Shown piece after piece: positions 1 through 64,000 of a DNA stretch of 64,000 bases; position 1 is the first letter of the stretch; the number at the start of each line of letters is the position of its first letter. The DNA is taken from NCBI GenBank assembly GCA_001899255.1, contig MKVX01000023.1:1-64000 (forward strand). The letters are read 5' to 3'. The notes under the pieces were generated by a model. The model was given only the letters and a program-made list of their open reading frames with translations. It was not told the origin of the DNA and ran no database searches. The position numbers and the translations under genes are program-made. Source of the DNA: Rhizobiales bacterium 62-47. Its GTDB lineage: Bacteria; Pseudomonadota; Alphaproteobacteria; Rhizobiales; Xanthobacteraceae.

Positions 1-87
1 CGTCAACGACGTCTTGCCGTGGTCGACGTGACCAATCGTGCCAATGTTGCAATGCGGCTTCGTACGTTCAAACTTCTCTTTGGCCAT
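1..87 (-). CDS. tuf: Elongation factor Tu, N-terminal part only
   Basis: The reverse strand from 87 down reads MAKEKFERTKPHCNIGTIGH and continues into the P-loop VDHGKTSLT, which is the universal start of EF-Tu, the GTPase that delivers aminoacyl-tRNA to the ribosome. The rest of the gene lies beyond the left edge. A GAGGTGG ribosome-binding site sits 8 bases upstream of the ATG. No fusA precedes it; a hydrolase gene on the other strand begins 168 bases away, so this is probably the solitary tuf copy found near secE/nusG in this lineage rather than the one in the str operon. The identity is read directly; the copy assignment is inference. Confidence 0.95.
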   Translation of the reverse strand, partial: MAKEKFERTKPHCNIGTIGHVDHGKTSLT

Positions 88-254
88 CTATGTCCACCTC
101 TATCGGCCGGGCATCTGCACGGCACCAAACCGGCGGCTGGTTACAAGGGAAAACGGCCCTGTTCAAGTCAGAAGTTCTGGGCCAAGCTCACCAACCCTCA
201 CCGGAAGAGGCCTTATTTAATCCGGCAAATCATAAGATCAATCGGGAGCGCGCC

Positions 255-1478
255 ATGAACATCCAGACCGCTGCGAAACACCTCGCCAGTCCGCAGACGC
301 CACCGCTGCCGCATGCCAAGCCGGACGCGCTGGGGCTGTCGCGGACCGGCCTGCAGCGGGTGTCCGATGCCTTCAAGCGCGAGATCGACAAGGGAACCGT
401 CCCCGGCGTCACCGTCATGGTGGCGCGCCGCGGTCAGATCGGCTGGTTCGATACGCTGGGCCAGCGGAATCCGGCGACGGGCGCGGCGATGACCCAGGAC
501 AGCATCTTCCGCATTTTCTCGATGACCAAACCGATCGTCTCGATCGGCATCATGATGTTGCTCGAAGACGGCCGCCTGCTCCTGAGCGATCCTCTGACGA
601 AATACATTCCCGAATTCGCCGAGCAGAAGGTCGGCGTCGAGAACGGCGGCAAGCTCGATCTGGTGCCACCGGTGCGCCCGATCACCATTCAGGATCTGCT
701 GCGGCATACCTCCGGCATTACTTACGACCACGTCGGCGATGGGCCGATCCACAAAATGTATCAGGAGTCGCGGCTGCGCAGCCGCAAGATCGACAATGCC
801 GAGCACGCCCGGATCGTCGCCAGCCTGCCGCTGATCTGCCAGCCCGGCAGCGAATGGAATTACAGCCGCTCCACCGACATCCTTGGCCGTGTCATCGAAG
901 TGATCTCCGGTCAGACGCTCGGCACCTTCCTGACCGAGCGCATTCTCGCGCCGCTCAAGATGATGGAGACCGGCTTTCATACTGCAGCGGAAAACCAGCA
1001 CCGGCTGGCCGAGGCGTTTCCGACAGACCCTTGGACCGGCGACAAGGTGAAGCTGTTCGACATGACCGAGAAGCCGGCGATGGAGTCCGGCGGCGGAGGA
1101 TTGGTGTCGACGACGATGGACTACGCGCGGTTCTGTCAGATGCTCCTCAATGGCGGCACGCTCGACGGCGAACGGATCATCGGCCGCAAGACGCTGCAGT
1201 TCATGGCGTCCGACCACCTGACGCCCGATATCAAGGTCAATGGAACAATGCTGGCGCCCGGACACAGCTTTGGCCTGGGCTTCTGCGTCCGAACCCATGA
1301 AGGCTTCGGACCTGTCACCGGATCCGCCGGACAATTCTTCTGGAGCGGCATCGCGGGGACGTTCTTCTGGATCGATCCAAAGGAAGAGCTGTTCGCCGTC
1401 CTCATGTCGCAAGCACCAGGCCAGCGCGAATATTTGCGCAACATGGTCCGCAATCTGGTTTACGCGGCGGTGGAGTGA
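255..1478 (+). CDS. Serine hydrolase, beta-lactamase (class C/EstB) fold
   Basis: This 407-residue protein has the class C beta-lactamase/penicillin-binding-protein fold used by many esterases. The nucleophile motif SMTK is at residues 89-92, HTSG at 151-154 and the tyrosine motif YSRS at 203-206. A C-terminal stretch with SGIAGTFFWIDP is typical of the EstB-like esterase group. No signal peptide is evident, so it is probably cytoplasmic and not a drug-resistance enzyme. The frame is open back to position 90, but the ATG at 255 follows a GGGAGCG ribosome-binding site and starts where family members start. The substrate cannot be told from sequence. The gene stands divergent from tuf. Confidence 0.88.
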   Translation: MNIQTAAKHLASPQTPPLPHAKPDALGLSRTGLQRVSDAFKREIDKGTVPGVTVMVARRGQIGWFDTLGQRNPATGAAMTQDSIFRIFSMTKPIVSIGIMMLLEDGRLLLSDPLTKYIPEFAEQKVGVENGGKLDLVPPVRPITIQDLLRHTSGITYDHVGDGPIHKMYQESRLRSRKIDNAEHARIVASLPLICQPGSEWNYSRSTDILGRVIEVISGQTLGTFLTERILAPLKMMETGFHTAAENQHRLAEAFPTDPWTGDKVKLFDMTEKPAMESGGGGLVSTTMDYARFCQMLLNGGTLDGERIIGRKTLQFMASDHLTPDIKVNGTMLAPGHSFGLGFCVRTHEGFGPVTGSAGQFFWSGIAGTFFWIDPKEELFAVLMSQAPGQREYLRNMVRNLVYAAVE

Positions 1479-1500
1479 ACGTGCAGCGCCGGAATCCACC

Positions 1501-1965
1501 ATGATAAAGCCGAAGCTGCCTCTCACCGGCGGCTGCTCCTGCGGCGCGATCCGCTATCGCATCGATGCCTTCCCGTTGCTGCTCTATGCTTGCCATTGCA
1601 CGGATTGCCAGCGCCAGAGCGGCAGCGCCTTCGCGATGTCGATGCCGGTCACAACAACAGCATTCCACATCGCCAAAGGTGCCCCCAAGCCATGGCGGCA
1701 CGAATCTCGTGGTGCAGAAGGCACATCGTGGTTTTGCGATGACTGCGGGGGGCGAATCTATGGCGAGCGCAACACGCGCCCGAACAGTGTCAACGTGCGC
1801 GCGGGAACACTCGACGACACAACGTGGCTGAGACCGGCCGCACATCTGTTCATGCGTAGCGCCTAGCCGTGGGAACAGATCGCTGATGCTGCGAACTGCT
1901 ACGACACCATGCCCAGCGACTTCAGCGAAGCCGCCGAACGCTGGCGTCTGTTTTGGACGACTTAA
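1501..1965 (+). pseudogene. GFA/CENP-V family protein with in-frame amber stop
   Basis: Reading from the ATG at 1501 gives a GFA (glutathione-dependent formaldehyde-activating-like) zinc fold: GGCSCGAIRYR, then CHCTDCQRQSG, then WFCDDCGG carry the expected metal-binding cysteines. The frame stops at TAG 1864-1866 right after HLFMRSA. Translation past it in the same frame continues for 32 residues (PWEQIADAANCYDTMPSDFS and on to WRLFWTT) before a TAA at 1963-1965, and these residues look like the usual C-terminus of the family. The broken position would be CAG (Gln) in relatives, so one C-to-T change explains it. The truncated 121-residue product keeps all cysteines and might still fold. It starts 22 bases after the hydrolase gene. 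Confidence 0.8.
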
Positions 1966-2148
1966 GTAACTAAGACCGCATCAACCGGTCGTCACACGAC
2001 AACCCGATTACAACCCAAATCGAGATTGCGCGCGCCCATTGCGCCGGTTTGCTGCGATAGCAAATCGCGAAGGCACCCCCAGCAATTTCATACTTGTGAA
2101 TCGTTCCAAACCATCCCCAGAATAACTTCAATAACACAGGAGGGACTC

Positions 2149-2568
2149 ATGGATACGGCAAGCAAGAAGATTTCCGGCGGTCAAAAGCGCGCGCCCAAGA
2201 GCGGACCGACAATCAATGGATCGACCTATGTTCGCCCCGCCGAAATGGAATGGAAGGCAACCCAGATCGACAAGGTTTGGCTCAAGGTCCTCTACGAAGA
2301 TAAGGCCAAGGGTGAGTCCACTGTCCTGATCAAACTCGATCCCGGCGCCCATCTTCCGTTCCATCGCCATCCGGAACTTGAACAGGCCTACGTCCTGGAA
2401 GGCTCCATGTACGATCACGACGGAACCTGCAAAGCGGGAGAATACGTCTGGAGAAAGCCGGATTCCATCCACGAAAACCACTCGGATACGGGCGCGCTCG
2501 TTCTGGCGATCTATCGCAAGCAGAACATCTTTGTGAACAACGCGGTGGGGTACACGACGAAAGACTGA
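2149..2568 (+). CDS. Cupin-domain protein (ChrR-like cupin)
   Basis: This 139-residue protein is a single-domain cupin. Motif 1 is visible as PGAHLPFHRHPELEQAYVLE with His, His and Glu metal ligands, followed by the GEY turn and HENHSDTG, which supplies the last histidine. Such proteins bind a divalent metal and act as small dioxygenases, isomerases or sensors. The start at 2149 has a strong AGGAGGG ribosome-binding site; the frame is open to 2026 but nothing upstream supports translation. It lies 85 bases before an ABC importer on the same strand, so it may act on the imported compound or sense it. The specific reaction is unknown. Confidence 0.85.
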   Translation: MDTASKKISGGQKRAPKSGPTINGSTYVRPAEMEWKATQIDKVWLKVLYEDKAKGESTVLIKLDPGAHLPFHRHPELEQAYVLEGSMYDHDGTCKAGEYVWRKPDSIHENHSDTGALVLAIYRKQNIFVNNAVGYTTKD

Positions 2569-2653
2569 CAGGCGAGCGAGTGTCAGGCCACCTGCCCTAC
2601 GTTGAAAACGGCCGGCCAATCACAAGACCATCGGATCGAGGGGGATGCGTGCC

Positions 2654-3703
2654 ATGTCTGTGGAAATCAATCGCCGAAATTTCATAACCATATCGGCTGG
2701 CGGAGCGGTTCTAGCGGCACTTCCCGCTGCGCCGGGCTGGAGCAAGGCAGCCGCTGCAAAACTGGACTACGGTGTCGCCAGTATCGACCCATTGTATGCA
2801 GTTGCCTATGTCGCATTACAGAAAGGATTCTTTGGTCAGGAAAACCTCGATGTAAATTATCTGAACACCCAAAGCGGACCGCGCACCAAGCAGTTACTCG
2901 CCGCCAGCCAGATTTTCGTCGGCACATCCGGCGTGAGCGATGCCGTTGCCCTCAGTATCGCCGGCAAGCAAGCGAAGGTCGTGTTTGGTTTCGATCAGCG
3001 CGTCCCGTTCGCCAATATTCTGATCCGCAAGGAAGATTACGACGCCGGCCGCATTCGCAGCGTCAAGGATCTCGCCGGCAAGAGTATTGCGGTCACTCAA
3101 CCCCAAGCCGCGACGTGGCTGATGGCCACCTATATCGCGACCCGGTCTGATATCGTGGATAAGACCAAGATCCTTGGCCTTGGTGATTTCGCCACGATGC
3201 TGGGAGCCCTGAAGTCTGGCCGTGTGGATGCAGCGATATCGACCATTTCCATGATCGATTCCGCCCACCAGGAAGGCTGGGGACATACGTTGTTCGACGT
3301 GACGGACGAAGCGGAATGGAACAAGGTCTTCGGCGGGAATGTTCCTGGCGTCGGCTGCTACATCCTGGGCGAAACAGTCGAGAAGCAAGCCGACACCGTT
3401 CAGGCATTCGTCAATGCGATGTCGAAGGCACAGGGCGTGCTCAACGCCAGCACAGCCGAACAGATCAGCGACATCATTTTCAAGGACTATCTCGGCGGAT
3501 ACGAACGTCCCGCCATCCTGCGCGCTCTCAATGTCTACAAAAAGGGAGTCTGGAGCCAAAGTAACGAAATCACCGCCGAATCCTACAATCGGCTGACCGG
3601 CATCATGAGCCAAGGCAAGATGTACACTGATGCCGAGTTGGCAAAAGTGCCGTTCGAGAACATGATCGACATGAAATTCCTTGCCAAAGCAAAGCGGGCG
3701 TAA
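2654..3703 (+). CDS. ABC transporter substrate-binding protein, NMT1/SsuA type
   Basis: This is a periplasmic binding protein of the nitrate/sulfonate/taurine/thiamine-precursor group. The N-terminus NRRNFITISAGGAVLAALP is a Tat signal with twin arginines at residues 7-8, implying export in folded form. The mature part follows the two-lobed NMT1 plan (DPLYAVAYVALQKGFFGQEN near the start). An ATG at 2645 is also in frame, but the one at 2654 sits 9 bases from GAGGGGG and is preferred. The ATPase and permease genes follow on the same strand after a 93-base gap. The ligand is not recognisable; these proteins bind sulfonates, nitrate, pyrimidine precursors or aromatic acids. Confidence 0.88.
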   Translation: MSVEINRRNFITISAGGAVLAALPAAPGWSKAAAAKLDYGVASIDPLYAVAYVALQKGFFGQENLDVNYLNTQSGPRTKQLLAASQIFVGTSGVSDAVALSIAGKQAKVVFGFDQRVPFANILIRKEDYDAGRIRSVKDLAGKSIAVTQPQAATWLMATYIATRSDIVDKTKILGLGDFATMLGALKSGRVDAAISTISMIDSAHQEGWGHTLFDVTDEAEWNKVFGGNVPGVGCYILGETVEKQADTVQAFVNAMSKAQGVLNASTAEQISDIIFKDYLGGYERPAILRALNVYKKGVWSQSNEITAESYNRLTGIMSQGKMYTDAELAKVPFENMIDMKFLAKAKRA

Positions 3704-3796
3704 AAATCTAGCGGATACGCTGGTTCGCAATCGCCCGTTGTTCAACGGAGGATCGGCCAGCGTCCGCCATCGCAACCGTCTGGCCTGGGATTTCGC

Positions 3797-4600
3797 ATGA
3801 TTGAGCTTAACGGGATTGAAAAGATCTATCTCTCCAAGACGCGCGATGTGCACGCGATCGGCAACATCTCGACCATCATCAATGAAGGAGAGTTCGTCTC
3901 TATTGTCGGTCCGAGCGGATGCGGCAAAAGCACGTTGCTACACATCATCGCCGGCTTCGACGAGCCCACGGCCGGTCGCGTCAAAGTTGCCGGCAAAACC
4001 GTCAATCCCGGCACGGTGCCGAGCGCGCTGGGATACATTTTTCAGAAAGATACCGTGCTGCCGTGGCGAAGCGTCCGCGACAACATCAGTCTCGGCCTGC
4101 AGTATAGGAGCACACCGCGGGCCGACATCGACAACAAGGTGGCAGCACTTCTAAAGCTCGGCAATCTTCAGGGGTTTGAAGATACATTCCCACATCAATT
4201 GTCGGGCGGTATGCGGCGTCGTGTCGCGCTACTCATGACACTGGCCTGTGAGCCGAAATTGCTACTTCTTGACGAGCCATTCGGCGCCCTCGATACTCAC
4301 ACGCGGACGTTGCTGCACAAGGAACTGATCAGTATCTGGCGGCAGATGCGCCAGACCATCATCTTGGTGACTCACGATCTCGATGAGGCTGTCACGTTGT
4401 CGGACCGCATTATCGTATTGTCGCGGCCGCCGAGCAGGATATTGCTGGATCAACATGTAAGCATCCCTCACCCGCGCGATGTATTCTCGGTTAGGGATAC
4501 GCCAGAATTTGCCGAGCATTTCCGCACCATCTGGAAAGTACTGGGCCAGGAATTCCGTGACGCACAGCAACCTGCGGATCTCGTTGGAGGTTTGCACTGA
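3797..4600 (+). CDS. ABC transporter ATP-binding protein (SsuB/TauB type)
   Basis: This 267-residue nucleotide-binding subunit powers the importer. Walker A is GPSGCGKST, the Q-loop region is YIFQKDTVLPWRS, the signature is LSGGMRRR (a methionine-containing variant of LSGGQ), Walker B is LLLLDEPFGALD and the switch histidine is in LVTHDLDEA. The PW after the Q-loop is characteristic of the SsuB/TauB/NrtD group. The stop overlaps the start of the permease gene in a TGATG junction, so the two are translationally coupled. Confidence 0.93.
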   Translation: MIELNGIEKIYLSKTRDVHAIGNISTIINEGEFVSIVGPSGCGKSTLLHIIAGFDEPTAGRVKVAGKTVNPGTVPSALGYIFQKDTVLPWRSVRDNISLGLQYRSTPRADIDNKVAALLKLGNLQGFEDTFPHQLSGGMRRRVALLMTLACEPKLLLLDEPFGALDTHTRTLLHKELISIWRQMRQTIILVTHDLDEAVTLSDRIIVLSRPPSRILLDQHVSIPHPRDVFSVRDTPEFAEHFRTIWKVLGQEFRDAQQPADLVGGLH

Positions 4601-5469
4601 TGGCCGATGTCCAGGCGCTCAGCCTAAGCCGGGAGGATCGGCTTAGAACAGTCGCGCGCAAGGCCTTTTGGCGACGATTCAGGCTGGCGTTCTGGCAGGT
4701 TGGCCTGGTCGGCCTTGCAGTCGCAATCTGGGAAATCGGGACACGAATTCCGTTCCTGTCGAAGAATTTCAACGTTTTCGATCCCTTCTTTGTCAGTCGG
4801 CCGTCCGCAATCATCCTCCGTCTGTATGATTGGACATTTGGCGCTAAAGCAGGCTTCCTGTGGCCACATCTGGAAGCGACGCTGATTGCTACGCTGATCG
4901 GACTTGTCCTGTCGGTTTCGACCGGTTTCGTTGTCGGTCTGCTATTCAGTCAGAAGCGCGAGCTGGCGATCGTGCTCAATCCTTTCATCGTTGCGCTCAA
5001 CTCATTGCCGCGCATTGCGTTCGTGCCGCTGATCACAATGATTTTCGGTCTCGGTCTCGCATCCAAGGTGGTGACAGCCTGGTTCATCGTGTTCTTTCTC
5101 GTTTTCTTCAATACCTTCAAAGGCGGTATGGCGATCGAGAAGGAGTTGATCGAATTTTGCCGCACACTGGGTGCGAACGAACGCCAAATCACCCGAAGCG
5201 TCCGGATTCCCAATGCACTCGGGTGGACATTTACGGCGCTTCCAAATGCCGTCAGTTTCTCACTGATAGGCGTTGTGATTGCAGAATTCGTGGGATCAAC
5301 GACAGGAATGGGCTATCTGATCATCACGTCGCTGGCGACCCTCAACTCGGCCGACATGTTCGCCGCATTGACTGTCCTGAGTCTGGTCGGTGTTGTACTT
5401 GTATCGTTATTCAAGTTGCTTGAGCGGCGACTGATGCGCTGGTCGCCTGAATTCCGCGAGCAAGGCTAG
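4600..5469 (+). CDS. ABC transporter permease (SsuC/TauC type)
   Basis: This 289-residue inner-membrane protein has about six hydrophobic segments. Its EELIEFCRTLGANERQITRS-like cytoplasmic loop (EKELIEFCRTLGA seen here at the middle) followed by VRIPNALGW is the EAA loop that contacts the ATPase. The N-terminal cytoplasmic extension of about 35 residues is charged. The ATG overlaps the last base of the ATPase stop codon. Together with the two preceding genes it completes a one-permease, one-ATPase homodimeric importer. The operon ends at a strong hairpin at 5495-5525. Confidence 0.92.
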   Translation: MADVQALSLSREDRLRTVARKAFWRRFRLAFWQVGLVGLAVAIWEIGTRIPFLSKNFNVFDPFFVSRPSAIILRLYDWTFGAKAGFLWPHLEATLIATLIGLVLSVSTGFVVGLLFSQKRELAIVLNPFIVALNSLPRIAFVPLITMIFGLGLASKVVTAWFIVFFLVFFNTFKGGMAIEKELIEFCRTLGANERQITRSVRIPNALGWTFTALPNAVSFSLIGVVIAEFVGSTTGMGYLIITSLATLNSADMFAALTVLSLVGVVLVSLFKLLERRLMRWSPEFREQG

Positions 5470-5494
5470 GACCGATTGAGCTGAATGTGACGCG

Positions 5495-5525
5495 GCTTTC
5501 GGATGATACTGCTTTATCCGAAAGC
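5495..5525. terminator. Hairpin terminator between convergent genes
   Basis: GCTTTCGGAT (5495-5504) and ATCCGAAAGC (5516-5525) form a perfect 10-bp stem with an 11-base loop. It lies 25 bases after the permease stop and about 90 bases after the end of the convergent LysR gene, so it could end transcription from both sides. Confidence 0.7.
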
Positions 5526-5615
5526 AAACTCCAAACTCGAATGGATTAGCCAAGAAAGCCGTTCTTTCGGGAAGTATTCTTTCGCGCCACAACAAGTTGG
5601 CAAGCCAACTTCAAT

Positions 5616-6572
5616 TCATTTTGCCCATGCTGTCCGGGTTGCCAGCGAGAGCAAGTGGCCGCCCGGCCATTTCTCGCGGCTAATCAAGTCTTCCGCCACC
5701 TCCGAGACAATCGCCGCAACGCCTTGCACGGATTGCGATGGGGCACGCACCGGCGTCAACGCAATACAACTCCGCAGTTGCAATCGCGGGTTACGAATTC
5801 GTGTGAAGAACAGGCGTTCATCATTCACGGCTTCGCCGAAGGAAATCTTGGGCAGCACGGCATAGCCATGCCCCTGATAAATCAGTCCCTTGATTTGCGG
5901 AATTGAATCGATTTCCGCGACGTAATGCAAGGAATAGCCTTGGCGATGGGCGATTTGATCCAACACCCGCCGCAGCGCATGCTCGCGCGACGTATGGAAG
6001 AGCGGAAAATTCGCTAGCTCCGAGAACGAAATCTCGGCGCGCTGTCGCAGCGTTGCACAGTTGTATCCGATCAGGAAGACATCGTCGGCTGCCAACGGTG
6101 TCGCTGGGAGTGGCAATGTGCGATCCGATTCGTAGAGGATTCCGATATCAAGTCGACCATCCATCAACCAAGCGAGGATATCCCCGCTCATTCCATCGAC
6201 CACCCGCAGTTCGATTTTCGGATAGCGTCGGCGAACCGATTCCACGATCGGAACGGTCAGGATCGTTGACGTGGTCACTGGCAGTCCAACCACAACGGCA
6301 CCGGCGTGCTCAGTTGCGGCGTCGATAGCGGCGGCCCGAGCGAGACGAACGTTTTCGACGATTGTACGGGCATGCGGGAGTAGCGCACGACCGGCACTTG
6401 TCAACGTCATCCCGTGCCTGTGGCGAACGAACAGCGACACACCGAGTTCGGACTCGAGATTGCTGATTTGAGCGCTGAGAGCTGGCTGGGCAATGCGTAC
6501 CGCGGTCGATGCCGCCGCGATACTGCCTCGCTCGGCGATCGCGATGAAGTACGTGATCTGCTTCATATCCAT
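5616..6572 (-). CDS. LysR-family transcriptional regulator
   Basis: This 318-residue protein begins with a classic LysR winged helix (MDMKQITYFIAIAERGSIAA, then TAVRIAQPALSAQISNLESE, then LFVRHRHGMTLTSAGRALLP), followed by a two-lobed effector domain from about residue 90. It resembles the NAC/CatR-like LysR subset by helix sequence. It is convergent with the ABC importer and tandem with the SDR gene upstream of it, so it lacks the usual divergent target gene. It may regulate the SDR, its own transcript or the importer; this is inference. A second ATG two codons in is an alternative start. Confidence 0.92.
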   Translation of the reverse strand: MDMKQITYFIAIAERGSIAAASTAVRIAQPALSAQISNLESELGVSLFVRHRHGMTLTSAGRALLPHARTIVENVRLARAAAIDAATEHAGAVVVGLPVTTSTILTVPIVESVRRRYPKIELRVVDGMSGDILAWLMDGRLDIGILYESDRTLPLPATPLAADDVFLIGYNCATLRQRAEISFSELANFPLFHTSREHALRRVLDQIAHRQGYSLHYVAEIDSIPQIKGLIYQGHGYAVLPKISFGEAVNDERLFFTRIRNPRLQLRSCIALTPVRAPSQSVQGVAAIVSEVAEDLISREKWPGGHLLSLATRTAWAK

Positions 6573-6758
6573 CGCAGTGGTGCCCCCATCCAGCAGGCAG
6601 CTTGGCCAAAGCGGCTACCTAGGTCAATTGCGACAGAGACCCTCACCCTGAAAGGCTCAATCCTACACTCAATTGGCCGGTTTGGCGCGGAGGCGCCGCC
6701 CGCCCCGCTCCAACTTCGGCCAAATCACTCCCCCGTTCACGCGAAGATTGATAATACT

Positions 6759-7526
6759 TCAACTAATCGTCGCGCCGCCGTCGATCACAACGGTTTGCCC
6801 CGTCATGAAGTTACCGGCGGCAGACCCCATGAAGACGGCCGCACCGGCGATTTCATCCGGGATGCCGATACGCAGCAGCGGCGAGCGCGACGTCGACGCT
6901 TTGAGATTCTCCGGATTGTCCCACAACGCCTTGGCGAAGTCGGTCTTGATGAGACCGGGCGCGATGCAGTTCACTCGCACATTATGCTTGCCGTATTCGC
7001 AGGCCAGGTTACGCGCAAGTTGCATGTCCGCAGCCTTCGAGATGGCGTAAGCGCCGAGAATGGTCGACCCCTTCAACCCGCCAATCGATGACACGATGAT
7101 GATCGAGCCATCCTTGCGCTCGATCATCTGCGGCACCACCATGCTGATGAGCCAGTTATTGGCGACGATGTTGTTGCTGAGGATCTTGTTGAACTGGTCA
7201 TCGGAAATGCCGGCGAGCGGACCGTAATACGGATTCGATGCCGCGTTGCAGACCAGCACGTCGATCTTGCCGAACGCCTTGTTACTCTCGTCGACGAGGT
7301 TCTGCAGATTCTCCTTGCTGGAGATATTTGCGGCGATCGCCACCGCGGTGCCCTTGCCGAACTTGTCGTTGATCTCTTTCGCCACGGAATCGCAAACGTC
7401 CTGCTTGCGCGACGAGATTACCACCTTGGCGCCATGCTCAGCCATGCGCTCGGCGATGGCGCGGCCGATGCCCCGCGTCGACCCGGTGATGACTGCGACT
7501 TTTCCAGTCATATCGAACAAAGTCAT
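6759..7526 (-). CDS. Short-chain dehydrogenase/reductase
   Basis: This 255-residue classical SDR has the Rossmann motif TGSTRGIG (residues 14-21), NAAS at about 94-97 and the catalytic Ser147, Tyr160 and Lys164 in GAYAISK. It ends with GQTVVIDGGATIS, the normal C-terminus of FabG-like enzymes. It reduces or oxidises a hydroxyl/keto group with NAD(P)H. The histidine phosphatase gene lies 71 bases upstream on the same strand, so the two are probably co-transcribed. The adjoining phosphotransferase and acyl-CoA dehydrogenase genes suggest a CoA-thioester pathway, but the substrate is not evident. Confidence 0.92.
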   Translation of the reverse strand: MTLFDMTGKVAVITGSTRGIGRAIAERMAEHGAKVVISSRKQDVCDSVAKEINDKFGKGTAVAIAANISSKENLQNLVDESNKAFGKIDVLVCNAASNPYYGPLAGISDDQFNKILSNNIVANNWLISMVVPQMIERKDGSIIIVSSIGGLKGSTILGAYAISKAADMQLARNLACEYGKHNVRVNCIAPGLIKTDFAKALWDNPENLKASTSRSPLLRIGIPDEIAGAAVFMGSAAGNFMTGQTVVIDGGATIS

Positions 7527-7597
7527 TGCGTTTCTCCCGAACGTTTGCAGATTTGAATGTTGGTGGGTCGACTGACGTGAAGCGTGTCAGCCGGCGT

Positions 7598-8341
7598 TCA
7601 AGCCAGTTTGGTAGCGCCGACCGGCTCCGCGCCCGACGGCTGATGCATGGCATTGTGCGAAGGGTCGGCGATCCAGGGCTGCTGATTGACCATCGGAATG
7701 CGCCAACCGCTGTGATCCGGGCTCGCCAGATGATCGAGCCGCGTCACCGATACGTTATCGATGGTGAAGGCAAGTCCCCGCTCCGGCTGATTGCCGAGAG
7801 CCACGCCGAGCGCTGCCTTGATGGTGCCGCCATGCGCGACGACGACGACGTCTTCGCCGGCATGCGCGAGGTTGATCCGATCGATCGCGCCTTTGACGCG
7901 AGTGTAGAGATCCATGAAGCTCTCACCGCCCGGCGCTGGGTCGTCGATCGGCGCAAACCAGTAGCTGCCGACCTCGATCGGACGGCTGGCAAAGAACGCA
8001 GCCCGATTGAGACCTTGCCATTCCCCGAGATGCTGCTCGGCGAATGCCGGCTCGTGCGGCATTGTTGCGGGCTTGGGATATCCAGCCTGCCACAACGCAT
8101 TCGCGGTCTGGTGCGTGCGTTTGAGATTGCTCGCAAACCACTTGGCATTGTGCGGAAGAATGCGCGCCACGGCATCGAACACCGCGCGATCGCTGCAATC
8201 GCAGCCGATATCGGTCTGTCCATAGATGCAACCGCCATCCTCGCGCACCGGCGCGTGACGCACCCACCACCAGCGCGTCGCCACGGCACCGTTTGGAACG
8301 GTGTGCTGCGCGGTGAAAACCGGCTTGGCGGCATTAGACAT
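7598..8341 (-). CDS. Histidine phosphatase (phosphoglycerate-mutase-like)
   Basis: This 247-residue protein belongs to the histidine phosphatase superfamily. The phospho-accepting histidine lies in WWWVRHAPVRE near residue 29, a variant of the usual RHGE. The second catalytic histidine is in VVVVAHGGTIKAALG, and the core LKRTHQTANALW and EQHLGEWQG segments are present. The RHAP form is shared with CobC-like alpha-ribazole phosphatases, but no cobalamin genes are near. It probably dephosphorylates a small metabolite. It leads a likely two-gene unit with the downstream SDR and is divergent from a second SDR across 168 bases. Confidence 0.87.
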   Translation of the reverse strand: MSNAAKPVFTAQHTVPNGAVATRWWWVRHAPVREDGGCIYGQTDIGCDCSDRAVFDAVARILPHNAKWFASNLKRTHQTANALWQAGYPKPATMPHEPAFAEQHLGEWQGLNRAAFFASRPIEVGSYWFAPIDDPAPGGESFMDLYTRVKGAIDRINLAHAGEDVVVVAHGGTIKAALGVALGNQPERGLAFTIDNVSVTRLDHLASPDHSGWRIPMVNQQPWIADPSHNAMHQPSGAEPVGATKLA

Positions 8342-8509
8342 CCTGGAAACCCTTCAATACTGTTTCATGCGGTCGTAAGAGAGATATAGCGTGAACTGAA
8401 GTCAACTCCATGTCCAACATGGCCACATAGGCCGCGCTCTGCTTCAAACATTGTATGAATTCCACGAGGCGGCAAACACCAATCATCGCGAACACGCACG
8501 GAGAGTTTC

Positions 8510-9295
8510 ATGGGTCGCCTCGAAGGCAAATCGGTCATCATCACCGGCGCAGGTAGCGGCATCGGGCGCGCAGCATCGCTGCTATTCACCAAGGAAGGCG
8601 CCAAGCTGATCGCCGTCGATCGCACCGATGGCGTCAACGAGACTGTCGCGCAGGTGCGCAAGGCAGGCGGCACGGCCGAAGCGGTGATGGCCGATGCAGG
8701 CTTGGAAAAAGACGTGATCGCCTTCATCGAAAAAGCCGTATCGACCTACGGCAGGCTCGACGCGATCTGGGCCAACGCCGGCATCAGCGGCGGGCTGGTG
8801 CCGCTCGCCGAACAGACGGTCGAACATTGGCAGGAAATCCTGCGCATCAATCTGATCGGCCCATTCCTCGCGGTGAAATATGCGATGCCGCATATGATCA
8901 AGCAGAAATACGGCTCAATCGTTTGCACGGCGTCGGTGGCTGGCCTGAAGTCGGGCGCCAGCGGCCACCCTTATGCGGCTTCGAAAGCCGGTGTCATCAG
9001 CCTGGTCCAGACCACGGCCTATTCGCTGTCCGGCACGGGTGTGCGCATCAACGCAGTGTGTCCCGGCCTGATCGAGACCGGCATGACCAAGCCGATCTTC
9101 GACAACGCCAAGCAGCGCGGCACCGATGGCAAGATCGGCCAGCTCAATCCACTTAAACGTGCCGGACAGCCGCACGAACTCGCGGCGATGGGCCTGTTCC
9201 TCGCCAGCGACGACGCGTCATATGTCAACGGACAGGCAATTCCGGTGGATGGCGGCCTCACCGCATCGATGCCCTACGCGGGCAAGCCGATCTGA
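8510..9295 (+). CDS. Short-chain dehydrogenase/reductase
   Basis: A second classical SDR of 261 residues has TGAGSGIG at the N-terminus, NAGISGG for the adenine pocket and YAASKAG for the catalytic Tyr/Lys pair, with TASVAGLKSGASG carrying the catalytic serine. The C-terminus has NGQAIPVDGGLTASMP. It is not a close duplicate of the SDR at 6759-7526. A GGAGAG-type ribosome-binding site lies just before the ATG. It is transcribed away from the histidine phosphatase and converges on the DMT transporter with only 19 bases between stops. Confidence 0.92.
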   Translation: MGRLEGKSVIITGAGSGIGRAASLLFTKEGAKLIAVDRTDGVNETVAQVRKAGGTAEAVMADAGLEKDVIAFIEKAVSTYGRLDAIWANAGISGGLVPLAEQTVEHWQEILRINLIGPFLAVKYAMPHMIKQKYGSIVCTASVAGLKSGASGHPYAASKAGVISLVQTTAYSLSGTGVRINAVCPGLIETGMTKPIFDNAKQRGTDGKIGQLNPLKRAGQPHELAAMGLFLASDDASYVNGQAIPVDGGLTASMPYAGKPI

Positions 9296-9314
9296 CATCA
9301 AGTCACGACACCAC

Positions 9315-10253
9315 TCACAATCCATCGGGCGGCATGCCGGAAGTGCTTGCCGCCACACGACGGAGACGGTCGCGCAGGCGTTCGCGATAGAATGCGTAAA
9401 GGCCTGACGACACGATCACGGCTGCACCGGCGATCATCATCGCGTCCGGCACATCGCTGAAGACAAAATAGCCGAGCAGCATCGCCCACACCAAGGCGGT
9501 GTAGCGGAACGGTGCTACTGCCGAGATATCACCGACGCGCATCGCCATGATGACGCATTGGTAGCCGACCAGCACCAGCACGGCGGCAAGCGCCAGCAAT
9601 CCGACTGAATGGTTGGAAGGCGGCGTCCAGCCGCCGAGCGGAACCAGCATTGCCGCTCCCGCCAGCGTCACCGTGATCGTCGTCAGCAGCGTGATGAACA
9701 TGGAGGGAATTTCGGACGGGATGCGTTTGGTCGCGAGATCACGCACGGTGCAGAAAGCCACCGAGATCAGCGCGAACAGCGAGAACTGGCTGAAGCCTTC
9801 GACGCCCGGCCGGACGATGATCAGCACGCCGATGAAACCCGCCGCAATCGCCATCCAGCGCCGCCAGCCGACTGGTTCGGCAAAAAACAGCGCCGCGCCG
9901 AGGGTGATGGCGAGCGGTAACGCCTGAAAGATCGCCGCGGCATTGGCGAGCGGCATATGCGTGATAGCGGCAAGGAATGAAATCGAGCCGCCGACCTCGC
10001 CCATCACTCGCAGCGCGACAGATTTCACCATCAGCGTGCGCAGCGGACGTATGGCGCGCTGGTGCCAGGTCAGCGCCGCGATCAGCACGATGGCGAAGAC
10101 GCCGCGCACCAGCATGACCTGGCCAAAGTTGATTTCGGCCGACACCGCCTTGGTGATCGCATCGTTCATCGTGAATGCCGCCATGGCCACAGCCATAAGC
10201 AGACTTCCACGCAGGTTGGGGGAGAGAACCAAGATCGTATCCGGATCGGTCAT
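9315..10253 (-). CDS. DMT-superfamily (EamA) membrane transporter
   Basis: This roughly 312-residue protein has ten predicted hydrophobic segments in two EamA repeats, starting AVAMAAFTMNDAITK. It is an inner-membrane drug/metabolite transporter of the RhaT/YdcZ-like kind, commonly an exporter of amino acids or small metabolites. The frame is open to 10328, but that extension is basic and not conserved in style; the ATG at 10253 (MTDPDTILVLSP) is the likely start. It lies downstream of the phosphotransferase gene on the same strand, separated from it by a strong hairpin, so it has its own promoter. Confidence 0.88.
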   Translation of the reverse strand: MTDPDTILVLSPNLRGSLLMAVAMAAFTMNDAITKAVSAEINFGQVMLVRGVFAIVLIAALTWHQRAIRPLRTLMVKSVALRVMGEVGGSISFLAAITHMPLANAAAIFQALPLAITLGAALFFAEPVGWRRWMAIAAGFIGVLIIVRPGVEGFSQFSLFALISVAFCTVRDLATKRIPSEIPSMFITLLTTITVTLAGAAMLVPLGGWTPPSNHSVGLLALAAVLVLVGYQCVIMAMRVGDISAVAPFRYTALVWAMLLGYFVFSDVPDAMMIAGAAVIVSSGLYAFYRERLRDRLRRVAASTSGMPPDGL

Positions 10254-10349
10254 GTGCGGCGAACGCCGTTCGCCGGACCTGTAAGACATCAAGCGCAGCC
10301 GCCAAGGCGCTGGCTTTGCCGCACTCAATTAGAGAATTGCAATGAGAAT

Positions 10350-10377
10350 GAGACGCGATCCGGACGGATCGCGTCTC
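10350..10377 (-). terminator. Rho-independent-type hairpin
   Basis: GAGACGCGATCC (10350-10361) and GGATCGCGTCTC (10366-10377) make a perfect 12-bp stem with a GGAC tetraloop, 11 bases after the stop of the phosphotransferase gene on the reverse strand. A weakly T-rich stretch follows on that strand. Confidence 0.8.
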
Positions 10378-10388
10378 GATGATGTTGC

Positions 10389-11450
10389 TTAAACCGCGCC
10401 GGCCTTCTGCGCGTACTCCCATGACGCCTTCGACAGCGGCACGGTCCGCTTGGCGGACTCCATCGCCTTGGCGCTTGCCGCCGTCCCGTCACGTATCCGG
10501 CCGGCGATACCCTGCGTAATGCCCGCGAGCCGGAACAGATTGTAGGAGAAATACCAATTGAGATCGGCGATGCCGTCGCGGCCTGTCGCCTTGCAGTAAA
10601 TCTCGGCGGCCTCTTCCATCGTCGGAATGTTGAGCGCCTTGAAATCGGCGCCCTGCAGTCCGGGCATGGTCCATTGCATCAAGAGATAGGTGAAGTCGGC
10701 CATCGGATCGCCGAGCGTCGACAACTCCCAGTCCAGCACCGCCTGCACGCGCGGTTCGGTGGCATGGAAGATCATGTTGTCGAGCCGGTAGTCGCCATGC
10801 ACGATGGAAACGCGCTGTTGCTCTGGCACGGTGCGCGGCAGCCACTCGATCAAGTGTTCCATTTCCGGAATGTGCTGCGTTTCCGAGGCGCGATACTGCT
10901 TTGTCCAGCGATCGACCTGACGCGCGAAATAGTTTCCCGGCTTGCCGAAATCGCCGAGTCCGATTTTGTCCGGTTCGTATTGGTGCAACTTCGCCAGCGT
11001 TTCGATCTTGCTGGTGAAGATGGCGCGGCGCGCTTCCGCCGGCTGACTGGGTAACAGCGGATCCCAGAATACGCGGCCCTCTTCCATCGACATGATATAG
11101 AATGCCGCGCCGATCACAGCATCATCGGTGCAAAGCGCATAGGCTTTCGCGACCGGAAAGCCTTGCTTGCCGAGCGCGGCAATGACGCGAAATTCGCGGT
11201 CCACCGCGTGGGCCGATGGCAACAGCTTGCCGAACGGCTTCCGCCGCATAACGTAGGAACGCTGCGGCGTATCGAGCCGATACGTCGGGTTGGACTGGCC
11301 GCCCTTGAATTGCAGAACAGTCAGCGGCCCTTGATAGCCTTCGACATTCTCACGCATCCAGCCGTCGAGGCGAATCTCATCGATCCGATGACGTTCCTCG
11401 ACCGGCTTGGTGCCGGAATATTCTTCATCCTTCCTGACACCTTCGGCCAC
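10389..11450 (-). CDS. Phosphotransferase family protein (ACAD10/LvaA-like APH fold)
   Basis: This 353-residue protein has the aminoglycoside-phosphotransferase kinase fold. The catalytic loop is SIVHGDYRLDNMIFH and the metal-binding DFG equivalent is VLDWELSTLGDPMAD. Proteins of this subgroup sit next to, or are fused to, acyl-CoA dehydrogenases. The fused human ACAD10/ACAD11 and the separate Pseudomonas LvaA phosphorylate 4-hydroxyacyl-CoA on the hydroxyl. Here the acyl-CoA dehydrogenase gene lies directly upstream, 48 bases away, on the same strand. A role in hydroxy-acid catabolism, rather than antibiotic resistance, is therefore inferred. A clear terminator hairpin follows. Confidence 0.88.
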   Translation of the reverse strand: MAEGVRKDEEYSGTKPVEERHRIDEIRLDGWMRENVEGYQGPLTVLQFKGGQSNPTYRLDTPQRSYVMRRKPFGKLLPSAHAVDREFRVIAALGKQGFPVAKAYALCTDDAVIGAAFYIMSMEEGRVFWDPLLPSQPAEARRAIFTSKIETLAKLHQYEPDKIGLGDFGKPGNYFARQVDRWTKQYRASETQHIPEMEHLIEWLPRTVPEQQRVSIVHGDYRLDNMIFHATEPRVQAVLDWELSTLGDPMADFTYLLMQWTMPGLQGADFKALNIPTMEEAAEIYCKATGRDGIADLNWYFSYNLFRLAGITQGIAGRIRDGTAASAKAMESAKRTVPLSKASWEYAQKAGAV

Positions 11451-11498
11451 TACGGCGCTCCCTCGTTTCTTCGCGGGAGCGCCGCAAGACGCTCCCAG

Positions 11499-12734
11499 TT
11501 AGTGAGTGGGAGAATTTGAATACTTCCGAAGTTCAAGTCTGGCAATGGCGCGATTGTGCACCTCATCCGGACCATCGGCCAGACGCATGGTGCGCATCGA
11601 GGCATAATCGCGTGCGAGGCCGGCATCGTCGGACACGCCGGCAGCGCCGAACGCCTGAATGGCGTTATCGATGATCCTCAGCGCCATGTTCGGCGCCGCC
11701 ACCTTGATCATCGCGATCTCGAGCTGCGCGGTCTTGTTGCCGACCTTGTCCATCATGTCAGCTGCCTTGAGGCACAGCAGGCGATTCATCTCGATGTCGG
11801 TGCGCGCTTCGGCGATGCGCTGCTCCCAGATCGAATGCTCGATGATCTTCTTGCCGAACGCAGTGCGCGACGACAGCCGCTTCACCATCTTCTCCAGCGC
11901 CTCCTCGGCTTTGCCGATGGTGCGCATGCAGTGATGGATACGGCCCGGACCGAGGCGGCCCTGAGCGATCTCGAATCCCCGTCCCTCGCCGAGCAGCAGG
12001 TTGCTTGCTGGAACGCGGACGTTTTCCATCAGCACCTGGGCGTGGCCGTGCGGCGCATCGTCGAAACCGAACACCGGCAGCAATTTCTCGACCGTGATGC
12101 CCTTCGAATCGAGCGGCACCAGGATCTGCGATTGCTGCTGATGACGCGGCGCCTTCGGATCGGTCTTGCCCATCACGATGGCGATCTTGCAACGTGGATC
12201 GCCGACACCCGACGACCACCACTTGCGGCCGTTGATGACGTAGTGATCGCCATCCTTCTCGATGCGCGTCTCGATGTTGGTAGCGTCGGACGAAGCCACC
12301 GCCGGCTCGGTCATCAGGAACGCGGAGCGGATTTCGCCCTCCATCAGCGGCCGCAGCCACTGGCGCTTGTTCTCTTTCGAGCCATAGCGCATCAACACTT
12401 CCATGTTGCCGGTATCCGGCGCCGAGCAGTTGAACACTTCCGAGGCCCAGCCGATGTGGCCCATCTCCTCGGCGAGCGGCGCGTATTCGAGATTGCTCAA
12501 TCCCGCACCGCGGAATTCATCATCCTCGTGCTCCGACGGCGGCATGAACATGTTCCAGAGGCCTTCGGCACGCGCCTTCTTCTTCAATTCCTCGACGATC
12601 GAAATCACCTTCCAGCGCTCGCCCTGCTCATCCTGCTGCCGGTAGATCGGCACGGCCGGACGCACATGCTTGGTCATGAACGATTGCACGCGATCGAGCC
12701 ATTCGCGCTGGCGGTCCGACATATTGAAGTCCAT
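11499..12734 (-). CDS. Acyl-CoA dehydrogenase (ACAD10/11 type)
   Basis: This 411-residue flavoprotein oxidises acyl-CoA and passes electrons to ETF. Visible family signatures are [32 protein letters not shown] and [20 protein letters not shown]; the last is typical of the ACAD10/ACAD11-like subgroup. The FAD-contacting C-terminal segment [13 protein letters not shown] and [15 protein letters not shown] complete the fold. The frame is open to 13013, but [16 protein letters not shown] starting at 12734 is the normal N-terminus. It is followed by the partner phosphotransferase and is divergent from a TetR gene, its likely regulator. Confidence 0.93.
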
Positions 12735-12996
12735 GGGGCGGTCCTCACAGGTTGTTGCAAACTTTGGCGGCACTGTCCCGCCGTCGATATTCGACCGCAA
12801 CACAGCTTTCGCGACGCCGTCGCGGCTGCGATGAAAGATCGACCGGCAAGTGGCCAGGAAATATTCGCGCCGGTGGCGCATTGACATTTCCCGACAGTAA
12901 AACGATAGTTTCATACAACTGTTTGAAATGCAACAACCGCGTTGGGCGCCATGCGCATGGGGCCATGAGCGGATGATCGAGCTGAAGCGACGGGCG

Positions 12997-13668
12997 ATGG
13001 CTACGGACCACACCAGAACGGCGATTCTCAGCGCCGCCGAGCGTCTTTACGCCGAGCGTGGCTTCTCGGACGTCACCTTGCGCGACATTGTCGCCGAGGC
13101 CAACGTCAACCTGGCCGCGGTGAACTACCATTTCGGATCGAAGGACGAATTGATCGCGGAGCTGTTTGTGACGCGCAGCATTGTGCTCAATCATGAACGG
13201 CTCGCGGAATTGAAAGCTGCCGAAGACGCGGGCGGCGGCCGCGCGCCAATCGAAGCTGTGATGCGTGCACTGGTCGGGCCGACGCTACGCGGCTGCCTTG
13301 GTCCGGAAAAGCAACGCTCGACCGCCGCGCGTTTCATGATCCGCGCGTCGATTGAGGCGGTACCGCCGATCCGCAAGATCCGCAATCGCGAGATCAGCCA
13401 CCTTCGGCGCTTTGCCGCAGCGATGCGGCGCGCGCTGCCCGGCTGTGCAGATGTCGATATCTACTGGGGACTGCACTTTGCGCTCGCAATGGCGCATCAG
13501 ACCATTCGCGACAGCGAACGGTTGGATAAACTCTCGGAAGGCCTATGCGATCTCGATGACGTCGACGGCGTTATCGACCGTGTAGTCGCCGTTACGACGT
13601 TGGCATTGACGGCGGGCCGCCCCAAGACATCCAAAGCTGTTACATCACGCGACCGCACCGGAACCTGA
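12997..13668 (+). CDS. TetR-family transcriptional regulator
   Basis: This protein of about 223 residues starts with a TetR helix-turn-helix: [20 protein letters not shown], then [20 protein letters not shown]. The larger C-terminal ligand domain is all-helical and variable. In-frame starts exist at 12928, 12973 and 12997; none has a strong ribosome-binding site, and 12997 gives the usual short N-terminal arm. It is divergent from the acyl-CoA dehydrogenase gene across about 260 bases, the common arrangement for repressors of fatty-acid or hydroxy-acid catabolic operons that respond to an acyl-CoA. Confidence 0.9.
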
Positions 13669-13688
13669 CGGCGCGCTTCTTCGATGCC

Positions 13689-13898
13689 CTACCCGCGCGG
13701 CTGGAACCGCCGGTATCTCGGTTTGCTTTCAATCGTATGCTCACGATCGTCGTCATTGAGCACAGAGGTGACGAGCTGATCGGTTACGATTTTTTCCATC
13801 ACGATTTGAACGAGGCGGGTGCGGGAAATGCGTCGCACGCGCGCAGCTTCTTCCAGATATTCAGTCTCGATTGGTATGACGACGTTCTTGATCGGCAC
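13689..13898 (-). CDS. Small conserved-type protein, possible ribbon-helix-helix
   Basis: A 69-residue acidic/basic protein with GTG start at 13898 (VPIKNVVIPIETEYLEEAAR onward); GGGGGA lies a few bases before it. An ATG ten codons earlier is also possible. The first beta-like segment followed by EEAARVRRISRTRLVQIVME, which could form two helices, suggests a CopG/MetJ-type DNA-binding fold, though I do not recognise the family with certainty. It ends 20 bases after the convergent TetR gene. Confidence 0.55.
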   Translation of the reverse strand: MPIKNVVIPIETEYLEEAARVRRISRTRLVQIVMEKIVTDQLVTSVLNDDDREHTIESKPRYRRFQPRG

Positions 13899-14000
13899 AC
13901 TGTCCCCCGTGAGCAGAATGAACAAAAATTCATACTCGGGGTTTGATTAGGAAGTTTGGCAAGAATTCGGTGACACCGAGGTTTTGCAGCCTCCGATGTG

Positions 14001-14012
14001 CCACATATGTGG
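14001..14012. promoter_or_regulatory. 12-bp perfect palindrome CCACATATGTGG
   Basis: CCACATATGTGG is self-complementary and lies in the 240-base gene-free stretch between two small reverse-strand genes, about 100 bases upstream of the GTG at 13898. It could be an operator for that gene. Chance occurrence cannot be excluded. Confidence 0.3.
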
Positions 14013-14138
14013 AATGGCGCGGCTACGTCTCTGTTGCGCCGCACGCACGACCGCGCTTGGTCAGCAGGTCTTTCGACCGCAGCACGCGATTACTGGATTA
14101 TCGATGAGCCGCGCGAGGGCCTCAAGCGCGCAGCCAGG

Positions 14139-14378
14139 TCAGCGATTGATATCGGTTTTGCCATTCGGGCTGCCGTCACCGCCGCCGTTGCCGAACCCGT
14201 TGTTACCGTTCTTTCCACCGCCAGAACCGGCAATCGCCGAAGAGTTGAGCGAGGTGGACAACAGCAGGGTGATGGCAGGTGGCGTAACGACCGCGAACCT
14301 GCCACAGGCAGCCAGAAATCTGCGCCGGTCTTCACCTGAATTGGACATCGTCTGGAAATCATTTTCAGGAGTATTCAT
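14139..14378 (-). CDS. Small secreted protein with twin-arginine-like leader and Gly/Asn-rich tail
   Basis: This 79-residue protein has a charged N-region ending in DRRRFLAACGRFAVVTPP, a hydrophobic core (AITLLLSTSLNSSAIAG) and a Gly/Asn-rich tail (GSGGGKNGNNGFGNGGGDG). The GTGGAGG ribosome-binding site 7 bases before the ATG supports translation. It resembles a Tat- or Sec-exported or membrane-anchored small protein; the function is unknown. The region upstream is unusually AT-rich (TTAATATTA), suggesting its own promoter. Confidence 0.7.
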   Translation of the reverse strand: MNTPENDFQTMSNSGEDRRRFLAACGRFAVVTPPAITLLLSTSLNSSAIAGSGGGKNGNNGFGNGGGDGSPNGKTDINR

Positions 14379-14584
14379 ATTAAATCCTCCACGTTAATAT
14401 TAGTTAATTAGCTGTACTTTCCTTGTGGTTGTCAAGAAATGGAGACGTGCAGCAACGTTCCAGCACTCGCTTCGCGATTGCCTGTCGTACAGTGCATTCG
14501 AGTTTGGAACACGCTTGCGGTTGCACACCCTGCGTTATCCGGCGTCGCCCGCCGATCCAAAATAAAAGCGAAATGTCAGGATAT

Positions 14585-14658
14585 TGGAGCGGGTGAAGGG
14601 AATCGAACCCTCGTATTCAGCTTGGAAGGCTGCTGCTCTACCATTGAGCTACACCCGC
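14585..14658 (-). tRNA. tRNA-Gly (anticodon TCC)
   Basis: The reverse strand folds as a standard cloverleaf: acceptor GCGGGTG pairs with CACCCGC, the D-loop is TAGCTCAATGGTAGAGC, the anticodon loop CTTCCAA carries TCC, and the T-arm has GGTTCGATTCC. CCA is encoded at the 3' end (14585-14587). Confidence 0.97.
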
Positions 14659-14759
14659 ATACCCGGCGATGAACTATCACGGCACCGCACAGGTCTCAAC
14701 CGCCCCGGCGGGTAATTTCCGGTGGCGAATATGTCCCCCCGGCCCGGCGAGGACTGCGG

Positions 14760-15002
14760 TCAATCGTCCGCGAACTCGGAGAATATGGCGCGGGTCAGCC
14801 GCCAGCCCCGCGGCTTGGCCCTCTTCGGTACTTCGCCGGACTTGTGCTTCATGATGACCGGCTTGTTTTCCTTGCCACGATACGGCGGCGGCCAATTCGC
14901 CAACCGGGTCCCCTCTGTCTCCACCGGGCGCGGGTAGGCACGTGCGGACCGCAGTCCGACGTCCTTGGAATCGCCAAATCTGGAATCGCGTCGGTTCGCC
15001 AC
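14760..15002 (-). CDS. Small basic hypothetical protein
   Basis: An 80-residue, strongly basic, soluble protein (MANRRDSRFGDSKDVGLRSA onward, ending RGWRLTRAIFSEFADD). It would start with GTG at 15002; AGGAG lies 8 bases upstream, which supports this start. I do not recognise the family. It sits about 100 bases upstream of tRNA-Gly on the same strand. Confidence 0.55.
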   Translation of the reverse strand: MANRRDSRFGDSKDVGLRSARAYPRPVETEGTRLANWPPPYRGKENKPVIMKHKSGEVPKRAKPRGWRLTRAIFSEFADD

Positions 15003-15227
15003 GGCACAATCTCCTGCCCCTCAGGCTTCAAGAAAGAGGTTGATACCGGGTTAATTGGGTGCCTCCGAAGGGCAGCGTGCGGCAGCGCGCCGCAATCGCC
15101 GGATCGTCCATTGCGGCCCTGCCGCGGCTGGCTGCCATGCGATATCCGGACGTGCTAGGCTCAACGCCAACCATTATAGCCAAATCAATATAACGATCGC
15201 GACAAGATCAACAAACGGGAGGCTCTC

Positions 15228-16724
15228 ATGGCACAAGCTCAACCGATTCCCATCAATCGTCATCCTTATGCCGACGGCGGCAAAAAGAAGATGCTGATCG
15301 ACGGTCAGTGGATTGACGCCACGTCGGGCAAGACGTTCGAAACGCACAATCCGGCCACGGGCGAATTGCTGGCGACGGTTGCCGAAGGAGACAAACCGGA
15401 TATCGACAAGGCCGTGGCGGCGGCGCGCCGGGCCTTCGAAGGCCCGTGGAGCAAGTTCACGCCATTCGAACGGCAGAACCTGCTGCTCAGGTTCGCCGAC
15501 CTCGTCGAAAGGCATTTCGACGAACTCAGCACGCTGGATACCCTCGATATGGGCGCGCCGCTCAGCCGCACGCGCGGCGGCCGGCTGCGCGTGCTCGGCA
15601 TGCTACGGTTCTATGCCGGTCAGGCCACGTCGATCCACGGCGAGACCATCGAGAACTCGCTGCCGGGCGAGATCTTCTCTTATACGCTGAAGGAGCCGGT
15701 CGGCGTCGTCGGCGCCATCATTCCGTGGAACAGCCCGCTGACCGCCAGCATCTGGAAGATCGGCCCGGCGCTGGCTACCGGTTGCACCGTCGTGCTCAAG
15801 CCTGCCGAGGAGGCGCCACTGACGCCGCTGCGGCTGGGCGAACTGGCCTTGGAGGCCGGCGTGCCGCCCGGTGTCATCAACGTCGTGCCGGGCTACGGCG
15901 AGACCGCGGGCGCGGCGCTTGCCGCGCATCCCGACGTCGACAAGGTGGCGTTCACCGGCTCGCACCTCACCGGGCAAGCCATCGTCAGGGCCTCGGCCGG
16001 CAACCTCAAGCGCGTCTCGCTCGAACTTGGCGGCAAATCGCCTGACATCGTCTTTGCCGATGCCGACATCGACGCGGCGGTGCCCGGCGCGGCGATGGCG
16101 GTGTTTGCCAACTCCGGCCAGATTTGCAGCGCCGGGACCCGGCTCTTCGTCGAGCAACGCATCTACGACGAGTTCGTCAGCAAGGTCGCCGAATTCGGCA
16201 AGGGCCTGAAGGTCGGCAACGGACTTGACCCCGAAGTCCAGATCGGACCGCTGGTGTCGCAGGAGCAGCTCACGCGCGTCACCAGCTATTTCGAGGTCGG
16301 GCAGAAAGAAGGCGCTTCCGCCGTCGTCGGCGGCAGTCGCCTGACCGAAGGCAAGCTCGACAAAGGCTACTTCGTGCCACCCACGGTCTTCGCCAATGTC
16401 CGTGATGAGATGCGCATCGCGCAGGAGGAAATCTTCGGGCCGGTGATCTCGGCGATCTCCTTCGACGATCCCGAAGAACTGGCGAAGCGCGCCAACGCCA
16501 CCAATTTCGGTCTCGGCAGCGGCGTCTGGACGCGCGATGTCAGCAAGGCGCACAAATTCGCCAAGGCGATCCGTGCCGGCTCGGTCTGGGTCAATTGTTA
16601 TCAGGCGATGGACCCGGCCGTGCCGTTTGGTGGCTACAAGATGAGCGGCTACGGCCGTGAATCCGGCATTCAGCACGTCGAGGAGTATCTCAACGTCAAG
16701 GCGGTATGGATCAAAACGGCCTGA
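15228..16724 (+). CDS. Aldehyde dehydrogenase family protein
   Basis: This 498-residue enzyme is a full-length NAD(P)-dependent aldehyde dehydrogenase. The Rossmann segment is IIPWNSPLTASIWKIGPALA, the catalytic glutamate is in LELGGKSPDIVF and the nucleophilic cysteine in FANSGQICSAGTRLFVE. The C-terminal signature PFGGYKMSGYGRESG is present. It resembles phenylacetaldehyde/betaine-aldehyde-type class 1/2 enzymes, oxidising an aldehyde to a carboxylate, but the substrate cannot be fixed. GGGAGG lies before the ATG. No partner gene adjoins it; it appears monocistronic. Confidence 0.95.
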   Translation: MAQAQPIPINRHPYADGGKKKMLIDGQWIDATSGKTFETHNPATGELLATVAEGDKPDIDKAVAAARRAFEGPWSKFTPFERQNLLLRFADLVERHFDELSTLDTLDMGAPLSRTRGGRLRVLGMLRFYAGQATSIHGETIENSLPGEIFSYTLKEPVGVVGAIIPWNSPLTASIWKIGPALATGCTVVLKPAEEAPLTPLRLGELALEAGVPPGVINVVPGYGETAGAALAAHPDVDKVAFTGSHLTGQAIVRASAGNLKRVSLELGGKSPDIVFADADIDAAVPGAAMAVFANSGQICSAGTRLFVEQRIYDEFVSKVAEFGKGLKVGNGLDPEVQIGPLVSQEQLTRVTSYFEVGQKEGASAVVGGSRLTEGKLDKGYFVPPTVFANVRDEMRIAQEEIFGPVISAISFDDPEELAKRANATNFGLGSGVWTRDVSKAHKFAKAIRAGSVWVNCYQAMDPAVPFGGYKMSGYGRESGIQHVEEYLNVKAVWIKTA

Positions 16725-16867
16725 CCTGACTGCAAGCGAGCGGTGGCGCGCTTGCGGAAGTTACGATCAGTGGCAAAGGGGGCAGTGCCCCTGCCTTCGC
16801 TGCCATTATCGGGAAATTCAAAACGCCGATCAGCCCGAAGGGACGGACTGAGCCGGCTTGTGTCGGC

Positions 16868-16969
16868 TCAGGCCGCGCGCTTTTGTCCGGACCGATAGCC
16901 GTCAACGGCATGGGCGAGGAAAATAGCTCCACTCAGTAAAACACAGATCGCGATAATTGCTTCAAACAT
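16868..16969 (-). CDS. 33-residue single-span membrane peptide
   Basis: The reverse strand from ATG 16969 reads MFEAIIAICVLLSGAIFLAH followed by AVDGYRSGQKRAA and a stop. It is one hydrophobic helix with a short basic tail, the layout of a small inner-membrane protein. AAGGA lies about 10 bases upstream. I believe similar tiny ORFs occur in related genomes, but this is from memory. The gene is convergent with the aldehyde dehydrogenase; the 143 bases between them hold nothing else I can support. Confidence 0.55.
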   Translation of the reverse strand: MFEAIIAICVLLSGAIFLAHAVDGYRSGQKRAA

Positions 16970-17205
16970 CGTCGTCGTCCTTGGCCCAGCGATCTCACGT
17001 AACGGTATGCAGCCCCGCACAGTCAAAAGGAAAACGGCAACGCCCCCGATTCAACGATGCGCTGAGGATTTTCAGCAACAGAATTCGGGCATCCGGTTGC
17101 GCAAGCCGTACCGGCGACGCATGATCGCCGCGAGTTGGCCGCCGATCGGCCGCACATGTTTCGACCGCTACTGGTGAGGACATCCTTCGGAGCGAAGCGA
17201 ACCAC

Positions 17206-17829
17206 ATGATAGCTGGCAGAATCTTCACCCTGCTCCGAAGCGTTGGCATGGCGGCTGCCCTGCTCGGCTCATTCGCCTCATTCGATTCGGCCGCAGCACA
17301 GAGTCGCGCGGCTATCCTGATGCCCGACAGCGCGGAGGCTGGATCGAGCGACTTCCTCGTCAGAAACAAGTACCGCATCGGCAGTGGCAGCACCTCGGCC
17401 GTCGTCAGCACCTCCCCAGGCGAAGCTGTCTCGATCGCGCGGACCGAGGCAGCCAAGGGCCGCAAAGTCATCCTGATCGGCTTCGGTCATGGCACCATCG
17501 ATGTCGCACGGGCACTGGTCGCCGGTGCGCAAGTCAGCGGCGTCGTGCTGGTCTCCGGCGCCTACGATGGCGTTCGCAGCGAATTGAGCTCGCCGGCCAA
17601 GCTTCCGCGTACACTCGCCATCCATCACCGCGCGGATGCATGCGATGTCTCACCGCCGTCTGCGGTAGCGACCTTTGCCAAGTGGGCCGACGGAAGGGTC
17701 GCCGTGCAATGGCTCAACAATCGTGGGCCGCCGGTTCCGGATCCATGCGGCCCCCGCAGCGCGCACGCCTTTTTCATGCGGGATGGCTCGGCGGTGGCCG
17801 CCATCAACGGCTTCATTCGCTCGCGGTGA
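17206..17829 (+). CDS. Secreted alpha/beta-hydrolase-like protein
   Basis: This 207-residue protein has an N-terminal signal peptide (LRSVGMAAALLGSFASFDSA, cleavage near AAAQS). The rest resembles a small alpha/beta-hydrolase: KGRKVILIGFGHGTIDVARA stands where the nucleophile elbow would be but has GFGHG instead of GxSxG, so the nucleophile may be absent or different. LAIHHRADACD and SAHAFFMRDGSAVA could supply acid and base positions. Function unknown. It lies upstream of tRNA-Tyr, which is on the other strand. Confidence 0.72.
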   Translation: MIAGRIFTLLRSVGMAAALLGSFASFDSAAAQSRAAILMPDSAEAGSSDFLVRNKYRIGSGSTSAVVSTSPGEAVSIARTEAAKGRKVILIGFGHGTIDVARALVAGAQVSGVVLVSGAYDGVRSELSSPAKLPRTLAIHHRADACDVSPPSAVATFAKWADGRVAVQWLNNRGPPVPDPCGPRSAHAFFMRDGSAVAAINGFIRSR

Positions 17830-17952
17830 GATAGCTTCCCCAGAGCGACTGCTGCAGACGGACGCGACGTCGGCGAGCCGACTTGCACCAGTCGGGGGAA
17901 CAAGCTCGGCAAACTCTCCGCCTAACGCGGCAATTTCATAGTGAAATCAGGA

Positions 17953-18038
17953 TGGTGGGGGAAGAAGGACTCGAACCTTCGAAGCCATACGGCGGCTGAT
18001 TTACAGTCAGCTCCCTTTGCCACTCGGGACACTCCCCC
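17953..18038 (-). tRNA. tRNA-Tyr (anticodon GTA)
   Basis: The reverse strand gives an 86-base tRNA with a long variable arm. The acceptor is GGGGGAG with TTCCCCC, the anticodon loop CTGTAAA contains GTA, the T-arm is GGTTCGAGTCC and CCA is encoded at 17953-17955. The long extra arm and GTA anticodon fix it as tyrosine. Confidence 0.97.
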
Positions 18039-18249
18039 GCTCGACCCCATCGGACCCACCTCCACCAAGACGGTGGCTGTGCGGCCATCGATGACGTTGA
18101 AACGCGCACCCTTTCAAAGGGCTGCGGTCGGGCGCGTTTATGCGGATGCGGCATGGCAAAGTCAACCGCAGCCAACGGGAATAAATCGACCACTGACCGC
18201 GCCTTTCGGCTGAAATTGCCATAATTCGGCTCTCGTGAGACAAGCGCGC

Positions 18250-19077
18250 ATGAATCATGACCATCGAAAGCCGCGATTCGGACGGCCAGCCGGCAAGGCG
18301 CCGGGGAATCGCGGTACCCGGGATCGCCGTGGCACCTGGCGCGACCGTGAAGAGCGCGGCGACAGCCCCGTCATCCTTTATGGTTGGCACACCGTCACGG
18401 CAGCCCTGGCCAATCCGCAGCGGCAAATCCGCAAGCTTCTCCTCACCGAGAATGCGGCACGGCGGCTGACTGAGGAGAACATCGCGACCAAAATCGCGCC
18501 CGAAATCGTGCGGCCGCAAACCATCGATCAGCTGCTTGGCCCCGACGCCGTGCATCAGGGGCTGTTCGCCGAAGCCGATCCACTGCCCTCGCCGGATATC
18601 GATACGCTGCCGCAAACCGGCATCGTGCTGGTACTCGACCAGATTACCGATCCGCATAACGTCGGCGCCATCATGCGCTCGGCGGCGGCGTTCGCGGTCA
18701 AGGCCATCGTCACCACGGCGCGGCACTCGCCGGAAGCCACCGGCGTGCTGGCCAAATCGGCATCAGGCGCATTGGAATTGGTGCCGATGGTGACGGTGCA
18801 AAATCTCGCACGTGCCCTTGCCGCGCTAAACGAGCGCGGTTTCATGACCGTCGGTCTCGACAGCGAAGGTGGCGAAAATCTTGCGAAGGTAGAACTGACG
18901 CAGCCACTGGCGCTGGTGCTCGGCGCCGAGGGCAAAGGCTTGCGGCAGCTGACGCGCGAGACCTGCAGCGTGATGACGCGCCTCGACATGCCGGGCGACA
19001 TCAAGAGCCTCAATGTCTCCAACGCCGCGGCTCTATCGCTTTACATCTGCGCCAGCCGTCTCGGCTTGATGCCGTAA
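18250..19077 (+). CDS. rlmB: 23S rRNA (guanosine-2'-O-)-methyltransferase RlmB (TrmH/SPOUT family)
   Basis: This 275-residue SPOUT methyltransferase modifies the ribose of a guanosine in 23S rRNA. Three SpoU motifs are clear: QITDPHNVGAIMRSAAAF, then ALVLGAEGKGLRQLTRE, then MPGDIKSLNVSNAAALSLYI. An N-terminal substrate-binding subdomain (VILYGWHTVTAALANPQRQI) and a basic disordered leader of about 45 residues precede the catalytic domain. A GTG at 18235 is in frame; the ATG at 18250 is preferred. The gene is divergent from tRNA-Tyr, an arrangement typical of this lineage. A hairpin follows its stop. Confidence 0.9.
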   Translation: MNHDHRKPRFGRPAGKAPGNRGTRDRRGTWRDREERGDSPVILYGWHTVTAALANPQRQIRKLLLTENAARRLTEENIATKIAPEIVRPQTIDQLLGPDAVHQGLFAEADPLPSPDIDTLPQTGIVLVLDQITDPHNVGAIMRSAAAFAVKAIVTTARHSPEATGVLAKSASGALELVPMVTVQNLARALAALNERGFMTVGLDSEGGENLAKVELTQPLALVLGAEGKGLRQLTRETCSVMTRLDMPGDIKSLNVSNAAALSLYICASRLGLMP

Positions 19078-19087
19078 CTGAAAAGCA

Positions 19088-19119
19088 ATCGCCCGCACAC
19101 CGGATGGCATACGGGCGAT
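19088..19119 (+). terminator. Possible terminator hairpin after rlmB
   Basis: ATCGCCCG (19088-19095) pairs with CGGGCGAT (19112-19119) across a 16-base loop, 11 bases after the rlmB stop. No clear T tract follows, so this is a moderate call. Confidence 0.5.
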
Positions 19120-19176
19120 CGATGAGCCTGCCGCGCGTCACCTCACGTTGCAGTAGCAGCAGCCGTTACCCCGCGA

Positions 19177-19605
19177 TCAACGCTGGTTTGCGTGGTGATG
19201 CGCGTGGTGGTGGTGATGATGATGCGCGTGGTACGGCCCGTAGCCATAGCGAACGCGTGAATGATAATAGCCACGCTTGTAACCGCGCCACCCCGTCACC
19301 GCCCCCTCACGATAGACCGGCACGGGAGCCCACATGCCGGGGCCAGTAAATGTGGGGCCCTGGTTCACGTAGAAATAACGCCCTGCCCGAGGAGCAAAGA
19401 GCGCATCCGGATCGGTCAGGCGCTGGTGATAGCTGTACGCGGTATAATTCGGATAAGCCCAGGCGCCCTGCCCGCATGGGCTGACCCAAGCCTGGCCGCA
19501 GGGCGCACAACCGGCGGCGACCACGCCACCGCACGCCACTGCCGGCACAGTCCCGAGGCCGACAACGGCCATCGCTGCAATAACTCGTGACAACATCTGA
19601 CGCAT
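19177..19605 (-). CDS. Small secreted protein with histidine-rich C-terminus
   Basis: A 142-residue exported protein: signal peptide MLSRVIAAMAVVGLGTVPAV, then a Cys-containing segment (ACGGVVAAGCAPCGQ), a Tyr/Trp/Gly-rich middle and a tail in which 14 of the last 20 residues are His. The tail and cysteines suggest binding of Ni, Cu or Zn in the periplasm, but no such function is shown. ACAGGAGAG before the ATG at 19605 is an excellent ribosome-binding site; the long upstream open frame is not coding. It follows another secreted-protein gene by 31 bases, probably in one transcript. Confidence 0.75.
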   Translation of the reverse strand: MRQMLSRVIAAMAVVGLGTVPAVACGGVVAAGCAPCGQAWVSPCGQGAWAYPNYTAYSYHQRLTDPDALFAPRAGRYFYVNQGPTFTGPGMWAPVPVYREGAVTGWRGYKRGYYHSRVRYGYGPYHAHHHHHHHAHHHANQR

Positions 19606-19636
19606 AACGATCTCTCCTGTGGCAATCAGCTTCGAA

Positions 19637-20098
19637 CTAAGGCTGGGGGCGGGCGTCGTATCGCGGCCGCGGATGCGGAACGCCCATGTCGCGCGGCGCC
19701 TGAAGCACCATCGGCGGATAAAGCGGAACTTCGGCCGGGGCCGGCGGTGCGGACTGCGCACCCCATGACTGATGGAAACTTTCAGCCGGTCGCGGCAACT
19801 TGCGATTTGCCGGCGGCTCGATTTCCAATCGGCCATAGCCGGGCCGATGACCCGCGCTCGGATAATAGTGCCCGACGCGCGGCTCGCGATCGATGTATCG
19901 GCCGCCATAGACAGTCGGCTGCATGTGGATGCCGCGGGCCAACCCCCAATCGCTCTCGATCACAGCATACGACGCATCGACGCCGTTGATCATGATCGGC
20001 ACCCCAGGACGGCCCGGAATCACCACCGAGAATCCGTCATTGGCCGAAGCCGTTAACGTCATCGCGATCGATACAGCAAATGCCAGCAAGGCCCGCAT
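19637..20098 (-). CDS. Secreted Pro-rich hypothetical protein
   Basis: This 153-residue protein has a signal peptide (MRALLAFAVSIAMTLTASAN, cleaved near ASA-N), a short ordered segment GFSVVIPGRPGVPIMINGVD, and then a Pro/Arg/Tyr-rich tail without recognisable domain. GAAGGG precedes the ATG. It is the first gene of a likely two-gene unit with the His-rich secreted protein downstream. Function unknown. Confidence 0.72.
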   Translation of the reverse strand: MRALLAFAVSIAMTLTASANDGFSVVIPGRPGVPIMINGVDASYAVIESDWGLARGIHMQPTVYGGRYIDREPRVGHYYPSAGHRPGYGRLEIEPPANRKLPRPAESFHQSWGAQSAPPAPAEVPLYPPMVLQAPRDMGVPHPRPRYDARPQP

Positions 20099-20335
20099 GC
20101 GAGGAAACCCTTCAATTGCAGCCTTATCTTAAAGCAGGCACCGCTCGCAGAAGTTAAAGCTGCCGTCCAATTTCACGGTAAGGCTAACGCGCAAGCGCCC
20201 CCTCGAATTCAATTGTCTGAATTACGTAAACTCCCGGGAAGCGACCTCATCCGGAACAAAGGCTGCGTCATGATGTCCGCTTCGGCCGGGAACGACCGGT
20301 CCGTTGTGGAATTGTCCATGACACGAGAGGAACTG

Positions 20336-20587
20336 ATGGGAAAAAACATACTCGCAACGGCGGTCATCACCGCCGCGATGGCCGTGTCCGGTCTCGCACT
20401 CGCTCAGACCACCAACCAGGGCGGCGTCAATCAGCCGCCCTCCAAGCAATCCGCCCCCGCCAATGCGCCTGAGGCCTCTGGTCACGATGCCCAAACCGGC
20501 AAACCCGCGACCGGTGAAACGCCGCAGGAACGCCGGGATACGACCGGCAGCGCCGAAAAGGGCGACGCAAGCAAGACCGCCAAATAG
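20336..20587 (+). CDS. Small secreted low-complexity protein
   Basis: An 83-residue protein with signal peptide (MGKNILATAVITAAMAVSGL, cleavage near LAQ-T) and a mature part of Gln, Asn, Pro, Thr, Lys and Gly without predicted fold. The frame is open back to 20213, but GAGAGGAACTG directly before the ATG at 20336 decides the start. Such small soluble periplasmic proteins are common in this group; the function is unknown. Confidence 0.7.
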   Translation: MGKNILATAVITAAMAVSGLALAQTTNQGGVNQPPSKQSAPANAPEASGHDAQTGKPATGETPQERRDTTGSAEKGDASKTAK

Positions 20588-20697
20588 CGCTTCATACCAA
20601 CCGCCCGTCCCGACACGTCGAAATTGCCGCTTTGCATGACTTCGCGGCGCTGCTGGACTTGTCGGGACGGTACGACGCTGATAGCTCTCTGCGCGGA

Positions 20698-20772
20698 GCC
20701 GGTTTAGCTCAGCGGTAGAGCAGCGGTTTTGTAAACCGAAGGTCGGGAGTTCAATCCTCTCAACCGGCACCA
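20698..20772 (+). tRNA. tRNA-Thr (anticodon TGT)
   Basis: GCCGGTT pairs with AACCGGC, the D-arm is TAGCTCAGCGGTAGAGC, the anticodon loop TTTGTAA carries TGT, the T-arm is GGAGTTCAATCCTC and CCA is encoded. A TTGTCG box with a TGATAG box about 17 bases downstream lies just upstream and could be its promoter. Confidence 0.96.
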
Positions 20773-20923
20773 CTCTCCGATCAGTTCAAATTGCCAATCG
20801 GCCAATGCGCCCTAGACTGGCGTTCCGGCGCGCCGAGACGAACGGAACGTACGACATCGGCGTGCGCGCAATTGGGGAGTCATCGATGATATCCCGCTTG
20901 CCCATGAGACATCCGAGACACCC

Positions 20924-21157
20924 ATGATGGATGTCGCGGCGCGCAAGGTGAATTGGCAACAGGTCGGGCGTGCCGCCAAACCCGGACGCTACCTGTTCAC
21001 GTTCGGCTGGCTTACCATCTCCGCGGAAGATCTCGCGATCTGGCAAAAACATCCACATGCAGCATTCACCCTCGTCCCGCTACCAACCACGCCCGATGAG
21101 CCGCCGGAGTTTCATCTCGGCGCGTTCGAATTGCATGACGACGAGAAAGCGGAATAG
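20924..21157 (+). CDS. Small conserved-type hypothetical protein
   Basis: A 77-residue soluble acidic protein: VNWQQVGRAAKPGRYLFTFG, then WLTISAEDLAIWQKHPHAAF, then a C-terminal FHLGAFELHDD. The alternating hydrophobic pattern suggests a small beta domain. I recall similar proteins in Bradyrhizobium-type genomes but cannot name a family. Two adjacent ATG codons (20924, 20927) can serve as start. A strong terminator follows 29 bases after the stop. Confidence 0.7.
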   Translation: MMDVAARKVNWQQVGRAAKPGRYLFTFGWLTISAEDLAIWQKHPHAAFTLVPLPTTPDEPPEFHLGAFELHDDEKAE

Positions 21158-21185
21158 CGGTGCAAGCCTCCGTCTACCTGCAAAC

Positions 21186-21214
21186 AAAAAGGCCGGCGTC
21201 ACGCCGGCCTTTTT
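21186..21214. terminator. Bidirectional Rho-independent terminator
   Basis: AAAAAGGCCGGCG (21186-21198) and CGCCGGCCTTTTT (21202-21214) form a 13-bp stem with a TCA loop. The A and T runs at both edges let it act on either strand, which suits its place between convergent genes. Confidence 0.95.
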
Positions 21215-21250
21215 CACGTTTAGACAAATGACTGCTCTCGCCGCACCGCG

Positions 21251-21961
21251 TTAGTAGGCGGTCGCTGCGGGGCCGCCCCAACCGAAGCGATAGTTCAAGC
21301 CTGCCTTGATGGTGTGTTCGTCGTTGCGGAAACTGGCGCCGACGATTTCAGGCGACGAGCTGGCAGTGAAGGTCGTGTTGCCGAAGTTGTAATATTGATA
21401 CTCAACCTTGGCCGACCAGTTCGGTGCGAACATATATTCGAGACCGGCGCCAACCGTGTAACCGTCGTTACGATTGCCGCTCGTGGTGAAGCCCTGCGGC
21501 ACGCCACCCAACGTCACGTTGAGATCGCGATCGCGGAATGCATAACCACCCTTGGCGTAAAGCAGCGTCGGACCCCAGCTATAGCCGAGCCGGCCGGTGA
21601 CAGAACCAAGGCCGCTGTTATTGCCGGATACAATGGTCCCGCCGGGGAACACGACGCCGCCGCCGCTCGATCCAAGCCAGCTATAGTTGGCCTCGAGACC
21701 CATCACCCAGTTATTGGCGAACTGATAATCGTAGCCGCCCTGCACACCACCGAGGAAGCGCGCGTCGCTACCCTGCAAGCTGTCACCACCGAAGCCGCCC
21801 CCAATGTGTCCGCCGATGTAGAAGCCGGTCCAGTTGTAGACAACAGCCGGAGCCGTGTAAGCCGGCGGCGCTTTGGTATACGGACGCGGCGGCAAATCAG
21901 CGGCCGCAGCAGGCGCGACGAAGATGGCGGTCGCAGCCGCAGCGAGCAGAAATTTTTTCAT
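21251..21961 (-). CDS. Outer-membrane beta-barrel protein (Omp25/31 type)
   Basis: This 236-residue protein starts with a signal peptide (MKKFLLAAAATAIFVAPAAA) followed by ADLPPRPYTKAPP and YNWTGFYIGGHIGG, the standard opening of rhizobial and Brucella Omp25/Omp31-like eight-stranded barrels. Alternating strands end in YRFGWGGPAATAY. Such proteins are abundant structural porin-like proteins of the outer membrane. AGGGGAT precedes the ATG at 21961; the longer open frame to 22222 is noncoding leader. The stop is near the strong bidirectional terminator. Confidence 0.92.
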   Translation of the reverse strand: MKKFLLAAAATAIFVAPAAAADLPPRPYTKAPPAYTAPAVVYNWTGFYIGGHIGGGFGGDSLQGSDARFLGGVQGGYDYQFANNWVMGLEANYSWLGSSGGGVVFPGGTIVSGNNSGLGSVTGRLGYSWGPTLLYAKGGYAFRDRDLNVTLGGVPQGFTTSGNRNDGYTVGAGLEYMFAPNWSAKVEYQYYNFGNTTFTASSSPEIVGASFRNDEHTIKAGLNYRFGWGGPAATAY

Positions 21962-22233
21962 CGAAGATCCCCTTGTTAGCCCTGCCAGACTCGTCAAACA
22001 ACGTGGCGTCAATTTGGTTGCTTGGCGGCGAACAAAAAGCAGCGATAGTACGTATCTGTGTCCTTTCAGGAACACTTCTGGTTCAATGCGGGCGTGAAAG
22101 GAGCGTCGACGGCAGCGCCTGACATATGAGGGCACGGCCGAACTCACATCGCGGATCGCGGTTCCAGGCAAATAATGACAGCATGACAACGACTTGCGGC
22201 CGGAACTCGGTGGCGCAGGCATCGGAGAGAAGC

Positions 22234-23424
22234 ATGACGTTTCACGACCTGATGAATGATTTCCCGCCGACCTCGGACAAGCTTGTTACCCTCGCGAACT
22301 GGCGAACCCGGCCGTTCAACAGCTGGAGTTTTCACAATGTCCGGCGGTTGTTACCGACGGCGAACATCCCGGCGTCCGGTCATGGCGTACCGCTGGACTC
22401 CAGCCTCGAAGATATCATGCAGACCGAGTTCGAAGGACTGAACGGCGAACTGACGACGCTGCATCGCGCACTCAAGACCACGCACACCGACGCACTGGTG
22501 GTCATGCGGCGCGGCCGCATCACCGCGGAGTGGTATGCCAACGGCATGAACGCAACCACGCCGCACATTGTGTTCTCGGTGAGCAAATCGATCTGCGGTG
22601 CGCTGGGCGGAATCCTCACGGATCGCGGCCTGCTCGATCCCGAAGATCTGGTGGTCGACTACATCCCCGAACTGAAAGCCTCGGTCTACGGCGACTGCAC
22701 CGTGCGCCACTTGCTCGACATGGTGGTCGGCATCCGCTTCATCGAAGACTATGACGATCCCGATGGCGACGTGATCCGCTATCGCTACGCCGTCGGCTGG
22801 GATCCGGTCCCACATGGGCGCGAGACGCTCGACCAGCGCCGCTTCCTTGCCTCGATGCGCCCCGACGGCAACAAGCACGGCGAAACGTTTCACTATGTGT
22901 CGACCAACACCGACGTGCTCGGCTGGGTTTACGAGCGCGCTTGCGATCAGCCATTGGCGGAGATCATCAGCGAGTATCTTTGGATACCGCTTGGCGCCGA
23001 ACGCGACGCCTATATCACCGTCGACTCGCGCAATGCGATGCGGGCCGCCGGCGGTATCTGCGTGACGCCACGCGATCTCGCCCGCTTCGGCGAAATGATC
23101 CGCCAGCGCGGCATCGCCAACGGTCAGCAGGTCGTGCCGGGATGGTGGATCGACGACATCAACGAGGCAGACACGTCCGCTGCCTGGGCCAAGGGTGATT
23201 TCGCCGAACTGTTTCCGGGTGGAAGCTATCGCAGCAAGTGGTATCAGATCGATCGGACCGTCGGTGTTCTGTGCGCCCTCGGCATCCATGGCCAGTGGAT
23301 CTACATCCATCCCGAAGCCGAGTTAGTCGCCATCCGCATGGCTTCGGAAGCGACGCCGCTTGATCCGGAATATGCCAAGTGCTGGCGCCGCGGCTTCGAC
23401 GCGATTGCAGATCAATTCTTGTAA
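22234..23424 (+). CDS. Serine hydrolase, beta-lactamase fold (NylB-like)
   Basis: This 396-residue protein resembles 6-aminohexanoate-dimer hydrolase and related class C beta-lactamase-fold amidases/esterases. The nucleophile motif SVSK lies in HIVFSVSKSICGALGG, and the Tyr/Asn motif is in FHYVSTNTDVLGW. RAAGGICVTPRDLARFG is the conserved segment near the omega-like loop. GGAGAGAAGC stands directly before the ATG at 22234; the frame is open to 22126 but the leader is poor. No signal peptide is seen. It is a different subfamily from the EstB-like gene at 255-1478. Confidence 0.88.
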   Translation: MTFHDLMNDFPPTSDKLVTLANWRTRPFNSWSFHNVRRLLPTANIPASGHGVPLDSSLEDIMQTEFEGLNGELTTLHRALKTTHTDALVVMRRGRITAEWYANGMNATTPHIVFSVSKSICGALGGILTDRGLLDPEDLVVDYIPELKASVYGDCTVRHLLDMVVGIRFIEDYDDPDGDVIRYRYAVGWDPVPHGRETLDQRRFLASMRPDGNKHGETFHYVSTNTDVLGWVYERACDQPLAEIISEYLWIPLGAERDAYITVDSRNAMRAAGGICVTPRDLARFGEMIRQRGIANGQQVVPGWWIDDINEADTSAAWAKGDFAELFPGGSYRSKWYQIDRTVGVLCALGIHGQWIYIHPEAELVAIRMASEATPLDPEYAKCWRRGFDAIADQFL

Positions 23425-23428
23425 GCAA

Positions 23429-23905
23429 TCAGTTCAGCACAACGACGCCGGCGTTGATCGTCGTGGCATAAGCGACCCATGCCAGATATGGCAGCAGCAG
23501 CGCCGCTGCGACACCATCGATGCGACGACTTGCGAGAATCGTGACGATGATCGCAATCAAAAGTGCAACGATCACCGCCAGCGCAGCGCGGGTGCCATGC
23601 CAGCCGAAGAACACTGGCGACCACGCCGAGTTCAGGACGAGTTGTACGAAAAACCAGCCAATCGCGATCTGGCGCGCCCGAGACGGCGCGACGCGATCCC
23701 ATAAACGCCATAGTGCGGTTGCCATAAGAACGTAGAGAACAGTCCAGGCGATCGGAAAAACAAACGGAGGCGGTGTCCAGGACGGCTTGGTCAACCCGGC
23801 ATACCAGCCAGGAATTTCAGGTGCGGTGAAGATCGACCCGACGACGCCCACCGCCAGGCAAAGCGCCAAACACGCCAGCAAACGACTCGCCGATTTCAAT
23901 GTCAT
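23429..23905 (-). CDS. tspO: TspO/MBR family membrane protein
   Basis: This protein of about 158 residues has five hydrophobic helices and the family hallmarks WYAGLTKPSWTPPPFVFPIA, WTVLYVLMATALWRLW, FFVQLVLNSAWSPVFF and LLPYLAWVAYATTINAGVVV. TspO proteins bind porphyrins and other hydrophobic ligands and in related phototrophs affect pigment or stress regulation. An upstream ATG at 23938 is possible; the start at 23905 matches the usual length. It ends 4 bases from the convergent hydrolase stop. Confidence 0.93.
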   Translation of the reverse strand: MTLKSASRLLACLALCLAVGVVGSIFTAPEIPGWYAGLTKPSWTPPPFVFPIAWTVLYVLMATALWRLWDRVAPSRARQIAIGWFFVQLVLNSAWSPVFFGWHGTRAALAVIVALLIAIIVTILASRRIDGVAAALLLPYLAWVAYATTINAGVVVLN

Positions 23906-24041
23906 TGGACCAAACCATGAGACTACAACGGTCGACAATTTGTGTACGACGAGCCCTCATGGCAATAGCCTGCACACGACTACGCCGCGGCTGCACGGAG
24001 CAACCGCGGCGCGATCGGCCGAATAGCTGGGATTTGTCGCC

Positions 24042-24293
24042 TTAGTGACGATGCATCTGGCTAAGATGCATCTTCTTGGCGGCATAGTGCCGATGATGAT
24101 GGAAATGCCGCGCGTGATGGTGCTTGCCGCGCTTCATATGGGCCTGCGCCTTCAGCACATGGGAATTCAGATGTTTGCCGTGGAAGGTTGCGGATTTGGT
24201 CACCGGCGTCACCGTCTTGGCAGCACTTGCCGCCATCGCCGGAGCAGCGAGCATTGAAACGGCGAGCAGCGCAGCGGAAATCGTCTTCAGCAT
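24042..24293 (-). CDS. Small secreted His-rich protein
   Basis: An 83-residue protein: signal peptide (MLKTISAALLAVSMLAAPAM, cleaved near AMA-A), a Lys/Thr linker and a tail rich in His, Lys and Arg (KRGKHHHARHFHHHRHYAAK). AGGAG stands 6 bases before the ATG at 24293, which fixes the start over two upstream ATGs. The tail could bind metal ions. It is not obviously paralogous to the His-rich protein at 19177-19605. The 289 bases upstream contain no other gene that I can support. Confidence 0.7.
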   Translation of the reverse strand: MLKTISAALLAVSMLAAPAMAASAAKTVTPVTKSATFHGKHLNSHVLKAQAHMKRGKHHHARHFHHHRHYAAKKMHLSQMHRH

Positions 24294-24582
24294 GGTCATC
24301 TCCTGTTCGATCACGAAGTTGACCGGTCAGTTGGCCGGGCTCGTCGATCATGTACCGACGTTAGGTCGCCCACGCTGAACCCACCCTGAAGCGGCACGTG
24401 TGGCTTCATTCATCTTGATGAATTGTTGGTCATGATCTTGTGATCGCAGTCGCAACATCCTGCCGGCTCATCCCCGGCAAATCTCGTGACACGTTCCACC
24501 AACCGTGATGGAATATCGGCGCTTCCAGGATGTTTGATGGTGGGGCATTGCACGCGTTCGACGCGCATGAACAGGAGAAGCC

Positions 24583-25140
24583 ATGAGCAAATCTGCAATC
24601 GAATGGGCGGCAGCCGCGGTATTGACCCTGGCGCTCGCAGTCCCTTCCGTCACCACGCCGACTTTCGCCGCCGGGTCCGACGAACCCTCCTCACCGCCAC
24701 CGAGCAGCAAGTCGGCACCCAAGGACAGCAAGAAATCGAAGAAGAGCAGTTCGAGCGTTGACGATCCGGTCTTCCTTCAAGGCTTCAAGACGGCTTACAG
24801 CACGATCTACGATCACCATGACTACGCGGCCGCGATCGATCAACTCAAGGCGCTGAACCACGACGATCGCGCCGATGTCGCCAATCTGATCGGCTATTCA
24901 TATCGCAAGCTCGGCAACTACAAGGTGTCCCAGGTCTGGTACGAACGGGCGCTGAAGGCCGACCCAGGACACGTCCGCACGTGGCAATATTACGGCCTGT
25001 GGCAGATCGAGCAGGGCAACCGGGATCAGGCGCAGTACCACCTCACCCGGATCGGAGCTTTGTGCGGCACGGATTGTGCGGAGTACCGGTCATTGGCGGC
25101 AGCATTGGAGAAGGCGCCCGGCACCGGACTGGTCTACTGA
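24583..25140 (+). CDS. Secreted tetratricopeptide-repeat protein
   Basis: This 185-residue protein has a signal peptide (AAAAVLTLALAVPSVTTPTF), a Ser/Lys/Pro-rich linker (residues about 30-58) and two to three TPR-like helices (YAAAIDQLKALNHDDRADVA, then LIGYSYRKLGNYKVSQVWYE, then HVRTWQYYGLWQIEQGNRDQ). Two cysteines near the end (GALCGTDCAEY) could form a disulfide. It is a likely periplasmic scaffold; partners are unknown. CAGGAGAAGCC directly precedes the ATG. A hairpin terminator follows. Confidence 0.82.
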   Translation: MSKSAIEWAAAAVLTLALAVPSVTTPTFAAGSDEPSSPPPSSKSAPKDSKKSKKSSSSVDDPVFLQGFKTAYSTIYDHHDYAAAIDQLKALNHDDRADVANLIGYSYRKLGNYKVSQVWYERALKADPGHVRTWQYYGLWQIEQGNRDQAQYHLTRIGALCGTDCAEYRSLAAALEKAPGTGLVY

Positions 25141-25176
25141 TATCCCGCAGCCGTACCGCGATTTCCGAACATGAGA

Positions 25177-25206
25177 GGCCGGCGCGCCGTTGCCGCGACG
25201 CCGGCC
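25177..25206 (+). terminator. Terminator hairpin after the TPR gene
   Basis: GGCCGGCG (25177-25184) pairs with CGCCGGCC (25199-25206) with a 14-base loop, followed by GTGGTTTTT. It lies 37 bases after the stop. Confidence 0.75.
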
Positions 25207-25363
25207 GTGGTTTTTGACGATAACCATTTGCCGCTAACGCCCTCGACAAGCCCGGCGAAGCGTCCTTAATTGCCGTCTCGACAAGCGATGCATGGGTGTA
25301 TAGACGACGGCTGCGCCGACGTTACCCATTCACGCCGTCAAATGCAGCAGAGGCCGACGCTTC

Positions 25364-26143
25364 ATGATCAAACCCACGCGATATGAGCGGATCGCCTTTG
25401 TCGCGAGTCCCGGTGTGGAGGCGCAGCAGGCGCTCGCCAGCCTGGTGAAAACCTACGGCAATCACAGTCCAGCCAAGGCTGACGTCGTCGTTGCGCTCGG
25501 CGGCGACGGCTTGATGCTGCAAACGCTGCACCAGCAGATGCGCTCCAACAAGCCGATCTACGGGATGCATCGCGGCACCGTAGGCTTCCTGATGAACGAG
25601 TATCGCTCGGAAGACCTTTACGCGCGGTTGGCCGCGGCCCGCGACACAGTGATCCATCCCTTGTTGATGCGCGCAACCGATGTTCACGGACAGGTGCACA
25701 TTCATCATGCGATCAACGAGGTTTCAGTTTTCCGGCAGAGACACCAGGCTGCGCGCTTGCGTATCCTGATAGATGAGCGCGAACGGATGCCCGAGCTTGT
25801 CGCTGACGGCGTCTTGGTCGCGACCCCGGCAGGGTCTACCGCCTACAATCTCTCGGCGCAGGGGCCGATCCTGCCGATCAATGCCGATTTGCTGGCGCTC
25901 ACTCCAATCAGCGCCTTCCGGCCTCGGCGCTGGCGCGGTGCCCTGCTCCCGAACACGGCCTTTGTCGTCATCGAGGTGCTGGAAAGCGACAAGCGACCGG
26001 TCGCCGCGGTGGCCGACCACGACGAGGCGCGCAACGTGCAGCGCGTCGAGATCCTATCCGACAAAACGATCTCGATGCGCATGCTGTTCGACCCCGGCCA
26101 CAGTCTCGAAGAGCGCATCCTGAGCGAGCAGTTCAACTACTAG
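25364..26143 (+). CDS. nadK: NAD kinase
   Basis: This 259-residue enzyme phosphorylates NAD to NADP. The GGDG motif is at residues 46-49 ([15 protein letters not shown]) with catalytic Asp48. Further conserved segments are [22 protein letters not shown] with the NE pair, and [20 protein letters not shown], which shapes the active site. The length is normal for an alphaproteobacterial single-domain enzyme. It appears to be transcribed alone or with the receiver gene that starts 105 bases later. Confidence 0.95.
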
Positions 26144-26247
26144 TCTCGAGCAGGCCTCCCCCGCGCCGGCAACCATTCGTTAACGACGGCTCGATATAGT
26201 TAACGCGAGGTATACCGGCTTGTCGCCGGCCCGCGCAGAGCCGATCC

Positions 26248-26793
26248 ATGTATCGTATCGATTTCAACAAGCTGCGATTTCTTGTCTGCGACGACAATGC
26301 GCATATGCGCCGCATTCTGCGCACGCTGCTGCATTCGTTCGGAGCACGCGAGGTCTACGAGTCCGAAGACGGCGCCACGGCGCTGGAGATGTTCAGCCAT
26401 TATGTGCCGGACATCGTCATCACCGACTGGTCGATGCCGATCTTCGACGGGCTGGAACTGGCGCAGATGATCCGCCAGCCGGATGCCAACGGCAATCCGT
26501 ACGCTCCCATCATCATGCTGACCGGACATTCCGAGAAGCGTCGCGTAACCCTGGCCCGCGACGCCGGCGTGACCGAGTTCCTTGCCAAGCCGATTTCCGC
26601 GAAGGGCTTGTATCAGCGCATCATGAATGTCGTGGCCAATCCGCGACCTTTCATCAAAACGAAAAATTACTTCGGGCCTGATCGCCGCCGCAACACCACC
26701 AATTCCTACGTCGGACCGGAACGCCGCACCGGTGGCGCGATGGAAGTGATGCAACAACCATCGCTGCTCGACAAAGCCCGTATGCCCGGATAG
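26248..26793 (+). CDS. Stand-alone response-regulator receiver protein
   Basis: This 181-residue protein has one CheY-like receiver domain: acidic pair Asp15/Asp16, phospho-acceptor Asp60 (VITDWSMP), Thr92 and Lys114 (FLAKP). There is no DNA-binding output; instead an unusual basic tail follows, with FGPDRRRN and VGPERRTGG repeats, roughly 45 residues long. The DRRR/PERR pattern also occurs in PilZ proteins and might contact RNA, DNA or a nucleotide, but this is speculation. The Hpt gene follows 18 bases later, so the two are likely one operon and may be phospho-transfer partners. Confidence 0.9.
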   Translation: MYRIDFNKLRFLVCDDNAHMRRILRTLLHSFGAREVYESEDGATALEMFSHYVPDIVITDWSMPIFDGLELAQMIRQPDANGNPYAPIIMLTGHSEKRRVTLARDAGVTEFLAKPISAKGLYQRIMNVVANPRPFIKTKNYFGPDRRRNTTNSYVGPERRTGGAMEVMQQPSLLDKARMPG

Positions 26794-26811
26794 CCATCTC
26801 AGGACGCCACC

Positions 26812-27390
26812 ATGGCCCGACCGAAGCCGCCGACATTGCAAGTGAAGGCTTTCGCCGATCACCACGTCATCACCCAGCCCAATCCGCTGCGAGGCGTGAT
26901 GCGTTACGTCGAGGACAAGGATTTCGACGATCCTGTCGCGCGGGCCGAACAAGCGCTGCAGGATCTGTCGGGTGAATTCGAGAAATGGATGTCCATCGAA
27001 TGCGACCGGCTAGCAGCGGCGCATGCAGTCATTCTGAAGGACGGGTTTTCGGCGCTCGCGCGTGATGAGTTGTTTCGCGCCGCGCACGACATCAAGGGCG
27101 ATGCCGCGACCTTCGGCTATCCGACCGCAGGCGCGACCGCAGAAAGCCTGTGCCGCATCATCGAGCATGCCCCGGACCTGACCAAGGTGCCCGGCGATTT
27201 GATCGCGCATCACATTAACGCCATCCAGGCCATCGTGCGTGAGCAATCAAATAGCCAGCGCATCGGGGTGGCCAACGAGTTGAGCAAACGGTTGCGTGGC
27301 GTTGCCGATGAATATCTTGTCGCCATCAATCGTGAACGGCCTGAACACCTCGAGGCCGTTCTTGCGCCGAGCATCGTGCCGGGAGACTGA
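26812..27390 (+). CDS. Hpt-domain phosphotransfer protein
   Basis: This 192-residue all-helical protein carries an Hpt motif, LFRAAHDIKGDAATFGYPTA, with His92 as phospho-acceptor. The N-terminal 45 residues form an unrelated extension, and the C-terminus has another pair of helices. Hpt proteins carry phosphoryl groups between a hybrid kinase and a receiver. It lies 18 bases after the receiver gene, so a receiver/Hpt pair without a local kinase is seen. The convergent DUF2336 gene ends 115 bases away. Confidence 0.85.
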   Translation: MARPKPPTLQVKAFADHHVITQPNPLRGVMRYVEDKDFDDPVARAEQALQDLSGEFEKWMSIECDRLAAAHAVILKDGFSALARDELFRAAHDIKGDAATFGYPTAGATAESLCRIIEHAPDLTKVPGDLIAHHINAIQAIVREQSNSQRIGVANELSKRLRGVADEYLVAINRERPEHLEAVLAPSIVPGD

Positions 27391-27505
27391 ACGAGCGGCA
27401 GCACCGAATTGCCTTCCAGCCGGATCCGTCCCGGCTTCTTGCATTGAGCTGCTATTGGAATGATGAAAAACCCGTGCCGCGTTTGACGACCGGTCGAATT
27501 TCGCA

Positions 27506-28681
27506 CTACGCCGCGATGCGTTGGTGCTCGGGCGCAATATCGACGTCATCGGCTACCAGTTCATCGCAGAACACGCGGGCCTCCTCGCGCGCGGACTCGG
27601 TGGCGAAACGGCGCAGCAAGATCAGAAGTGCTTCGGAAACGCTTTCGTCCGTTTCGCAGCGTGTCAGCACACGCTCCACCATTCGCCGCCGCAAGCGTGC
27701 AGCTCCCGCGACCGTGCCGACAAAGCCGATCTCATGAGTGGCTTCGAGCGCCGCCTGGAAAGCCGGGAAGCTCGATTCCGGCAGACCAGAGCGCGTCAAC
27801 AGAGCGTTCAAGCCGACACCACCGCGATCATGGACCAGCGCCGCAACACGGCTCGGTGCAAGGCCGGAGAGTTCTACCAGCGCCTGATCGAACAGTTCGA
27901 GATTTCCGGATAGCAACGCACGCAGGATCAATCCCGCCGTCAGCTGTCCGGTAGCGCGAAGATGCTGGACCAGTCCGCGCATGTCATCGCCGCGCGAGCG
28001 CGTTGCCACGTTCACCATCGAGCGTTCGCGAGCTTCCGAGATCACGCGCCCGGCGCGATCCGCGCTGAGCCACCGCCGTGCGACAACAAATTGTGCCAGC
28101 GTATCCGATAATTTGGCGACCAGCGCGAGCCGCGTCGCGGCCGGCAGACCGTCCAGCGCCAGCATCGATTCCCGGATCGCGGCAAGATGCCCGTGGCGCT
28201 CCACGATGCGATCCCACGAAAATGGCGCGAGCGCTGCATACGGGTTTTCGATCAACTCCAACGCCGCAGCCGGCGAGCCGACTTCGGCGATCGCAGCACA
28301 CACCGGGCTTGGCAAATTGATCCGACGGGCAATCGCGCATTGCACATCGCTCGATCCCGTGGCGACGAGATCAACCAGATCGGCATCGATCAACAGCGGG
28401 GAGTGTTCGAGAATCGGCAACGCCACCGACGGCTGATCGAGCGACAATGCCCGCACAATGACCGGAGGAGCTTCGTGGCTGCGCGCAAAGACTTCGGCCA
28501 TCGCCTGCCGTACCAACGGCGACGCATCGTCGAGCAACATCAGCAGCGCGCCTTCCGCGGCGGCGCGATCGTCCTCGGACAAATCGGAAATCAGCCAAGC
28601 GCGAGCCAGCGACCGCGTGGCTTCGGCGCGCTCCCCGGAGGGAGCGGTACGGACCCAGGAAATGAACTGCCGAACGATCAT
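27506..28681 (-). CDS. DUF2336 family protein
   Basis: This 391-residue protein is alpha-helical throughout with HEAT-like repeats (RSLARAWLISDLSEDDRAAA, then ALLMLLDDASPLVRQAMAEV). The pattern matches DUF2336, a family confined mostly to Alphaproteobacteria and without established biochemical role. In many relatives such genes lie near receiver or flagellar/cell-cycle genes, which fits the receiver and Hpt genes convergent with it here; that association is from general knowledge. It has no signal peptide. The start at 28681 is the first ATG of the frame. Confidence 0.78.
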   Translation of the reverse strand: MIVRQFISWVRTAPSGERAEATRSLARAWLISDLSEDDRAAAEGALLMLLDDASPLVRQAMAEVFARSHEAPPVIVRALSLDQPSVALPILEHSPLLIDADLVDLVATGSSDVQCAIARRINLPSPVCAAIAEVGSPAAALELIENPYAALAPFSWDRIVERHGHLAAIRESMLALDGLPAATRLALVAKLSDTLAQFVVARRWLSADRAGRVISEARERSMVNVATRSRGDDMRGLVQHLRATGQLTAGLILRALLSGNLELFDQALVELSGLAPSRVAALVHDRGGVGLNALLTRSGLPESSFPAFQAALEATHEIGFVGTVAGAARLRRRMVERVLTRCETDESVSEALLILLRRFATESAREEARVFCDELVADDVDIAPEHQRIAA

Positions 28682-28758
28682 GCTAGTTCCGGCTTACGCA
28701 ACGAGACGACATCGCGGCGCGACATCACTGTCATACAAAATAAACCACGACGCTTAAC

Positions 28759-28780
28759 AAACAGTTCACCATAACTGTTT
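28759..28780. promoter_or_regulatory. 8-bp inverted repeat between DUF2336 and transglycosylase genes
   Basis: AAACAGTT (28759-28766) and AACTGTTT (28773-28780) flank CACCAT in an AT-rich stretch upstream of the DUF2336 gene and downstream of the transglycosylase gene, both on the reverse strand. It may be an operator or a weak terminator. Confidence 0.4.
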
Positions 28781-28835
28781 GCATTGATTGATGATGCGTT
28801 AATGCGTCAGCGCTCTTGGAGAAGTGATTGTGGCG

Positions 28836-29828
28836 CTAGCTGCTGAACACGCCGGCGCGGTCGCTGAATAGATCGAACGGTTGTGGCGCGCGCACTTCCG
28901 GCGTCGACGGAAGTGCCGGCGTCGATGTGCCGTTGGCCCAGAGCTGTTGCACGGCTGGCGAGACCGGCTGCGACCGCGTCCCGGTCTGGAACAGCGTTCG
29001 GAACGAGACATCCTGCGACGGCTGCGCGGCATTTGCCGACGTGCTCCCCTTCACGTTGCGGACGTCCGGAAAGCTGGCGAGATACGCGGCATTGTCGGCG
29101 GGCGCAGTAGCCGATGCCATGCGAACAGGCATCGACATGTTGGATGGCGCGACGCCCGCCGACGCCATCACCGAGCGAGTTGCGCTCGAATTTGCTGCGG
29201 CGGCATAGCGCGAGGTCAGCACCGAATAGACTTCCGACACCGTGCGAGCGCGGCCACCACGATCGTAGAAGATCGGACGGTTGGCCGCCGCCGCATTGGG
29301 AAACAGACTAGCCCCCGTGACGTTCGGATTACTCTCAGCATTGGTTATGAGCTTGCTGGCGCCACCGACGCCCATGAAGTGCGCCATGTAGAGTTCAGCA
29401 TCGGTCGGACGACGCCCGATCGCGCTGACCAGCTTGAAACTGTTGGAATGCGTCAGCACGCCAGCCATCGCGGCATTGGCGGCGGGGTCATCGCGCAAAT
29501 CAAGGATCGCCTTGCGCGCCGCAGGATCGCTGACCGAATAGACACCTGACGACGACCTGGAAATCGCATCGGCGTACTGGCCGTAGCCGAGCGCCGGACC
29601 GGCTTCTTTCACTGTGCCGAGCCAGGTCTGGTCGATGAACTGAAACAGTCCGCGCGCTGAAGACGTGGTGGCCCGGGCACCAGGATCGAAGTTGGATTCC
29701 ATCTTGGCGGTAGCAAGCAGATACTCAAAGTTGGTGCCGGTCGTGGCCGCCGCTTGCTGAATAGCGCCCGCGATCCGTGTGCGCGACGGGACGACGCTTG
29801 CGGATGCGCTTGCTGCGTCGACCGTCAT
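28836..29828 (-). CDS. Lytic transglycosylase-like (SLT domain) protein
   Basis: This protein of about 330 residues contains an SLT-type lysozyme-like domain: RIAGAIQQAAATTGTNFEYL, then LLATAKMESNFDPGARATTS with the catalytic Glu, then SARGLFQFIDQTWLGTVKEA. The second half is a low-complexity Ala/Ser/Pro region. In this lineage such proteins help remodel peptidoglycan, often for flagellar or envelope assembly. The frame starts at 29909, but MTVDAASASASV from 29828 matches the usual start. No conventional signal peptide is seen, so secretion by another route is possible. Confidence 0.8.
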   Translation of the reverse strand: MTVDAASASASVVPSRTRIAGAIQQAAATTGTNFEYLLATAKMESNFDPGARATTSSARGLFQFIDQTWLGTVKEAGPALGYGQYADAISRSSSGVYSVSDPAARKAILDLRDDPAANAAMAGVLTHSNSFKLVSAIGRRPTDAELYMAHFMGVGGASKLITNAESNPNVTGASLFPNAAAANRPIFYDRGGRARTVSEVYSVLTSRYAAAANSSATRSVMASAGVAPSNMSMPVRMASATAPADNAAYLASFPDVRNVKGSTSANAAQPSQDVSFRTLFQTGTRSQPVSPAVQQLWANGTSTPALPSTPEVRAPQPFDLFSDRAGVFSS

Positions 29829-30030
29829 CGTTGGTGCCCTGCTCCCCGCAAAACTATATGCGCACTCCGACGCAACACGCGCCAAAGTCACCGCGTCAAA
29901 GCCCGCCATTCTCCCAAACAGCGCGGATCGATCGCACGGACGGCTTACACCGCTCCGGGTCTAACCTCGGGGATTATGGTTAATGGTCAGTTAAGCGCGA
30001 TGGTTAGCTGCCGGTAAACGCCCGCGGCGA

Positions 30031-30483
30031 TCAGGACGGCTTGCCGTAGACCTGCGCCGGATCGAACAGCTTGTCGGCATCGACAGGGACCAGCTTCCCG
30101 GAACCGCCCTCGCCACGAACCGCCGCCCGATAGAAACACGATCGCCGACCGGTGTGACACGCGGCACCGCCCTGCTGCTCGACTCGAAGCCAGACCGCAT
30201 CCTGATCGCAATCGACGCGCAACTCGACGACACGCTGGACGTGACCGGAGCTCTCACCCTTGCGCCATAGCCGTTTACGCGAACGGCTGAAGTACCATGC
30301 TTCACCGCTGTCGATGGTTTTGCGCAGCGCCTCGTCGTTCATGTACGCCACCATCAGCACGTCGCCATTAGCAGCATCCGTGGTGACGCAGGTGACGAGC
30401 CCGGCGGCGTCGAATTTCGGACGCAAAACCAGACCTTCTTCAATGTCATTGGCAGGATTTGGCGAAGCGGCGGATGAAGACAC
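30031..30483 (-). CDS. hisI: Phosphoribosyl-AMP cyclohydrolase
   Basis: This 150-residue enzyme opens the purine ring of phosphoribosyl-AMP in histidine biosynthesis. Metal ligands are visible in [20 protein letters not shown] and [30 protein letters not shown] and [14 protein letters not shown] are the family's substrate-binding segments. The GTG at 30483 after GGGGGCAGCC is preferred over an ATG at 30558, whose extension looks noncoding. The folE gene lies upstream on the same strand, separated by about 180 bases. Confidence 0.94.
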
Positions 30484-30665
30484 GGCTGCCCCCGAATGAT
30501 GATGACAAGTGACGCTGAAGCTTTGCTTCAACGTCACGTAAAAATCACGCTTAAACAATGCGATAGAGTCAAATGATTATGTAGCGCCCGAATCGGGGCA
30601 GAACGGATCGCTGGCAACGCGAGGCGTTTGCGTCAGGGAATTGATCCGGCGCGAATTTCCCCGGA

Positions 30666-31376
30666 TCAGCGGCTCGCGCCGCGCACCATCGAATGAAATC
30701 GCGCCTGTTCCGCGTGGTTGTCGCGGAAGATGCCGGTAAACCGCGTCGTCAAGGTGGACGCACCGTGCTTCGCGACACCCCGCACCGACATACACGTATG
30801 CTCGGCCTCGATCATCACGGCGACACCGCGCGGCTTGAGCACTTCGTCGATCGCAGCCGCGACCTGCGCGGTCAGGTGTTCCTGAGTCTGCAGGCGGCGC
30901 GCGAAGATATCGACCAGACGCGCCAGCTTGGACAGTCCGACCACCCGCTCGACCGGGACATACGCGATATGCGCCTTGCCGTAAAACGGCATCATGTGAT
31001 GCTCGCAGTGCGACGTGAAGGCGATGTCACGCACCAGAACGAAATCGTCATAACCGGCGGTCTCGCCGAACGTGCGGTTGAGCACTTCGGCCGGACACTG
31101 CCGGTAACCCTGGAACAGTTCGTCGAAGGCCTCGACCACCCGGCGCGGGGTATCGATCAGTCCTTCTCGCGCGGTGTTCTCCCCCATGTAGGCCAGCAGC
31201 GTATGAACCGCCTGCTCGGCCTCGGCCCGTGACGGTCGCGGTTGATCCTCGCGAACCGCCGCATCCAGATAATCCGAGGGATCCAGTTCCGCGGCACGAG
31301 AATCCAGCGGTTTCGGGTCGGCAGCCTTGGACTCCAGGGGTTTGCCTGTGCGCAAAGTTTTGATTAGGGCGTCCAT
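30666..31376 (-). CDS. folE: GTP cyclohydrolase I
   Basis: This 236-residue enzyme converts GTP to dihydroneopterin triphosphate, the first step of folate synthesis. [20 protein letters not shown] holds the zinc ligands Cys and His, [20 protein letters not shown] and [20 protein letters not shown] are diagnostic, and [15 protein letters not shown] supplies the last cysteine. An N-terminal extension of about 50 residues ([19 protein letters not shown]) is disordered and typical of this lineage. CGGAGTAAAG before the ATG at 31376 fixes the start. It is divergent from the IscU-like gene. Confidence 0.96.
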
Positions 31377-31642
31377 CTTTACTCCGTTCGACCGGCTTTC
31401 GGGCCGGAGTGTCACCGGGCAGACCGGGCGGCAAAACCAAGCCACCAGACGCCAGACTCCAATTATCTTAACACCGCAACCGCCGACTATAGTTCTTATT
31501 TCGGCGCCGGGCAGCAATGACCCGGCTGTATTTTCCGGCGCAGAGACATATATAGGGTCATGGACCGGGCCGCCAAGGGCGGGTTAGGGCGTCCCGGGTC
31601 AAAACGGCGTAAAACGACGGCAAAAGCCGGGGCTGCAATCCC

Positions 31643-32110
31643 ATGTTGAACGAAATCTATAATAAACGGATCATTGAACTCGCGGGCAATATTCCGCGGC
31701 TCGGCCGGCTTGCCGACGCCGATGCCACAGCCACGGCCCACTCCAAACTGTGTGGCTCCACGGTCAAGATCGACCTCAAGATGGACGGGCCGGTCGTGAC
31801 CGACTTCGCTCACGACGTGAAAGCCTGCGCGCTGGGCCAGGCCTCCTCCGCGATCATGGCGCAGCACGTGGTCGGATCAACCGCGAGCGAACTGCGCGCA
31901 CTGCGCGACACCGTATTTCGCATGCTGAAGGAAAACGGTGCACCGCCGCAAGGCAAATGGGCGGATATCGCCTTGCTCGAGCCGGTTCGCGACTACAAGG
32001 CGCGCCACGCCTCGACCATGCTGACCTTTGAGGCGGTTGTCGATGCCATCGGCCAGATCGAGGCGAAGAACGGCTTGCACAGCGACCAGCTCACCAGTGC
32101 TGAAAGCTGA
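31643..32110 (+). CDS. Iron-sulfur cluster scaffold-like protein (IscU/NifU-N fold)
   Basis: This 155-residue protein resembles the NifU N-terminal/IscU scaffold family. Two cysteine positions of the scaffold triad are seen in AHSKLCGSTVKIDLKM and DVKACALGQASSAIMAQHVV; the third ligand position is not obvious. Such stand-alone copies in Alphaproteobacteria lie near folE and yidD, as here. A role in Fe-S assembly is inferred from the fold. It ends 5 bases before the convergent ClpP-fold gene. Confidence 0.88.
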   Translation: MLNEIYNKRIIELAGNIPRLGRLADADATATAHSKLCGSTVKIDLKMDGPVVTDFAHDVKACALGQASSAIMAQHVVGSTASELRALRDTVFRMLKENGAPPQGKWADIALLEPVRDYKARHASTMLTFEAVVDAIGQIEAKNGLHSDQLTSAES

Positions 32111-32115
32111 TTGGA

Positions 32116-33057
32116 TTACTGCGGCCGAGCCGGTGTTTGCACAGCCGCGCCTCCCGTTGGCGCCGACGCTTCCGCTGTCTTGGTTGGCTTCGACGCTACG
32201 GGCGGCGTATCGACAAGGCGATCCTGAATCGGCTTGTTGACCATCGCAGCCACGGGTGCGCTGATCTCTTTGCCCAGATGAGGCAGCACATCGGCGACGG
32301 CATCCGTCGTCACCAGATTGGTTAGCCGCAGTTCCGCCTCGGACAGCTGGTGCAAATCCTCCCAGGGAGGAACGCTCAACGCGAGCGCCAGAAGATCGCC
32401 GGTCCCTCCCATATCGAAGGTGTATTTGGCGAGCCGACCAATATCGCGCTCCACGATCATCAAATCCTGCGCGGTATAGGCCGCCGCACGCGCATCGTCC
32501 GCGCGATCGCCCATCCAAATCTGATGGACGCGGACGCGCGCACCTTCGGGGACGTAGCGTGTCTTGCCCGACAACAGCAGAAACACGCACATGGACTCGC
32601 AATAGGCGTCAGGGGCCACCGTGACGCTGGTCCCATTCAAGGTCCGTGTCTCGATCGTTGTCCCGACCGTCGTCAGCAGGCCGAGCTGGCGCCATCGCCG
32701 TCCCAATGCGATGGCGTCATTCACCGATCCGCCACTGGAATCGAGAACGACGGTCGCGCCAGTGAGATCACGATTGCGTGTGAAATCTTCGAACGCCTTG
32801 GGGGTATCGGAGGTAACGACGCCAACGGCGCTGATCCAGCCGCCGCGGCAGGCGCCTTCGCACGTCGTCCACTCGAAGTGCATCGGCAACTTGCGGACTT
32901 CCAGTGTACCCCCGGCGTGTGCGGCGGTTCCAAATGCCGTGGCGCCAATCGACAGCACCACCGCCACCGCCGCAGTTCGCAGCCAACCCCAAGCAGAAAC
33001 CTTGACCGAGCTTGCCGATCCCACTCCGGTTCCTTCCCCGCCCCCATGCACAAACAT
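32116..33057 (-). CDS. Periplasmic ClpP-fold (COG3904-like) protein
   Basis: This 313-residue exported protein has a signal/anchor segment (WLRTAAVAVVLSIGATAFGT) and then a crotonase/ClpP-like fold. ATVVLDSSGGSVNDAIALGR is the oxyanion-loop segment and PDAYCESMCVFLLLSGKTRY carries a Ser between two cysteines at the nucleophile position. IWMGDRADDARAAAYTAQDL follows the normal order. A His/Asp completing a triad is not certain. The last 50 residues are Pro/Ala-rich. It may be a serine protease of the envelope. Confidence 0.8.
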   Translation of the reverse strand: MFVHGGGEGTGVGSASSVKVSAWGWLRTAAVAVVLSIGATAFGTAAHAGGTLEVRKLPMHFEWTTCEGACRGGWISAVGVVTSDTPKAFEDFTRNRDLTGATVVLDSSGGSVNDAIALGRRWRQLGLLTTVGTTIETRTLNGTSVTVAPDAYCESMCVFLLLSGKTRYVPEGARVRVHQIWMGDRADDARAAAYTAQDLMIVERDIGRLAKYTFDMGGTGDLLALALSVPPWEDLHQLSEAELRLTNLVTTDAVADVLPHLGKEISAPVAAMVNKPIQDRLVDTPPVASKPTKTAEASAPTGGAAVQTPARPQ

Positions 33058-33249
33058 CAGGTCGCGCTCTAAACCAGTGATTCTGTAGCGTAACTGTCAT
33101 TCGGAAGGTACCCGCGACTGGCGCGCGCTCCAACGGACTTTTGCTGCATTGCGTCGCCGAACGTGCGATATTTCGTCGAGTGTGTCGCAAATGCCAACGC
33201 CACGAGATCCACGCGGGAACTCTAAGAACCATCACGGATAGACGGACTT

Positions 33250-33588
33250 ATGACTCACTCGTATTGTCCGGCTTGCGCCGAACGGCTTGGCCGATTGCCG
33301 CGCAATGCCGGCCGCGGATTGATCTGGTTGTATCGACACTCGTTATCACCACTGGTCGGCTACAACTGCCGTCATCTGCCAACGTGCTCGGTCTATGGTG
33401 ACGAAGCGATCGAAAGGTTCGGACTTTGGGCTGGCGGCTGGATGACTCTGGCGCGCCTGTTGCGCTGCCAGCCATGGGGCACGTCCGGCATCGACAATGT
33501 TCCCGAACAGAAACCTGTTGGCGCAACTTGGTACATGCCGTGGCGATATGGCCGCTGGCGTGGCGTTAATGATTCACGATCATCGTGA
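33250..33588 (+). CDS. yidD: Membrane protein insertion efficiency factor YidD
   Basis: This 112-residue protein matches the YidD family: GLIWLYRHSLSPLVGYNCRH, then LPTCSVYGDEAIERFG, then WMTLARLLRCQPWGTSGIDN. YidD is a small amphipathic membrane-associated protein that assists YidC-mediated insertion. The N-terminal CPACAERLG adds a CxxC not always present in relatives. It is located between the ClpP-fold gene and the GrlR-like gene rather than next to rpmH/rnpA, which is common in this lineage. Confidence 0.93.
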   Translation: MTHSYCPACAERLGRLPRNAGRGLIWLYRHSLSPLVGYNCRHLPTCSVYGDEAIERFGLWAGGWMTLARLLRCQPWGTSGIDNVPEQKPVGATWYMPWRYGRWRGVNDSRSS

Positions 33589-33670
33589 CTTATTTCGCAC
33601 GTCGCATTGTTCTTCTTCCCGCGCGACCATAGGGTAACCAAGCAGCGTCATCACGAGCAGGGGGGCCAAG

Positions 33671-33997
33671 GTGCAGGAGGGACTTTACGGTGTGGAGTTC
33701 CATACCGCGCATGGCACCGGCAACGGGATTATCTACGCGACCAATGGCAAGATCCGTGGCGGCAACTCATGGATGGCGTTCATTGGCAACTATTCGGGCA
33801 CTGACAGCGAAATCACCGTGAAGGTTTCGACACAGCGCTACAATCCCGACCCCAATTTCAAGCCGTTGTTCGGCACCGACATGGTGACGCTGACGCTCAA
33901 AGGGACCTCGATCGGTGATACGATCACGTTCGAAGGGACCGCCCTGCAGCTCCCTGGCGTGCGCTTCAATGCCGTGCTGACCCGGATTTGCGACTAG
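33671..33997 (+). CDS. GrlR-like small beta-barrel protein
   Basis: This 108-residue protein has the opening GLYGVEFHTAHGTGNGIIYA, then RGGNSWMAFIGNYSG, and ends GTALQLPGVRFNAVLTRI, resembling GrlR, a small lipocalin-like regulator first known from type III secretion loci. In this context there is no secretion locus, so it is a member of the broader GrlR-like family with unknown partner. The GTG at 33671 follows GGGGGCCAAG. The convergent MFS gene ends 19 bases after it. Confidence 0.78.
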   Translation: MQEGLYGVEFHTAHGTGNGIIYATNGKIRGGNSWMAFIGNYSGTDSEITVKVSTQRYNPDPNFKPLFGTDMVTLTLKGTSIGDTITFEGTALQLPGVRFNAVLTRICD

Positions 33998-34016
33998 GTT
34001 CGCCGCATCCGATAAA

Positions 34017-35171
34017 TCAAGATCTAGCAACCGGCAACCGCCGGGTGATCAACACCACTGCCACTGCAGCGGAGACCAGAGCCAATGCGGCAAAACCCGT
34101 CGCATGCAGCATATCGCGCACGTAAAGCATGCCGCCGATAGCCGACCCAACGGCTTGGCCGACATATAGAACCGACGTATTGAGCGACACAGAAGCGCCG
34201 GCGAACGGTGGCGCCGCACCCACCAAACGCACTTGCTGCATCGAATTGGAGGATGCGAAGCCGAGCCCCCAAACGCTGACACCGAGTGCCATCACCAGCA
34301 ACGCGCCCGCGCCGAACGCCCAGATACCGACACCGATCATGAGCGTCGTGGTGAACAGCAACGACGTGCGATAGCCGCCCCACGTATCGACCAGGCGAGT
34401 CGCCACCACGTTGCCGACAAATCCGAATATGCCATAGAGCGAAAACACCACAGCAATCGCCTCCGGGCCCGCCGACGCAAGGCGTTGCAGCAGCGGTGCC
34501 ATGAAGGTGAAGACGACGAACTGTCCCGCCATTTGCAGGCACGTCACCAGCAGTAACAAGACCACCAGTGGATCACGCCCGAGCGCGATCCAGGTCTTGA
34601 TATCGACCGGAGCACCCGTTACGCGAGCAGGCAATCGCCAGACCAACATGATGAAGGCGATGAAGCTCAGTAGTCCGATACAGAGGTAGGCGTTTTGCCA
34701 GCCCAGACGGCTCGCGATGACGGTCACTAGAGGCAAGCCGATGGCGGCAGCCAGCGACCAGCCGAGAAAAACATAGGCGATGACGCTGCCCCGCTTTTCC
34801 TCGGGAACGATCAACCCCACCGTCCCCGCGGCCTGCGGCGTGAACGGCGCAGCAATCGCCATCATCACCAGACGAATGGCCATTACCGCAGCATAGCTCG
34901 GGGCGAAGGCCGAGGCGAAATTGGAAAGCGCAAGGACCAACACTATGCCCCCGAGCAGAAGCCTCCGATCGAACCGGCCAGTCAGCCAGGCACTCAACGG
35001 CGAACAAATGCAGAGCATGACCGCGCCAAAGGTGATGAGCAGGCCAGCGTCGCGGATCGAGACGCCAAGGCCGGAAGAAAGCTCGCTCAACATGCCGCTT
35101 GGCCCGATGATCGAGGTGCCAATGACAAAGTTTCCGAGCAGCAATGCGGTGGGGGCAAATGAGCGGGTCAC
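34017..35171 (-). CDS. MFS transporter
   Basis: This 384-residue protein has twelve hydrophobic helices in two six-helix halves. RLVMMAIAAPFTPQAAGTVG is the family's helix-5 region and LTGRFDRRLLLGG the conserved loop 2-3 (GxxxDRxGRR type). It looks like an AraJ-type drug or sugar efflux protein. It is divergent from thrS, with about 160 bases between starts. Substrate unknown. Confidence 0.9.
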   Translation of the reverse strand: MTRSFAPTALLLGNFVIGTSIIGPSGMLSELSSGLGVSIRDAGLLITFGAVMLCICSPLSAWLTGRFDRRLLLGGIVLVLALSNFASAFAPSYAAVMAIRLVMMAIAAPFTPQAAGTVGLIVPEEKRGSVIAYVFLGWSLAAAIGLPLVTVIASRLGWQNAYLCIGLLSFIAFIMLVWRLPARVTGAPVDIKTWIALGRDPLVVLLLLVTCLQMAGQFVVFTFMAPLLQRLASAGPEAIAVVFSLYGIFGFVGNVVATRLVDTWGGYRTSLLFTTTLMIGVGIWAFGAGALLVMALGVSVWGLGFASSNSMQQVRLVGAAPPFAGASVSLNTSVLYVGQAVGSAIGGMLYVRDMLHATGFAALALVSAAVAVVLITRRLPVARS

Positions 35172-35333
35172 ACAAAGACCGTACCATCATTTTAAATGCA
35201 ATTGCATGAAAATAATGGGGAGCTGCTCTGCGGTCCGGGAATTTTCAACCGTTGCAAGAACGGTTGCCGCTGCTATACCGCAGCATTCCGCTTACCTGCG
35301 CCCGTTCGCAGGAGTGAGCCACAGGAGAACACG

Positions 35334-37385
35334 ATGCCAGAAAATACGCCGCCCTCAGGATTCCAGTTCGGTCTCGCCAATTTGAAGCCCGTCGAAACCA
35401 CCACGGTTGCCCTCACCTTCCCCGATGGCGCACGGCGCGAATTTCCGAAGGGCATCACCGGCCTCGATATCGCCAAGGGTATCTCGCCATCGCTCGCCAA
35501 GCGGACCGTCGCTATGGCACTCGACGGCGAACTCCGCGATCTTGCCGACCCGATCGATCAAGAGGCCAAGATCGAATTCGTCAATCGCGACGACCCCCGC
35601 GCGCTCGAGTTGATCCGGCACGACGCGGCGCACGTCCTCGCAGAAGCAGTGCAGGCCCTATGGCCGGGCACGCAGGTCACGATCGGCCCGGTGATCGAGA
35701 ACGGCTTCTATTACGATTTCTTCCGCAACGAGCCGTTCACGCCGGAAGACTTCGCCGCCATCGAAAAGAAGATGCGCGAGATCATCGCGAAAGACAAACC
35801 GTTCACCAAGGAAATCTGGACGCGCGAACAAACCAAGCAGGTGTTCCGCGACAAGGGCGAACTGTTCAAGGTCGAACTAGTCGACGCCATTCCGGAAAAT
35901 CAGACCATCCGCATCTACAAGCAGGGTGACTGGTTCGATCTCTGTCGCGGTCCGCATATGACCTCGACGGGCAAGATCGGCAGCGCCTTCAAACTGATGA
36001 AGGTGGCCGGCGCTTACTGGCGCGGCGACAGCAACAATCCGATGCTGACGCGCATCTACGGTACCGCATTTGCTAAGCAAGAAGACCTCGACGCCTATCT
36101 GCATCAGATCGAGGAAGCCGAGAAGCGCGACCATCGCAAGCTTGGTCGTGAACTCGACCTGTTTCACTTCCAGGAGGAAGGCCCCGGCGTGGTGTTCTGG
36201 CACCCGAAGGGCTGGAGCGTCTTCCAGGGGCTGATCGCCTATATGCGGCGTCGTCTCGCCGCCGACTATCAAGAAGTGAATGCGCCGCAAATTCTCGACA
36301 AGTCGTTATGGGAGACCTCCGGCCACTGGGATTGGTATCGCGAGAACATGTTCGCGGCGCAATCCGCGGGCGATGAGGCCGAGGACAAGCGCTGGTTCGC
36401 CATCAAGCCGATGAACTGCCCCGGCCATGTGCTGATCTTCAAACATGGCCTCAAGAGCTATCGCGATTTGCCGTTGCGCCTGGCCGAATTCGGCACGGTG
36501 CATCGCTACGAGCCGTCCGGTGCCATGCACGGGTTGATGCGCGTTCGCGCCTTCACCCAAGATGACGCGCATGTGTTCTGCACCGAGCAGCAACTCGCCG
36601 ACGAGTGCCTGAAGATCAACGACCTGATCCTGACGACCTACGCGGATTTCGGGTTCACAGGCGATTTGACAGTGAAGCTATCGACGCGCCCCGAGAAGCG
36701 CGTCGGTTCGGATGCCGCCTGGGATCATGCAGAGCGCGTCATGGCCACGGTGCTCAGCGAGATCGAGGCGCGTTCCGGCGGCCGCATCAAGACGGCGATC
36801 AATCCTGGCGAAGGTGCGTTCTACGGACCGAAGTTCGAATACGTGCTGCGCGACGCGATCGGCCGCGACTGGCAATGCGGCACCACGCAGGTCGACTTCA
36901 ACCTGCCCGAGCGGTTTGGCGCGTTCTACATCGACGCCGATGGCGCCAAGAAGATTCCGGTGATGGTCCATCGCGCCATCTGCGGATCGATGGAACGCTT
37001 CATCGGGATCTTGATCGAGCATTTTGCCGGTCACTTCCCACTTTGGCTCGCACCGGTGCAGGCTGTCGTCACCACCATCACCTCGGAAGGCGATGAGTAT
37101 GCGAAGCGGGTCGCCGAAGCGGCCCGCCGCGCCGGTCTGCGCGTCGAACTCGACCTGCGCAACGAGAAGATCAACTACAAGGTGCGCGAACATTCGCTCG
37201 CCAAAATTCCGGCCCTGCTGGTCGTCGGCAAGAAGGAAGCCGAAACGCATTCGGTCTCGATCCGCCGCCTCGGCAGCGAAGGACAAACCGTCATGTCGCT
37301 GGACGAGGCACTGATCGCACTGGTCGACGAGGCAACACCACCGGACATCAAGCGCGCAAGAGCAAACTCAGCGCCGCGCAGCTGA
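35334..37385 (+). CDS. thrS: Threonyl-tRNA synthetase
   Basis: This 683-residue class II synthetase shows the full domain order: N-terminal TGS domain ([20 protein letters not shown]), the editing domain with [10 protein letters not shown], the catalytic core with [13 protein letters not shown] and [20 protein letters not shown], and the C-terminal anticodon domain ([20 protein letters not shown]). ACAGGAGAACACG before the ATG at 35334 fixes the start, 138 bases inside a longer open frame. A strong hairpin follows the gene. It is housekeeping and shows no irregularity. Confidence 0.98.
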
Positions 37386-37404
37386 GTGGATTATCTCAAA
37401 GGAG

Positions 37405-37431
37405 ACATGCCCGGCCTTGTGCCGGGCATGT
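37405..37431 (+). terminator. Terminator hairpin after thrS
   Basis: ACATGCCCGGC (37405-37415) pairs with GCCGGGCATGT (37421-37431) over a 5-base loop, 20 bases after the thrS stop; GCGCCTTTACAA follows. The stem is perfect over 11 bp. Confidence 0.85.
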
Positions 37432-37548
37432 GCGCCTTTACAACCATCGCGATGGATGGCCTTGAAAGCGTTAGAAGGTGAGCTTCGCTTTTCTCCGGCC
37501 ATGATGCAAACTGCATCGCATCAATCAGGAAGAGGCCAATCGACATAG

Positions 37549-38112
37549 ATGTCCGACATTATCGAATTTCTGAAGACACGCCGTTCGGTGAAACCGCGCG
37601 ACATGAACGGGGCCAGCCCGAGCCCAACTGAACTTGAAACCATCCTTACCATCGGCGCGCGTGTGCCCGACCACGGCAAGATCGCACCTTGGCGCTTCAT
37701 TGTCTTCGAAGGCGATGCGCGGAAGAAGGCGGGCGAGATTATCGCGCAGGTTTTCAAGACCAAGAATCCCGATGCATCCGAGCAGGACATCACCAAGGCG
37801 CGCGACAGCCTCACCGAGGCACCGCTGGTGATTGCCGTGGTCAGCTCCATCAAATCGCACCCGAAAGTGCCGCCGTGGGAGCAGCAGCTCTCCGCCGGCG
37901 CAAGCGCGATGAACATAGTCACCGCCGCCACCGCGCTTGGCTATGGCGCCAACTGGCTGACCGGATGGTTCGCCTTCGACCGCGATGTGTTGGCTGGATT
38001 AGGACTAAAGCCGGAGGAGCAATTGGCCGGGTTCGTCCATATCGGCAAGTCAACCAAACCGAACGAGGATCGTCCGCGTCCGGCGCTTGCCGATCTGGTG
38101 ACAAGATTCTGA
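37549..38112 (+). CDS. Nitroreductase family protein (YdjA-like)
   Basis: This 187-residue protein is a short flavin-dependent nitroreductase. The FMN-binding N-terminal SVKPR in FLKTRRSVKPRDM, the GARVPDHGKIAPWRFIVF segment and the C-terminal GANWLTGWFAFDRDVLAGLG and GFVHIGKS are the YdjA-type pattern. It is a homodimer reducing nitro or related groups with NAD(P)H in the cytoplasm. It stands alone after the thrS terminator. Confidence 0.92.
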   Translation: MSDIIEFLKTRRSVKPRDMNGASPSPTELETILTIGARVPDHGKIAPWRFIVFEGDARKKAGEIIAQVFKTKNPDASEQDITKARDSLTEAPLVIAVVSSIKSHPKVPPWEQQLSAGASAMNIVTAATALGYGANWLTGWFAFDRDVLAGLGLKPEEQLAGFVHIGKSTKPNEDRPRPALADLVTRF

Positions 38113-38201
38113 AACTAACGATGATGCTCCCGACGATCTTCGTCGTGGAGCATCATCACCGGACGACGAAGCTCGACGTCGATTCGTCACACCACGACAG
38201 C

Positions 38202-39233
38202 TTAGCGCGCGATGACCTCGACATCGCCGTCAACGCCGTTGACGACGTTGAAGCTGCGCTCGAAGACCTTGCCTTCGTTCTTGGCAATCGCGCGATACTC
38301 GCCTTCGGCAAGAATGACGCGCGGAAATGCACCAATCGATTCCTTCACCACGTCACCGCCCGGCGTGATCACCGACCAGGCGGTGTTCGCCAGCGCCTCG
38401 CCGCCTTTCTCGCCGACCAGTTTCAATGTGATGACCGCAGCGCGATGCGTGATCGTGGTGTCGGTCAGCTTGCCCGCCTGCACCTGGATATCCGAGCGCA
38501 CGACCGAATTCGCATCGCCATAGTTGGAAATGATGTTGTAGGTGCCTTCCGGCAGCATCACCACATCGCCGGGCGTAACGTTGGGCACGATCGACGGACT
38601 CTCGCCCCCGGAATCGAACTGGCTGCCTTTGTGGATGCTGAAGGAAATCTGGTTCGGCGGAATCTTCGAGGTGCCGACGCGACCCTCGATGCGCAATCCG
38701 CCGGCAGGCAGCAAAAACGATTCGCGGTCGGTATCTGTTTTCACCGTCACCGGACGCGCCGCGCTGACCAAGCCGAGCGCGACGTGCACGACATAGTTGC
38801 CCGGCGGCAAGGGAATGTTGGGCGTCGCGCCGCGATCCTCGCGAACGAGCTTGAACGCGCCGGTCTCATCCGGTTTGTCGGAAAAAACCCGCCAAACCAG
38901 CCCCCCGTTAATGACAGGCAAATCCTTGCCGTAACGTGCTGTCAGTGCCAGCACGCCTTGCTGTGGAACCTGCAGACTGGGGGCAGGTCCCACCGTCGAC
39001 CCAATGCCGGCAACGGGTGGTTGCAGGACCGGACCCGGCAGATTCGGCGACGCGGCAGGGCCTGAGGGAGGCGCAAGGCTGATGGCAGGGCCAGAGGGTG
39101 GCTCGGGAACCAGTCCCGGGGGCACCGGCGGAGGCCGATCGCTGAACAACTGAGCCGATACCGGGCCCATCGGCACGACCACCCACAGACACGCGAGGGC
39201 GAACGCCATGAGCGCCCTGCGCCGGGATTTCAT
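38202..39233 (-). CDS. Secreted protein with Pro-rich linker and repeated beta domains
   Basis: A protein of about 343 residues: signal peptide (ALMAFALACLWVVVPMGPVS, then AQ), a Pro/Ser-rich linker up to about residue 100, and then repeated beta-sandwich-like stretches, each near GGLVWRVFSDKPD, PLPPGNYVVHVALG, LPEGTYNIISNYGD and LAEGEYRAIAKNEG. The recurrent 'PxGxY' turn suggests three or four carboxypeptidase-regulatory-like modules. Function unknown. In-frame ATGs at 39257 and 39317 exist; 39233 is chosen because it immediately precedes the signal peptide. Confidence 0.7.
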   Translation of the reverse strand: MKSRRRALMAFALACLWVVVPMGPVSAQLFSDRPPPVPPGLVPEPPSGPAISLAPPSGPAASPNLPGPVLQPPVAGIGSTVGPAPSLQVPQQGVLALTARYGKDLPVINGGLVWRVFSDKPDETGAFKLVREDRGATPNIPLPPGNYVVHVALGLVSAARPVTVKTDTDRESFLLPAGGLRIEGRVGTSKIPPNQISFSIHKGSQFDSGGESPSIVPNVTPGDVVMLPEGTYNIISNYGDANSVVRSDIQVQAGKLTDTTITHRAAVITLKLVGEKGGEALANTAWSVITPGGDVVKESIGAFPRVILAEGEYRAIAKNEGKVFERSFNVVNGVDGDVEVIAR

Positions 39234-39455
39234 ACAGTTGTCGCCCCATTCCGCCATGGTGCCGTTCTTGACGTAAAACGCGGCAAATTCAAGCCTGCTG
39301 CCAGCCGGCCCACACACCCGATCATTTTGATTTGCGGACCGGACTCCCGGTTACGCTTGGGATGATGGCCAGATCGCGCTAAAGCATGCCCTGGTGATTT
39401 TCCAGACATTGAATCAGGGCTGAGGCCACGGCGGTTTCAGCGGGAGAACTGGGAC

Positions 39456-40511
39456 GTGCTTGAGAACCTGATTGGACGCAACCACATCGGCACCAACAGC
39501 AAAGTCGGCCTCGGACCGACACGACGGCCTGTGATCGGTCTGGCGCTCGGTGGCGGCGCAGCACGCGGCTTCGCCCATATTGGCATCATGCGGACCCTTC
39601 TCGCTCATGGCATCAATCCCGACATCATCGTCGGCACGTCGATGGGGGCCGTGGTCGGCGGAACTTTTGCCTCCGGACATCTGGATACGCTGGAAGAGTG
39701 GGCGCGCGGTCTGCAGCCGCGCAATATTCTTGGCTATCTTGATATCAAGCTGAACGGCTCCGGCCTGATTGGCGGCGACAAGCTTGCCGCGCAACTTGAA
39801 GCTTCGCTCGGCCAGGTCGCCATCGAAGATCTGCAATTGAGGTTTGCCTCCGTCGCAACCGAGGTGCGCACAGGCCATGAAATCTGGCTGACGCGCGGAC
39901 GCCTCGTCGACGCCATCCGCGCTTCTTTTGCTTTGCCGGGCATCTTTTCGCCGTTTCTGGTCGGCGATCGCTGGCTGGTCGACGGCGCGTTGGTCAATCC
40001 TGTCCCGGTCTCTGCGGCGCGTGCACTTGGCGCCGAGATCGTGATCGCAGCCAATCTATCCAGCGACGTCTTCGGTCATGCGACAACGATCTTCGCACAT
40101 GGCACCGACACCGATACGCCCGCCACCATTGACGACGTTGCACCACCCAAACGTGGTGGCATCGGCAAGTTCTTTTCGCCCGAGCGAACCATGAAGCGTG
40201 AATTCTTCGGCGGCGGGGGACGCCCCGGGATTTCCACGGTGATGATCGATGCATTCAACATCATGCAGGACCGCATCACACGTGCGCGTCTCGCCGGCGA
40301 CCCGCCGGATCTGTTGATTTCGCCCCGCGTCGCACAAATTGGTTGGTTCGATTTTCACCGCGCCGCCGAAACGATTGCCCATGGCGCGCGCGCGGCCGAA
40401 CGCGCGATCGAGTCGATCCAGGAGGCGATCGAAATACTGAGCCCCGGCGCAACGACCGAATCTGCTCAACCCACGGTCACCGACAACGCCACCAGCGAAG
40501 TCCAGGACTGA
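39456..40511 (+). CDS. Patatin-like phospholipase
   Basis: This 351-residue lipid acyl hydrolase has the oxyanion motif LALGGGAARGFAHIG (residues 29-43), the nucleophile elbow GTSMG with Ser62, and the catalytic Asp176 in DGALVNPVP. This is the bacterial RssA/YchK/NTE-like group, cytoplasmic or inner-membrane associated. The gene begins with GTG at 39456 after GGGAGAACTGGGAC. A Gly-rich insertion (FFGGGGRPG) divides the C-terminal part. It is convergent with the CBS gene. Confidence 0.92.
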   Translation: MLENLIGRNHIGTNSKVGLGPTRRPVIGLALGGGAARGFAHIGIMRTLLAHGINPDIIVGTSMGAVVGGTFASGHLDTLEEWARGLQPRNILGYLDIKLNGSGLIGGDKLAAQLEASLGQVAIEDLQLRFASVATEVRTGHEIWLTRGRLVDAIRASFALPGIFSPFLVGDRWLVDGALVNPVPVSAARALGAEIVIAANLSSDVFGHATTIFAHGTDTDTPATIDDVAPPKRGGIGKFFSPERTMKREFFGGGGRPGISTVMIDAFNIMQDRITRARLAGDPPDLLISPRVAQIGWFDFHRAAETIAHGARAAERAIESIQEAIEILSPGATTESAQPTVTDNATSEVQD

Positions 40512-40538
40512 TAGAAGCTGCTCGCCGCTGCGGCAGCA

Positions 40539-40967
40539 TCAAGCAGTCTTGATATAGTCGCGCAGCGCCTCCTGCTCCCGCTCGAATTCCATCACGCGCC
40601 ATTTTACGACGTCGCCGATCGAGATGAGGCCGACGACATGCTTGCTTTCGATGACAGGCAAATGCCGAAACTTGCCCGATGTCATACGTTCCATGATGGC
40701 GGCGACAGTATCCGCTTCGCGGCAGCTTACGACCTTGCGGGTCATCACCTCGCGAACAGGCTGATCAAGCACGATGGCGCCCCGCTCTCCGAGCACACGG
40801 ACGATGTCGCGCTCCGACAAGATTCCTTCAATTCGCTCATTCTTCATGACGAGTACGGCGCCGATACGCCGCTCGGACAACATCCTTACCGCCTCTGACA
40901 GTTTGATGTCAGGGTCGATACTTACGACGTCATGACCTTTGGAATCGAGAATAGCGCGCACCGTCAT
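40539..40967 (-). CDS. Tandem CBS-domain protein
   Basis: This 142-residue protein is two CBS domains back to back (VSIDPDIKLSEAVRMLSERR and KVVSCREADTVAAIMERMTS, each ending in a LSERDIV or ISIGDVV strand), forming one Bateman module that binds adenosine nucleotides. The typical annotation is an 'inosine-5-monophosphate dehydrogenase-related' regulator without catalytic domain. GGGAGGCGACT before the ATG at 40967 excludes the longer frame to 41126. Partner unknown. Confidence 0.92.
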   Translation of the reverse strand: MTVRAILDSKGHDVVSIDPDIKLSEAVRMLSERRIGAVLVMKNERIEGILSERDIVRVLGERGAIVLDQPVREVMTRKVVSCREADTVAAIMERMTSGKFRHLPVIESKHVVGLISIGDVVKWRVMEFEREQEALRDYIKTA

Positions 40968-41164
40968 AGTCGCCTCCCGCAAAGTGATCGCGCCGTACGA
41001 GATAACGCGATCTCGTGCTGATCTACTTTCAGGCAACGGCCCAGCGACAATTTCGTTCACGCGAACTTGCAATCGCGTGTTGTCTTCATGCGAACCGGGA
41101 TTCCGCATCGCCTGAATGCCGGACAATGATGGATGAATTTCTGCTCGCTCGCAAGCGCGTGCGT

Positions 41165-41983
41165 TCAGCCGTTGTCAGCCATATCGGATACCGAGGCATT
41201 GGCAGAGCGCGTGGTGCCTCGCGGGACCGGATCGAACATCGAGAAAAACAACAGACCGGCAAAGAAGCCACCGATATGCGCCTGCCAGGCAACGGTTGCG
41301 CCTTCGGTGCCAACGCCGATCGATCCAACACCAAAGATGATGTTGACGCCGAACCACACCGCGAGAAAGCCGAGTACGCGCGGATCGCGTAGTGCGCGCG
41401 ACAACGGCAGCGCGGGCACCATTGCAGCGGCGTCGGCATCGCCGCGGCGAAAAGACAGGAAACTGCCCCGCACAAACGCAAAACGGATTGCGGCCGCCAT
41501 GGCGCCAGATACCGACGCGGACGCGCCGATCATCGGCGCAATCTCGTGTTCATGAGTCACCAGATGCGCGGCAGCGCCGGCCGCAGCTGCCACCGCCATG
41601 AAGAGATAGAACCGCGCTGCGCCAAATCGCCGCGCCACGGCACTGCCAAATGGCAGCAGCCAGAGCACGTTGAAGAGAATGTGACTGATATTGGCGTGCA
41701 GCAGCGAATAGGTCAGGAAGGTCCAGATCTTTGCGCCAACGCCACCCGGGAGGGGGATGGCCAGCAAGGTCGAGTCGTATCGCTTCGGGATGAAGGCGAA
41801 CATCTCGAGGACCCAGTAATCCCATTCCACCGGCAATAAGGCGCGCACCGCATGGATGACCGCCAGCAGCACGATATAGGCGGTCAGCGCGCCCGGCAGG
41901 GTCAGGATAGGTTCGCGTGGAGATTGCGGGGATTGCAAGGGAAAGCCCACCAGCAGACGACTCAAACGAGCGATTGGCCCCAA
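41165..41983 (-). CDS. Rhomboid-family intramembrane serine protease
   Basis: This 272-residue protein has six or seven membrane helices. The nucleophile lies in IGASASVSGAMAAA (normally GxSG-like), the catalytic His in VAWQAHIGGFFAGLL, and the TYSLLHANISHILFNVLWLL segment (usually H-x-N region) completes the rhomboid core. It cleaves transmembrane substrates in the inner membrane. Substrates are unknown. The 253 bases upstream are AT-rich and hold a 12-bp inverted repeat. Confidence 0.9.
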   Translation of the reverse strand: MGPIARLSRLLVGFPLQSPQSPREPILTLPGALTAYIVLLAVIHAVRALLPVEWDYWVLEMFAFIPKRYDSTLLAIPLPGGVGAKIWTFLTYSLLHANISHILFNVLWLLPFGSAVARRFGAARFYLFMAVAAAAGAAAHLVTHEHEIAPMIGASASVSGAMAAAIRFAFVRGSFLSFRRGDADAAAMVPALPLSRALRDPRVLGFLAVWFGVNIIFGVGSIGVGTEGATVAWQAHIGGFFAGLLFFSMFDPVPRGTTRSANASVSDMADNG

Positions 41984-42077
41984 TAGGCGTGTTGGCGTGC
42001 CTGCGCAAGCTCTTGGGGAGAAGTTGCGAGGTAGTGCGCTAAAAAGTGGCGAAAAATACCCGTACGATCAACTGGCT

Positions 42078-42169
42078 CGCAAATACTTAAGATAGCTATA
42101 GTCGACGGCCTCAGCAAAAATTATACGACAAATTCGAAGGTAAAATACCTAAATCAGTAAGTATTTGCG
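42078..42169. repeat. 12-bp inverted repeats bounding a 92-bp AT-rich element
   Basis: CGCAAATACTTA (42078-42089) and TAAGTATTTGCG (42158-42169) are perfect inverted copies with 68 bases between. The interior is AT-rich and contains a smaller AGGTA-AAA-TACCT repeat. It lies between the rhomboid and polymerase genes, at the edge of the lower-GC accessory segment. It may be a small inverted-repeat element or the base of a long hairpin. No target duplication is visible. Confidence 0.45.
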
Positions 42170-42236
42170 TGCCTTTCACCCTTCAGGAAGACCGGGATTG
42201 TCGACAACAAATTCGGCCAGCCAATCCAACGGCATA

Positions 42237-43772
42237 TCAACTGACGGTGCAAGTCGGGGACGTCACATTTTCGAGTTTGGATTTTGGCGGCAACATTTTC
42301 TTTAAGATGGAGTGGCCCACGATCAAAAGAGCCCACCATAATAATCCGTGGTCATAAACAATCGCCCCCTCGAAGGGTAATTGCGAGAAGTAGTAGCCTG
42401 TCAATCCACTCATGACCGCAACAGTGGCAGTGATGTCATTTCCGACCCGCACGCAAGTGAGAACACCTAACACAATCGATGCCAGGAAGATTTCGACGAT
42501 TGCTCCGAACCAACCGTTCAAAGCGTAGCCATAGACATGAATGGCTTGCGGCGCAGTTCCACGTCCCGCGAACTGATCGTGAAACATCTCTTGGTAGACG
42601 ACCAGCGATGGCTGGCATGGATTTTCTTTGCGTTGTACCCTGTCGAACAACGTGCCGCAGATCTGCCCGTCCCTCGTGAATATCTCAAAGTAATAGGGAA
42701 ACGGCTGAGCCATTCGATTGAACAACGTCAAGCTCAAATAGGTTGCGTGTTCCGAGGCCGCAGTCACGGTCTTGCGCACAAACTCTGTGAGATTGAATAC
42801 GATTGCTTCAAGGGACATGAAATGGCTTGGAGCTACGATATCCGGCTTGGCTTTTTGAGCTTCTAAATGTGTTGCCGCCTCAGCATGCGCTGGAGATCGC
42901 ACGTTTTGCGGTCCTCCTGCCGTTGCCTTGCGATCAGTTGGAACTGCGCCTGAAGGTGCCAATTCCTTTGGCACGACGATCGTTCGTGCGCTGACCGGGC
43001 GTTCAGCGTTTTTCGAGACTGGGACGGATGATGCCGCAACCGGAATACGTAAAACCGCAGTGGAGACCAGCGCATAGGTTGCCAGGATAAACAATATTGA
43101 CGCGACTTCGCCGAGCAACACGTGGCGGAAGTACATGAGAATGGCGAGACTAATCGCTACATAGTAGATCAGGAGAGGCCATTTCATATTGAGCAAGGTG
43201 AGCAGGCACGTCATCAGCAGGAAGTTGACGAAAGCAGTCCCAATCCAGAACCATTCCCTGCTGCGAGTGGCTCTTATGAATGCATACAAGGCCAAGAAGA
43301 TCAGTAACGATTTAAGTGAAGCCAGCGGGCCAAATCCCACCGCGTCGACAACAGCAAAACGGGATTCGATAGCGGATATCGCGTCCTCTCCCCTCAGAAG
43401 AAGCGCCCACGCCTCAGCTCGAACGAATGCATAGATGACATAACCATAAACTGAAGCGCTTATCGCGACGTATTCGATCCTGGAGAAATCCAACAATCGC
43501 CAAGTGACCTGAGCGACCGTTCGAGAAATTATTGGCCGAACGAGCAGCACCACGAGTGGCGTGACGACGAAGGGCAACAACAGCAACGCGATGTAGGAAA
43601 GCGATTCGGCGTATTCGAATGAGCCGATGTGAAAATTGACAATGGAAACACGACCGAGCGAGTCGCCGCCTGGAAGGAGATAGACGATATTTCCTACAAC
43701 TGTCAGTGCAAAATAGGACGCTAGGAAGATCGAAGGGCCCGCAAATTGCCGAGCAAACAATTGAGCGCGCAT
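42237..43772 (-). CDS. Polysaccharide-polymerase-like multi-spanning membrane protein
   Basis: This 511-residue protein has about ten hydrophobic segments, beginning FLASYFALTVVGNIVYLLPG, with a hydrophilic insertion near residues 245-320 (a Pro/Ala-rich region). The C-terminal helices contain MSGLTGYYFSQLPFEGAIVY and then DHGLLWWALLIVG. The layout resembles O-antigen or exopolysaccharide repeat-unit polymerases (Wzy type), but I see no decisive motif. Codon use is visibly more AT-rich than the neighbours, suggesting acquisition by transfer. A C-terminal remnant of a related gene lies at 44138-44352 in the opposite orientation. No glycosyltransferase adjoins it. Confidence 0.65.
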   Translation of the reverse strand: MRAQLFARQFAGPSIFLASYFALTVVGNIVYLLPGGDSLGRVSIVNFHIGSFEYAESLSYIALLLLPFVVTPLVVLLVRPIISRTVAQVTWRLLDFSRIEYVAISASVYGYVIYAFVRAEAWALLLRGEDAISAIESRFAVVDAVGFGPLASLKSLLIFLALYAFIRATRSREWFWIGTAFVNFLLMTCLLTLLNMKWPLLIYYVAISLAILMYFRHVLLGEVASILFILATYALVSTAVLRIPVAASSVPVSKNAERPVSARTIVVPKELAPSGAVPTDRKATAGGPQNVRSPAHAEAATHLEAQKAKPDIVAPSHFMSLEAIVFNLTEFVRKTVTAASEHATYLSLTLFNRMAQPFPYYFEIFTRDGQICGTLFDRVQRKENPCQPSLVVYQEMFHDQFAGRGTAPQAIHVYGYALNGWFGAIVEIFLASIVLGVLTCVRVGNDITATVAVMSGLTGYYFSQLPFEGAIVYDHGLLWWALLIVGHSILKKMLPPKSKLENVTSPTCTVS

Positions 43773-44008
43773 CGAAAAATCTAGTCCGCACGTTTTCGTT
43801 GGGCAATCAACGAGCTCGTTGGGACCCGCAGGTTGCCACCATTAAGACAACCTATAATCGTATTTCATGGAAAAACAACTAAACATTAGGATAAGCGGCG
43901 CAATTATTGAACGATTTTTATGAAAGCACCCGCATAAGCTGCTGCGCAATAGTTGCCATTGTAACGTCGCGTTTGAACTACTCCTGACGTTGATCCCCCG
44001 AAGCGACA

Positions 44009-44137
44009 AAGAAAAAGGGAGGGTCTGAGAAACCCTCCCTTTGCCTGTGCCGACTGTTGTCCGCGAGGTATCCCCACCCCTCCCCGCGTCTTGCCGGTCT
44101 GTTCTCAGCCAACCTGTCGATCGCCATGGCGCCCTTG
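44009..44137. repeat. 129-bp dispersed repeat, copy 1
   Basis: Positions 44009-44137 match 46062-46190 with three mismatches (at 44104, 44127 and 44129) in the same orientation. The repeat begins with a perfect hairpin: AAAGGGAGGGT (44014-44024), a 7-base loop, ACCCTCCCTTT (44032-44042). The second half holds GTATCCCCACCCCTCCCCG. ORFs reading through it are spurious. Copy 1 ends exactly where the truncated polymerase-like remnant begins. It resembles intergenic hairpin repeats seen in this bacterial group, though I cannot name the family. Confidence 0.85.
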
Positions 44138-44352
44138 CGTTTTTCGCCAACGGCGACGACCCCTTCTCTGTGACACTCTGTGTAGCGGGCTGCGTCTTTG
44201 CATATTACCTCACCCAGACATCGTTTACTGGATCTATCATCGATAGCTATGGCCTACTCTGGATGGTTCTGCCGCTTGCTATTATGAAGGCGATGAATTC
44301 ACGCGCGAGCGTCATCGCATCGAGATTTTCGATGCAACGGGACTTGGCGTGA
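44138..44352 (+). pseudogene. C-terminal remnant of a polymerase-like membrane protein
   Basis: The frame reads FANGDDPFSVTLCVAGCVFA, then YYLTQTSFTGSIIDSYGLLW and MVLPLAIMKAM. It aligns with the C-terminus of the intact gene at 42237-43772: GNDITATVAVMSGLTGYY, then FSQLPFEGAIVYDHGLLWWA. Shared are the YY pair, a Q before the loop, F-x-G, and GLLW. The remnant has no start of its own; the open frame that includes it starts inside the 129-bp repeat. I read it as the last 70 residues of a second polymerase gene whose 5' part was lost. It lies in inverted orientation relative to the intact gene. Confidence 0.65.
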
Positions 44353-44828
44353 CGGTCCCATGCATTGTCTTTTATTCCGGTTGATACAGGCTCCATGCTG
44401 ATGCACAGGGACAACCGGCGTGTCGATCATTTGCACAACTGCATCATATTCGACTGCCAGGATGCTCATAATCGCGGCCCATACAACTCCTCATCAACAA
44501 CGAGTACGGCAGCATCGGCTTGATTGCAGTTCACTCCGGTCGATTAGTTCGTAGCGCCTCATCAGCCCCCAGTTGGGGAGTTTGAATCACGGCTTGGAAC
44601 GCAGGCTCACCGTGATCTCGCCAACGAGACGTTTGGATACTATCCCGCTGAAAGCAGACGAATTATGGTCACATTGAGTTTTGTCGAGCTTGGACCCATA
44701 AGCGACCTAGGCGACGTCGGCGCGGGACGCAATTGGGCCGCTGCGTAGATTCCCTTAAGGTACCCATCTGAATTTCTTGACGCTTCAGCTCCTGTTATCG
44801 GTTGTCTTTCTTAGGAGTGGAGGCGAGC
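44353..44828. other. Gene-poor remnant region
   Basis: In these 476 bases I can support no gene. A 40-codon ATG frame at 44401-44523 (MHRDNRRVDHLHNCIIFDCQ onward) is reminiscent of short frames annotated antisense to insertion sequences in rhizobia, which would make it IS debris; this is a memory-based guess. A later frame near 44640-44748 is also open but has no start. GC is lower than the core, as in the polymerase gene. Confidence 0.45.
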
Positions 44829-45095
44829 ATGCGACTGGGATTAAAGCTCATCGCCCTTGGAATTATCGTTCTGCTGCCGAAGACCCACCTTTATCTGTCC
44901 GATGCTCATCTCTCGGAAGCGCAAACCGCTTCAAAGCGCCAGATATTCGCGCCGACTGGCCATTGGGATATTAAATCGGCAAGTTATTTCACGGTCCCTG
45001 CGGCTGAAACCTCTAAGTGTGAATCAAAGCCGGTACACGAGGGTAGCGACACCTTTGCCATTCACGCCGTGGATAAGGGTCTAAAGGGGTCGTAA
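44829..45095 (+). CDS. Small hypothetical protein with N-terminal membrane segment
   Basis: An 88-residue protein starting MRLGLKLIALGIIVLLPKTH, one hydrophobic stretch that could be a signal anchor, followed by a soluble tail (TGHWDIKSASYFTVPAAETS) with one cysteine. GGAGGCGAGC just before the ATG at 44829 is a good ribosome-binding site. The family is not recognised. It lies within the segment bounded by the two 129-bp repeats, so it may be an accessory gene. Confidence 0.5.
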   Translation: MRLGLKLIALGIIVLLPKTHLYLSDAHLSEAQTASKRQIFAPTGHWDIKSASYFTVPAAETSKCESKPVHEGSDTFAIHAVDKGLKGS

Positions 45096-45280
45096 GCTAA
45101 GTATGTAGCGGCAAAGAATAGACCTGACTGTCTGCTTCTGGCCCTTTTTCGGACTTGGTAATCCGGCTAGCCAGTGACGCACTCGGGCTTTGGAATTTGC
45201 GAAGGTTCGCGGACGCTGTCCCCATGAAGTTGGCGCGGCGCACACCAGCGCCGCGTCCCCAGCACCCACCGTTCCGCACA

Positions 45281-45799
45281 TCACATCATGCAACCCATGC
45301 CCGTGAGCACCTCATCCGCCTTCTTCTTCTGTTCGTCACTGAGTGCAGCGTAAAGCTTCTCAAGGGCCGGCTTGACTTCCTTGAGTGCAGCAACTCGGCT
45401 TTCCATCGCGGCAATCTGCGCGCTAAGGCGATCAGCCGGAGTCTTGGCTTCGACCATTGTCTTCATGGTCTGCCACATGCCCTGCATGCTTTGCAGATTG
45501 CCCTTGATCGTCTCTGCGTAAGCATCCCAGACGCTCTTTTGAGCATCGGTAATACCCAGTTCCGCCTTCAGGAATGCGATACGCCCCGCCGCGAAAGTCG
45601 ATGTGTTGCCATCGGCCGTAGCGTCCATCATCGGACAACCGCCCATCATGCCCCCGCCGTAGTTTCCCATCATGCCGTAAACTTGGCTGTGGCCCATCAT
45701 GCCACCATAACCGCGCTGCGCATGTGTCTTCGACGGAACGGTCGCGATGACTGCCCCAATCGCCGCCAACGCCACGCCATAAATCAGTATCTTGCGCAT
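45281..45799 (-). CDS. Spy/CpxP-like periplasmic protein (LTXXQ type)
   Basis: This 172-residue protein has a signal peptide (MRKILIYGVALAAIGAVIAT), then a Gly/Met/Tyr-rich part (GYGGMMGHSQVYGMMGNYGG), and then a helical Spy-like region with AELGITDAQKSVWDAYAETI and LSDEQKKKADEVLTGMG, which holds the LTxxQ-like repeat. Such proteins are periplasmic chaperones induced by envelope or metal stress. The Met-rich N-part could bind copper. CGGAGGGTTTC before the ATG at 45799 fixes the start. It lies inside the repeat-bounded segment. Confidence 0.85.
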   Translation of the reverse strand: MRKILIYGVALAAIGAVIATVPSKTHAQRGYGGMMGHSQVYGMMGNYGGGMMGGCPMMDATADGNTSTFAAGRIAFLKAELGITDAQKSVWDAYAETIKGNLQSMQGMWQTMKTMVEAKTPADRLSAQIAAMESRVAALKEVKPALEKLYAALSDEQKKKADEVLTGMGCMM

Positions 45800-46061
45800 G
45801 AAACCCTCCGATCCTTCGGAACCAATCTGAGAGGATCGAGAGGATGAGGTGTTGATCGAGGTCAAACTCAACCTCTTGTGACGAAGGCTGCCTAAGCTTG
45901 CGACAGCAACCGGATTCCGCAGTCAGGATGACCAAGGAAAGCACTGCTGTTGGCCTACCTGCGACCTCTGCCCCTTTTGCGCCGCGGTTGGGGGTGACCA
46001 GACATCACTCGGTGGGCCGCATAATGAAGTGCGGGCAACGCGCATTCCTGACACCGAAAAG

Positions 46062-46190
46062 AAGAAAAAGGGAGGGTCTGAGAAACCCTCCCTTTGCCTG
46101 TGCCGACTGTTGTCCGCGAGGTATCCCCACCCCTCCCCGCGTCTTGCCGGTCTGTTTTCAGCCAACCTGTCGATCGCCACGACGCCCTTG
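46062..46190. repeat. 129-bp dispersed repeat, copy 2
   Basis: This copy is 97-98% identical to 44009-44137 and in the same orientation. The hairpin occupies 46067-46095. It lies between the Spy-like and PAS_5 genes, about 260 bases upstream of the PAS_5 gene. Reverse-strand and forward frames reading across it (as at 45923-46180 and 46094-46285) have no real coding character. A 19-bp part of the same sequence recurs at 48711-48729. Confidence 0.85.
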
Positions 46191-46285
46191 GAGAAGCGCC
46201 GAAAGCAGACGTCCTGAGTATTTCAGTGCAGCCGTCTTGGAGCCGTTTGATAATACCGCGATCGCGCCCGACCCCAACTCCATAG

Positions 46286-46300
46286 TTAATTTAACCTTAA
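46286..46300. promoter_or_regulatory. CtrA full-site match (TTAA-N7-TTAA)
   Basis: TTAATTTAACCTTAA at 46286-46300 is a perfect match to the CtrA consensus TTAA-N7-TTAA known in Caulobacter and relatives. It lies 150 bases upstream of the PAS_5 gene. The match suggests cell-cycle control of that gene; short consensus sites also occur by chance. Confidence 0.5.
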
Positions 46301-46450
46301 CGCGACAAAGGAGTGCCCGGGAAGCGTTTACCAATGCTTCCGGCATGGACGCTGCACGTCTTTTTCCTGCACAACAAGGAAAGGCCGCGCCGCGCCCGAA
46401 ATTGAGACAGGTTTGTCCCACCTCGAGCGCCCGCGGAGCAGGGTCGAACT

Positions 46451-47008
46451 ATGAAACATCCGTCGAGCCGCGAATTTTACGCCTATTGGGATGAAAAGCG
46501 CGACGGCGCCCCGGCGCCAGACCGCAGTCAGCTCGAGCCTGGGCCAATGCGGGCGCTGCTCGGCGATATCTTCGTACTGTCTTACGACCCCAACGGAGGC
46601 TATCCATTCCGCGTGGCGGGTACCAGGGTTTGCGCCCTGCTCGGCAGCGACGTCAAAGGCAAGCAGTTTTCGTCATTCTTTGCCGGGCAGGATCGCCAGG
46701 ACATAGAGGACATCGTCGGAGTCGTCTGCGAAGAGAAACTCGCCGCTGTCGCAGGCATTTCGGCAGTGGCCGCCAACGGCGCCAAGGTCCCTCTCGAATT
46801 GCTGTTGTTGCCGTTCAGTTCGCGTGCGCATGCGCCGCTCAGCCTCACCGGATTGCTGACGACGTTCGAGGACGGTCACGAAAATCTGCGCGACTTCACG
46901 CTGACATCCTGGCGCTACATGGGCCATCCGCCGCAGCGCTTTGCCCCCCGTATCCTCAAGAAGCTGGCGATCGCGCGCGGCTTCATGGTCTACGAAGGCC
47001 TGATCTGA
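46451..47008 (+). CDS. PAS_5-type sensory-domain protein
   Basis: This 185-residue protein matches the PAS_5 family common in Alphaproteobacteria: REFYAYWDEKRDGAPAPDRS, then LEPGPMRALLGDIFVLSYDP, then YPFRVAGTRVCALLGSDVKG. The PAS-like core is followed by helices with no output domain, so it would act through a partner. Ligand and partner are unknown. A CtrA-type box lies upstream and a tandem PilZ gene downstream on the same strand, 109 bases away. Confidence 0.85.
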   Translation: MKHPSSREFYAYWDEKRDGAPAPDRSQLEPGPMRALLGDIFVLSYDPNGGYPFRVAGTRVCALLGSDVKGKQFSSFFAGQDRQDIEDIVGVVCEEKLAAVAGISAVAANGAKVPLELLLLPFSSRAHAPLSLTGLLTTFEDGHENLRDFTLTSWRYMGHPPQRFAPRILKKLAIARGFMVYEGLI

Positions 47009-47117
47009 TTTCGGACGATTGAGCCGGAAAGCCCCTCTCGCCCGGCCATGCTAACGCGCCATTAACCTTGAACGCCGTAGGGTTAATCCTTACCGACTGC
47101 CGGTCGACCGGTGCTGC

Positions 47118-47735
47118 ATGATGGCTTTGGCGCAAAAGAAATCGATCCATCCCGTTGCCGCAGAACGGCGACGCTTCCAGCGGGTGAAGGTTCACCTGCT
47201 TGGACGCTACATGTTGCCGGATCGGCGCGAATTTCCGTGCCAGGTCATCAACATGTCTCCCGGTGGCCTCGCCATGCTGGCTCCGGGTATCGGAGACGTC
47301 GGTGACCGTGTCATTGCCTACCTCGACCATATCGGACGTGTTGAAGGCAAAATCACCCGCATCATCGACAACGGCTTTGCCATGAGCGTTGGGGCGACCC
47401 CGCGCAAACGGGACAAGCTGGCCGCACAACTGACCTGGCTCGCCAACCGCGACATCCTCAATCTTCCGGAAGATCGTCGCCACGACCGTATCATCCCGCG
47501 AAATCCGATCGCCATCCTCACTCTCGAGGACGGTCAGCGGATGACTTGCCGGATCATCGATTTGTCTCTGTCCGGTGCGGCCGTCGCGGCGGAGCATCGG
47601 CCGCCGCTCAAGTCGCTGGTTTCGCTTGGCCGAGTTCAGGCACGAGTCGTCCGACACCTCGAAGACGGCTTCGCGCTCGAGTTCACTCACGAACAGCTCG
47701 CAGAGACTCTCGAAGACAGCGTCACCGCCAGGTAA
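47118..47735 (+). CDS. Tandem PilZ-domain protein
   Basis: This 205-residue protein carries two PilZ domains. Domain 1 starts AERRRFQRVKVHLLGRYMLP with the RxxxR arginines and VINMSPGGLAMLAP, where N replaces the usual D of DxSxxG. Domain 2 has RHDRIIPRNPIAILTLEDGQ and CRIIDLSLSGAAVAAE, with the canonical DxSxxG. At least the second domain should bind cyclic di-GMP. ATG codons at 47118 and 47121 are both possible. Output is unknown. Confidence 0.88.
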   Translation: MMALAQKKSIHPVAAERRRFQRVKVHLLGRYMLPDRREFPCQVINMSPGGLAMLAPGIGDVGDRVIAYLDHIGRVEGKITRIIDNGFAMSVGATPRKRDKLAAQLTWLANRDILNLPEDRRHDRIIPRNPIAILTLEDGQRMTCRIIDLSLSGAAVAAEHRPPLKSLVSLGRVQARVVRHLEDGFALEFTHEQLAETLEDSVTAR

Positions 47736-47898
47736 ACGCCTGGGCGCAATTGCCCCTCGCATTTTTGGTCTGCAAGCCTCTCCCCGCCCGCTCAGCATGA
47801 TCGCTGAGGCCGTTTCCGCGCGCCGGAAACACGTTAACGCGGCGGCCCTTCGTCCTCAGAACGCCGCGTCAATTCGACGTTCGCCCGCTTAATGCATA

Positions 47899-47964
47899 AA
47901 ATTTGAATCGATCGCGAATAGTTCAAATTTGAATCAAGTTCGATTCAAGTATAGATCAAATTTG
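47899..47964. promoter_or_regulatory. Cluster of related AT-rich boxes upstream of BTLCP gene
   Basis: The stretch holds AAATTTGAATC (47899-47909), TTCAAATTTGAATC (47922-47935), CGATTCAAG (47941-47949) and GATCAAATTTG (47954-47964), variants of one TTCAAATTTGAA-like palindrome. It ends about 100 bases before the ATG of the BTLCP protease. The spacing suggests cooperative binding of one regulator; a simple AT-rich promoter is the alternative. A 7-bp hairpin (GTTTCCG/CGGAAAC, 47812-47830) lies farther upstream. Confidence 0.45.
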
Positions 47965-48067
47965 CGCCGATCTTTACTTGCATTCGTCTCAACTCTTCTT
48001 TGCAGACTTAGCGGCGCTGCAAAAGCTTTGTGTGAAAAGTGGTCCCAACAAGAACACGGGGGCCACA

Positions 48068-48685
48068 ATGTTTACTCGGGGACAGGGGAAGGGACTGGCG
48101 CTAGCCGCAGTCCTGTTTGGCATCGCGACGTCTTCTTACGCTGGTGAGGCAGCAGTCCAATACGCAAGCTTGGGCGACACGACACGTGCGCCGGTCGGCT
48201 GGGTTGAGTTCTGCAACGAAAATCCCGGCGAATGCCGCGGCGGCACCACACAGCCGCGCGACATCGTCATGACGCAGACAGCGTGGCGCGACTTGCTGCG
48301 TGTCAATCGCTGGGCCAACGACCATATCAAGCCGATCACCGATATGGAGCATTGGGGCGTCGTCGAAAAATGGTCGTTGCCGACCGACGGCTACGGCGAT
48401 TGCGAAGACTACGTGCTGCTGAAACGCAAGATGCTGATCGATGCCGGTTGGCCGCGTGAAGCGCTGCTCATCACCGTGGTCCGCGACAAGAAGGGCGAAG
48501 GCCACGCTGTGCTCACGGTGAAATCCAACAAAGGCGAATTCGTTCTCGACAACCAGAACGAGGAAGTCGTGGCCTGGACCGAGACCGGCTACCGCTTCGT
48601 GAAGCGGCAATCGCAGAGCGATCCGAACACCTGGGTTTCGCTCGGCCAACCCAATTCTGCGGTCGCGACTGCAAGCGCACGCTAA
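48068..48685 (+). CDS. BTLCP transglutaminase-like cysteine protease (LapG-related)
   Basis: This 205-residue exported protein belongs to the bacterial transglutaminase-like cysteine proteinase family. The triad is visible as Cys in DGYGDCEDYVLLKRKML, His in KGEGHAVLTVKSNKG and Asp in FVLDNQNEEVVAWTETGYRF. A signal peptide (GLALAAVLFGIATSSYAGEA) directs it to the periplasm. In pseudomonads the homologue LapG cleaves a surface adhesin under control of c-di-GMP and LapD. No lapD or adhesin gene is near here, although a PilZ gene precedes it. A strong terminator follows. Confidence 0.9.
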   Translation: MFTRGQGKGLALAAVLFGIATSSYAGEAAVQYASLGDTTRAPVGWVEFCNENPGECRGGTTQPRDIVMTQTAWRDLLRVNRWANDHIKPITDMEHWGVVEKWSLPTDGYGDCEDYVLLKRKMLIDAGWPREALLITVVRDKKGEGHAVLTVKSNKGEFVLDNQNEEVVAWTETGYRFVKRQSQSDPNTWVSLGQPNSAVATASAR

Positions 48686-48710
48686 CAGAACGGAGACCCG
48701 CGACCCGGTC

Positions 48711-48729
48711 GTATCCCCACCCCTCCCCG
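48711..48729. repeat. 19-bp partial third copy of the dispersed repeat
   Basis: GTATCCCCACCCCTCCCCG occurs here, at about 44069-44087 and at about 46122-46140. The flanking bases differ: ACCCGGTC precedes and TCCAGACCGG follows, so this is a related but not identical element. Confidence 0.6.
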
Positions 48730-48746
48730 TCCAGACCGGATCGCGC

Positions 48747-48775
48747 GCGGCCAGTCCTCCCCCAGGACTGGCCGC
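48747..48775 (+). terminator. Strong hairpin terminator
   Basis: GCGGCCAGTCCT (48747-48758) pairs perfectly with AGGACTGGCCGC (48764-48775) across CCCCC, followed by AACTTTTTGGG. It ends the BTLCP transcript. Confidence 0.92.
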
Positions 48776-48836
48776 AACTTTTTGGGAATGCGTGTGGACA
48801 ACACATCGTCGTCGCAACAAGTAGCGGCGACAGCAG

Positions 48837-49367
48837 TTAGCCGATTTTGCGAAGACCCTTTTTGAAGCGCGCGCCGTTGGCGACGTAGAATTTCGCCGGA
48901 CCCGACATAGCTTCGATCTGAACTGGATCGAGCTTGCGGATCACGCGGGCCGGTGCCCCGAGGATCAGGGAATACTCAGGAAACTGTTTTCCTTCGGTGA
49001 TCACCGCGCCGGCGCCGACGATGCTGCCGCGCCCGATCCGCGCACCATTCATCACCACCGAGCCCATGCCGATCAATGCATCGTCTTCAATGGTGCAACC
49101 GTGCAGGATGACGTTGTGACCGATCGTGCAATTCGTTCCGATCGTCAATGGAAATCCAAGATCGGTGTGACAGGTGCAGTTGTCCTGCACGTTCGCGTTC
49201 TGCCCGACTTCGATCCATTCGTTGTCGCCACGCAGCACGGCTCCGAACCACACGCTGGCAGAGTCCAGTAGCCGAACCTTGCCGATCACCGAAGCACTCT
49301 CGGCGATGAAGTAATTGCCAGTGGCGGGAAGATCGGGCGCCTGCCCGTCGAGCTCAAAGATCGCCAT
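48837..49367 (-). CDS. Gamma carbonic anhydrase-like protein
   Basis: This 176-residue left-handed beta-helix protein has hexapeptide repeats and zinc-site histidines in NCTCHTDLGFPLTIGTNC and IGHNVILHGCTIEDDALIGM. Gln and Asn of the family (NANVQDNCT) are also seen. It is a predicted gamma carbonic anhydrase or a related trimeric enzyme in the cytoplasm; many such proteins lack measured activity. It is divergent from the downstream membrane genes and convergent with the BTLCP gene. Confidence 0.92.
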   Translation of the reverse strand: MAIFELDGQAPDLPATGNYFIAESASVIGKVRLLDSASVWFGAVLRGDNEWIEVGQNANVQDNCTCHTDLGFPLTIGTNCTIGHNVILHGCTIEDDALIGMGSVVMNGARIGRGSIVGAGAVITEGKQFPEYSLILGAPARVIRKLDPVQIEAMSGPAKFYVANGARFKKGLRKIG

Positions 49368-49452
49368 ACCGATGTCCTGGATCCTAGTTCAGAGAATTCG
49401 CCGTAGCACTTTAGCGAACTTCGAATTCAAAAGAACACGGAAAAAGGTCGTT

Positions 49453-49782
49453 TCAGGCGAGCAGACCGACCGCACGCAGCGTCATGACCACGAATGTGCC
49501 CGACATCAAGCTCCAGAACCCTGCCAGCACCGTCGCCATCATGACGAATTCGATGCGACGGCGTTCGACCTGTCGGCCCTGAAGCGTGTTGCGCATGATG
49601 ATGAATGGCGCCGCAAAAACCAGAAACGGCACCGCGACGAAGGTGCGCGGTGCGGCGCCCTCCTCGAGCAAGCCGAAACTGGCGGGACGCTGCACCAGCG
49701 TTTGATACCCACTGACGAGCGCGCCCGCGAGGGCGAATCCGATCAGCAGCGAAAACAGCGAGTTCAGTGCATCTGGCGACAT
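49453..49782 (-). CDS. Small three- to four-helix membrane protein
   Basis: A 109-residue inner-membrane protein with hydrophobic helices at LFSLLIGFALAGALVSGY, TFVAVPFLVFAAPFIIMRN and EFVMMATVLAGFWSLMSGTF. The first ATG of the frame is at 49836; MSPDALNSLFSLLIGF at 49782 is the natural start. I recall close relatives of unknown function in Alphaproteobacteria (a DUF-type family) but cannot confirm the family name. Confidence 0.72.
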   Translation of the reverse strand: MSPDALNSLFSLLIGFALAGALVSGYQTLVQRPASFGLLEEGAAPRTFVAVPFLVFAAPFIIMRNTLQGRQVERRRIEFVMMATVLAGFWSLMSGTFVVMTLRAVGLLA

Positions 49783-50007
49783 GCGAGGTCTTTCACGACG
49801 TGCGACCTCCCAGCTTTGGCAAAATCGATACGCCACAGCCAGCTTATCCTTAAGAAAGGGTTAACGCCGATTGACGGAACCGAGCTTCATGCATGGCGCG
49901 CAGCCCTCGCTTATGCGGAAGAAGTCGAGCGGCGTGGCGGCGCACATGGCATATTCGAAAGTGATTCGGCCATTGGCCGATACCTCGACCGAGCAGGTTT
50001 GCGCTCC

Positions 50008-50721
50008 ATGTCTGTTCTGACCTCGCAGCCACATCGATCGCGCGCCCCGGGCAAATCGCGCCGGGCGCCGTTCGGCATGGTGCTGTTCACAAGCCTGATT
50101 GCGATCGGCGCGGCCGCGCTGGTGGCCTATCTGTTGTGGCCAACCTGGGAACCGTACAAAGCTGGCGATCCCGCCGCGCTACCGGTCAGTGTCGGCGCAA
50201 CGCTGTTCAACGTTCCAAGCGATGCCATCCGCGTCAAGGTGCAGCGACACTCCGGACCGCAGGAAAGAATCGACCTGAGCTTCAGCTACCCTTCGCTCGA
50301 GCCGCCAAGTGCGCCGCGACGTGTCAGCAGCGAGACGATCGAAGCCGGCAACGAACCTATCGATCGGATCTTTCTTTCAATCGCGGCGCATCACGACGCC
50401 ATGTCGCCGGATGTACGCGTGCAGACGATCTATCCCCGCTATCTCGACGAAAATCCGGCACAGATGCAGGACGGCCTGAGCGTGCGCGCCTTCCGCGCCG
50501 GTTCGCCTTACGAGAAGGAGGATCTGTTCGCCGCCACCGTCCCGAATATGACCGCGCGCTGCACACGCGACGGCGAAACACCGGGTATGTGCCTGAGCGA
50601 ACGTCGTGTCGGCGACGCCGACCTGACCTTTCGCTTTCCACGCAAATGGCTGGAGCGCTGGCGCGACGTTACGAGCGCGATGGACCGCCTGACGGTCCAG
50701 TTGCACGGCGCGCGCAGCTAG
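50008..50721 (+). CDS. Membrane-anchored hypothetical protein
   Basis: This 237-residue protein has a basic cytoplasmic N-terminus (HRSRAPGKSRRAPFG), one membrane helix (MVLFTSLIAIGAAALVAYLL) and a periplasmic domain of about 190 residues, with two cysteines (TARCTRDGETPGMCLSERR) that could form a disulfide. The frame is open to 49315 without a convincing start; the ATG at 50008 just precedes the anchor. Function unknown. Its stop overlaps the stop of the convergent DUF3126 gene by 4 bases. Confidence 0.72.
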   Translation: MSVLTSQPHRSRAPGKSRRAPFGMVLFTSLIAIGAAALVAYLLWPTWEPYKAGDPAALPVSVGATLFNVPSDAIRVKVQRHSGPQERIDLSFSYPSLEPPSAPRRVSSETIEAGNEPIDRIFLSIAAHHDAMSPDVRVQTIYPRYLDENPAQMQDGLSVRAFRAGSPYEKEDLFAATVPNMTARCTRDGETPGMCLSERRVGDADLTFRFPRKWLERWRDVTSAMDRLTVQLHGARS

Positions 50722-50936
50722 CCTTCGTCGACCAGATCGTCTTCGAGGATGGCCATCTGGAACTGAAACGAACGGTCCTCATCCTCGTCATCGACGAACA
50801 GTACGCCGATGAATTCCTCGCCAATATAAACCTCTGCCGAGTCATCCTTCTTCGGCCGAGGCACGACGCGGATTTTCGGATTCCCGAACAAACGCTTGAG
50901 ATACGAATCGAGTTTCCTGACTTCCTGAACGTCCAC
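50718..50936 (-). CDS. DUF3126 family protein
   Basis: This 72-residue acidic protein matches DUF3126 of Alphaproteobacteria: VQEVRKLDSYLKRLFGNPKI, then RVVPRPKKDDSAEVYIGEEF, then DDEDEDRSFQFQMAILEDDL. The family has no known function. The gene overlaps the end of the upstream convergent gene by 4 bases. The cysE gene lies 125 bases upstream on the same strand, an arrangement common in the group, so a shared transcript is possible. Confidence 0.9.
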   Translation of the reverse strand: MDVQEVRKLDSYLKRLFGNPKIRVVPRPKKDDSAEVYIGEEFIGVLFVDDEDEDRSFQFQMAILEDDLVDEG

Positions 50937-51061
50937 GAGTGTCTCCGATAAATTGAGGTCGCGCCGTCTTTACTGCGAGACAGAGCGAACTGCTATCCGT
51001 TTCTGCGTTTCCCTACGCAAATACAATCCCTGGTCAAAGCCGGGAATGGCAGACCTGTGGA

Positions 51062-51889
51062 TCAAAGCCCCAATGCGTGCAGCATCTGGTCCATGGTGCG
51101 CGACGGCTCGGCACAACCAGCCTCACCGACAATCTTCGCCGGCACGCCAGCTACCGTCACATTGTGCGGGACAGGCTTCACCACCACCGATCCCGCAGCG
51201 ATACGTGCGCAATGCCCGATCTCGATATTGCCGAGAATCTTGGCGCCGGCACCAATCATGACGCCATGGCGGATTTTCGGGTGCCTGTCCTCATTCTCCT
51301 TGCCGGTGCCGCCCAGCGTGACGCCATGAAGGATCGAGACATCGTCGTCGATAACGGCTGTTTCGCCGACGACAAATCCCGTCGCATGATCGAGGAAGAT
51401 GCCGCGACCGATCTTGGCGGCCGGGTTGATGTCGGTCTGAAATACCGCCGACGCACGGCTCTGCAGATAGAATGCGAAATCCTTGCGGCCTTTGTTGTGA
51501 AGCCAGTGCGCCAGCCGATGGGTTTGAATGGCGTGGAAACCCTTGAAGTACAGCAGCGGATCGATAAACCGCGAAGTCGCCGGATCGCGGTCGTAGACGG
51601 CGACGAGATCGGCGCGGAAAGCGTTGCCGATATCCGGATCCTCGCGCAAAGCCTCATCGAACGTCTGGCGGATCAGGTCGCCCGACAATGCCGGATGATC
51701 CAGCCGCTCGGCAACCCGATGCACCACCGCCGCTTCGAGCCGGCCATGATGCAGTACGCTGGCATAGATGAACGACGCCAATTCCGGCTCGCGGCGGACA
51801 ATGTCTTCCGCCTCGCTTCGCACGCGGTCCCAGATCGGATCGAGCGCGGCTAGCTTGGAGGTCTGCGGATTAATCTGATGCATCGCCAT
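51062..51889 (-). CDS. cysE: Serine O-acetyltransferase
   Basis: This 275-residue enzyme acetylates serine in cysteine synthesis. The N-terminal helical domain (DPIWDRVRSEAEDIVRREPE) is followed by a left-handed beta-helix with hexapeptide repeats: IGRGIFLDHATGFVVGETAV with active-site histidine and HGVTLGGTGKENEDRHPKIR. The C-terminus ends in LHALGL, compatible with the tail that binds cysteine synthase. ATGs at 51889 and 51883 are candidates, and the open frame extends to 52009. Confidence 0.95.
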   Translation of the reverse strand: MAMHQINPQTSKLAALDPIWDRVRSEAEDIVRREPELASFIYASVLHHGRLEAAVVHRVAERLDHPALSGDLIRQTFDEALREDPDIGNAFRADLVAVYDRDPATSRFIDPLLYFKGFHAIQTHRLAHWLHNKGRKDFAFYLQSRASAVFQTDINPAAKIGRGIFLDHATGFVVGETAVIDDDVSILHGVTLGGTGKENEDRHPKIRHGVMIGAGAKILGNIEIGHCARIAAGSVVVKPVPHNVTVAGVPAKIVGEAGCAEPSRTMDQMLHALGL

Positions 51890-52198
51890 GCAACTCTCGC
51901 GCTTCGGTGTTTCGCACAACATAACACGGCGAATGGAGGTCTGTCCGCAGTTCAAATCGGGGCTGACTTCCGCGAATTTTGCTTGCAAATTGCCACGAAA
52001 ATCGCTCAACAGACCCGGTTTGTCCGCGAAATGTTCTCCAATTCACCAAAATCTTCAGGGACATAAGATCGAATAACGACCCTGACAATCTTCCCGGATC
52101 ACAGTTTCCAACTATTTATCCATTGGGAAAGACTTCGATTTTTCGCATGCTGCCGCCAGGGGAAAAGGGGAAACACCATTAGTACGCAAGCTTTCCCG
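51890..52198. other. Intergenic region between cysE and membrane-protein gene
   Basis: These 309 bases hold no gene I can support. They form the divergent promoter region of cysE and the membrane protein. The right part has an AGGGGAAAAGGGG purine tract that could be the ribosome-binding site for the downstream gene with an ATT start at 52178. No clear hairpin or known site was seen. Confidence 0.5.
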
Positions 52199-53569
52199 GT
52201 GAAGGCCGCCGACCGGAGTTCCGAGAACGTGCTGGCCTCCGTCCTGGCAGTCGCAGCCGTCGCCTTGCTGCTGATCGCGCCGGCGGCGTGGAACGGATAT
52301 CCGCTGCTCCAGTACGATACGGGCGGTTATCTCGCCCGGTGGTATGAGGGCTACCTCGTCCCGAGCCGCTCGACGGTGTACGGGCTCTATCTACATCTTG
52401 GCGAGCCCACCTTTTTCTGGCTCAACCTCGCCTTCCAGTCGGTGATCACCTTGTGGGTGATGCATCTGGTGCTGCGCGCCATGGGGTTGGCCAAGCCGCT
52501 CAAGCTCGCGGCGATCGGTCTCGTGCTGGTTCTGACCACGGCACTCCCGTGGCTGGCCAGCATGCTGATCACCGACATTTTCGCCGGCCTTGCCGTGCTC
52601 GCACTATTCCTTCTGGTTGCCCATGCCGACAAACTATCGGCGATCGAGAAAGCGCTACTGTTCGCATTTACCGCTTTCGCCGCCGCGACACATAGCGCCA
52701 CATTTGGTGTGCTGTTCGGCTTGTGCGTTGCCGGCTGGATTGTGCGCCCCTTCAGCGGCCCGCGGCTTTCGATCGCCGGCCTGCTGCAGGGTACCGCAGC
52801 GGTTGCTGTGAGCGCCGCAATGCTGCTGGCCGCTAACTATGCGCTTTCGGGTCAGGTTGCGTGGACGCCTGGCGGTCCCGGCGTTTCGTTCGGCCGCATG
52901 ATGCAGGACGGCATCGTGGCGCGTTACCTCAACGATCATTGCGATACGATCCAGTTGAAGCTCTGCCCATATCGCAACGAATTGCCGCCGACGGCCGACG
53001 ACTTCCTGTGGAGCAACGACAGCATTTTCAACAAGCTCGGCCGTTTCGAAGGCATGGATGAGGAAATGGAATTCATCGCACTGCATTCGCTGCAGGCATA
53101 CCCGCTATGGCAAGCCAAAGCCGCTCTTGCCGCCACGGCAACGCAGCTTGCGATGGTCGGCACCGGCGAAGGAACTAACGGCTGGATTCCGCATACATAC
53201 GGCATTATCGAGCGTTATCTGCCCGCGCAGGTCGCCATGATGCGCGCAGCACACCAACAGCACTGGGATATCAACTTCGCTGCGATCAATCGCATCCATA
53301 TCCCGATCGCATTGCTGTCGATGGGCCTGCTGCTCCTGATCGTCGCGCGTATCCTCTGGCGGCGGCATCTCGACGATGTCGGCCTGCTCGCCGCAACGGT
53401 ATCGCTCGCCTTGCTGGGCAATGCTTTCCTGTGCGGCGTAATTTCGGGACCGCACGACCGTTATGGCGCACGCATGGTGTGGATCGCAACGTTCGTCGTC
53501 CTGATCGCACTCGGACGCTATATGCTGGCGTCGAGATTAAGCCCGGGTCTGCACAAACCGCACGCGTAA
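52199..53569 (+). CDS. Multi-spanning membrane protein of unknown function
   Basis: This protein of about 456 residues has roughly ten membrane helices, for example VLAVAAVALLLIAPAAWNGY and ALPWLASMLITDIFAGLAVL. Between them is a large loop with VNDHCDTIQLKLCPY-like residues (LNDHCDTIQLKLCPYRNELP), suggesting a disulfide or metal site. It looks like a glycosyltransferase-type or exporter-type membrane protein, but I see no motif that decides. The GTG at 52199 is the first standard start. An in-frame ATT at 52178, preceded by GGGGAAAAGGGGAAAC, could be the real start and gives ISTQAFPVKA at the N-terminus. Confidence 0.7.
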   Translation: MKAADRSSENVLASVLAVAAVALLLIAPAAWNGYPLLQYDTGGYLARWYEGYLVPSRSTVYGLYLHLGEPTFFWLNLAFQSVITLWVMHLVLRAMGLAKPLKLAAIGLVLVLTTALPWLASMLITDIFAGLAVLALFLLVAHADKLSAIEKALLFAFTAFAAATHSATFGVLFGLCVAGWIVRPFSGPRLSIAGLLQGTAAVAVSAAMLLAANYALSGQVAWTPGGPGVSFGRMMQDGIVARYLNDHCDTIQLKLCPYRNELPPTADDFLWSNDSIFNKLGRFEGMDEEMEFIALHSLQAYPLWQAKAALAATATQLAMVGTGEGTNGWIPHTYGIIERYLPAQVAMMRAAHQQHWDINFAAINRIHIPIALLSMGLLLLIVARILWRRHLDDVGLLAATVSLALLGNAFLCGVISGPHDRYGARMVWIATFVVLIALGRYMLASRLSPGLHKPHA

Positions 53570-53591
53570 GCGGGCTCCACCATGCCGCGCA

Positions 53592-54344
53592 TCACGGCCG
53601 CCGCGCCAAGAAGTCCAGAACTCCGGCCTTGTAAACTCGGTCGCCGACTGCGCGCATGTGATCGCGGCCGGGAATATCCAGCACTTCCGAACCTGCTATG
53701 ATCTCTCCCAGCGCTGCCGCCGACCCTGCGATCTCATCGGTTGTCCCGACAGCAATCAATGCCGGCACCGTGATGCTCGCCGCCTCGTCGCGCGTCATCA
53801 GGCGCCTTGAGCCGCGCAGACATGCAGCCAAGGCACGCCGATCCGATCGCGTCTGATCGGCGAAGGCGCGGAATGTCCGCCCCACCGGATCAGTGACGTC
53901 ATCCAGTGAATCGGCTTCCAGCGCCGTCGCAACATTCTCCCCGGGGCCGCCGCCGACCACCATGCCGATGCCAAGCCCGCCAAAAATCGCCGAGCGGATG
54001 CGTTGCGGTTGGCTTTGCGCCAGATAGCCCGTGATCCGCGAGCCAAGCGAATAGCCCATCATGTCGGCACGATCGATCTGGAGATGATCCAACAAGGCGC
54101 GAACGTCGCTTGCCATGATGCCGATATGATAATCCTCCGGATCGTAAAGCTTGGAGGAATCGCCGTGACCGCGATTGTCGAGCGCAATGACGCGCCGCCC
54201 GTGCTTCTTCAGCTCCGACACCCAGGTGGGATAGACCCAATTGACATTCTTGCTCGACGCAAAACCGTGCACGAGGACGATCGGTTCGCCTTCGCCTTCA
54301 TCGAGATAAGCAATTTCAACGGCGCCGTTTTTGAAGCTCGGCAT
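53592..54344 (-). CDS. Alpha/beta hydrolase
   Basis: This 250-residue protein has a classic alpha/beta-hydrolase layout: the oxyanion HG in PIVLVHGFASSK, the nucleophile in MMGYSLGSRITGYL (Ser of GYSLG), an acid in VGTTDEIAG and the histidine in IPGRDHMRAVGDRV. Its DNRGHGDSSKLYD stretch is common to esterases and C-C hydrolases. No signal peptide. The substrate is unknown. It overlaps nothing and stands 22 bases from the convergent membrane-protein stop. Confidence 0.9.
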   Translation of the reverse strand: MPSFKNGAVEIAYLDEGEGEPIVLVHGFASSKNVNWVYPTWVSELKKHGRRVIALDNRGHGDSSKLYDPEDYHIGIMASDVRALLDHLQIDRADMMGYSLGSRITGYLAQSQPQRIRSAIFGGLGIGMVVGGGPGENVATALEADSLDDVTDPVGRTFRAFADQTRSDRRALAACLRGSRRLMTRDEAASITVPALIAVGTTDEIAGSAAALGEIIAGSEVLDIPGRDHMRAVGDRVYKAGVLDFLARRP

Positions 54345-54433
54345 TTATCGTCCCATATTTTGCGAGGTGATTCAGTGATTGGCTGGACTGCGACGTCGTC
54401 TTAACGCTGGACGACACCCTTCGCCAGCCTTTG

Positions 54434-55576
54434 TCAGGCACCCTGCCCCAACGCTGACGCAGAGGCGGGTTGCAGGGGCTGTCGCCGCCTCTTGCGGCGC
54501 GCGATCCAAGCCGATGTCAGACGCTCGGTGGTCGCCTTGATCGAAACGAGAAATCCGGCGAGCGTCAGCAGTGCACCGAACAGCCACAGCGCCAAATCGA
54601 ACACTCCAGCGGTCAGTAGCAAAGCTCCGCGTCCAAGCAGCTTGATGATTGCCCGGGTCTGGCTGCCCTTGGATTCAGCGAGACGCGCGGCGCGCGCAAC
54701 GTCCTTCGGGCCTTCGGCAATCTTCAATACGTCGAACGCTCCTCGTGTCCCGGCCTTGTCGCCTATACGTCCGACATCCTTGGCCAACCGCACAAACGCA
54801 CCGGCCTTCTCCACACGAAACGCGGCCTTGATTGCAGTTGCGGTCTGTCCGGGACGCACCAACGATGCGTTGGCAACCGCGTGCTGCAACACGGGCGTAT
54901 CGACGACCTCGCGTGCCGAGCGCCCAGCCCAGCGCGACAGCCCCTCACCCAATCTCCCGACTTTTCGGGCATCCTTGACCAGCGTAAGCCCGGCGCGGAC
55001 CGGCGTTGCGCCACCCACCGACACGTAGGTCGCCGCCGTCACGACAAGACCGGCAGCAGCCAGCCCCAGGATCATATGGTCTGCATCTTCGCCCGTTGCC
55101 AGGCGCTTGCTCTCGCGCACGACATCGCGAATGTCGCCGAATACGAACAAATCGCCAGCCACTGTTCCCGACAGGCTGGCAGCGTCTTCGCCCGCGCCAG
55201 TCACCAGTCCGATTGCGAAACGTTTAGCCAAATTTGCAGCGGAACCCTCTTCCGCCACTGCGGTCGCAACCTCGGTCAGGAGTTCATCTGGCAGCGCCAT
55301 ACCGCGCGACGTGGCAAGTTCGACAAAACTGTTGGCCAGATCGGCATCGCCCGACGCAAGCGCTGCCTTGATCTGCGGCGTAATGCCGTCGCGCCCGTTC
55401 CGCAAAACAGAATTAAGCTGGACATCGGATAAACTGACCGGATCGTTCGCGGCGACAAAGACGTTGGTAGCATGACGGACCTGCGGCCAAATCACGGTGC
55501 CAACCGCGGCACATGCCACGGCCCCTGCCAATGATAAGCCAATCCGCAATAACACCATCGAAAACTCTGTTGTCAT
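54434..55576 (-). CDS. Membrane protein with helical periplasmic or cytoplasmic domain
   Basis: This protein of about 380 residues has membrane segments at the N-terminus (LLRIGLSLAGAVACAAVGTV), in the middle (MILGLAAAGLVVTAATYVSV) and near the C-terminus (LWLFGALLTLAGFLVSI). Between them is a long Ala-rich helical stretch. It ends in a basic tail (RRKRRRQPL). Family not recognised. An in-frame ATG at 55558 is a second possible start; neither has a strong ribosome-binding site. Confidence 0.65.
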   Translation of the reverse strand: MTTEFSMVLLRIGLSLAGAVACAAVGTVIWPQVRHATNVFVAANDPVSLSDVQLNSVLRNGRDGITPQIKAALASGDADLANSFVELATSRGMALPDELLTEVATAVAEEGSAANLAKRFAIGLVTGAGEDAASLSGTVAGDLFVFGDIRDVVRESKRLATGEDADHMILGLAAAGLVVTAATYVSVGGATPVRAGLTLVKDARKVGRLGEGLSRWAGRSAREVVDTPVLQHAVANASLVRPGQTATAIKAAFRVEKAGAFVRLAKDVGRIGDKAGTRGAFDVLKIAEGPKDVARAARLAESKGSQTRAIIKLLGRGALLLTAGVFDLALWLFGALLTLAGFLVSIKATTERLTSAWIARRKRRRQPLQPASASALGQGA

Positions 55577-55795
55577 CCGACTACGAGGCCGACTGCGTCA
55601 TATTTAAGACACCACTGGCCCGACGAAAGGAGGGCTTCTCCCAGACGACAGGATTGTGTCGAATTTACACTGCAAATCGCTATATCAGCGGTCTAGGAAT
55701 CAACAACAACGGCCATTATGGTGCGCTCCGCTCCGAAAGCGCCGGGCCGGATTGACCGGCTTCCCCAGCCGGTTTGACTAAAGGTGAAGAAGAAT

Positions 55796-56041
55796 ATGTC
55801 CGATCACGTTGTTCCGCATTTTCACAATGACGCCGGCGTGGCGGTCATCGAGATCGGCTCGCGCGAATTCATGTGCGTCGGCTCCAACCCGCCGTTCGAT
55901 CACCCACATGTGTTTCTCGACCTCGGCAACGACACCGAGATTATCTGCCCTTATTGCTCGACGTTGTATCGCTACGCCGCCGACCTCGCGCCCGGCGCGG
56001 CTCGGCCGCCGGAATGCGTGGTGACCGACAAGGTCGCCTGA
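55796..56041 (+). CDS. Small CHCC-type zinc-finger protein
   Basis: This 81-residue protein ends in a zf-CHCC-like motif: the Cys in EIGSREFMCVGSNPPFDHPH, then a His, and CPYCSTLYRY supplying the CxxC. Proteins with this fold include the mitochondrial complex I subunit NDUFS6. The gene is separated by 7 bases from the FAD monooxygenase on the same strand, so co-expression is likely. The start at 55796 follows AAGGTGAAG and is preferred to a GTG at 55784. Confidence 0.85.
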   Translation: MSDHVVPHFHNDAGVAVIEIGSREFMCVGSNPPFDHPHVFLDLGNDTEIICPYCSTLYRYAADLAPGAARPPECVVTDKVA

Positions 56042-56048
56042 TCCGGCC

Positions 56049-57233
56049 GTGGCCACGGCGCCTCCCACGATTGTTATTGCGGGCGCCGGGATCGGGGGAC
56101 TGACCGCCTCGCTGGCATTGGCCGCGAAGGGATTCCGCGTCGTCGTCCTTGAAAAAGCGGAGCGCCTCGAGGAAGCCGGCGCTGGGCTGCAACTGTCGCC
56201 CAACGCCAGCCGTGTCCTCATCGGCCTCGGCCTGAAAGCGCGCCTCGCGGCATGCGCGATTGCCCCCGACGCCGTCAGCATCATGAGCGGACCGCGCGGC
56301 ACCGAACTATCGAAACTACCGCTGGACGCGGCGCAGACGGATGCGCCGTACTGGGTGATCCATCGCGCGGATTTGCAGGCAGCTCTGGCGGCGCAAGTCA
56401 GCGACAATCCCGCGATCGAGTTGCGGCTCGGTTGCCCGTTCGAAACAGCCACGCAACATCCCGAGGGCGTTCTCGTGCGGAGCGGTGGTGGTGCGTCATT
56501 CCGACAGGATTTGGCCAAGGCGCTCATTGGTGCCGATGGCATCTGGTCCAGCGTACGAGATCAAATTGCTCCCGACATCAAGCCTGCTTTCAGCGGGCTG
56601 ATCGCGTGGCGCGGAACGGTCGATGCCGCCAATCTGGCCCGCGAATCCGTGCCGCGCCGCGTTCAACTCTGGATGGGATCGAATGCGCATCTGGTGATCT
56701 ATCCGATGTCCAGCGGCAAGCAGGTCAATGTCGTTGCGATCACGTCGGGCCAATGGCGCGAGCCCGGCTGGAGCATACCGGCCGACGCTTCCGATGTGCA
56801 GGCGCAATTCGCAGCACCGCACTGGTGCGAGGCGGCGCGCGCGCTGGTGAGCGCTGTGACGCAATGGCGCAAATGGGCGCTGTTCACCCTGCCCGAGCAC
56901 GATCGATGGACAAGCGGATCCACGGCACTGCTGGGCGATGCCGCGCACGCCATGCTGCCGTTCGCGGCGCAAGGTGCCGGTATGGCGATCGAAGACGCAG
57001 CCGTCCTTGCATCCTGCCTCGCGCAAAATCCCGACAATGTCCTCGACGCGCTGCGACATTATGCCAACCTGCGTCGGCCGCGCGTCAACCGGGTAGTACG
57101 CACGGCGCGGCAGAATGGCCGCATCTATCATCTCGGCGGCCCACTCGCGGTCGCACGCGACCTTGCCATGCAGGCGCTCGGGGGGCGACGGCTGCTAGCG
57201 CGCCAGGACTGGATCTATAATTGGCGCAATTAA
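56049..57233 (+). CDS. FAD-dependent monooxygenase (salicylate-hydroxylase-like)
   Basis: This 394-residue flavoprotein has the FAD Rossmann motif GAGIGGLTASLALAAKGFRV and the second FAD motif GDAAHAMLPFAAQGAGMAIE. The middle GADGIWSSVRDQI is the DG motif that contacts NADPH. The type is aromatic ring hydroxylase, most like salicylate 1-monooxygenase or UbiH-like enzymes. It starts with GTG at 56049. It may belong with the downstream catabolic cluster but is separated from it by convergent genes; the substrate is unknown. Confidence 0.92.
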   Translation: MATAPPTIVIAGAGIGGLTASLALAAKGFRVVVLEKAERLEEAGAGLQLSPNASRVLIGLGLKARLAACAIAPDAVSIMSGPRGTELSKLPLDAAQTDAPYWVIHRADLQAALAAQVSDNPAIELRLGCPFETATQHPEGVLVRSGGGASFRQDLAKALIGADGIWSSVRDQIAPDIKPAFSGLIAWRGTVDAANLARESVPRRVQLWMGSNAHLVIYPMSSGKQVNVVAITSGQWREPGWSIPADASDVQAQFAAPHWCEAARALVSAVTQWRKWALFTLPEHDRWTSGSTALLGDAAHAMLPFAAQGAGMAIEDAAVLASCLAQNPDNVLDALRHYANLRRPRVNRVVRTARQNGRIYHLGGPLAVARDLAMQALGGRRLLARQDWIYNWRN

Positions 57234-57250
57234 GCCGCGGTCGAACACCG

Positions 57251-57661
57251 CTATCGCGCGGTACGAGCGGCCGGCTTAGGCGCCGCCGGTGTGGCAGGCG
57301 GTGGAGTTGGCGAAGCCACGCACTTGCCCCGCTCCCATGCTTCGTTCACCAGCTTCAATGACGCGCGCGCGTTGATGTAATCGTTGCGATAGACCGCTTC
57401 GCCGACCACCGATCCGGCTACGCCGGTGTTGGCCTTGTCGATCAGCCGCTGCAATTGATCGCTTCGCGTCTCGAGCGCCTTGCGTTCCGTTTCCAACTGC
57501 TTGCAATCGTACAATTCGTATTTTGACGGATCGACGAAGGCGCCCGATACCGCGCTGTCGCCGATCCCGGCGCACCCCGCCAGCCAAACGCTAGCGATCA
57601 ATGGGAGTGCGTAACGCAAAACGCGCTTGCAAGCTTCAAGCCTGGAATTTCGACTCTTCAT
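57251..57661 (-). CDS. Small lipoprotein
   Basis: This 136-residue protein has a lipobox: LRYALPLIASVWLAGCAGIG, with lipidated Cys of LAGC. The mature part is a helical coiled-coil-like segment (LETERKALETRSDQLQRLID) and a Pro/Ala-rich tail. GAGACGG precedes the ATG at 57661. It would be anchored in the outer membrane. Function unknown. Confidence 0.8.
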   Translation of the reverse strand: MKSRNSRLEACKRVLRYALPLIASVWLAGCAGIGDSAVSGAFVDPSKYELYDCKQLETERKALETRSDQLQRLIDKANTGVAGSVVGEAVYRNDYINARASLKLVNEAWERGKCVASPTPPPATPAAPKPAARTAR

Positions 57662-57825
57662 CCGTCTCGTTTTCCGACCGTGCTGTGGCTGCATCATGCA
57701 CCCGCACATGACCGCAATGAGGCCCGTGTGGCAACGGGCGGAACAGTCGTTCCGCCCGGCCCGTCCTCATAATCGAAACAGATATGGTTTGCCAGCGGTT
57801 CGAGGCGCTCGCCAGCCGCAACCGT

Positions 57826-58599
57826 TCACCGCTCTGCAAACGCCTTCTCGACGACAAAATGTCCGGCCTCGCCGTGATTGCCTTCGATGAAGCCGCGATC
57901 CAGCAACAGATCTCGGGTATCGTGCAGCAGCGCCGGGCTGCCGCAGATCATCACGCGATCCTTCTCGGCATCGAGATCGGCCAGGTTGACGTCGCGGAAC
58001 AGTTTGCCCGACTTCATCAGGTCGGTGATGCGGCCGCGATTGCGGAACGGATCGCGCGTCACGGTCGGGTAGTAGATCAACTGGTTGCGGATATATTCGC
58101 CGAGGAAGTCATGCTTCGGCAGCGTTTCGGTGATCATCTCGCCGTAGGCCAGTTCGGCAACGCGGCGGCAGCCGTGCAGCAGCACCACTTTCTCGAAGCG
58201 CTCGTAAGTTTCCTGATCCTTGATGACGCTCAAGAACGGCGCGAGACCAGTCCCTGTACCGACCAGATAGAGATTTCGACCGTCGAGCAGATTGTCGATC
58301 ACCAGCGTTCCGGTCGCCTTGCGGCTGACGATGATCTGATCGCCTTCCTTCAGGTGCTGCAGCCGCGAGGTGAGCGGGCCGTCCGGCACCTTGATCGAGA
58401 AGAACTCCAGGTTCTCTTCATAATTCGCACTGGCGACGCTGTAGGCGCGCAGCAGCGGCTTCTCGCCAACCTTGAGGCCGATCATGGTGAATTCGCCATT
58501 GCGGAAGCGGAACGATGGATCGCGCGTCGTCGTGAAGCTGAACAGGTTGTCGGTCCAGTGGTGAACGCTGAGAACGCTTTCGTGATTGAAGTTGCTCAT
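57826..58599 (-). CDS. fpr: Ferredoxin--NADP(+) reductase
   Basis: This 257-residue flavoprotein transfers electrons between NADPH and ferredoxin or flavodoxin. The FAD domain has LLRAYSVASANYEENLEFFS and the NADP domain VGTGTGLAPFLSVIKD and MICGSPALLHDTRDLLLDRG. The C-terminal residues HFVVEKAFAER are the bacterial-type short tail. It is divergent from the enamidase-like gene across an 18-bp palindrome, so it may be part of the same regulon and could feed an oxygenase or a hydroxylase in the degradation path. It is also a common stand-alone housekeeping gene. Confidence 0.95.
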   Translation of the reverse strand: MSNFNHESVLSVHHWTDNLFSFTTTRDPSFRFRNGEFTMIGLKVGEKPLLRAYSVASANYEENLEFFSIKVPDGPLTSRLQHLKEGDQIIVSRKATGTLVIDNLLDGRNLYLVGTGTGLAPFLSVIKDQETYERFEKVVLLHGCRRVAELAYGEMITETLPKHDFLGEYIRNQLIYYPTVTRDPFRNRGRITDLMKSGKLFRDVNLADLDAEKDRVMICGSPALLHDTRDLLLDRGFIEGNHGEAGHFVVEKAFAER

Positions 58600-58685
58600 T
58601 GTTGCTTGTTCCAGGTCAACATCAAGGCGGCAACTTCAGGAAATTCAGGGTCGGCTGCGCGACGGACCGGTTGCCTCGGTGAATA

Positions 58686-58703
58686 TCATTAGTGTACTAA
58701 TGA
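58686..58703. promoter_or_regulatory. 18-bp palindrome, candidate MarR operator
   Basis: TCATTAGT-GT-ACTAATGA (58686-58703) is a perfect 8-bp inverted repeat with a 2-base centre, flanked by ATA-type bases on both sides. It lies about 85 bases from either divergent start. The size and AT-rich form fit MarR-family operators, and a marR gene belongs to the cluster. Confidence 0.65.
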
Positions 58704-58786
58704 ATATGACGACTTGATCGAAGTGTCAAGCCGGGCGCAAACTGACCAAGCTGCCGCGTAAGGCACTGGAATAAAGGGAAGAAACC

Positions 58787-59983
58787 ATGGCGCACGACGA
58801 GCCTCAATCCGCCGGTCCGAGCAAGCTGGTGATCCGCAATATCGGCCTGATCCTGAGCGGCGACCTCAACAAGCCGATCCTGGATGCCGACACCATCGTT
58901 GCCGAAAACGGCAAGATCACCGCCATCGGCCGCGCCAAGGACGTCGATCAGGAAGGTGCCACCACTATCATCGACGCGAACGGTACGACGGTGACGCCGG
59001 GGCTCATCGACAGCCATGTCCACCCTGTGGCGGGCGACTGGACGCCGCGGCAGAACCAGACCAACTGGATCGACAGCTATCTGCATGGCGGCGTGACGAC
59101 GATGATCTCGGCGGGCGAAGTGCATATGCCCGGCCGCCCGAAGGACGTCGTCGGACTCAAGGCGATGGCGGTGTTCGCGCAGCGCGCGTTCTGGACGCTA
59201 CGCCCCGGCGGCGTGAAAGTGCATGCCGGCGCACCGGTGATCGAAAATGAAATGGTCGAGGAGGATTTCAAGGAACTGGCGGCAGCAGGCGTCAAGCTGC
59301 TCGGCGAAGTCGGTCTCGGCGGCGTCAAGGATGGCCCCACCGCACGCAAGATGGTGGGCTGGGCCCGCAAATACGGCATCCAGAGCACGATCCACACCGG
59401 CGGCCCATCGATCCCCGGCTCGGGATTGATCGACAAGGACGTCGTGCTCGAAGCCGACACCGATGTTGTTGGCCACATCAACGGCGGTCACACCGCGCTG
59501 CCCGACGGACAGATCCGCTGTATCTGCGAGGGCTGCAAGCGTGGCCTCGAACTGGTGCACAACGGCAATGAACGCTCCGCGCTCTATACGCTACGCATTG
59601 CACGGGAGATGGGCGACCTTAACCGCGTCATCCTTGGCACTGACGCGCCAGCCGGCTCCGGCGTGCAGCCGCTCGGCATCCTGCGCATGGTCTCGATGCT
59701 GTCATCGCTTGGCGACGTCCCCGCCGAATTGGCGTTCTGCTTCGCCACCGGCAACACGGCACGCATGCGCGCGCTCGATTGCGGCCTGATCGAGGTCGGC
59801 CGCTCGGCGGACTTTGTCATCATGGACAAGGCGCAGCATTCCCCGGGCAAGACGATCCTCGAGAGCGTGCAGCTTGGCGATCTGCCCGGCATCGGCATGA
59901 CGATCATCGATGGCATCGTACGAACACAGCGCAGCCGCAACACGCCGCCAGCCGGCAAAGTGCCGCTGATCGTGCAAAGCTAG
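58787..59983 (+). CDS. Amidohydrolase, enamidase-like
   Basis: This 398-residue metal-dependent hydrolase has the HxH motif in GLIDSHVHPVAGDW and a segment YLHGGVTTMISAGEVHMPGR that closely resembles enamidase of nicotinate fermentation. Further shared segments are VKLLGEVGLGGVKDG, with a likely bridging Glu, STIHTGGPSIPGSG, VVGHINGGHTALPDG, and VILGTDAPAGSGVQPLGILR with the catalytic Asp. Enamidase opens the partially reduced N-heteroaromatic ring by hydrolysing a cyclic enamide. The similarity is from memory of the family and the exact substrate here is not known. It is preceded by the palindrome and followed by a binding-protein gene 161 bases on. Confidence 0.85.
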   Translation: MAHDEPQSAGPSKLVIRNIGLILSGDLNKPILDADTIVAENGKITAIGRAKDVDQEGATTIIDANGTTVTPGLIDSHVHPVAGDWTPRQNQTNWIDSYLHGGVTTMISAGEVHMPGRPKDVVGLKAMAVFAQRAFWTLRPGGVKVHAGAPVIENEMVEEDFKELAAAGVKLLGEVGLGGVKDGPTARKMVGWARKYGIQSTIHTGGPSIPGSGLIDKDVVLEADTDVVGHINGGHTALPDGQIRCICEGCKRGLELVHNGNERSALYTLRIAREMGDLNRVILGTDAPAGSGVQPLGILRMVSMLSSLGDVPAELAFCFATGNTARMRALDCGLIEVGRSADFVIMDKAQHSPGKTILESVQLGDLPGIGMTIIDGIVRTQRSRNTPPAGKVPLIVQS

Positions 59984-60144
59984 GCATTTCGAAAACGCTC
60001 CGGGTAATCCCTCCTCTGCGCCGATTGCACTGCACCCATTCGCCAGTGCCGTAGGCGCAGAGTTTCATTGCTTCGGATCGGAGCATGTGTTGAGCTTGTC
60101 ACAAGCCGCCAGATAAGGCGGTTCAGAACAGGGAGACATGCTCA

Positions 60145-61404
60145 ATGACAAACCCAGTCCTCAACAATGCGGCCGGCATTCAAGCCCGATCGCTACTCGT
60201 CGCCGGGGCCCTTGTTGCAGGGTTAAGTGCACCGGCCCTCGCGCAATCCAACGATCCGATCAAGATTGGCGTCATCGCCGAAGTCCAATCGATTGCCGGC
60301 GCCGCAACGCCGGGCGGCGCGCAGATCGCAGCCGATGAAATCAACGCGAAGGGTGGAATCAACGGCCGCAAGATCGAAATCGTCACCTACGACAACAAGA
60401 GTTCATCGGCCGATTCCGTGCGGGCTTTCCAGCGCGCCGTGTCCGAGGACAAAGTCAGCGCGGTGATCGCCAGCTACATCAGCGAAGTGGTGCTGGCGCT
60501 TGAGCCATGGGCGGCGCGGCTGAAGATGCCGCTGATCACGCCCGGCGCGGCCAGCAACGAAATCACGCGCCCGATCCATGACGACTACGACAAGAACAAA
60601 TACACCTTCCACGGCTACCTGACCTCGGCGGCGCAGGCACAGGCCGTCTGCGACGCCGCCAAGGAATTGCTGGTCGACGGCATGAAGATGAAGACCGCCG
60701 CGATCATGAGCGAGGATGCCGCGTGGACCAAGCCGCTCGACGTCGGCTACGAGGAGTGCCTGCCGAAAGTCGGCCTCAAGGTCACCGATCACATCCGCTT
60801 CTCGCCGGACACCACCGATTTCACACCGATCTTCAACAAGATCGAAGCCCAGAAGCCGGATGTCATCATCACCGGCATCTCGCATGTCGGCGTGCAGCCG
60901 ACAGTGCAGTGGAAGAACCAGCAGGTGCCGATCCCGATGTTCGGCATCAGTGCTCAGGCGTTGAGCCCGACATTCTGGGCCGACACAAACGGCGCGGCCG
61001 AAGGTATCCCCTCGCTGGCCGTGGCGACCGAGAATGTCGCGGTGACGCCGAAGACGAAGCCGTTTGCCGAAGCCTTCAAGAAGAAATTCGGCAAGTCGCC
61101 GGCCTATACCGGCTATACCGCCTATGACGAGGTCTACATCATCACCGACGCCATCAAGCGCGCGGGCTCGACCGATCCCGACAAGATGGTCGCGGAAATG
61201 GAGAAGACCGACTTCGAGGGCACTATCGGCCGCGTGAAATTCTACGGCCGTACCGACAAGTTCACGCACGGCCTGGTCTACGGCGCCGATGCGGTCAACG
61301 GTTTGGTGTTCCAATGGCAGAACGGCAAGCAGGTGACGGTGTGGCCGAAGAAGATCGCCGACGGCACGGTGAAATATCCGGCCTTCGCCAAAGCCTCCAA
61401 CTGA
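60145..61404 (+). CDS. Branched-chain-type ABC substrate-binding protein
   Basis: This 419-residue periplasmic binding protein has a signal peptide (LLVAGALVAGLSAPALAQ) followed by the LivJ/LivK-like fold: IKIGVIAEVQSIAGAATPGG, then QIAADEINAKGGINGRKIEI, then VTYDNKSSSADSVRAFQRAV. It belongs to the receptor family whose members bind amino acids, amides, urea or aromatic acids. The matching permease and ATPases are encoded on the opposite strand just beyond. The ATG at 60145 sits 8 bases after AGGGAGA. A terminator follows. Confidence 0.93.
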   Translation: MTNPVLNNAAGIQARSLLVAGALVAGLSAPALAQSNDPIKIGVIAEVQSIAGAATPGGAQIAADEINAKGGINGRKIEIVTYDNKSSSADSVRAFQRAVSEDKVSAVIASYISEVVLALEPWAARLKMPLITPGAASNEITRPIHDDYDKNKYTFHGYLTSAAQAQAVCDAAKELLVDGMKMKTAAIMSEDAAWTKPLDVGYEECLPKVGLKVTDHIRFSPDTTDFTPIFNKIEAQKPDVIITGISHVGVQPTVQWKNQQVPIPMFGISAQALSPTFWADTNGAAEGIPSLAVATENVAVTPKTKPFAEAFKKKFGKSPAYTGYTAYDEVYIITDAIKRAGSTDPDKMVAEMEKTDFEGTIGRVKFYGRTDKFTHGLVYGADAVNGLVFQWQNGKQVTVWPKKIADGTVKYPAFAKASN

Positions 61405-61423
61405 TCGAGTGACTATCCAATGC

Positions 61424-61451
61424 AACGGCCGGCATTCACTTGCCGGCCGTT
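61424..61451. terminator. Terminator hairpin between convergent genes
   Basis: AACGGCCGGC (61424-61433) pairs with GCCGGCCGTT (61442-61451) across an 8-base loop and is followed by TTGCATTCTG. It can end both the binding-protein gene and the convergent marR. Confidence 0.8.
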
Positions 61452-61477
61452 TTGCATTCTGGAAACGCAGTCGCGCG

Positions 61478-61933
61478 TCAGCGTAATTTCGTCAGCAGCG
61501 CGACGAACAACTCGCGCTCTTTCGGCGTCAGCGGCTCGAGCGTCAGTTCGCTCACCTTGAGCGCGTTGGCGATACATTTGTCGACCAGCGCCTGTCCCGC
61601 GCGTGACAGCTTGACCAGCAAGCGGCGGCCATCGCTCGGATCGGGGCCGGTCTCGGTCAGCCCGCGTGCCGTCAGCCGGTCGATCACGCCTTTGATCGTG
61701 GCGACATCCATCGCCGTCAGCCGACCCAGCTGATTTTGCGAACATGGCCCGGTCTCGGCCAGCTTCGCCATCGCCGCCCACTGCGTTGCAGTGAGGTTGA
61801 CACCAATTTCATTGGCAAAGATCGCGGTATGCCGCTGTGAGACCTGGCGCAAGATGAAGCCGACCTGCTCGTCCAGTCCGTACGTGGGCTTCTGCTGGGC
61901 TACCCGACGTTTGGAGGCGGTAGGTTTTGTCAT
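61478..61933 (-). CDS. MarR-family transcriptional regulator
   Basis: This 151-residue regulator has a winged helix: VGFILRQVSQRHTAIFANEI, then LTATQWAAMAKLAETGPCSQ, then NQLGRLTAMDVATIKGVIDR and RGLTETGPDPSDGRRLLVKL, which is the wing. It is the last gene of the livM-livG-livF-marR set and likely controls the cluster, perhaps through the palindrome at 58686-58703. MarR proteins usually dissociate on binding a phenolic or other small ligand. Confidence 0.94.
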   Translation of the reverse strand: MTKPTASKRRVAQQKPTYGLDEQVGFILRQVSQRHTAIFANEIGVNLTATQWAAMAKLAETGPCSQNQLGRLTAMDVATIKGVIDRLTARGLTETGPDPSDGRRLLVKLSRAGQALVDKCIANALKVSELTLEPLTPKERELFVALLTKLR

Positions 61934-61991
61934 CTGGTATCCCTGATCGGCGTTGTCGAGGAGAACCCTCTGCCATCCTGACGTTTCGGCG

Positions 61992-62696
61992 TCAAACCGC
62001 GAGATGCGCGTCGCGAATATCCGGGCGTGTTTCCAACTCTGCCATCGTGCCGCTGTAACAGATGCGGCCGCGCTCGATGATATAAGTACGATCCGAAATC
62101 AATCGCGCGAAATGCAGATTCTGCTCGGAGACCAGAATGCTCAGGCCTTCCTGTTTCATCGTCAGGATGGCATGCGCCATCTGCTCGACGATCTTCGGAG
62201 AAAGTCCTTCAGACGGCTCATCCAGCAACACCAGCGATGGATTCCCCATCAACGTCCGCGCGATCGTCAGCATCTGCTGCTCACCGCCGCTCATACGGCC
62301 GCCGGGACGATTGCGCATTTCGGCGAGATTCGGGAACAACGTGAACAGCTTGTCCTTGCTCCACAGCGGTGCGCCGCTGCGCGCCGGCTGACGGCCAACC
62401 TCGAGATTCTCCTCGACTGTCAGATCGGTGAAAATCCGCCGCTCCTCGGGGACATAACCAAGCCCGCCGCGCACGATGGCATGGGTCGGTTCTTTCGAAA
62501 CATCCCTGCCCTCGAACAGAATCCGGCCTTCGCGCCGCGCCACCAAACCGACGATAGAACGAAACGTCGTCGATTTACCCGCGCCATTGCGGCCAAGCAA
62601 CGCGACGACCTCGCCAGCGTCGACATCAAGCGCGACGTCGAACAGGATATGCGCCGGTCCGTAATAGCTGTTGAGCGCCGCAACCGACAGCTTCAT
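61992..62696 (-). CDS. livF: Branched-chain-type ABC transporter ATPase LivF-like
   Basis: This 234-residue ATPase has Walker A LLGRNGAGKSTTFRS, signature MSGGEQQMLTIARTL and Walker B LVLLDEPSEGLSPKIV. The C-terminus has the D-loop and switch-His region of the LivF group. It starts within the last 4 bases of the upstream livG (62693-62696), so the two are coupled. The gap to marR downstream is 58 bases. Confidence 0.93.
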   Translation of the reverse strand: MKLSVAALNSYYGPAHILFDVALDVDAGEVVALLGRNGAGKSTTFRSIVGLVARREGRILFEGRDVSKEPTHAIVRGGLGYVPEERRIFTDLTVEENLEVGRQPARSGAPLWSKDKLFTLFPNLAEMRNRPGGRMSGGEQQMLTIARTLMGNPSLVLLDEPSEGLSPKIVEQMAHAILTMKQEGLSILVSEQNLHFARLISDRTYIIERGRICYSGTMAELETRPDIRDAHLAV

Positions 62697-63484
62697 GCGC
62701 CCGCCCCCTCGCGATGCCGCGCGTCATATACCAGCCCCTCGCCCAGATAAATCGCCCGCACCTGCGGATCGCGCCGCACATCATCCGGCGAGCCTTCGGC
62801 GATCAGCGCACCGCGATTGAGCACCAGGATACGATCTGCGTGCTCGAATACCACGTCCATGTCGTGCTCGGTGAACAATACGCCGATCGCGTGTTCGCGA
62901 GCGACGCGCGCCGTCAGCCGCATCAGCTCGATGCGTTCGCGCGGCGCCATGCCGGCAGTCGGTTCGTCCATCAGCAACAATTTCGGACGATTGGCGAGCG
63001 CGATAGCGAGTTCGAGCCGTTTGAGATCGCCATAGGCGAGCTCGCCGCATGGCCGGTCGGCATAGCCGCCGACGCCGACCAGCTCAAGCAAACGATCCGC
63101 CTCGTCGCGTTGGAATGCCGGGGTCGAGCGCCAGACATTGAAGATACAATTGGCGTGCGACACCAGCGCGACCTGCACGTTCTCGCGCACCGTCATGGTC
63201 GGGAATGTGGCGGTGATTTGGAACGTGCGGCCGACGCCGAGCCGCCACACCGCGCGCGGCGGCCTGCCGGTGATGTCATCGCCCAACAACTGCACGCGCC
63301 CGCGATCCGGTGTCTTCTGGCCGTTGAGCATGTCGAAGCAGGTGCTCTTGCCGGCGCCGTTGGGACCGATCAGCGCCAGGATTTCACCTGCAGCGAGCGA
63401 AAACGAGACGCCGCGCACGGCATGCACGCCGCCATAGGATTTGCTCAAATCCTCGACCGCCAGCAATGTGGGCGCCATGCTCAT
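62693..63484 (-). CDS. livG: Branched-chain-type ABC transporter ATPase LivG-like
   Basis: This 263-residue ATPase has Walker A IGPNGAGKSTCFDML, signature LAYGDLKRLELAIALAN and Walker B LLLMDEPTAGMAPRERIELM, with GVLFTEHDMDVVFEHADRIL as the H-loop. The signature is a YGDxKR form common in LivG. It overlaps livF by 4 bases and the preceding livM by 4 bases, giving a tight translational chain. Confidence 0.93.
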   Translation of the reverse strand: MSMAPTLLAVEDLSKSYGGVHAVRGVSFSLAAGEILALIGPNGAGKSTCFDMLNGQKTPDRGRVQLLGDDITGRPPRAVWRLGVGRTFQITATFPTMTVRENVQVALVSHANCIFNVWRSTPAFQRDEADRLLELVGVGGYADRPCGELAYGDLKRLELAIALANRPKLLLMDEPTAGMAPRERIELMRLTARVAREHAIGVLFTEHDMDVVFEHADRILVLNRGALIAEGSPDDVRRDPQVRAIYLGEGLVYDARHREGAGA

Positions 63485-64000
63485 TCCGCACCTTCAGCTT
63501 GCGAAGCGCCCGGCAAGGCGCGCTTGAAGAACGGCAGACGGCCGTTGTCGACGAGGCTGCCGAAAGTGCCGACGATGCCCTTCGGAAATGCCACGACGAT
63601 CAGCACGATGAAGCCGCCAAGCACCAGCTTGGACAGATCGGTGTAACTGACCAGCCAGATGCTCAGCGCCTTGTAAACGATGGCGCCGATCACTGCGCCG
63701 GATACGGTCTCGACGCCGCCGAGCAGCACCATCACCAGCGAATCCACCGACAACGCAATGCCCGCGTTGTCCGGGAAAACGCTACCCTTGAGATAAGCGA
63801 ACAGCGCGCCAGAAATGCCTGCGAAGGTTCCGGCAATGACGAAGGCCGTCCATTGGATGCGCTTGCTGTTGAGCCCGATGGCTTCGCTTCGCAGGCCGGA
63901 GTCGCGGGTCGCCCGCAGCGCGTAACCGAACGGCGAGAACACCAGAACGCGCAGAAGCGTTACCGAGACGGCAGTGACAAACAGCGCCAGCCAATAGAAT
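63481..64000 (-). CDS. livM: Branched-chain-type ABC permease LivM-like, C-terminal part
   Basis: The frame runs off the right edge. It reads LALFVTAVSVTLLRVLVFSP, then FGYALRATRDSGLRSEAIGL, then IQWTAFVIAGTFAGISGALF and VLLGGVETVSGAVIGAIVYK. The FGYALRATRDS loop is the LivM motif that contacts the ATPase. The missing N-terminus and a LivH-type partner permease are expected beyond 64000. It overlaps livG by 4 bases. Confidence 0.93.
   Translation of the reverse strand, partial: FYWLALFVTAVSVTLLRVLVFSPFGYALRATRDSGLRSEAIGLNSKRIQWTAFVIAGTFAGISGALFAYLKGSVFPDNAGIALSVDSLVMVLLGGVETVSGAVIGAIVYKALSIWLVSYTDLSKLVLGGFIVLIVVAFPKGIVGTFGSLVDNGRLPFFKRALPGASQAEGAE

Follow-up and report, generated by a model that had tools for sequence, protein, structure and literature searches.

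A cluster of genes runs off the right edge of the window (the whole stretch of DNA analysed, 64,000 nucleotides, positions 1 to 64,000 of contig MKVX01000023.1 of Rhizobiales bacterium 62-47), and the question that it raises is which compound is taken up and degraded. The original prediction had proposed a small N-heterocyclic or amide compound and a pathway that it did not recognise for this aerobic lineage. The genes that it placed in 57826-64000 (reductase, amidohydrolase, LivK-type receptor, MarR, LivF, LivG and permease) were all recovered there, as was the palindrome between reductase and amidohydrolase. The cluster was found to cover 57826-76071 of the contig, its left part lying inside the window, which ends within the cluster. 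Its features are as follows (contig coordinates):

57826-58599, minus strand: ferredoxin--NADP(+) reductase (FNR; NCBIfam NF008178; Pfam NAD_binding_1 and FAD_binding_6)
58686-58703: palindrome TCATTAGTGTACTAATGA between the divergent fnr and ena, a candidate operator
58787-59983, plus strand: predicted enamidase, opening the ring of 1,4,5,6-tetrahydro-6-oxonicotinate (PDB 2vun match, shared motifs)
60145-61404, plus strand: LivK-type periplasmic receptor, a local extra (Pfam Peripla_BP_6)
61478-61933, minus strand: MarR-family regulator (Pfam MarR), last gene of the run from hnr to marR
61992-62696, minus strand: LivF-type ATPase (NCBIfam and Pfam)
62693-63484, minus strand: LivG-type ATPase (NCBIfam and Pfam)
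63481-65370, minus strand: fused LivH-LivM permease, 629 aa (63481-64000 being its C-terminal part)
65445-66734, minus strand: sbp2, the second, conserved receptor
66771-67361 and 67358-67942, minus strand: two DUF1185 proteins
67962-68858, minus strand: UPF0280 protein
68855-70351, minus strand: hnr, predicted 6-hydroxynicotinate reductase (Hnr)
70437-70454: twin site TCATTCGTATACTAATGA, between hnr and nicA
about 70689-71189, plus strand: nicA, 2Fe-2S domains
71176-74697, plus strand: nicB, molybdopterin and cytochrome c domains, three CXXCH motifs
74767-76071, plus strand: pncB, nicotinate phosphoribosyltransferase

The genes to the right of 64000 thus include the hydroxylase (NicAB) that had been suspected to lie beyond the window, and they do not form an ordinary amino-acid operon. 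Nicotinate hydroxylase, Hnr and enamidase are present together, and the order hnr-upf-aas-sbp2-livHM-livG-livF-marR was colinear in all 42 of the 80 named relative loci that hold all eight genes. With a probability of about 0.9, the cluster imports and degrades nicotinate (vitamin B3) by the Azorhizobium-type aerobic route via tetrahydro-6-oxonicotinate; the earlier proposal of an imported and opened N-heterocycle is very probably right. This reading draws on the gene content, homology, synteny and shared site found here, and its chemistry is that described for Azorhizobium and for E. barkeri. An FAD monooxygenase at 56049-57233 was also considered as NicC-like and rejected, its best NCBIfam matches (PRK06475 and 3-hydroxybenzoate 6-monooxygenase) both falling below the cut-off and the gene appearing in 2 of the 80 named loci.

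The amidohydrolase, which had been called enamidase-like, aligned with the enamidase of Eubacterium barkeri (PDB 2vun) over residues 12-392 of 398 with 48% identity (E 4.3e-112). Five motifs were common to both proteins (HxH, E174, His, His and Asp), which form the metal site in 2vun, and they were kept in the 10 orthologs examined. Of the 149 family genomes, 44 held an ortholog with at least 79% identity, 44 held Hnr and 42 held both. A different reading would have the cluster serve another N-heterocycle, a lactam or a hydantoin, with the amidohydrolase being an ordinary hydantoinase or dihydropyrimidinase. The fold family is indeed broad, as 57 NCBIfam models matched the protein weakly (the best 25 of the 57 all far below their cut-offs) and the hydantoinase 1gkr matched at E 4e-6. 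However, 2vun scored 378 bits, while every other PDB chain reached at most 29.4 bits, and the protein did not fall into a clade of unrelated activity. Moreover, the glutamate within LGEVGLGG is shared with the enamidase, whereas a lysine was found there in all 20 more distant family members examined, although in two of them the position lies in a poorly aligned stretch. Together with the presence of Hnr and NicAB in the same cluster, these observations make this reading very improbable.

A second reading takes vitamin uptake and NAD salvage as the main role and breakdown as secondary. Neither NadA nor NadC was found in this genome, whereas each turned up in 12 of the 14 control genomes; the only PncB-like match of the genome sits within the cluster, and the seven genomes of the genus that were searched gave no match to NadA. 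Furthermore, Azorhizobium caulinodans combines nicotinate catabolism with NAD auxotrophy (PMC2650096, in the accessible part). Against this, salvage needs no hydroxylase, reductase or enamidase, NadA was present in 27 of the 44 Hnr-bearing genomes, and one genome of the same genus (G072) had no match to NadA, enamidase or Hnr. The absence of NadA showed no clear link to Hnr (17/44 genomes with Hnr vs. 26/105 others, Fisher P = 0.11) and was not used as a correlate of the cluster. Salvage as the main role is therefore judged very unlikely; nevertheless, since NadA and NadC were not found, the importer of a nicotinate-degrading cluster may also feed NAD synthesis.

The importer differs from its first description in two respects. 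The permease had been taken for LivM alone, while it is a LivH-LivM fusion. The LivK-type receptor noted within the window is present, but it is not the conserved receptor of the cluster, as it occurred in 1 of the 80 named loci, compared with 62 for sbp2 on the minus strand (these loci extend up to 10 kb past the enamidase, and some of the 18 lacking sbp2 are simply cut). The best match of sbp2 was PDB 3i45 (E 1.3e-153), which reportedly holds nicotinate; a literature search returned no paper joining 3I45 with nicotinate. We infer that nicotinate is the substrate of the importer.

The regulator and the palindrome point to a common control. In a scan of the 4.9-Mb genome, the 18-base site was confined, at up to one mismatch, to the two divergent promoters (fnr/ena and hnr/nicA), and it was kept in the clusters of relatives. 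The MarR protein matched BpsR of Bordetella (PDB 6pcp) at E 7.1e-25 with only 91 bits, being nearer to the uncharacterised PDB 2nnn (156 bits). In BpsR, four residues contact 6-hydroxynicotinate, namely Tyr15, His23, Arg26 and His32 (PMC6837509, in the accessible part; PDB 6pcp). The two proteins share the MarR fold and three of these residues at the same spacing (Y18, R29 and H35, in 88 of 88 sequences), and differ at His23, which is replaced by Phe26 in all 88. The regulator is a probable 6-hydroxynicotinate-responsive repressor and would be paired with the 18-base candidate operator. In distant plasmid clusters, the site was found at up to three mismatches in 16 of 17 stretches (being absent from L166, with none in L042 either). 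However, such sites have a background of 32 per 1.58 Mb, i.e. about 0.6 expected per 29-kb stretch; therefore, only better-matching sites placed in promoters are informative, and the plasmid operators were dropped as proof. This shared site, the conserved MarR residues, and the UPF0280 and HyuA/HyuB results given below are the new findings here, all of them computational.

Taken in order, nicotinate would enter through the Liv-type importer and be hydroxylated by NicAB to 6-hydroxynicotinate, with electrons leaving via the cytochrome c domains of NicB. Hnr would then reduce it to 1,4,5,6-tetrahydro-6-oxonicotinate, electrons probably passing from FNR to ferredoxin to Hnr, and the enamidase would open the ring with release of ammonia to give 2-formylglutarate, whose decarboxylation and oxidation may lead to glutarate. 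The MarR protein would repress both divergent promoters through the shared palindrome until 6-hydroxynicotinate appears. The hydroxylation, the ring reduction by Hnr and the opening by enamidase to 2-formylglutarate are shared with the fermentation of E. barkeri, as Alhapel reportedly described in 2006, while that organism is anaerobic, its later steps lead to propionate and pyruvate, and the cytochrome c domains belong to the present hydroxylase. The pathway itself is already known, because a nicotinate cluster of the Azorhizobium type was published in 2012 for Bradyrhizobiaceae, including strain SG-6C, which breaks down both nicotinate and 6-hydroxynicotinate (PMC3511419, in the accessible part); the route that had gone unrecognised is thus the Azorhizobium/Bradyrhizobium one. 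The cluster of A. caulinodans and Bradyrhizobiaceae belongs to the same lineage, while the accessible part of that paper includes neither the operator, the MarR ligand residues, pncB, UPF0280 as ApbE-like nor a replacement by HyuAB, and its text has no description of FNR and no word 'ferredoxin'. The nic pathway of Pseudomonas putida shares a NicAB-type first step and a MarR-type regulator, but there a dioxygenase opens the ring after 2,5-dihydroxypyridine, without Hnr or enamidase (PMC9304392, in the accessible part).

Regarding ring reduction, Hnr was named by no Pfam or NCBIfam model at E 1e-5. The sole Pfam hint up to E 5 (GCV_T_C) was weak and set aside, and an AlphaFold model (pLDDT 35) was unusable. 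Homologs with 66-74% identity were found in 26 plasmid records, 17 of which were annotated as 6-hydroxynicotinate reductase, the remainder having no name or 'hypothetical'; the Hnr of SG-6C has 42% identity to that of E. barkeri (PMC3511419, in the accessible part). FNR scored 157.8 bits against NF008178 (E 2.9e-46), under the cut-off of 390, and adjoined the enamidase in 72 of the 80 named loci, while a run hnr-upf-fnr without enamidase was found in genome G123. In three named loci that extend far enough to show it (L059, L060 and L064), FNR was absent beside the enamidase, it was not found in 6 of the 17 plasmid stretches, and no ferredoxin gene was identified within the cluster. FNR probably supplies electrons to Hnr, but it need not be dedicated to this, because a second FNR-like stretch exists in the genome (contig C3, 69% DNA identity).

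UPF0280 was present in all 44 Hnr-bearing genomes among the 149 searched, and one genome (G077) had UPF0280 without a match to Hnr, the gene starting 19 bases from the contig end. It scored 25.2 bits against Pfam ApbE (E 1.4e-5), under the curated cut-off of 25.6, and its homolog in G123 scored 18 bits. A model of the L049 ortholog (pLDDT 77.5) matched ApbE, FmnB and Ftp chains in Foldseek (E 2e-5 to 1e-3, probability 1.00), with TM values of only 0.33-0.45 and rmsd of 7.5-13 Å. The canonical ApbE target motif, D-x-x-S/T-G/S-A-S/T, was absent from Hnr, the nearest being DHITGV at residue 262, and the literature search found no paper on UPF0280. The protein looks ApbE-like and is a candidate flavin transferase for Hnr.

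Among the 26 Hnr-bearing plasmid records (plasmid sequences only), 10 had no close enamidase, and all 10 carried a HyuA/HyuB pair in the cluster. A literature search found no paper joining hydantoinase with nicotinate dehydrogenase. DUF1185 was also found in the 10 HyuAB clusters examined, which weakens its candidacy as an enamidase-only partner; a function downstream of ring opening agrees better with this, but leaves unexplained G123, a genome with HyuAB and no enamidase in which no DUF1185 match was found. The DUF1185 protein HcdD had no measurable effect in a coumarin pathway (PMC7913881, in the accessible part). In the literature search, this family was mentioned in two papers as PF06684 and in three as DUF1185. 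Tentatively, and with rather low confidence, aerobic nicotinate clusters may be modular: the ring of tetrahydro-6-oxonicotinate would be opened either by the enamidase or by HyuA/HyuB, an unrelated, ATP-dependent pair of the oxoprolinase type, UPF0280 would attach the flavin of Hnr, and DUF1185 would process what the ring opening yields, perhaps by removing CO2 from 2-formylglutarate to give glutarate semialdehyde.

The identity of the cluster at the edge of the window is settled, and an aerobic lineage is linked to a pathway with ring reduction whose best-known example is anaerobic. Testable predictions follow for the repressor site, the flavin transferase of Hnr, a role of the uncharacterised DUF1185 family beside enzymes of the enamidase type, and the use of HyuAB in place of the enamidase. 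If the modular arrangement were true, the two proteins of the pathway without an assigned function, UPF0280 and DUF1185, would each gain one. Finally, judging from the apparent lack of the genes for de novo NAD synthesis, the vitamin degraded by this bacterium may be one that it also requires.

The cluster was read along the whole contig (501,811 bases, beginning with the 64 kb of the window) within a genome of 4.9 Mb in 23 contigs. The genes originally predicted at 57826-64000 were all present, namely ferredoxin--NADP(+) reductase (FNR; 57826-58599, -), the enamidase-like amidohydrolase (58787-59983, +), a LivK-type receptor (+), and, on the minus strand, MarR, LivF, LivG and the C-terminal part of a permease. 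Moreover, the hydroxylase, which had been supposed to lie possibly to the right of 64000, was found there as the genes nicA and nicB, together with 6-hydroxynicotinate reductase (Hnr).

Genes of the nicotinate cluster and its right flank from the permease onwards, all those after it lying on the contig beyond the window
63481-65370, -, livH-livM fusion, read past 64000 on the contig
65445-66734, -, second Liv-type receptor
66771-67361 and 67358-67942, -, two DUF1185 proteins
67962-68858, -, UPF0280 protein
68855-70351, -, Hnr
70515-71189, +, nicA (judged by eye, translation more likely begins at an ATG at about 70689)
71176-74697, +, nicB
74767-76071, +, pncB, nicotinate phosphoribosyltransferase
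76452-77114, +, TetR-like gene (named by eye)

The nicotinate cluster is followed, at about 77140-87932 of the contig (L004:7141-17933), by two more transport cassettes of Liv type and by a cytochrome P450 gene (ORFs by eye). Among the relatives examined, almost none has the receptor gene at 60145-61404 in its cluster; it was found in the close relative G093 (L048/L049) alone.

The alignment with Eubacterium barkeri enamidase (PDB 2vun) proposed in the original prediction gave a near full-length match (residues 12-392, E 4.3e-112, 48% identity), the next PDB chain reaching E 4e-6, and the motifs DSHVH, GEVGLGG, HTGG and HINGG, as well as the Asp of TDAP, aligned with their 2vun counterparts. 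The glutamate of GEVGLGG was conserved in 10/10 orthologs examined, whereas 20/20 remoter members of the family had lysine instead, although for two of these the region aligned poorly. Phylogenetically, the orthologs formed a single clade (100/100), with 2vun on their side (95/80) along with one long-branched distant member, so that the exact placement of 2vun is unsure. The lysine is also carried by another enamidase-like hydrolase encoded in this genome (L029:7680-9519, contig C5 about 119679-121518; about 40% identity), which adjoins a DUF1185 gene. In two other genomes (L130:7643-9118 and L144:4986-6491), such paralogs and DUF1185 have an HpaB-family flavin monooxygenase as neighbour, which suggests an oxygenative ring-opening pathway.

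No Pfam or NCBIfam model named Hnr at E 1e-5, and the name was given because of plasmid homologs at 66-74% identity (17/26 annotated as 6-hydroxynicotinate reductase) and the published cluster. In the domain search, NicA showed 2Fe-2S domains and NicB combined molybdopterin with cytochrome c domains; three CXXCH motifs are present in NicB. The pathway had been thought unrecognised for this aerobic lineage, a claim that falls, as the same cluster is already described in A. caulinodans, B. japonicum, R. palustris and strain SG-6C (PMC3511419); according to passages of that paper, the SG-6C Hnr is 42% identical to that of E. barkeri, and this strain degrades nicotinate and 6-hydroxynicotinate.

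Close enamidase orthologs (>=79% identity) were found in 44 of 149 family genomes and Hnr also in 44, with both in 42. The enamidase-only genomes were G116 and G148 (72% and 58% complete), while of the Hnr-only ones, G059 had its cluster interrupted by a contig end and G123 gave no enamidase match at E 1e-50. Among the named loci, the best 80 of at least 568 and mostly Bradyrhizobium, the recurring order was fnr-ena-marR-livF-livG-livHM-sbp2-aas-upf-hnr (ena, the enamidase; sbp2, the second receptor; aas, at the DUF1185 position), the eight genes from hnr to marR being colinear in 42/42 loci holding all eight and FNR adjoining the enamidase in 72 of the 80. Of the eight exceptions to this adjacency, three were cut by contig ends, L055 had FNR in pieces, L086 had it about 3.2 kb away, and L059, L060 and L064 had none beside the enamidase. 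In other family genomes (e.g. L037-L041), the cluster blocks were reshuffled yet retained. In the Rhodobacterales of L151 and L161-L165, plasmids of 92-404 kb carry the nicotinate cluster, and one of these plasmids is predicted to be conjugative.

A total of 26 plasmid records had Hnr, 16 with a close enamidase (70-76% identity) and 10 without a match at E 1e-60 within the plasmid record, to which this search applied. Seventeen of these loci were inspected, comprising seven of the 16 and all of the 10. HyuA and HyuB occurred in the cluster of all 10 enamidase-less loci (L150, L152, L153, L156, L157, L158, L160, L163, L164 and L165), 60-85% identical to the Neorhizobium pair, itself one of the 10, and in the enamidase-less cluster at L042:2494-5967. 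Such a pair was in the cluster of none of the seven enamidase-bearing plasmid loci inspected, L161 having a 41% pair about 10 kb off. Within the window's own family, G123 presented, at the genome level, hnr-upf-fnr and HyuA/HyuB, with no enamidase match found in the genome. Judging from gene content, an ATP-dependent lactam-opening HyuA/HyuB pair apparently replaces the enamidase as ring opener; a literature search combining hydantoinase with nicotinate dehydrogenase returned no paper.

Every one of the 44 Hnr genomes had UPF0280, as did a single further genome in which the gene lies at a contig end. In 42 of the 44, UPF0280 and Hnr were no more than 2 kb apart, and in the remaining two they were split over contigs. 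A Foldseek search with the model of the L049 ortholog (pLDDT 77.5) returned the uncharacterised DVU1097, followed by the flavin transferases FmnB, ApbE and Ftp (E 2e-5 to 1e-3, low TM scores). The Pfam ApbE model scored 25.2 bits on UPF0280, slightly below the cut-off of 25.6, and matched nothing in the genome at E 0.001, UPF0280 included. Since the flavin of E. barkeri Hnr is reportedly covalently bound, UPF0280 would be the natural candidate, and is here the predicted flavin transferase for Hnr. Counting against this assignment, Hnr lacks the canonical flavin-transferase target motif and has 10 cysteines, where the three Fe-S clusters reported for the enzyme would call for 12 ligands.

This genome has four DUF1185 copies: two belong to the nicotinate cluster, where some 7 kb separates them from the enamidase, a third adjoins the contig C5 paralog and a fourth (L149) is near no such gene. 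DUF1185 lay within 5 kb of 28/43 distant enamidase paralogs (random expectation about 0.1) and in 17/17 plasmid Hnr loci examined, with two copies in 14. Of 150 DUF1185 places, 75 had Hnr or UPF0280 within 6 kb, 29 lay near an enamidase paralog and 46 near neither. We infer that DUF1185 acts on the ring-opened aldehyde acid; a homolog, TgnF, is cited in the HcdD paper as stimulating semialdehyde oxidation in trigonelline breakdown (PMC7913881).

The palindrome noticed originally between fnr and ena (58686-58703) is present, and a twin was found between hnr and nicA (70437-70454). These were the only sites in the genome at <=1 mismatch, with three other places at three mismatches and zero matches to the reversed pattern. 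At <=3 mismatches, a candidate site preceded ena/fnr in 78/78 and hnr/nicA in 47/47 named loci (best 80 of at least 568) with enough DNA, two of the 80 being omitted from the former count and those short of DNA beyond hnr from the latter, against a background of 32 matches elsewhere in 1.58 Mb. Across L030-L128, the counts were 94/95 and 55/55, and L043 had no site upstream of the enamidase. Shared ancestry contributes to this conservation, most species being close relatives. In the rearranged loci L037-L041 the sites still precede the genes now separated, while in distant plasmid clusters the match was weaker, in part at background level. The MarR protein, encoded last in the hnr run, presumably binds the candidate site. 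When aligned to BpsR (PDB 6pcp), it has Y18, F26, R29 and H35, invariant in 88/88 MarR sequences (some genomes counted twice via different loci), at the positions of Tyr15, His23, Arg26 and His32, which contact 6-hydroxynicotinate in BpsR and, as that paper states, are not found in NicR of P. putida (PMC6837509).

Furthermore, neither NadA nor NadC was found in this genome, each being detected in 12/14 controls, and NadA was found in none of seven genomes of the genus searched (this one and six others), one of which (G072) also gave no Hnr or enamidase match. The sole PncB-like match of the genome lies in the nicotinate cluster, and A. caulinodans is described as an NAD auxotroph that uses up nicotinate by catabolism (PMC2650096); thus, the importer may have a second role in vitamin uptake. 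Overall, the cluster is a new member of an ordinary, already published kind, to which several computed predictions are added beyond the passages cited.
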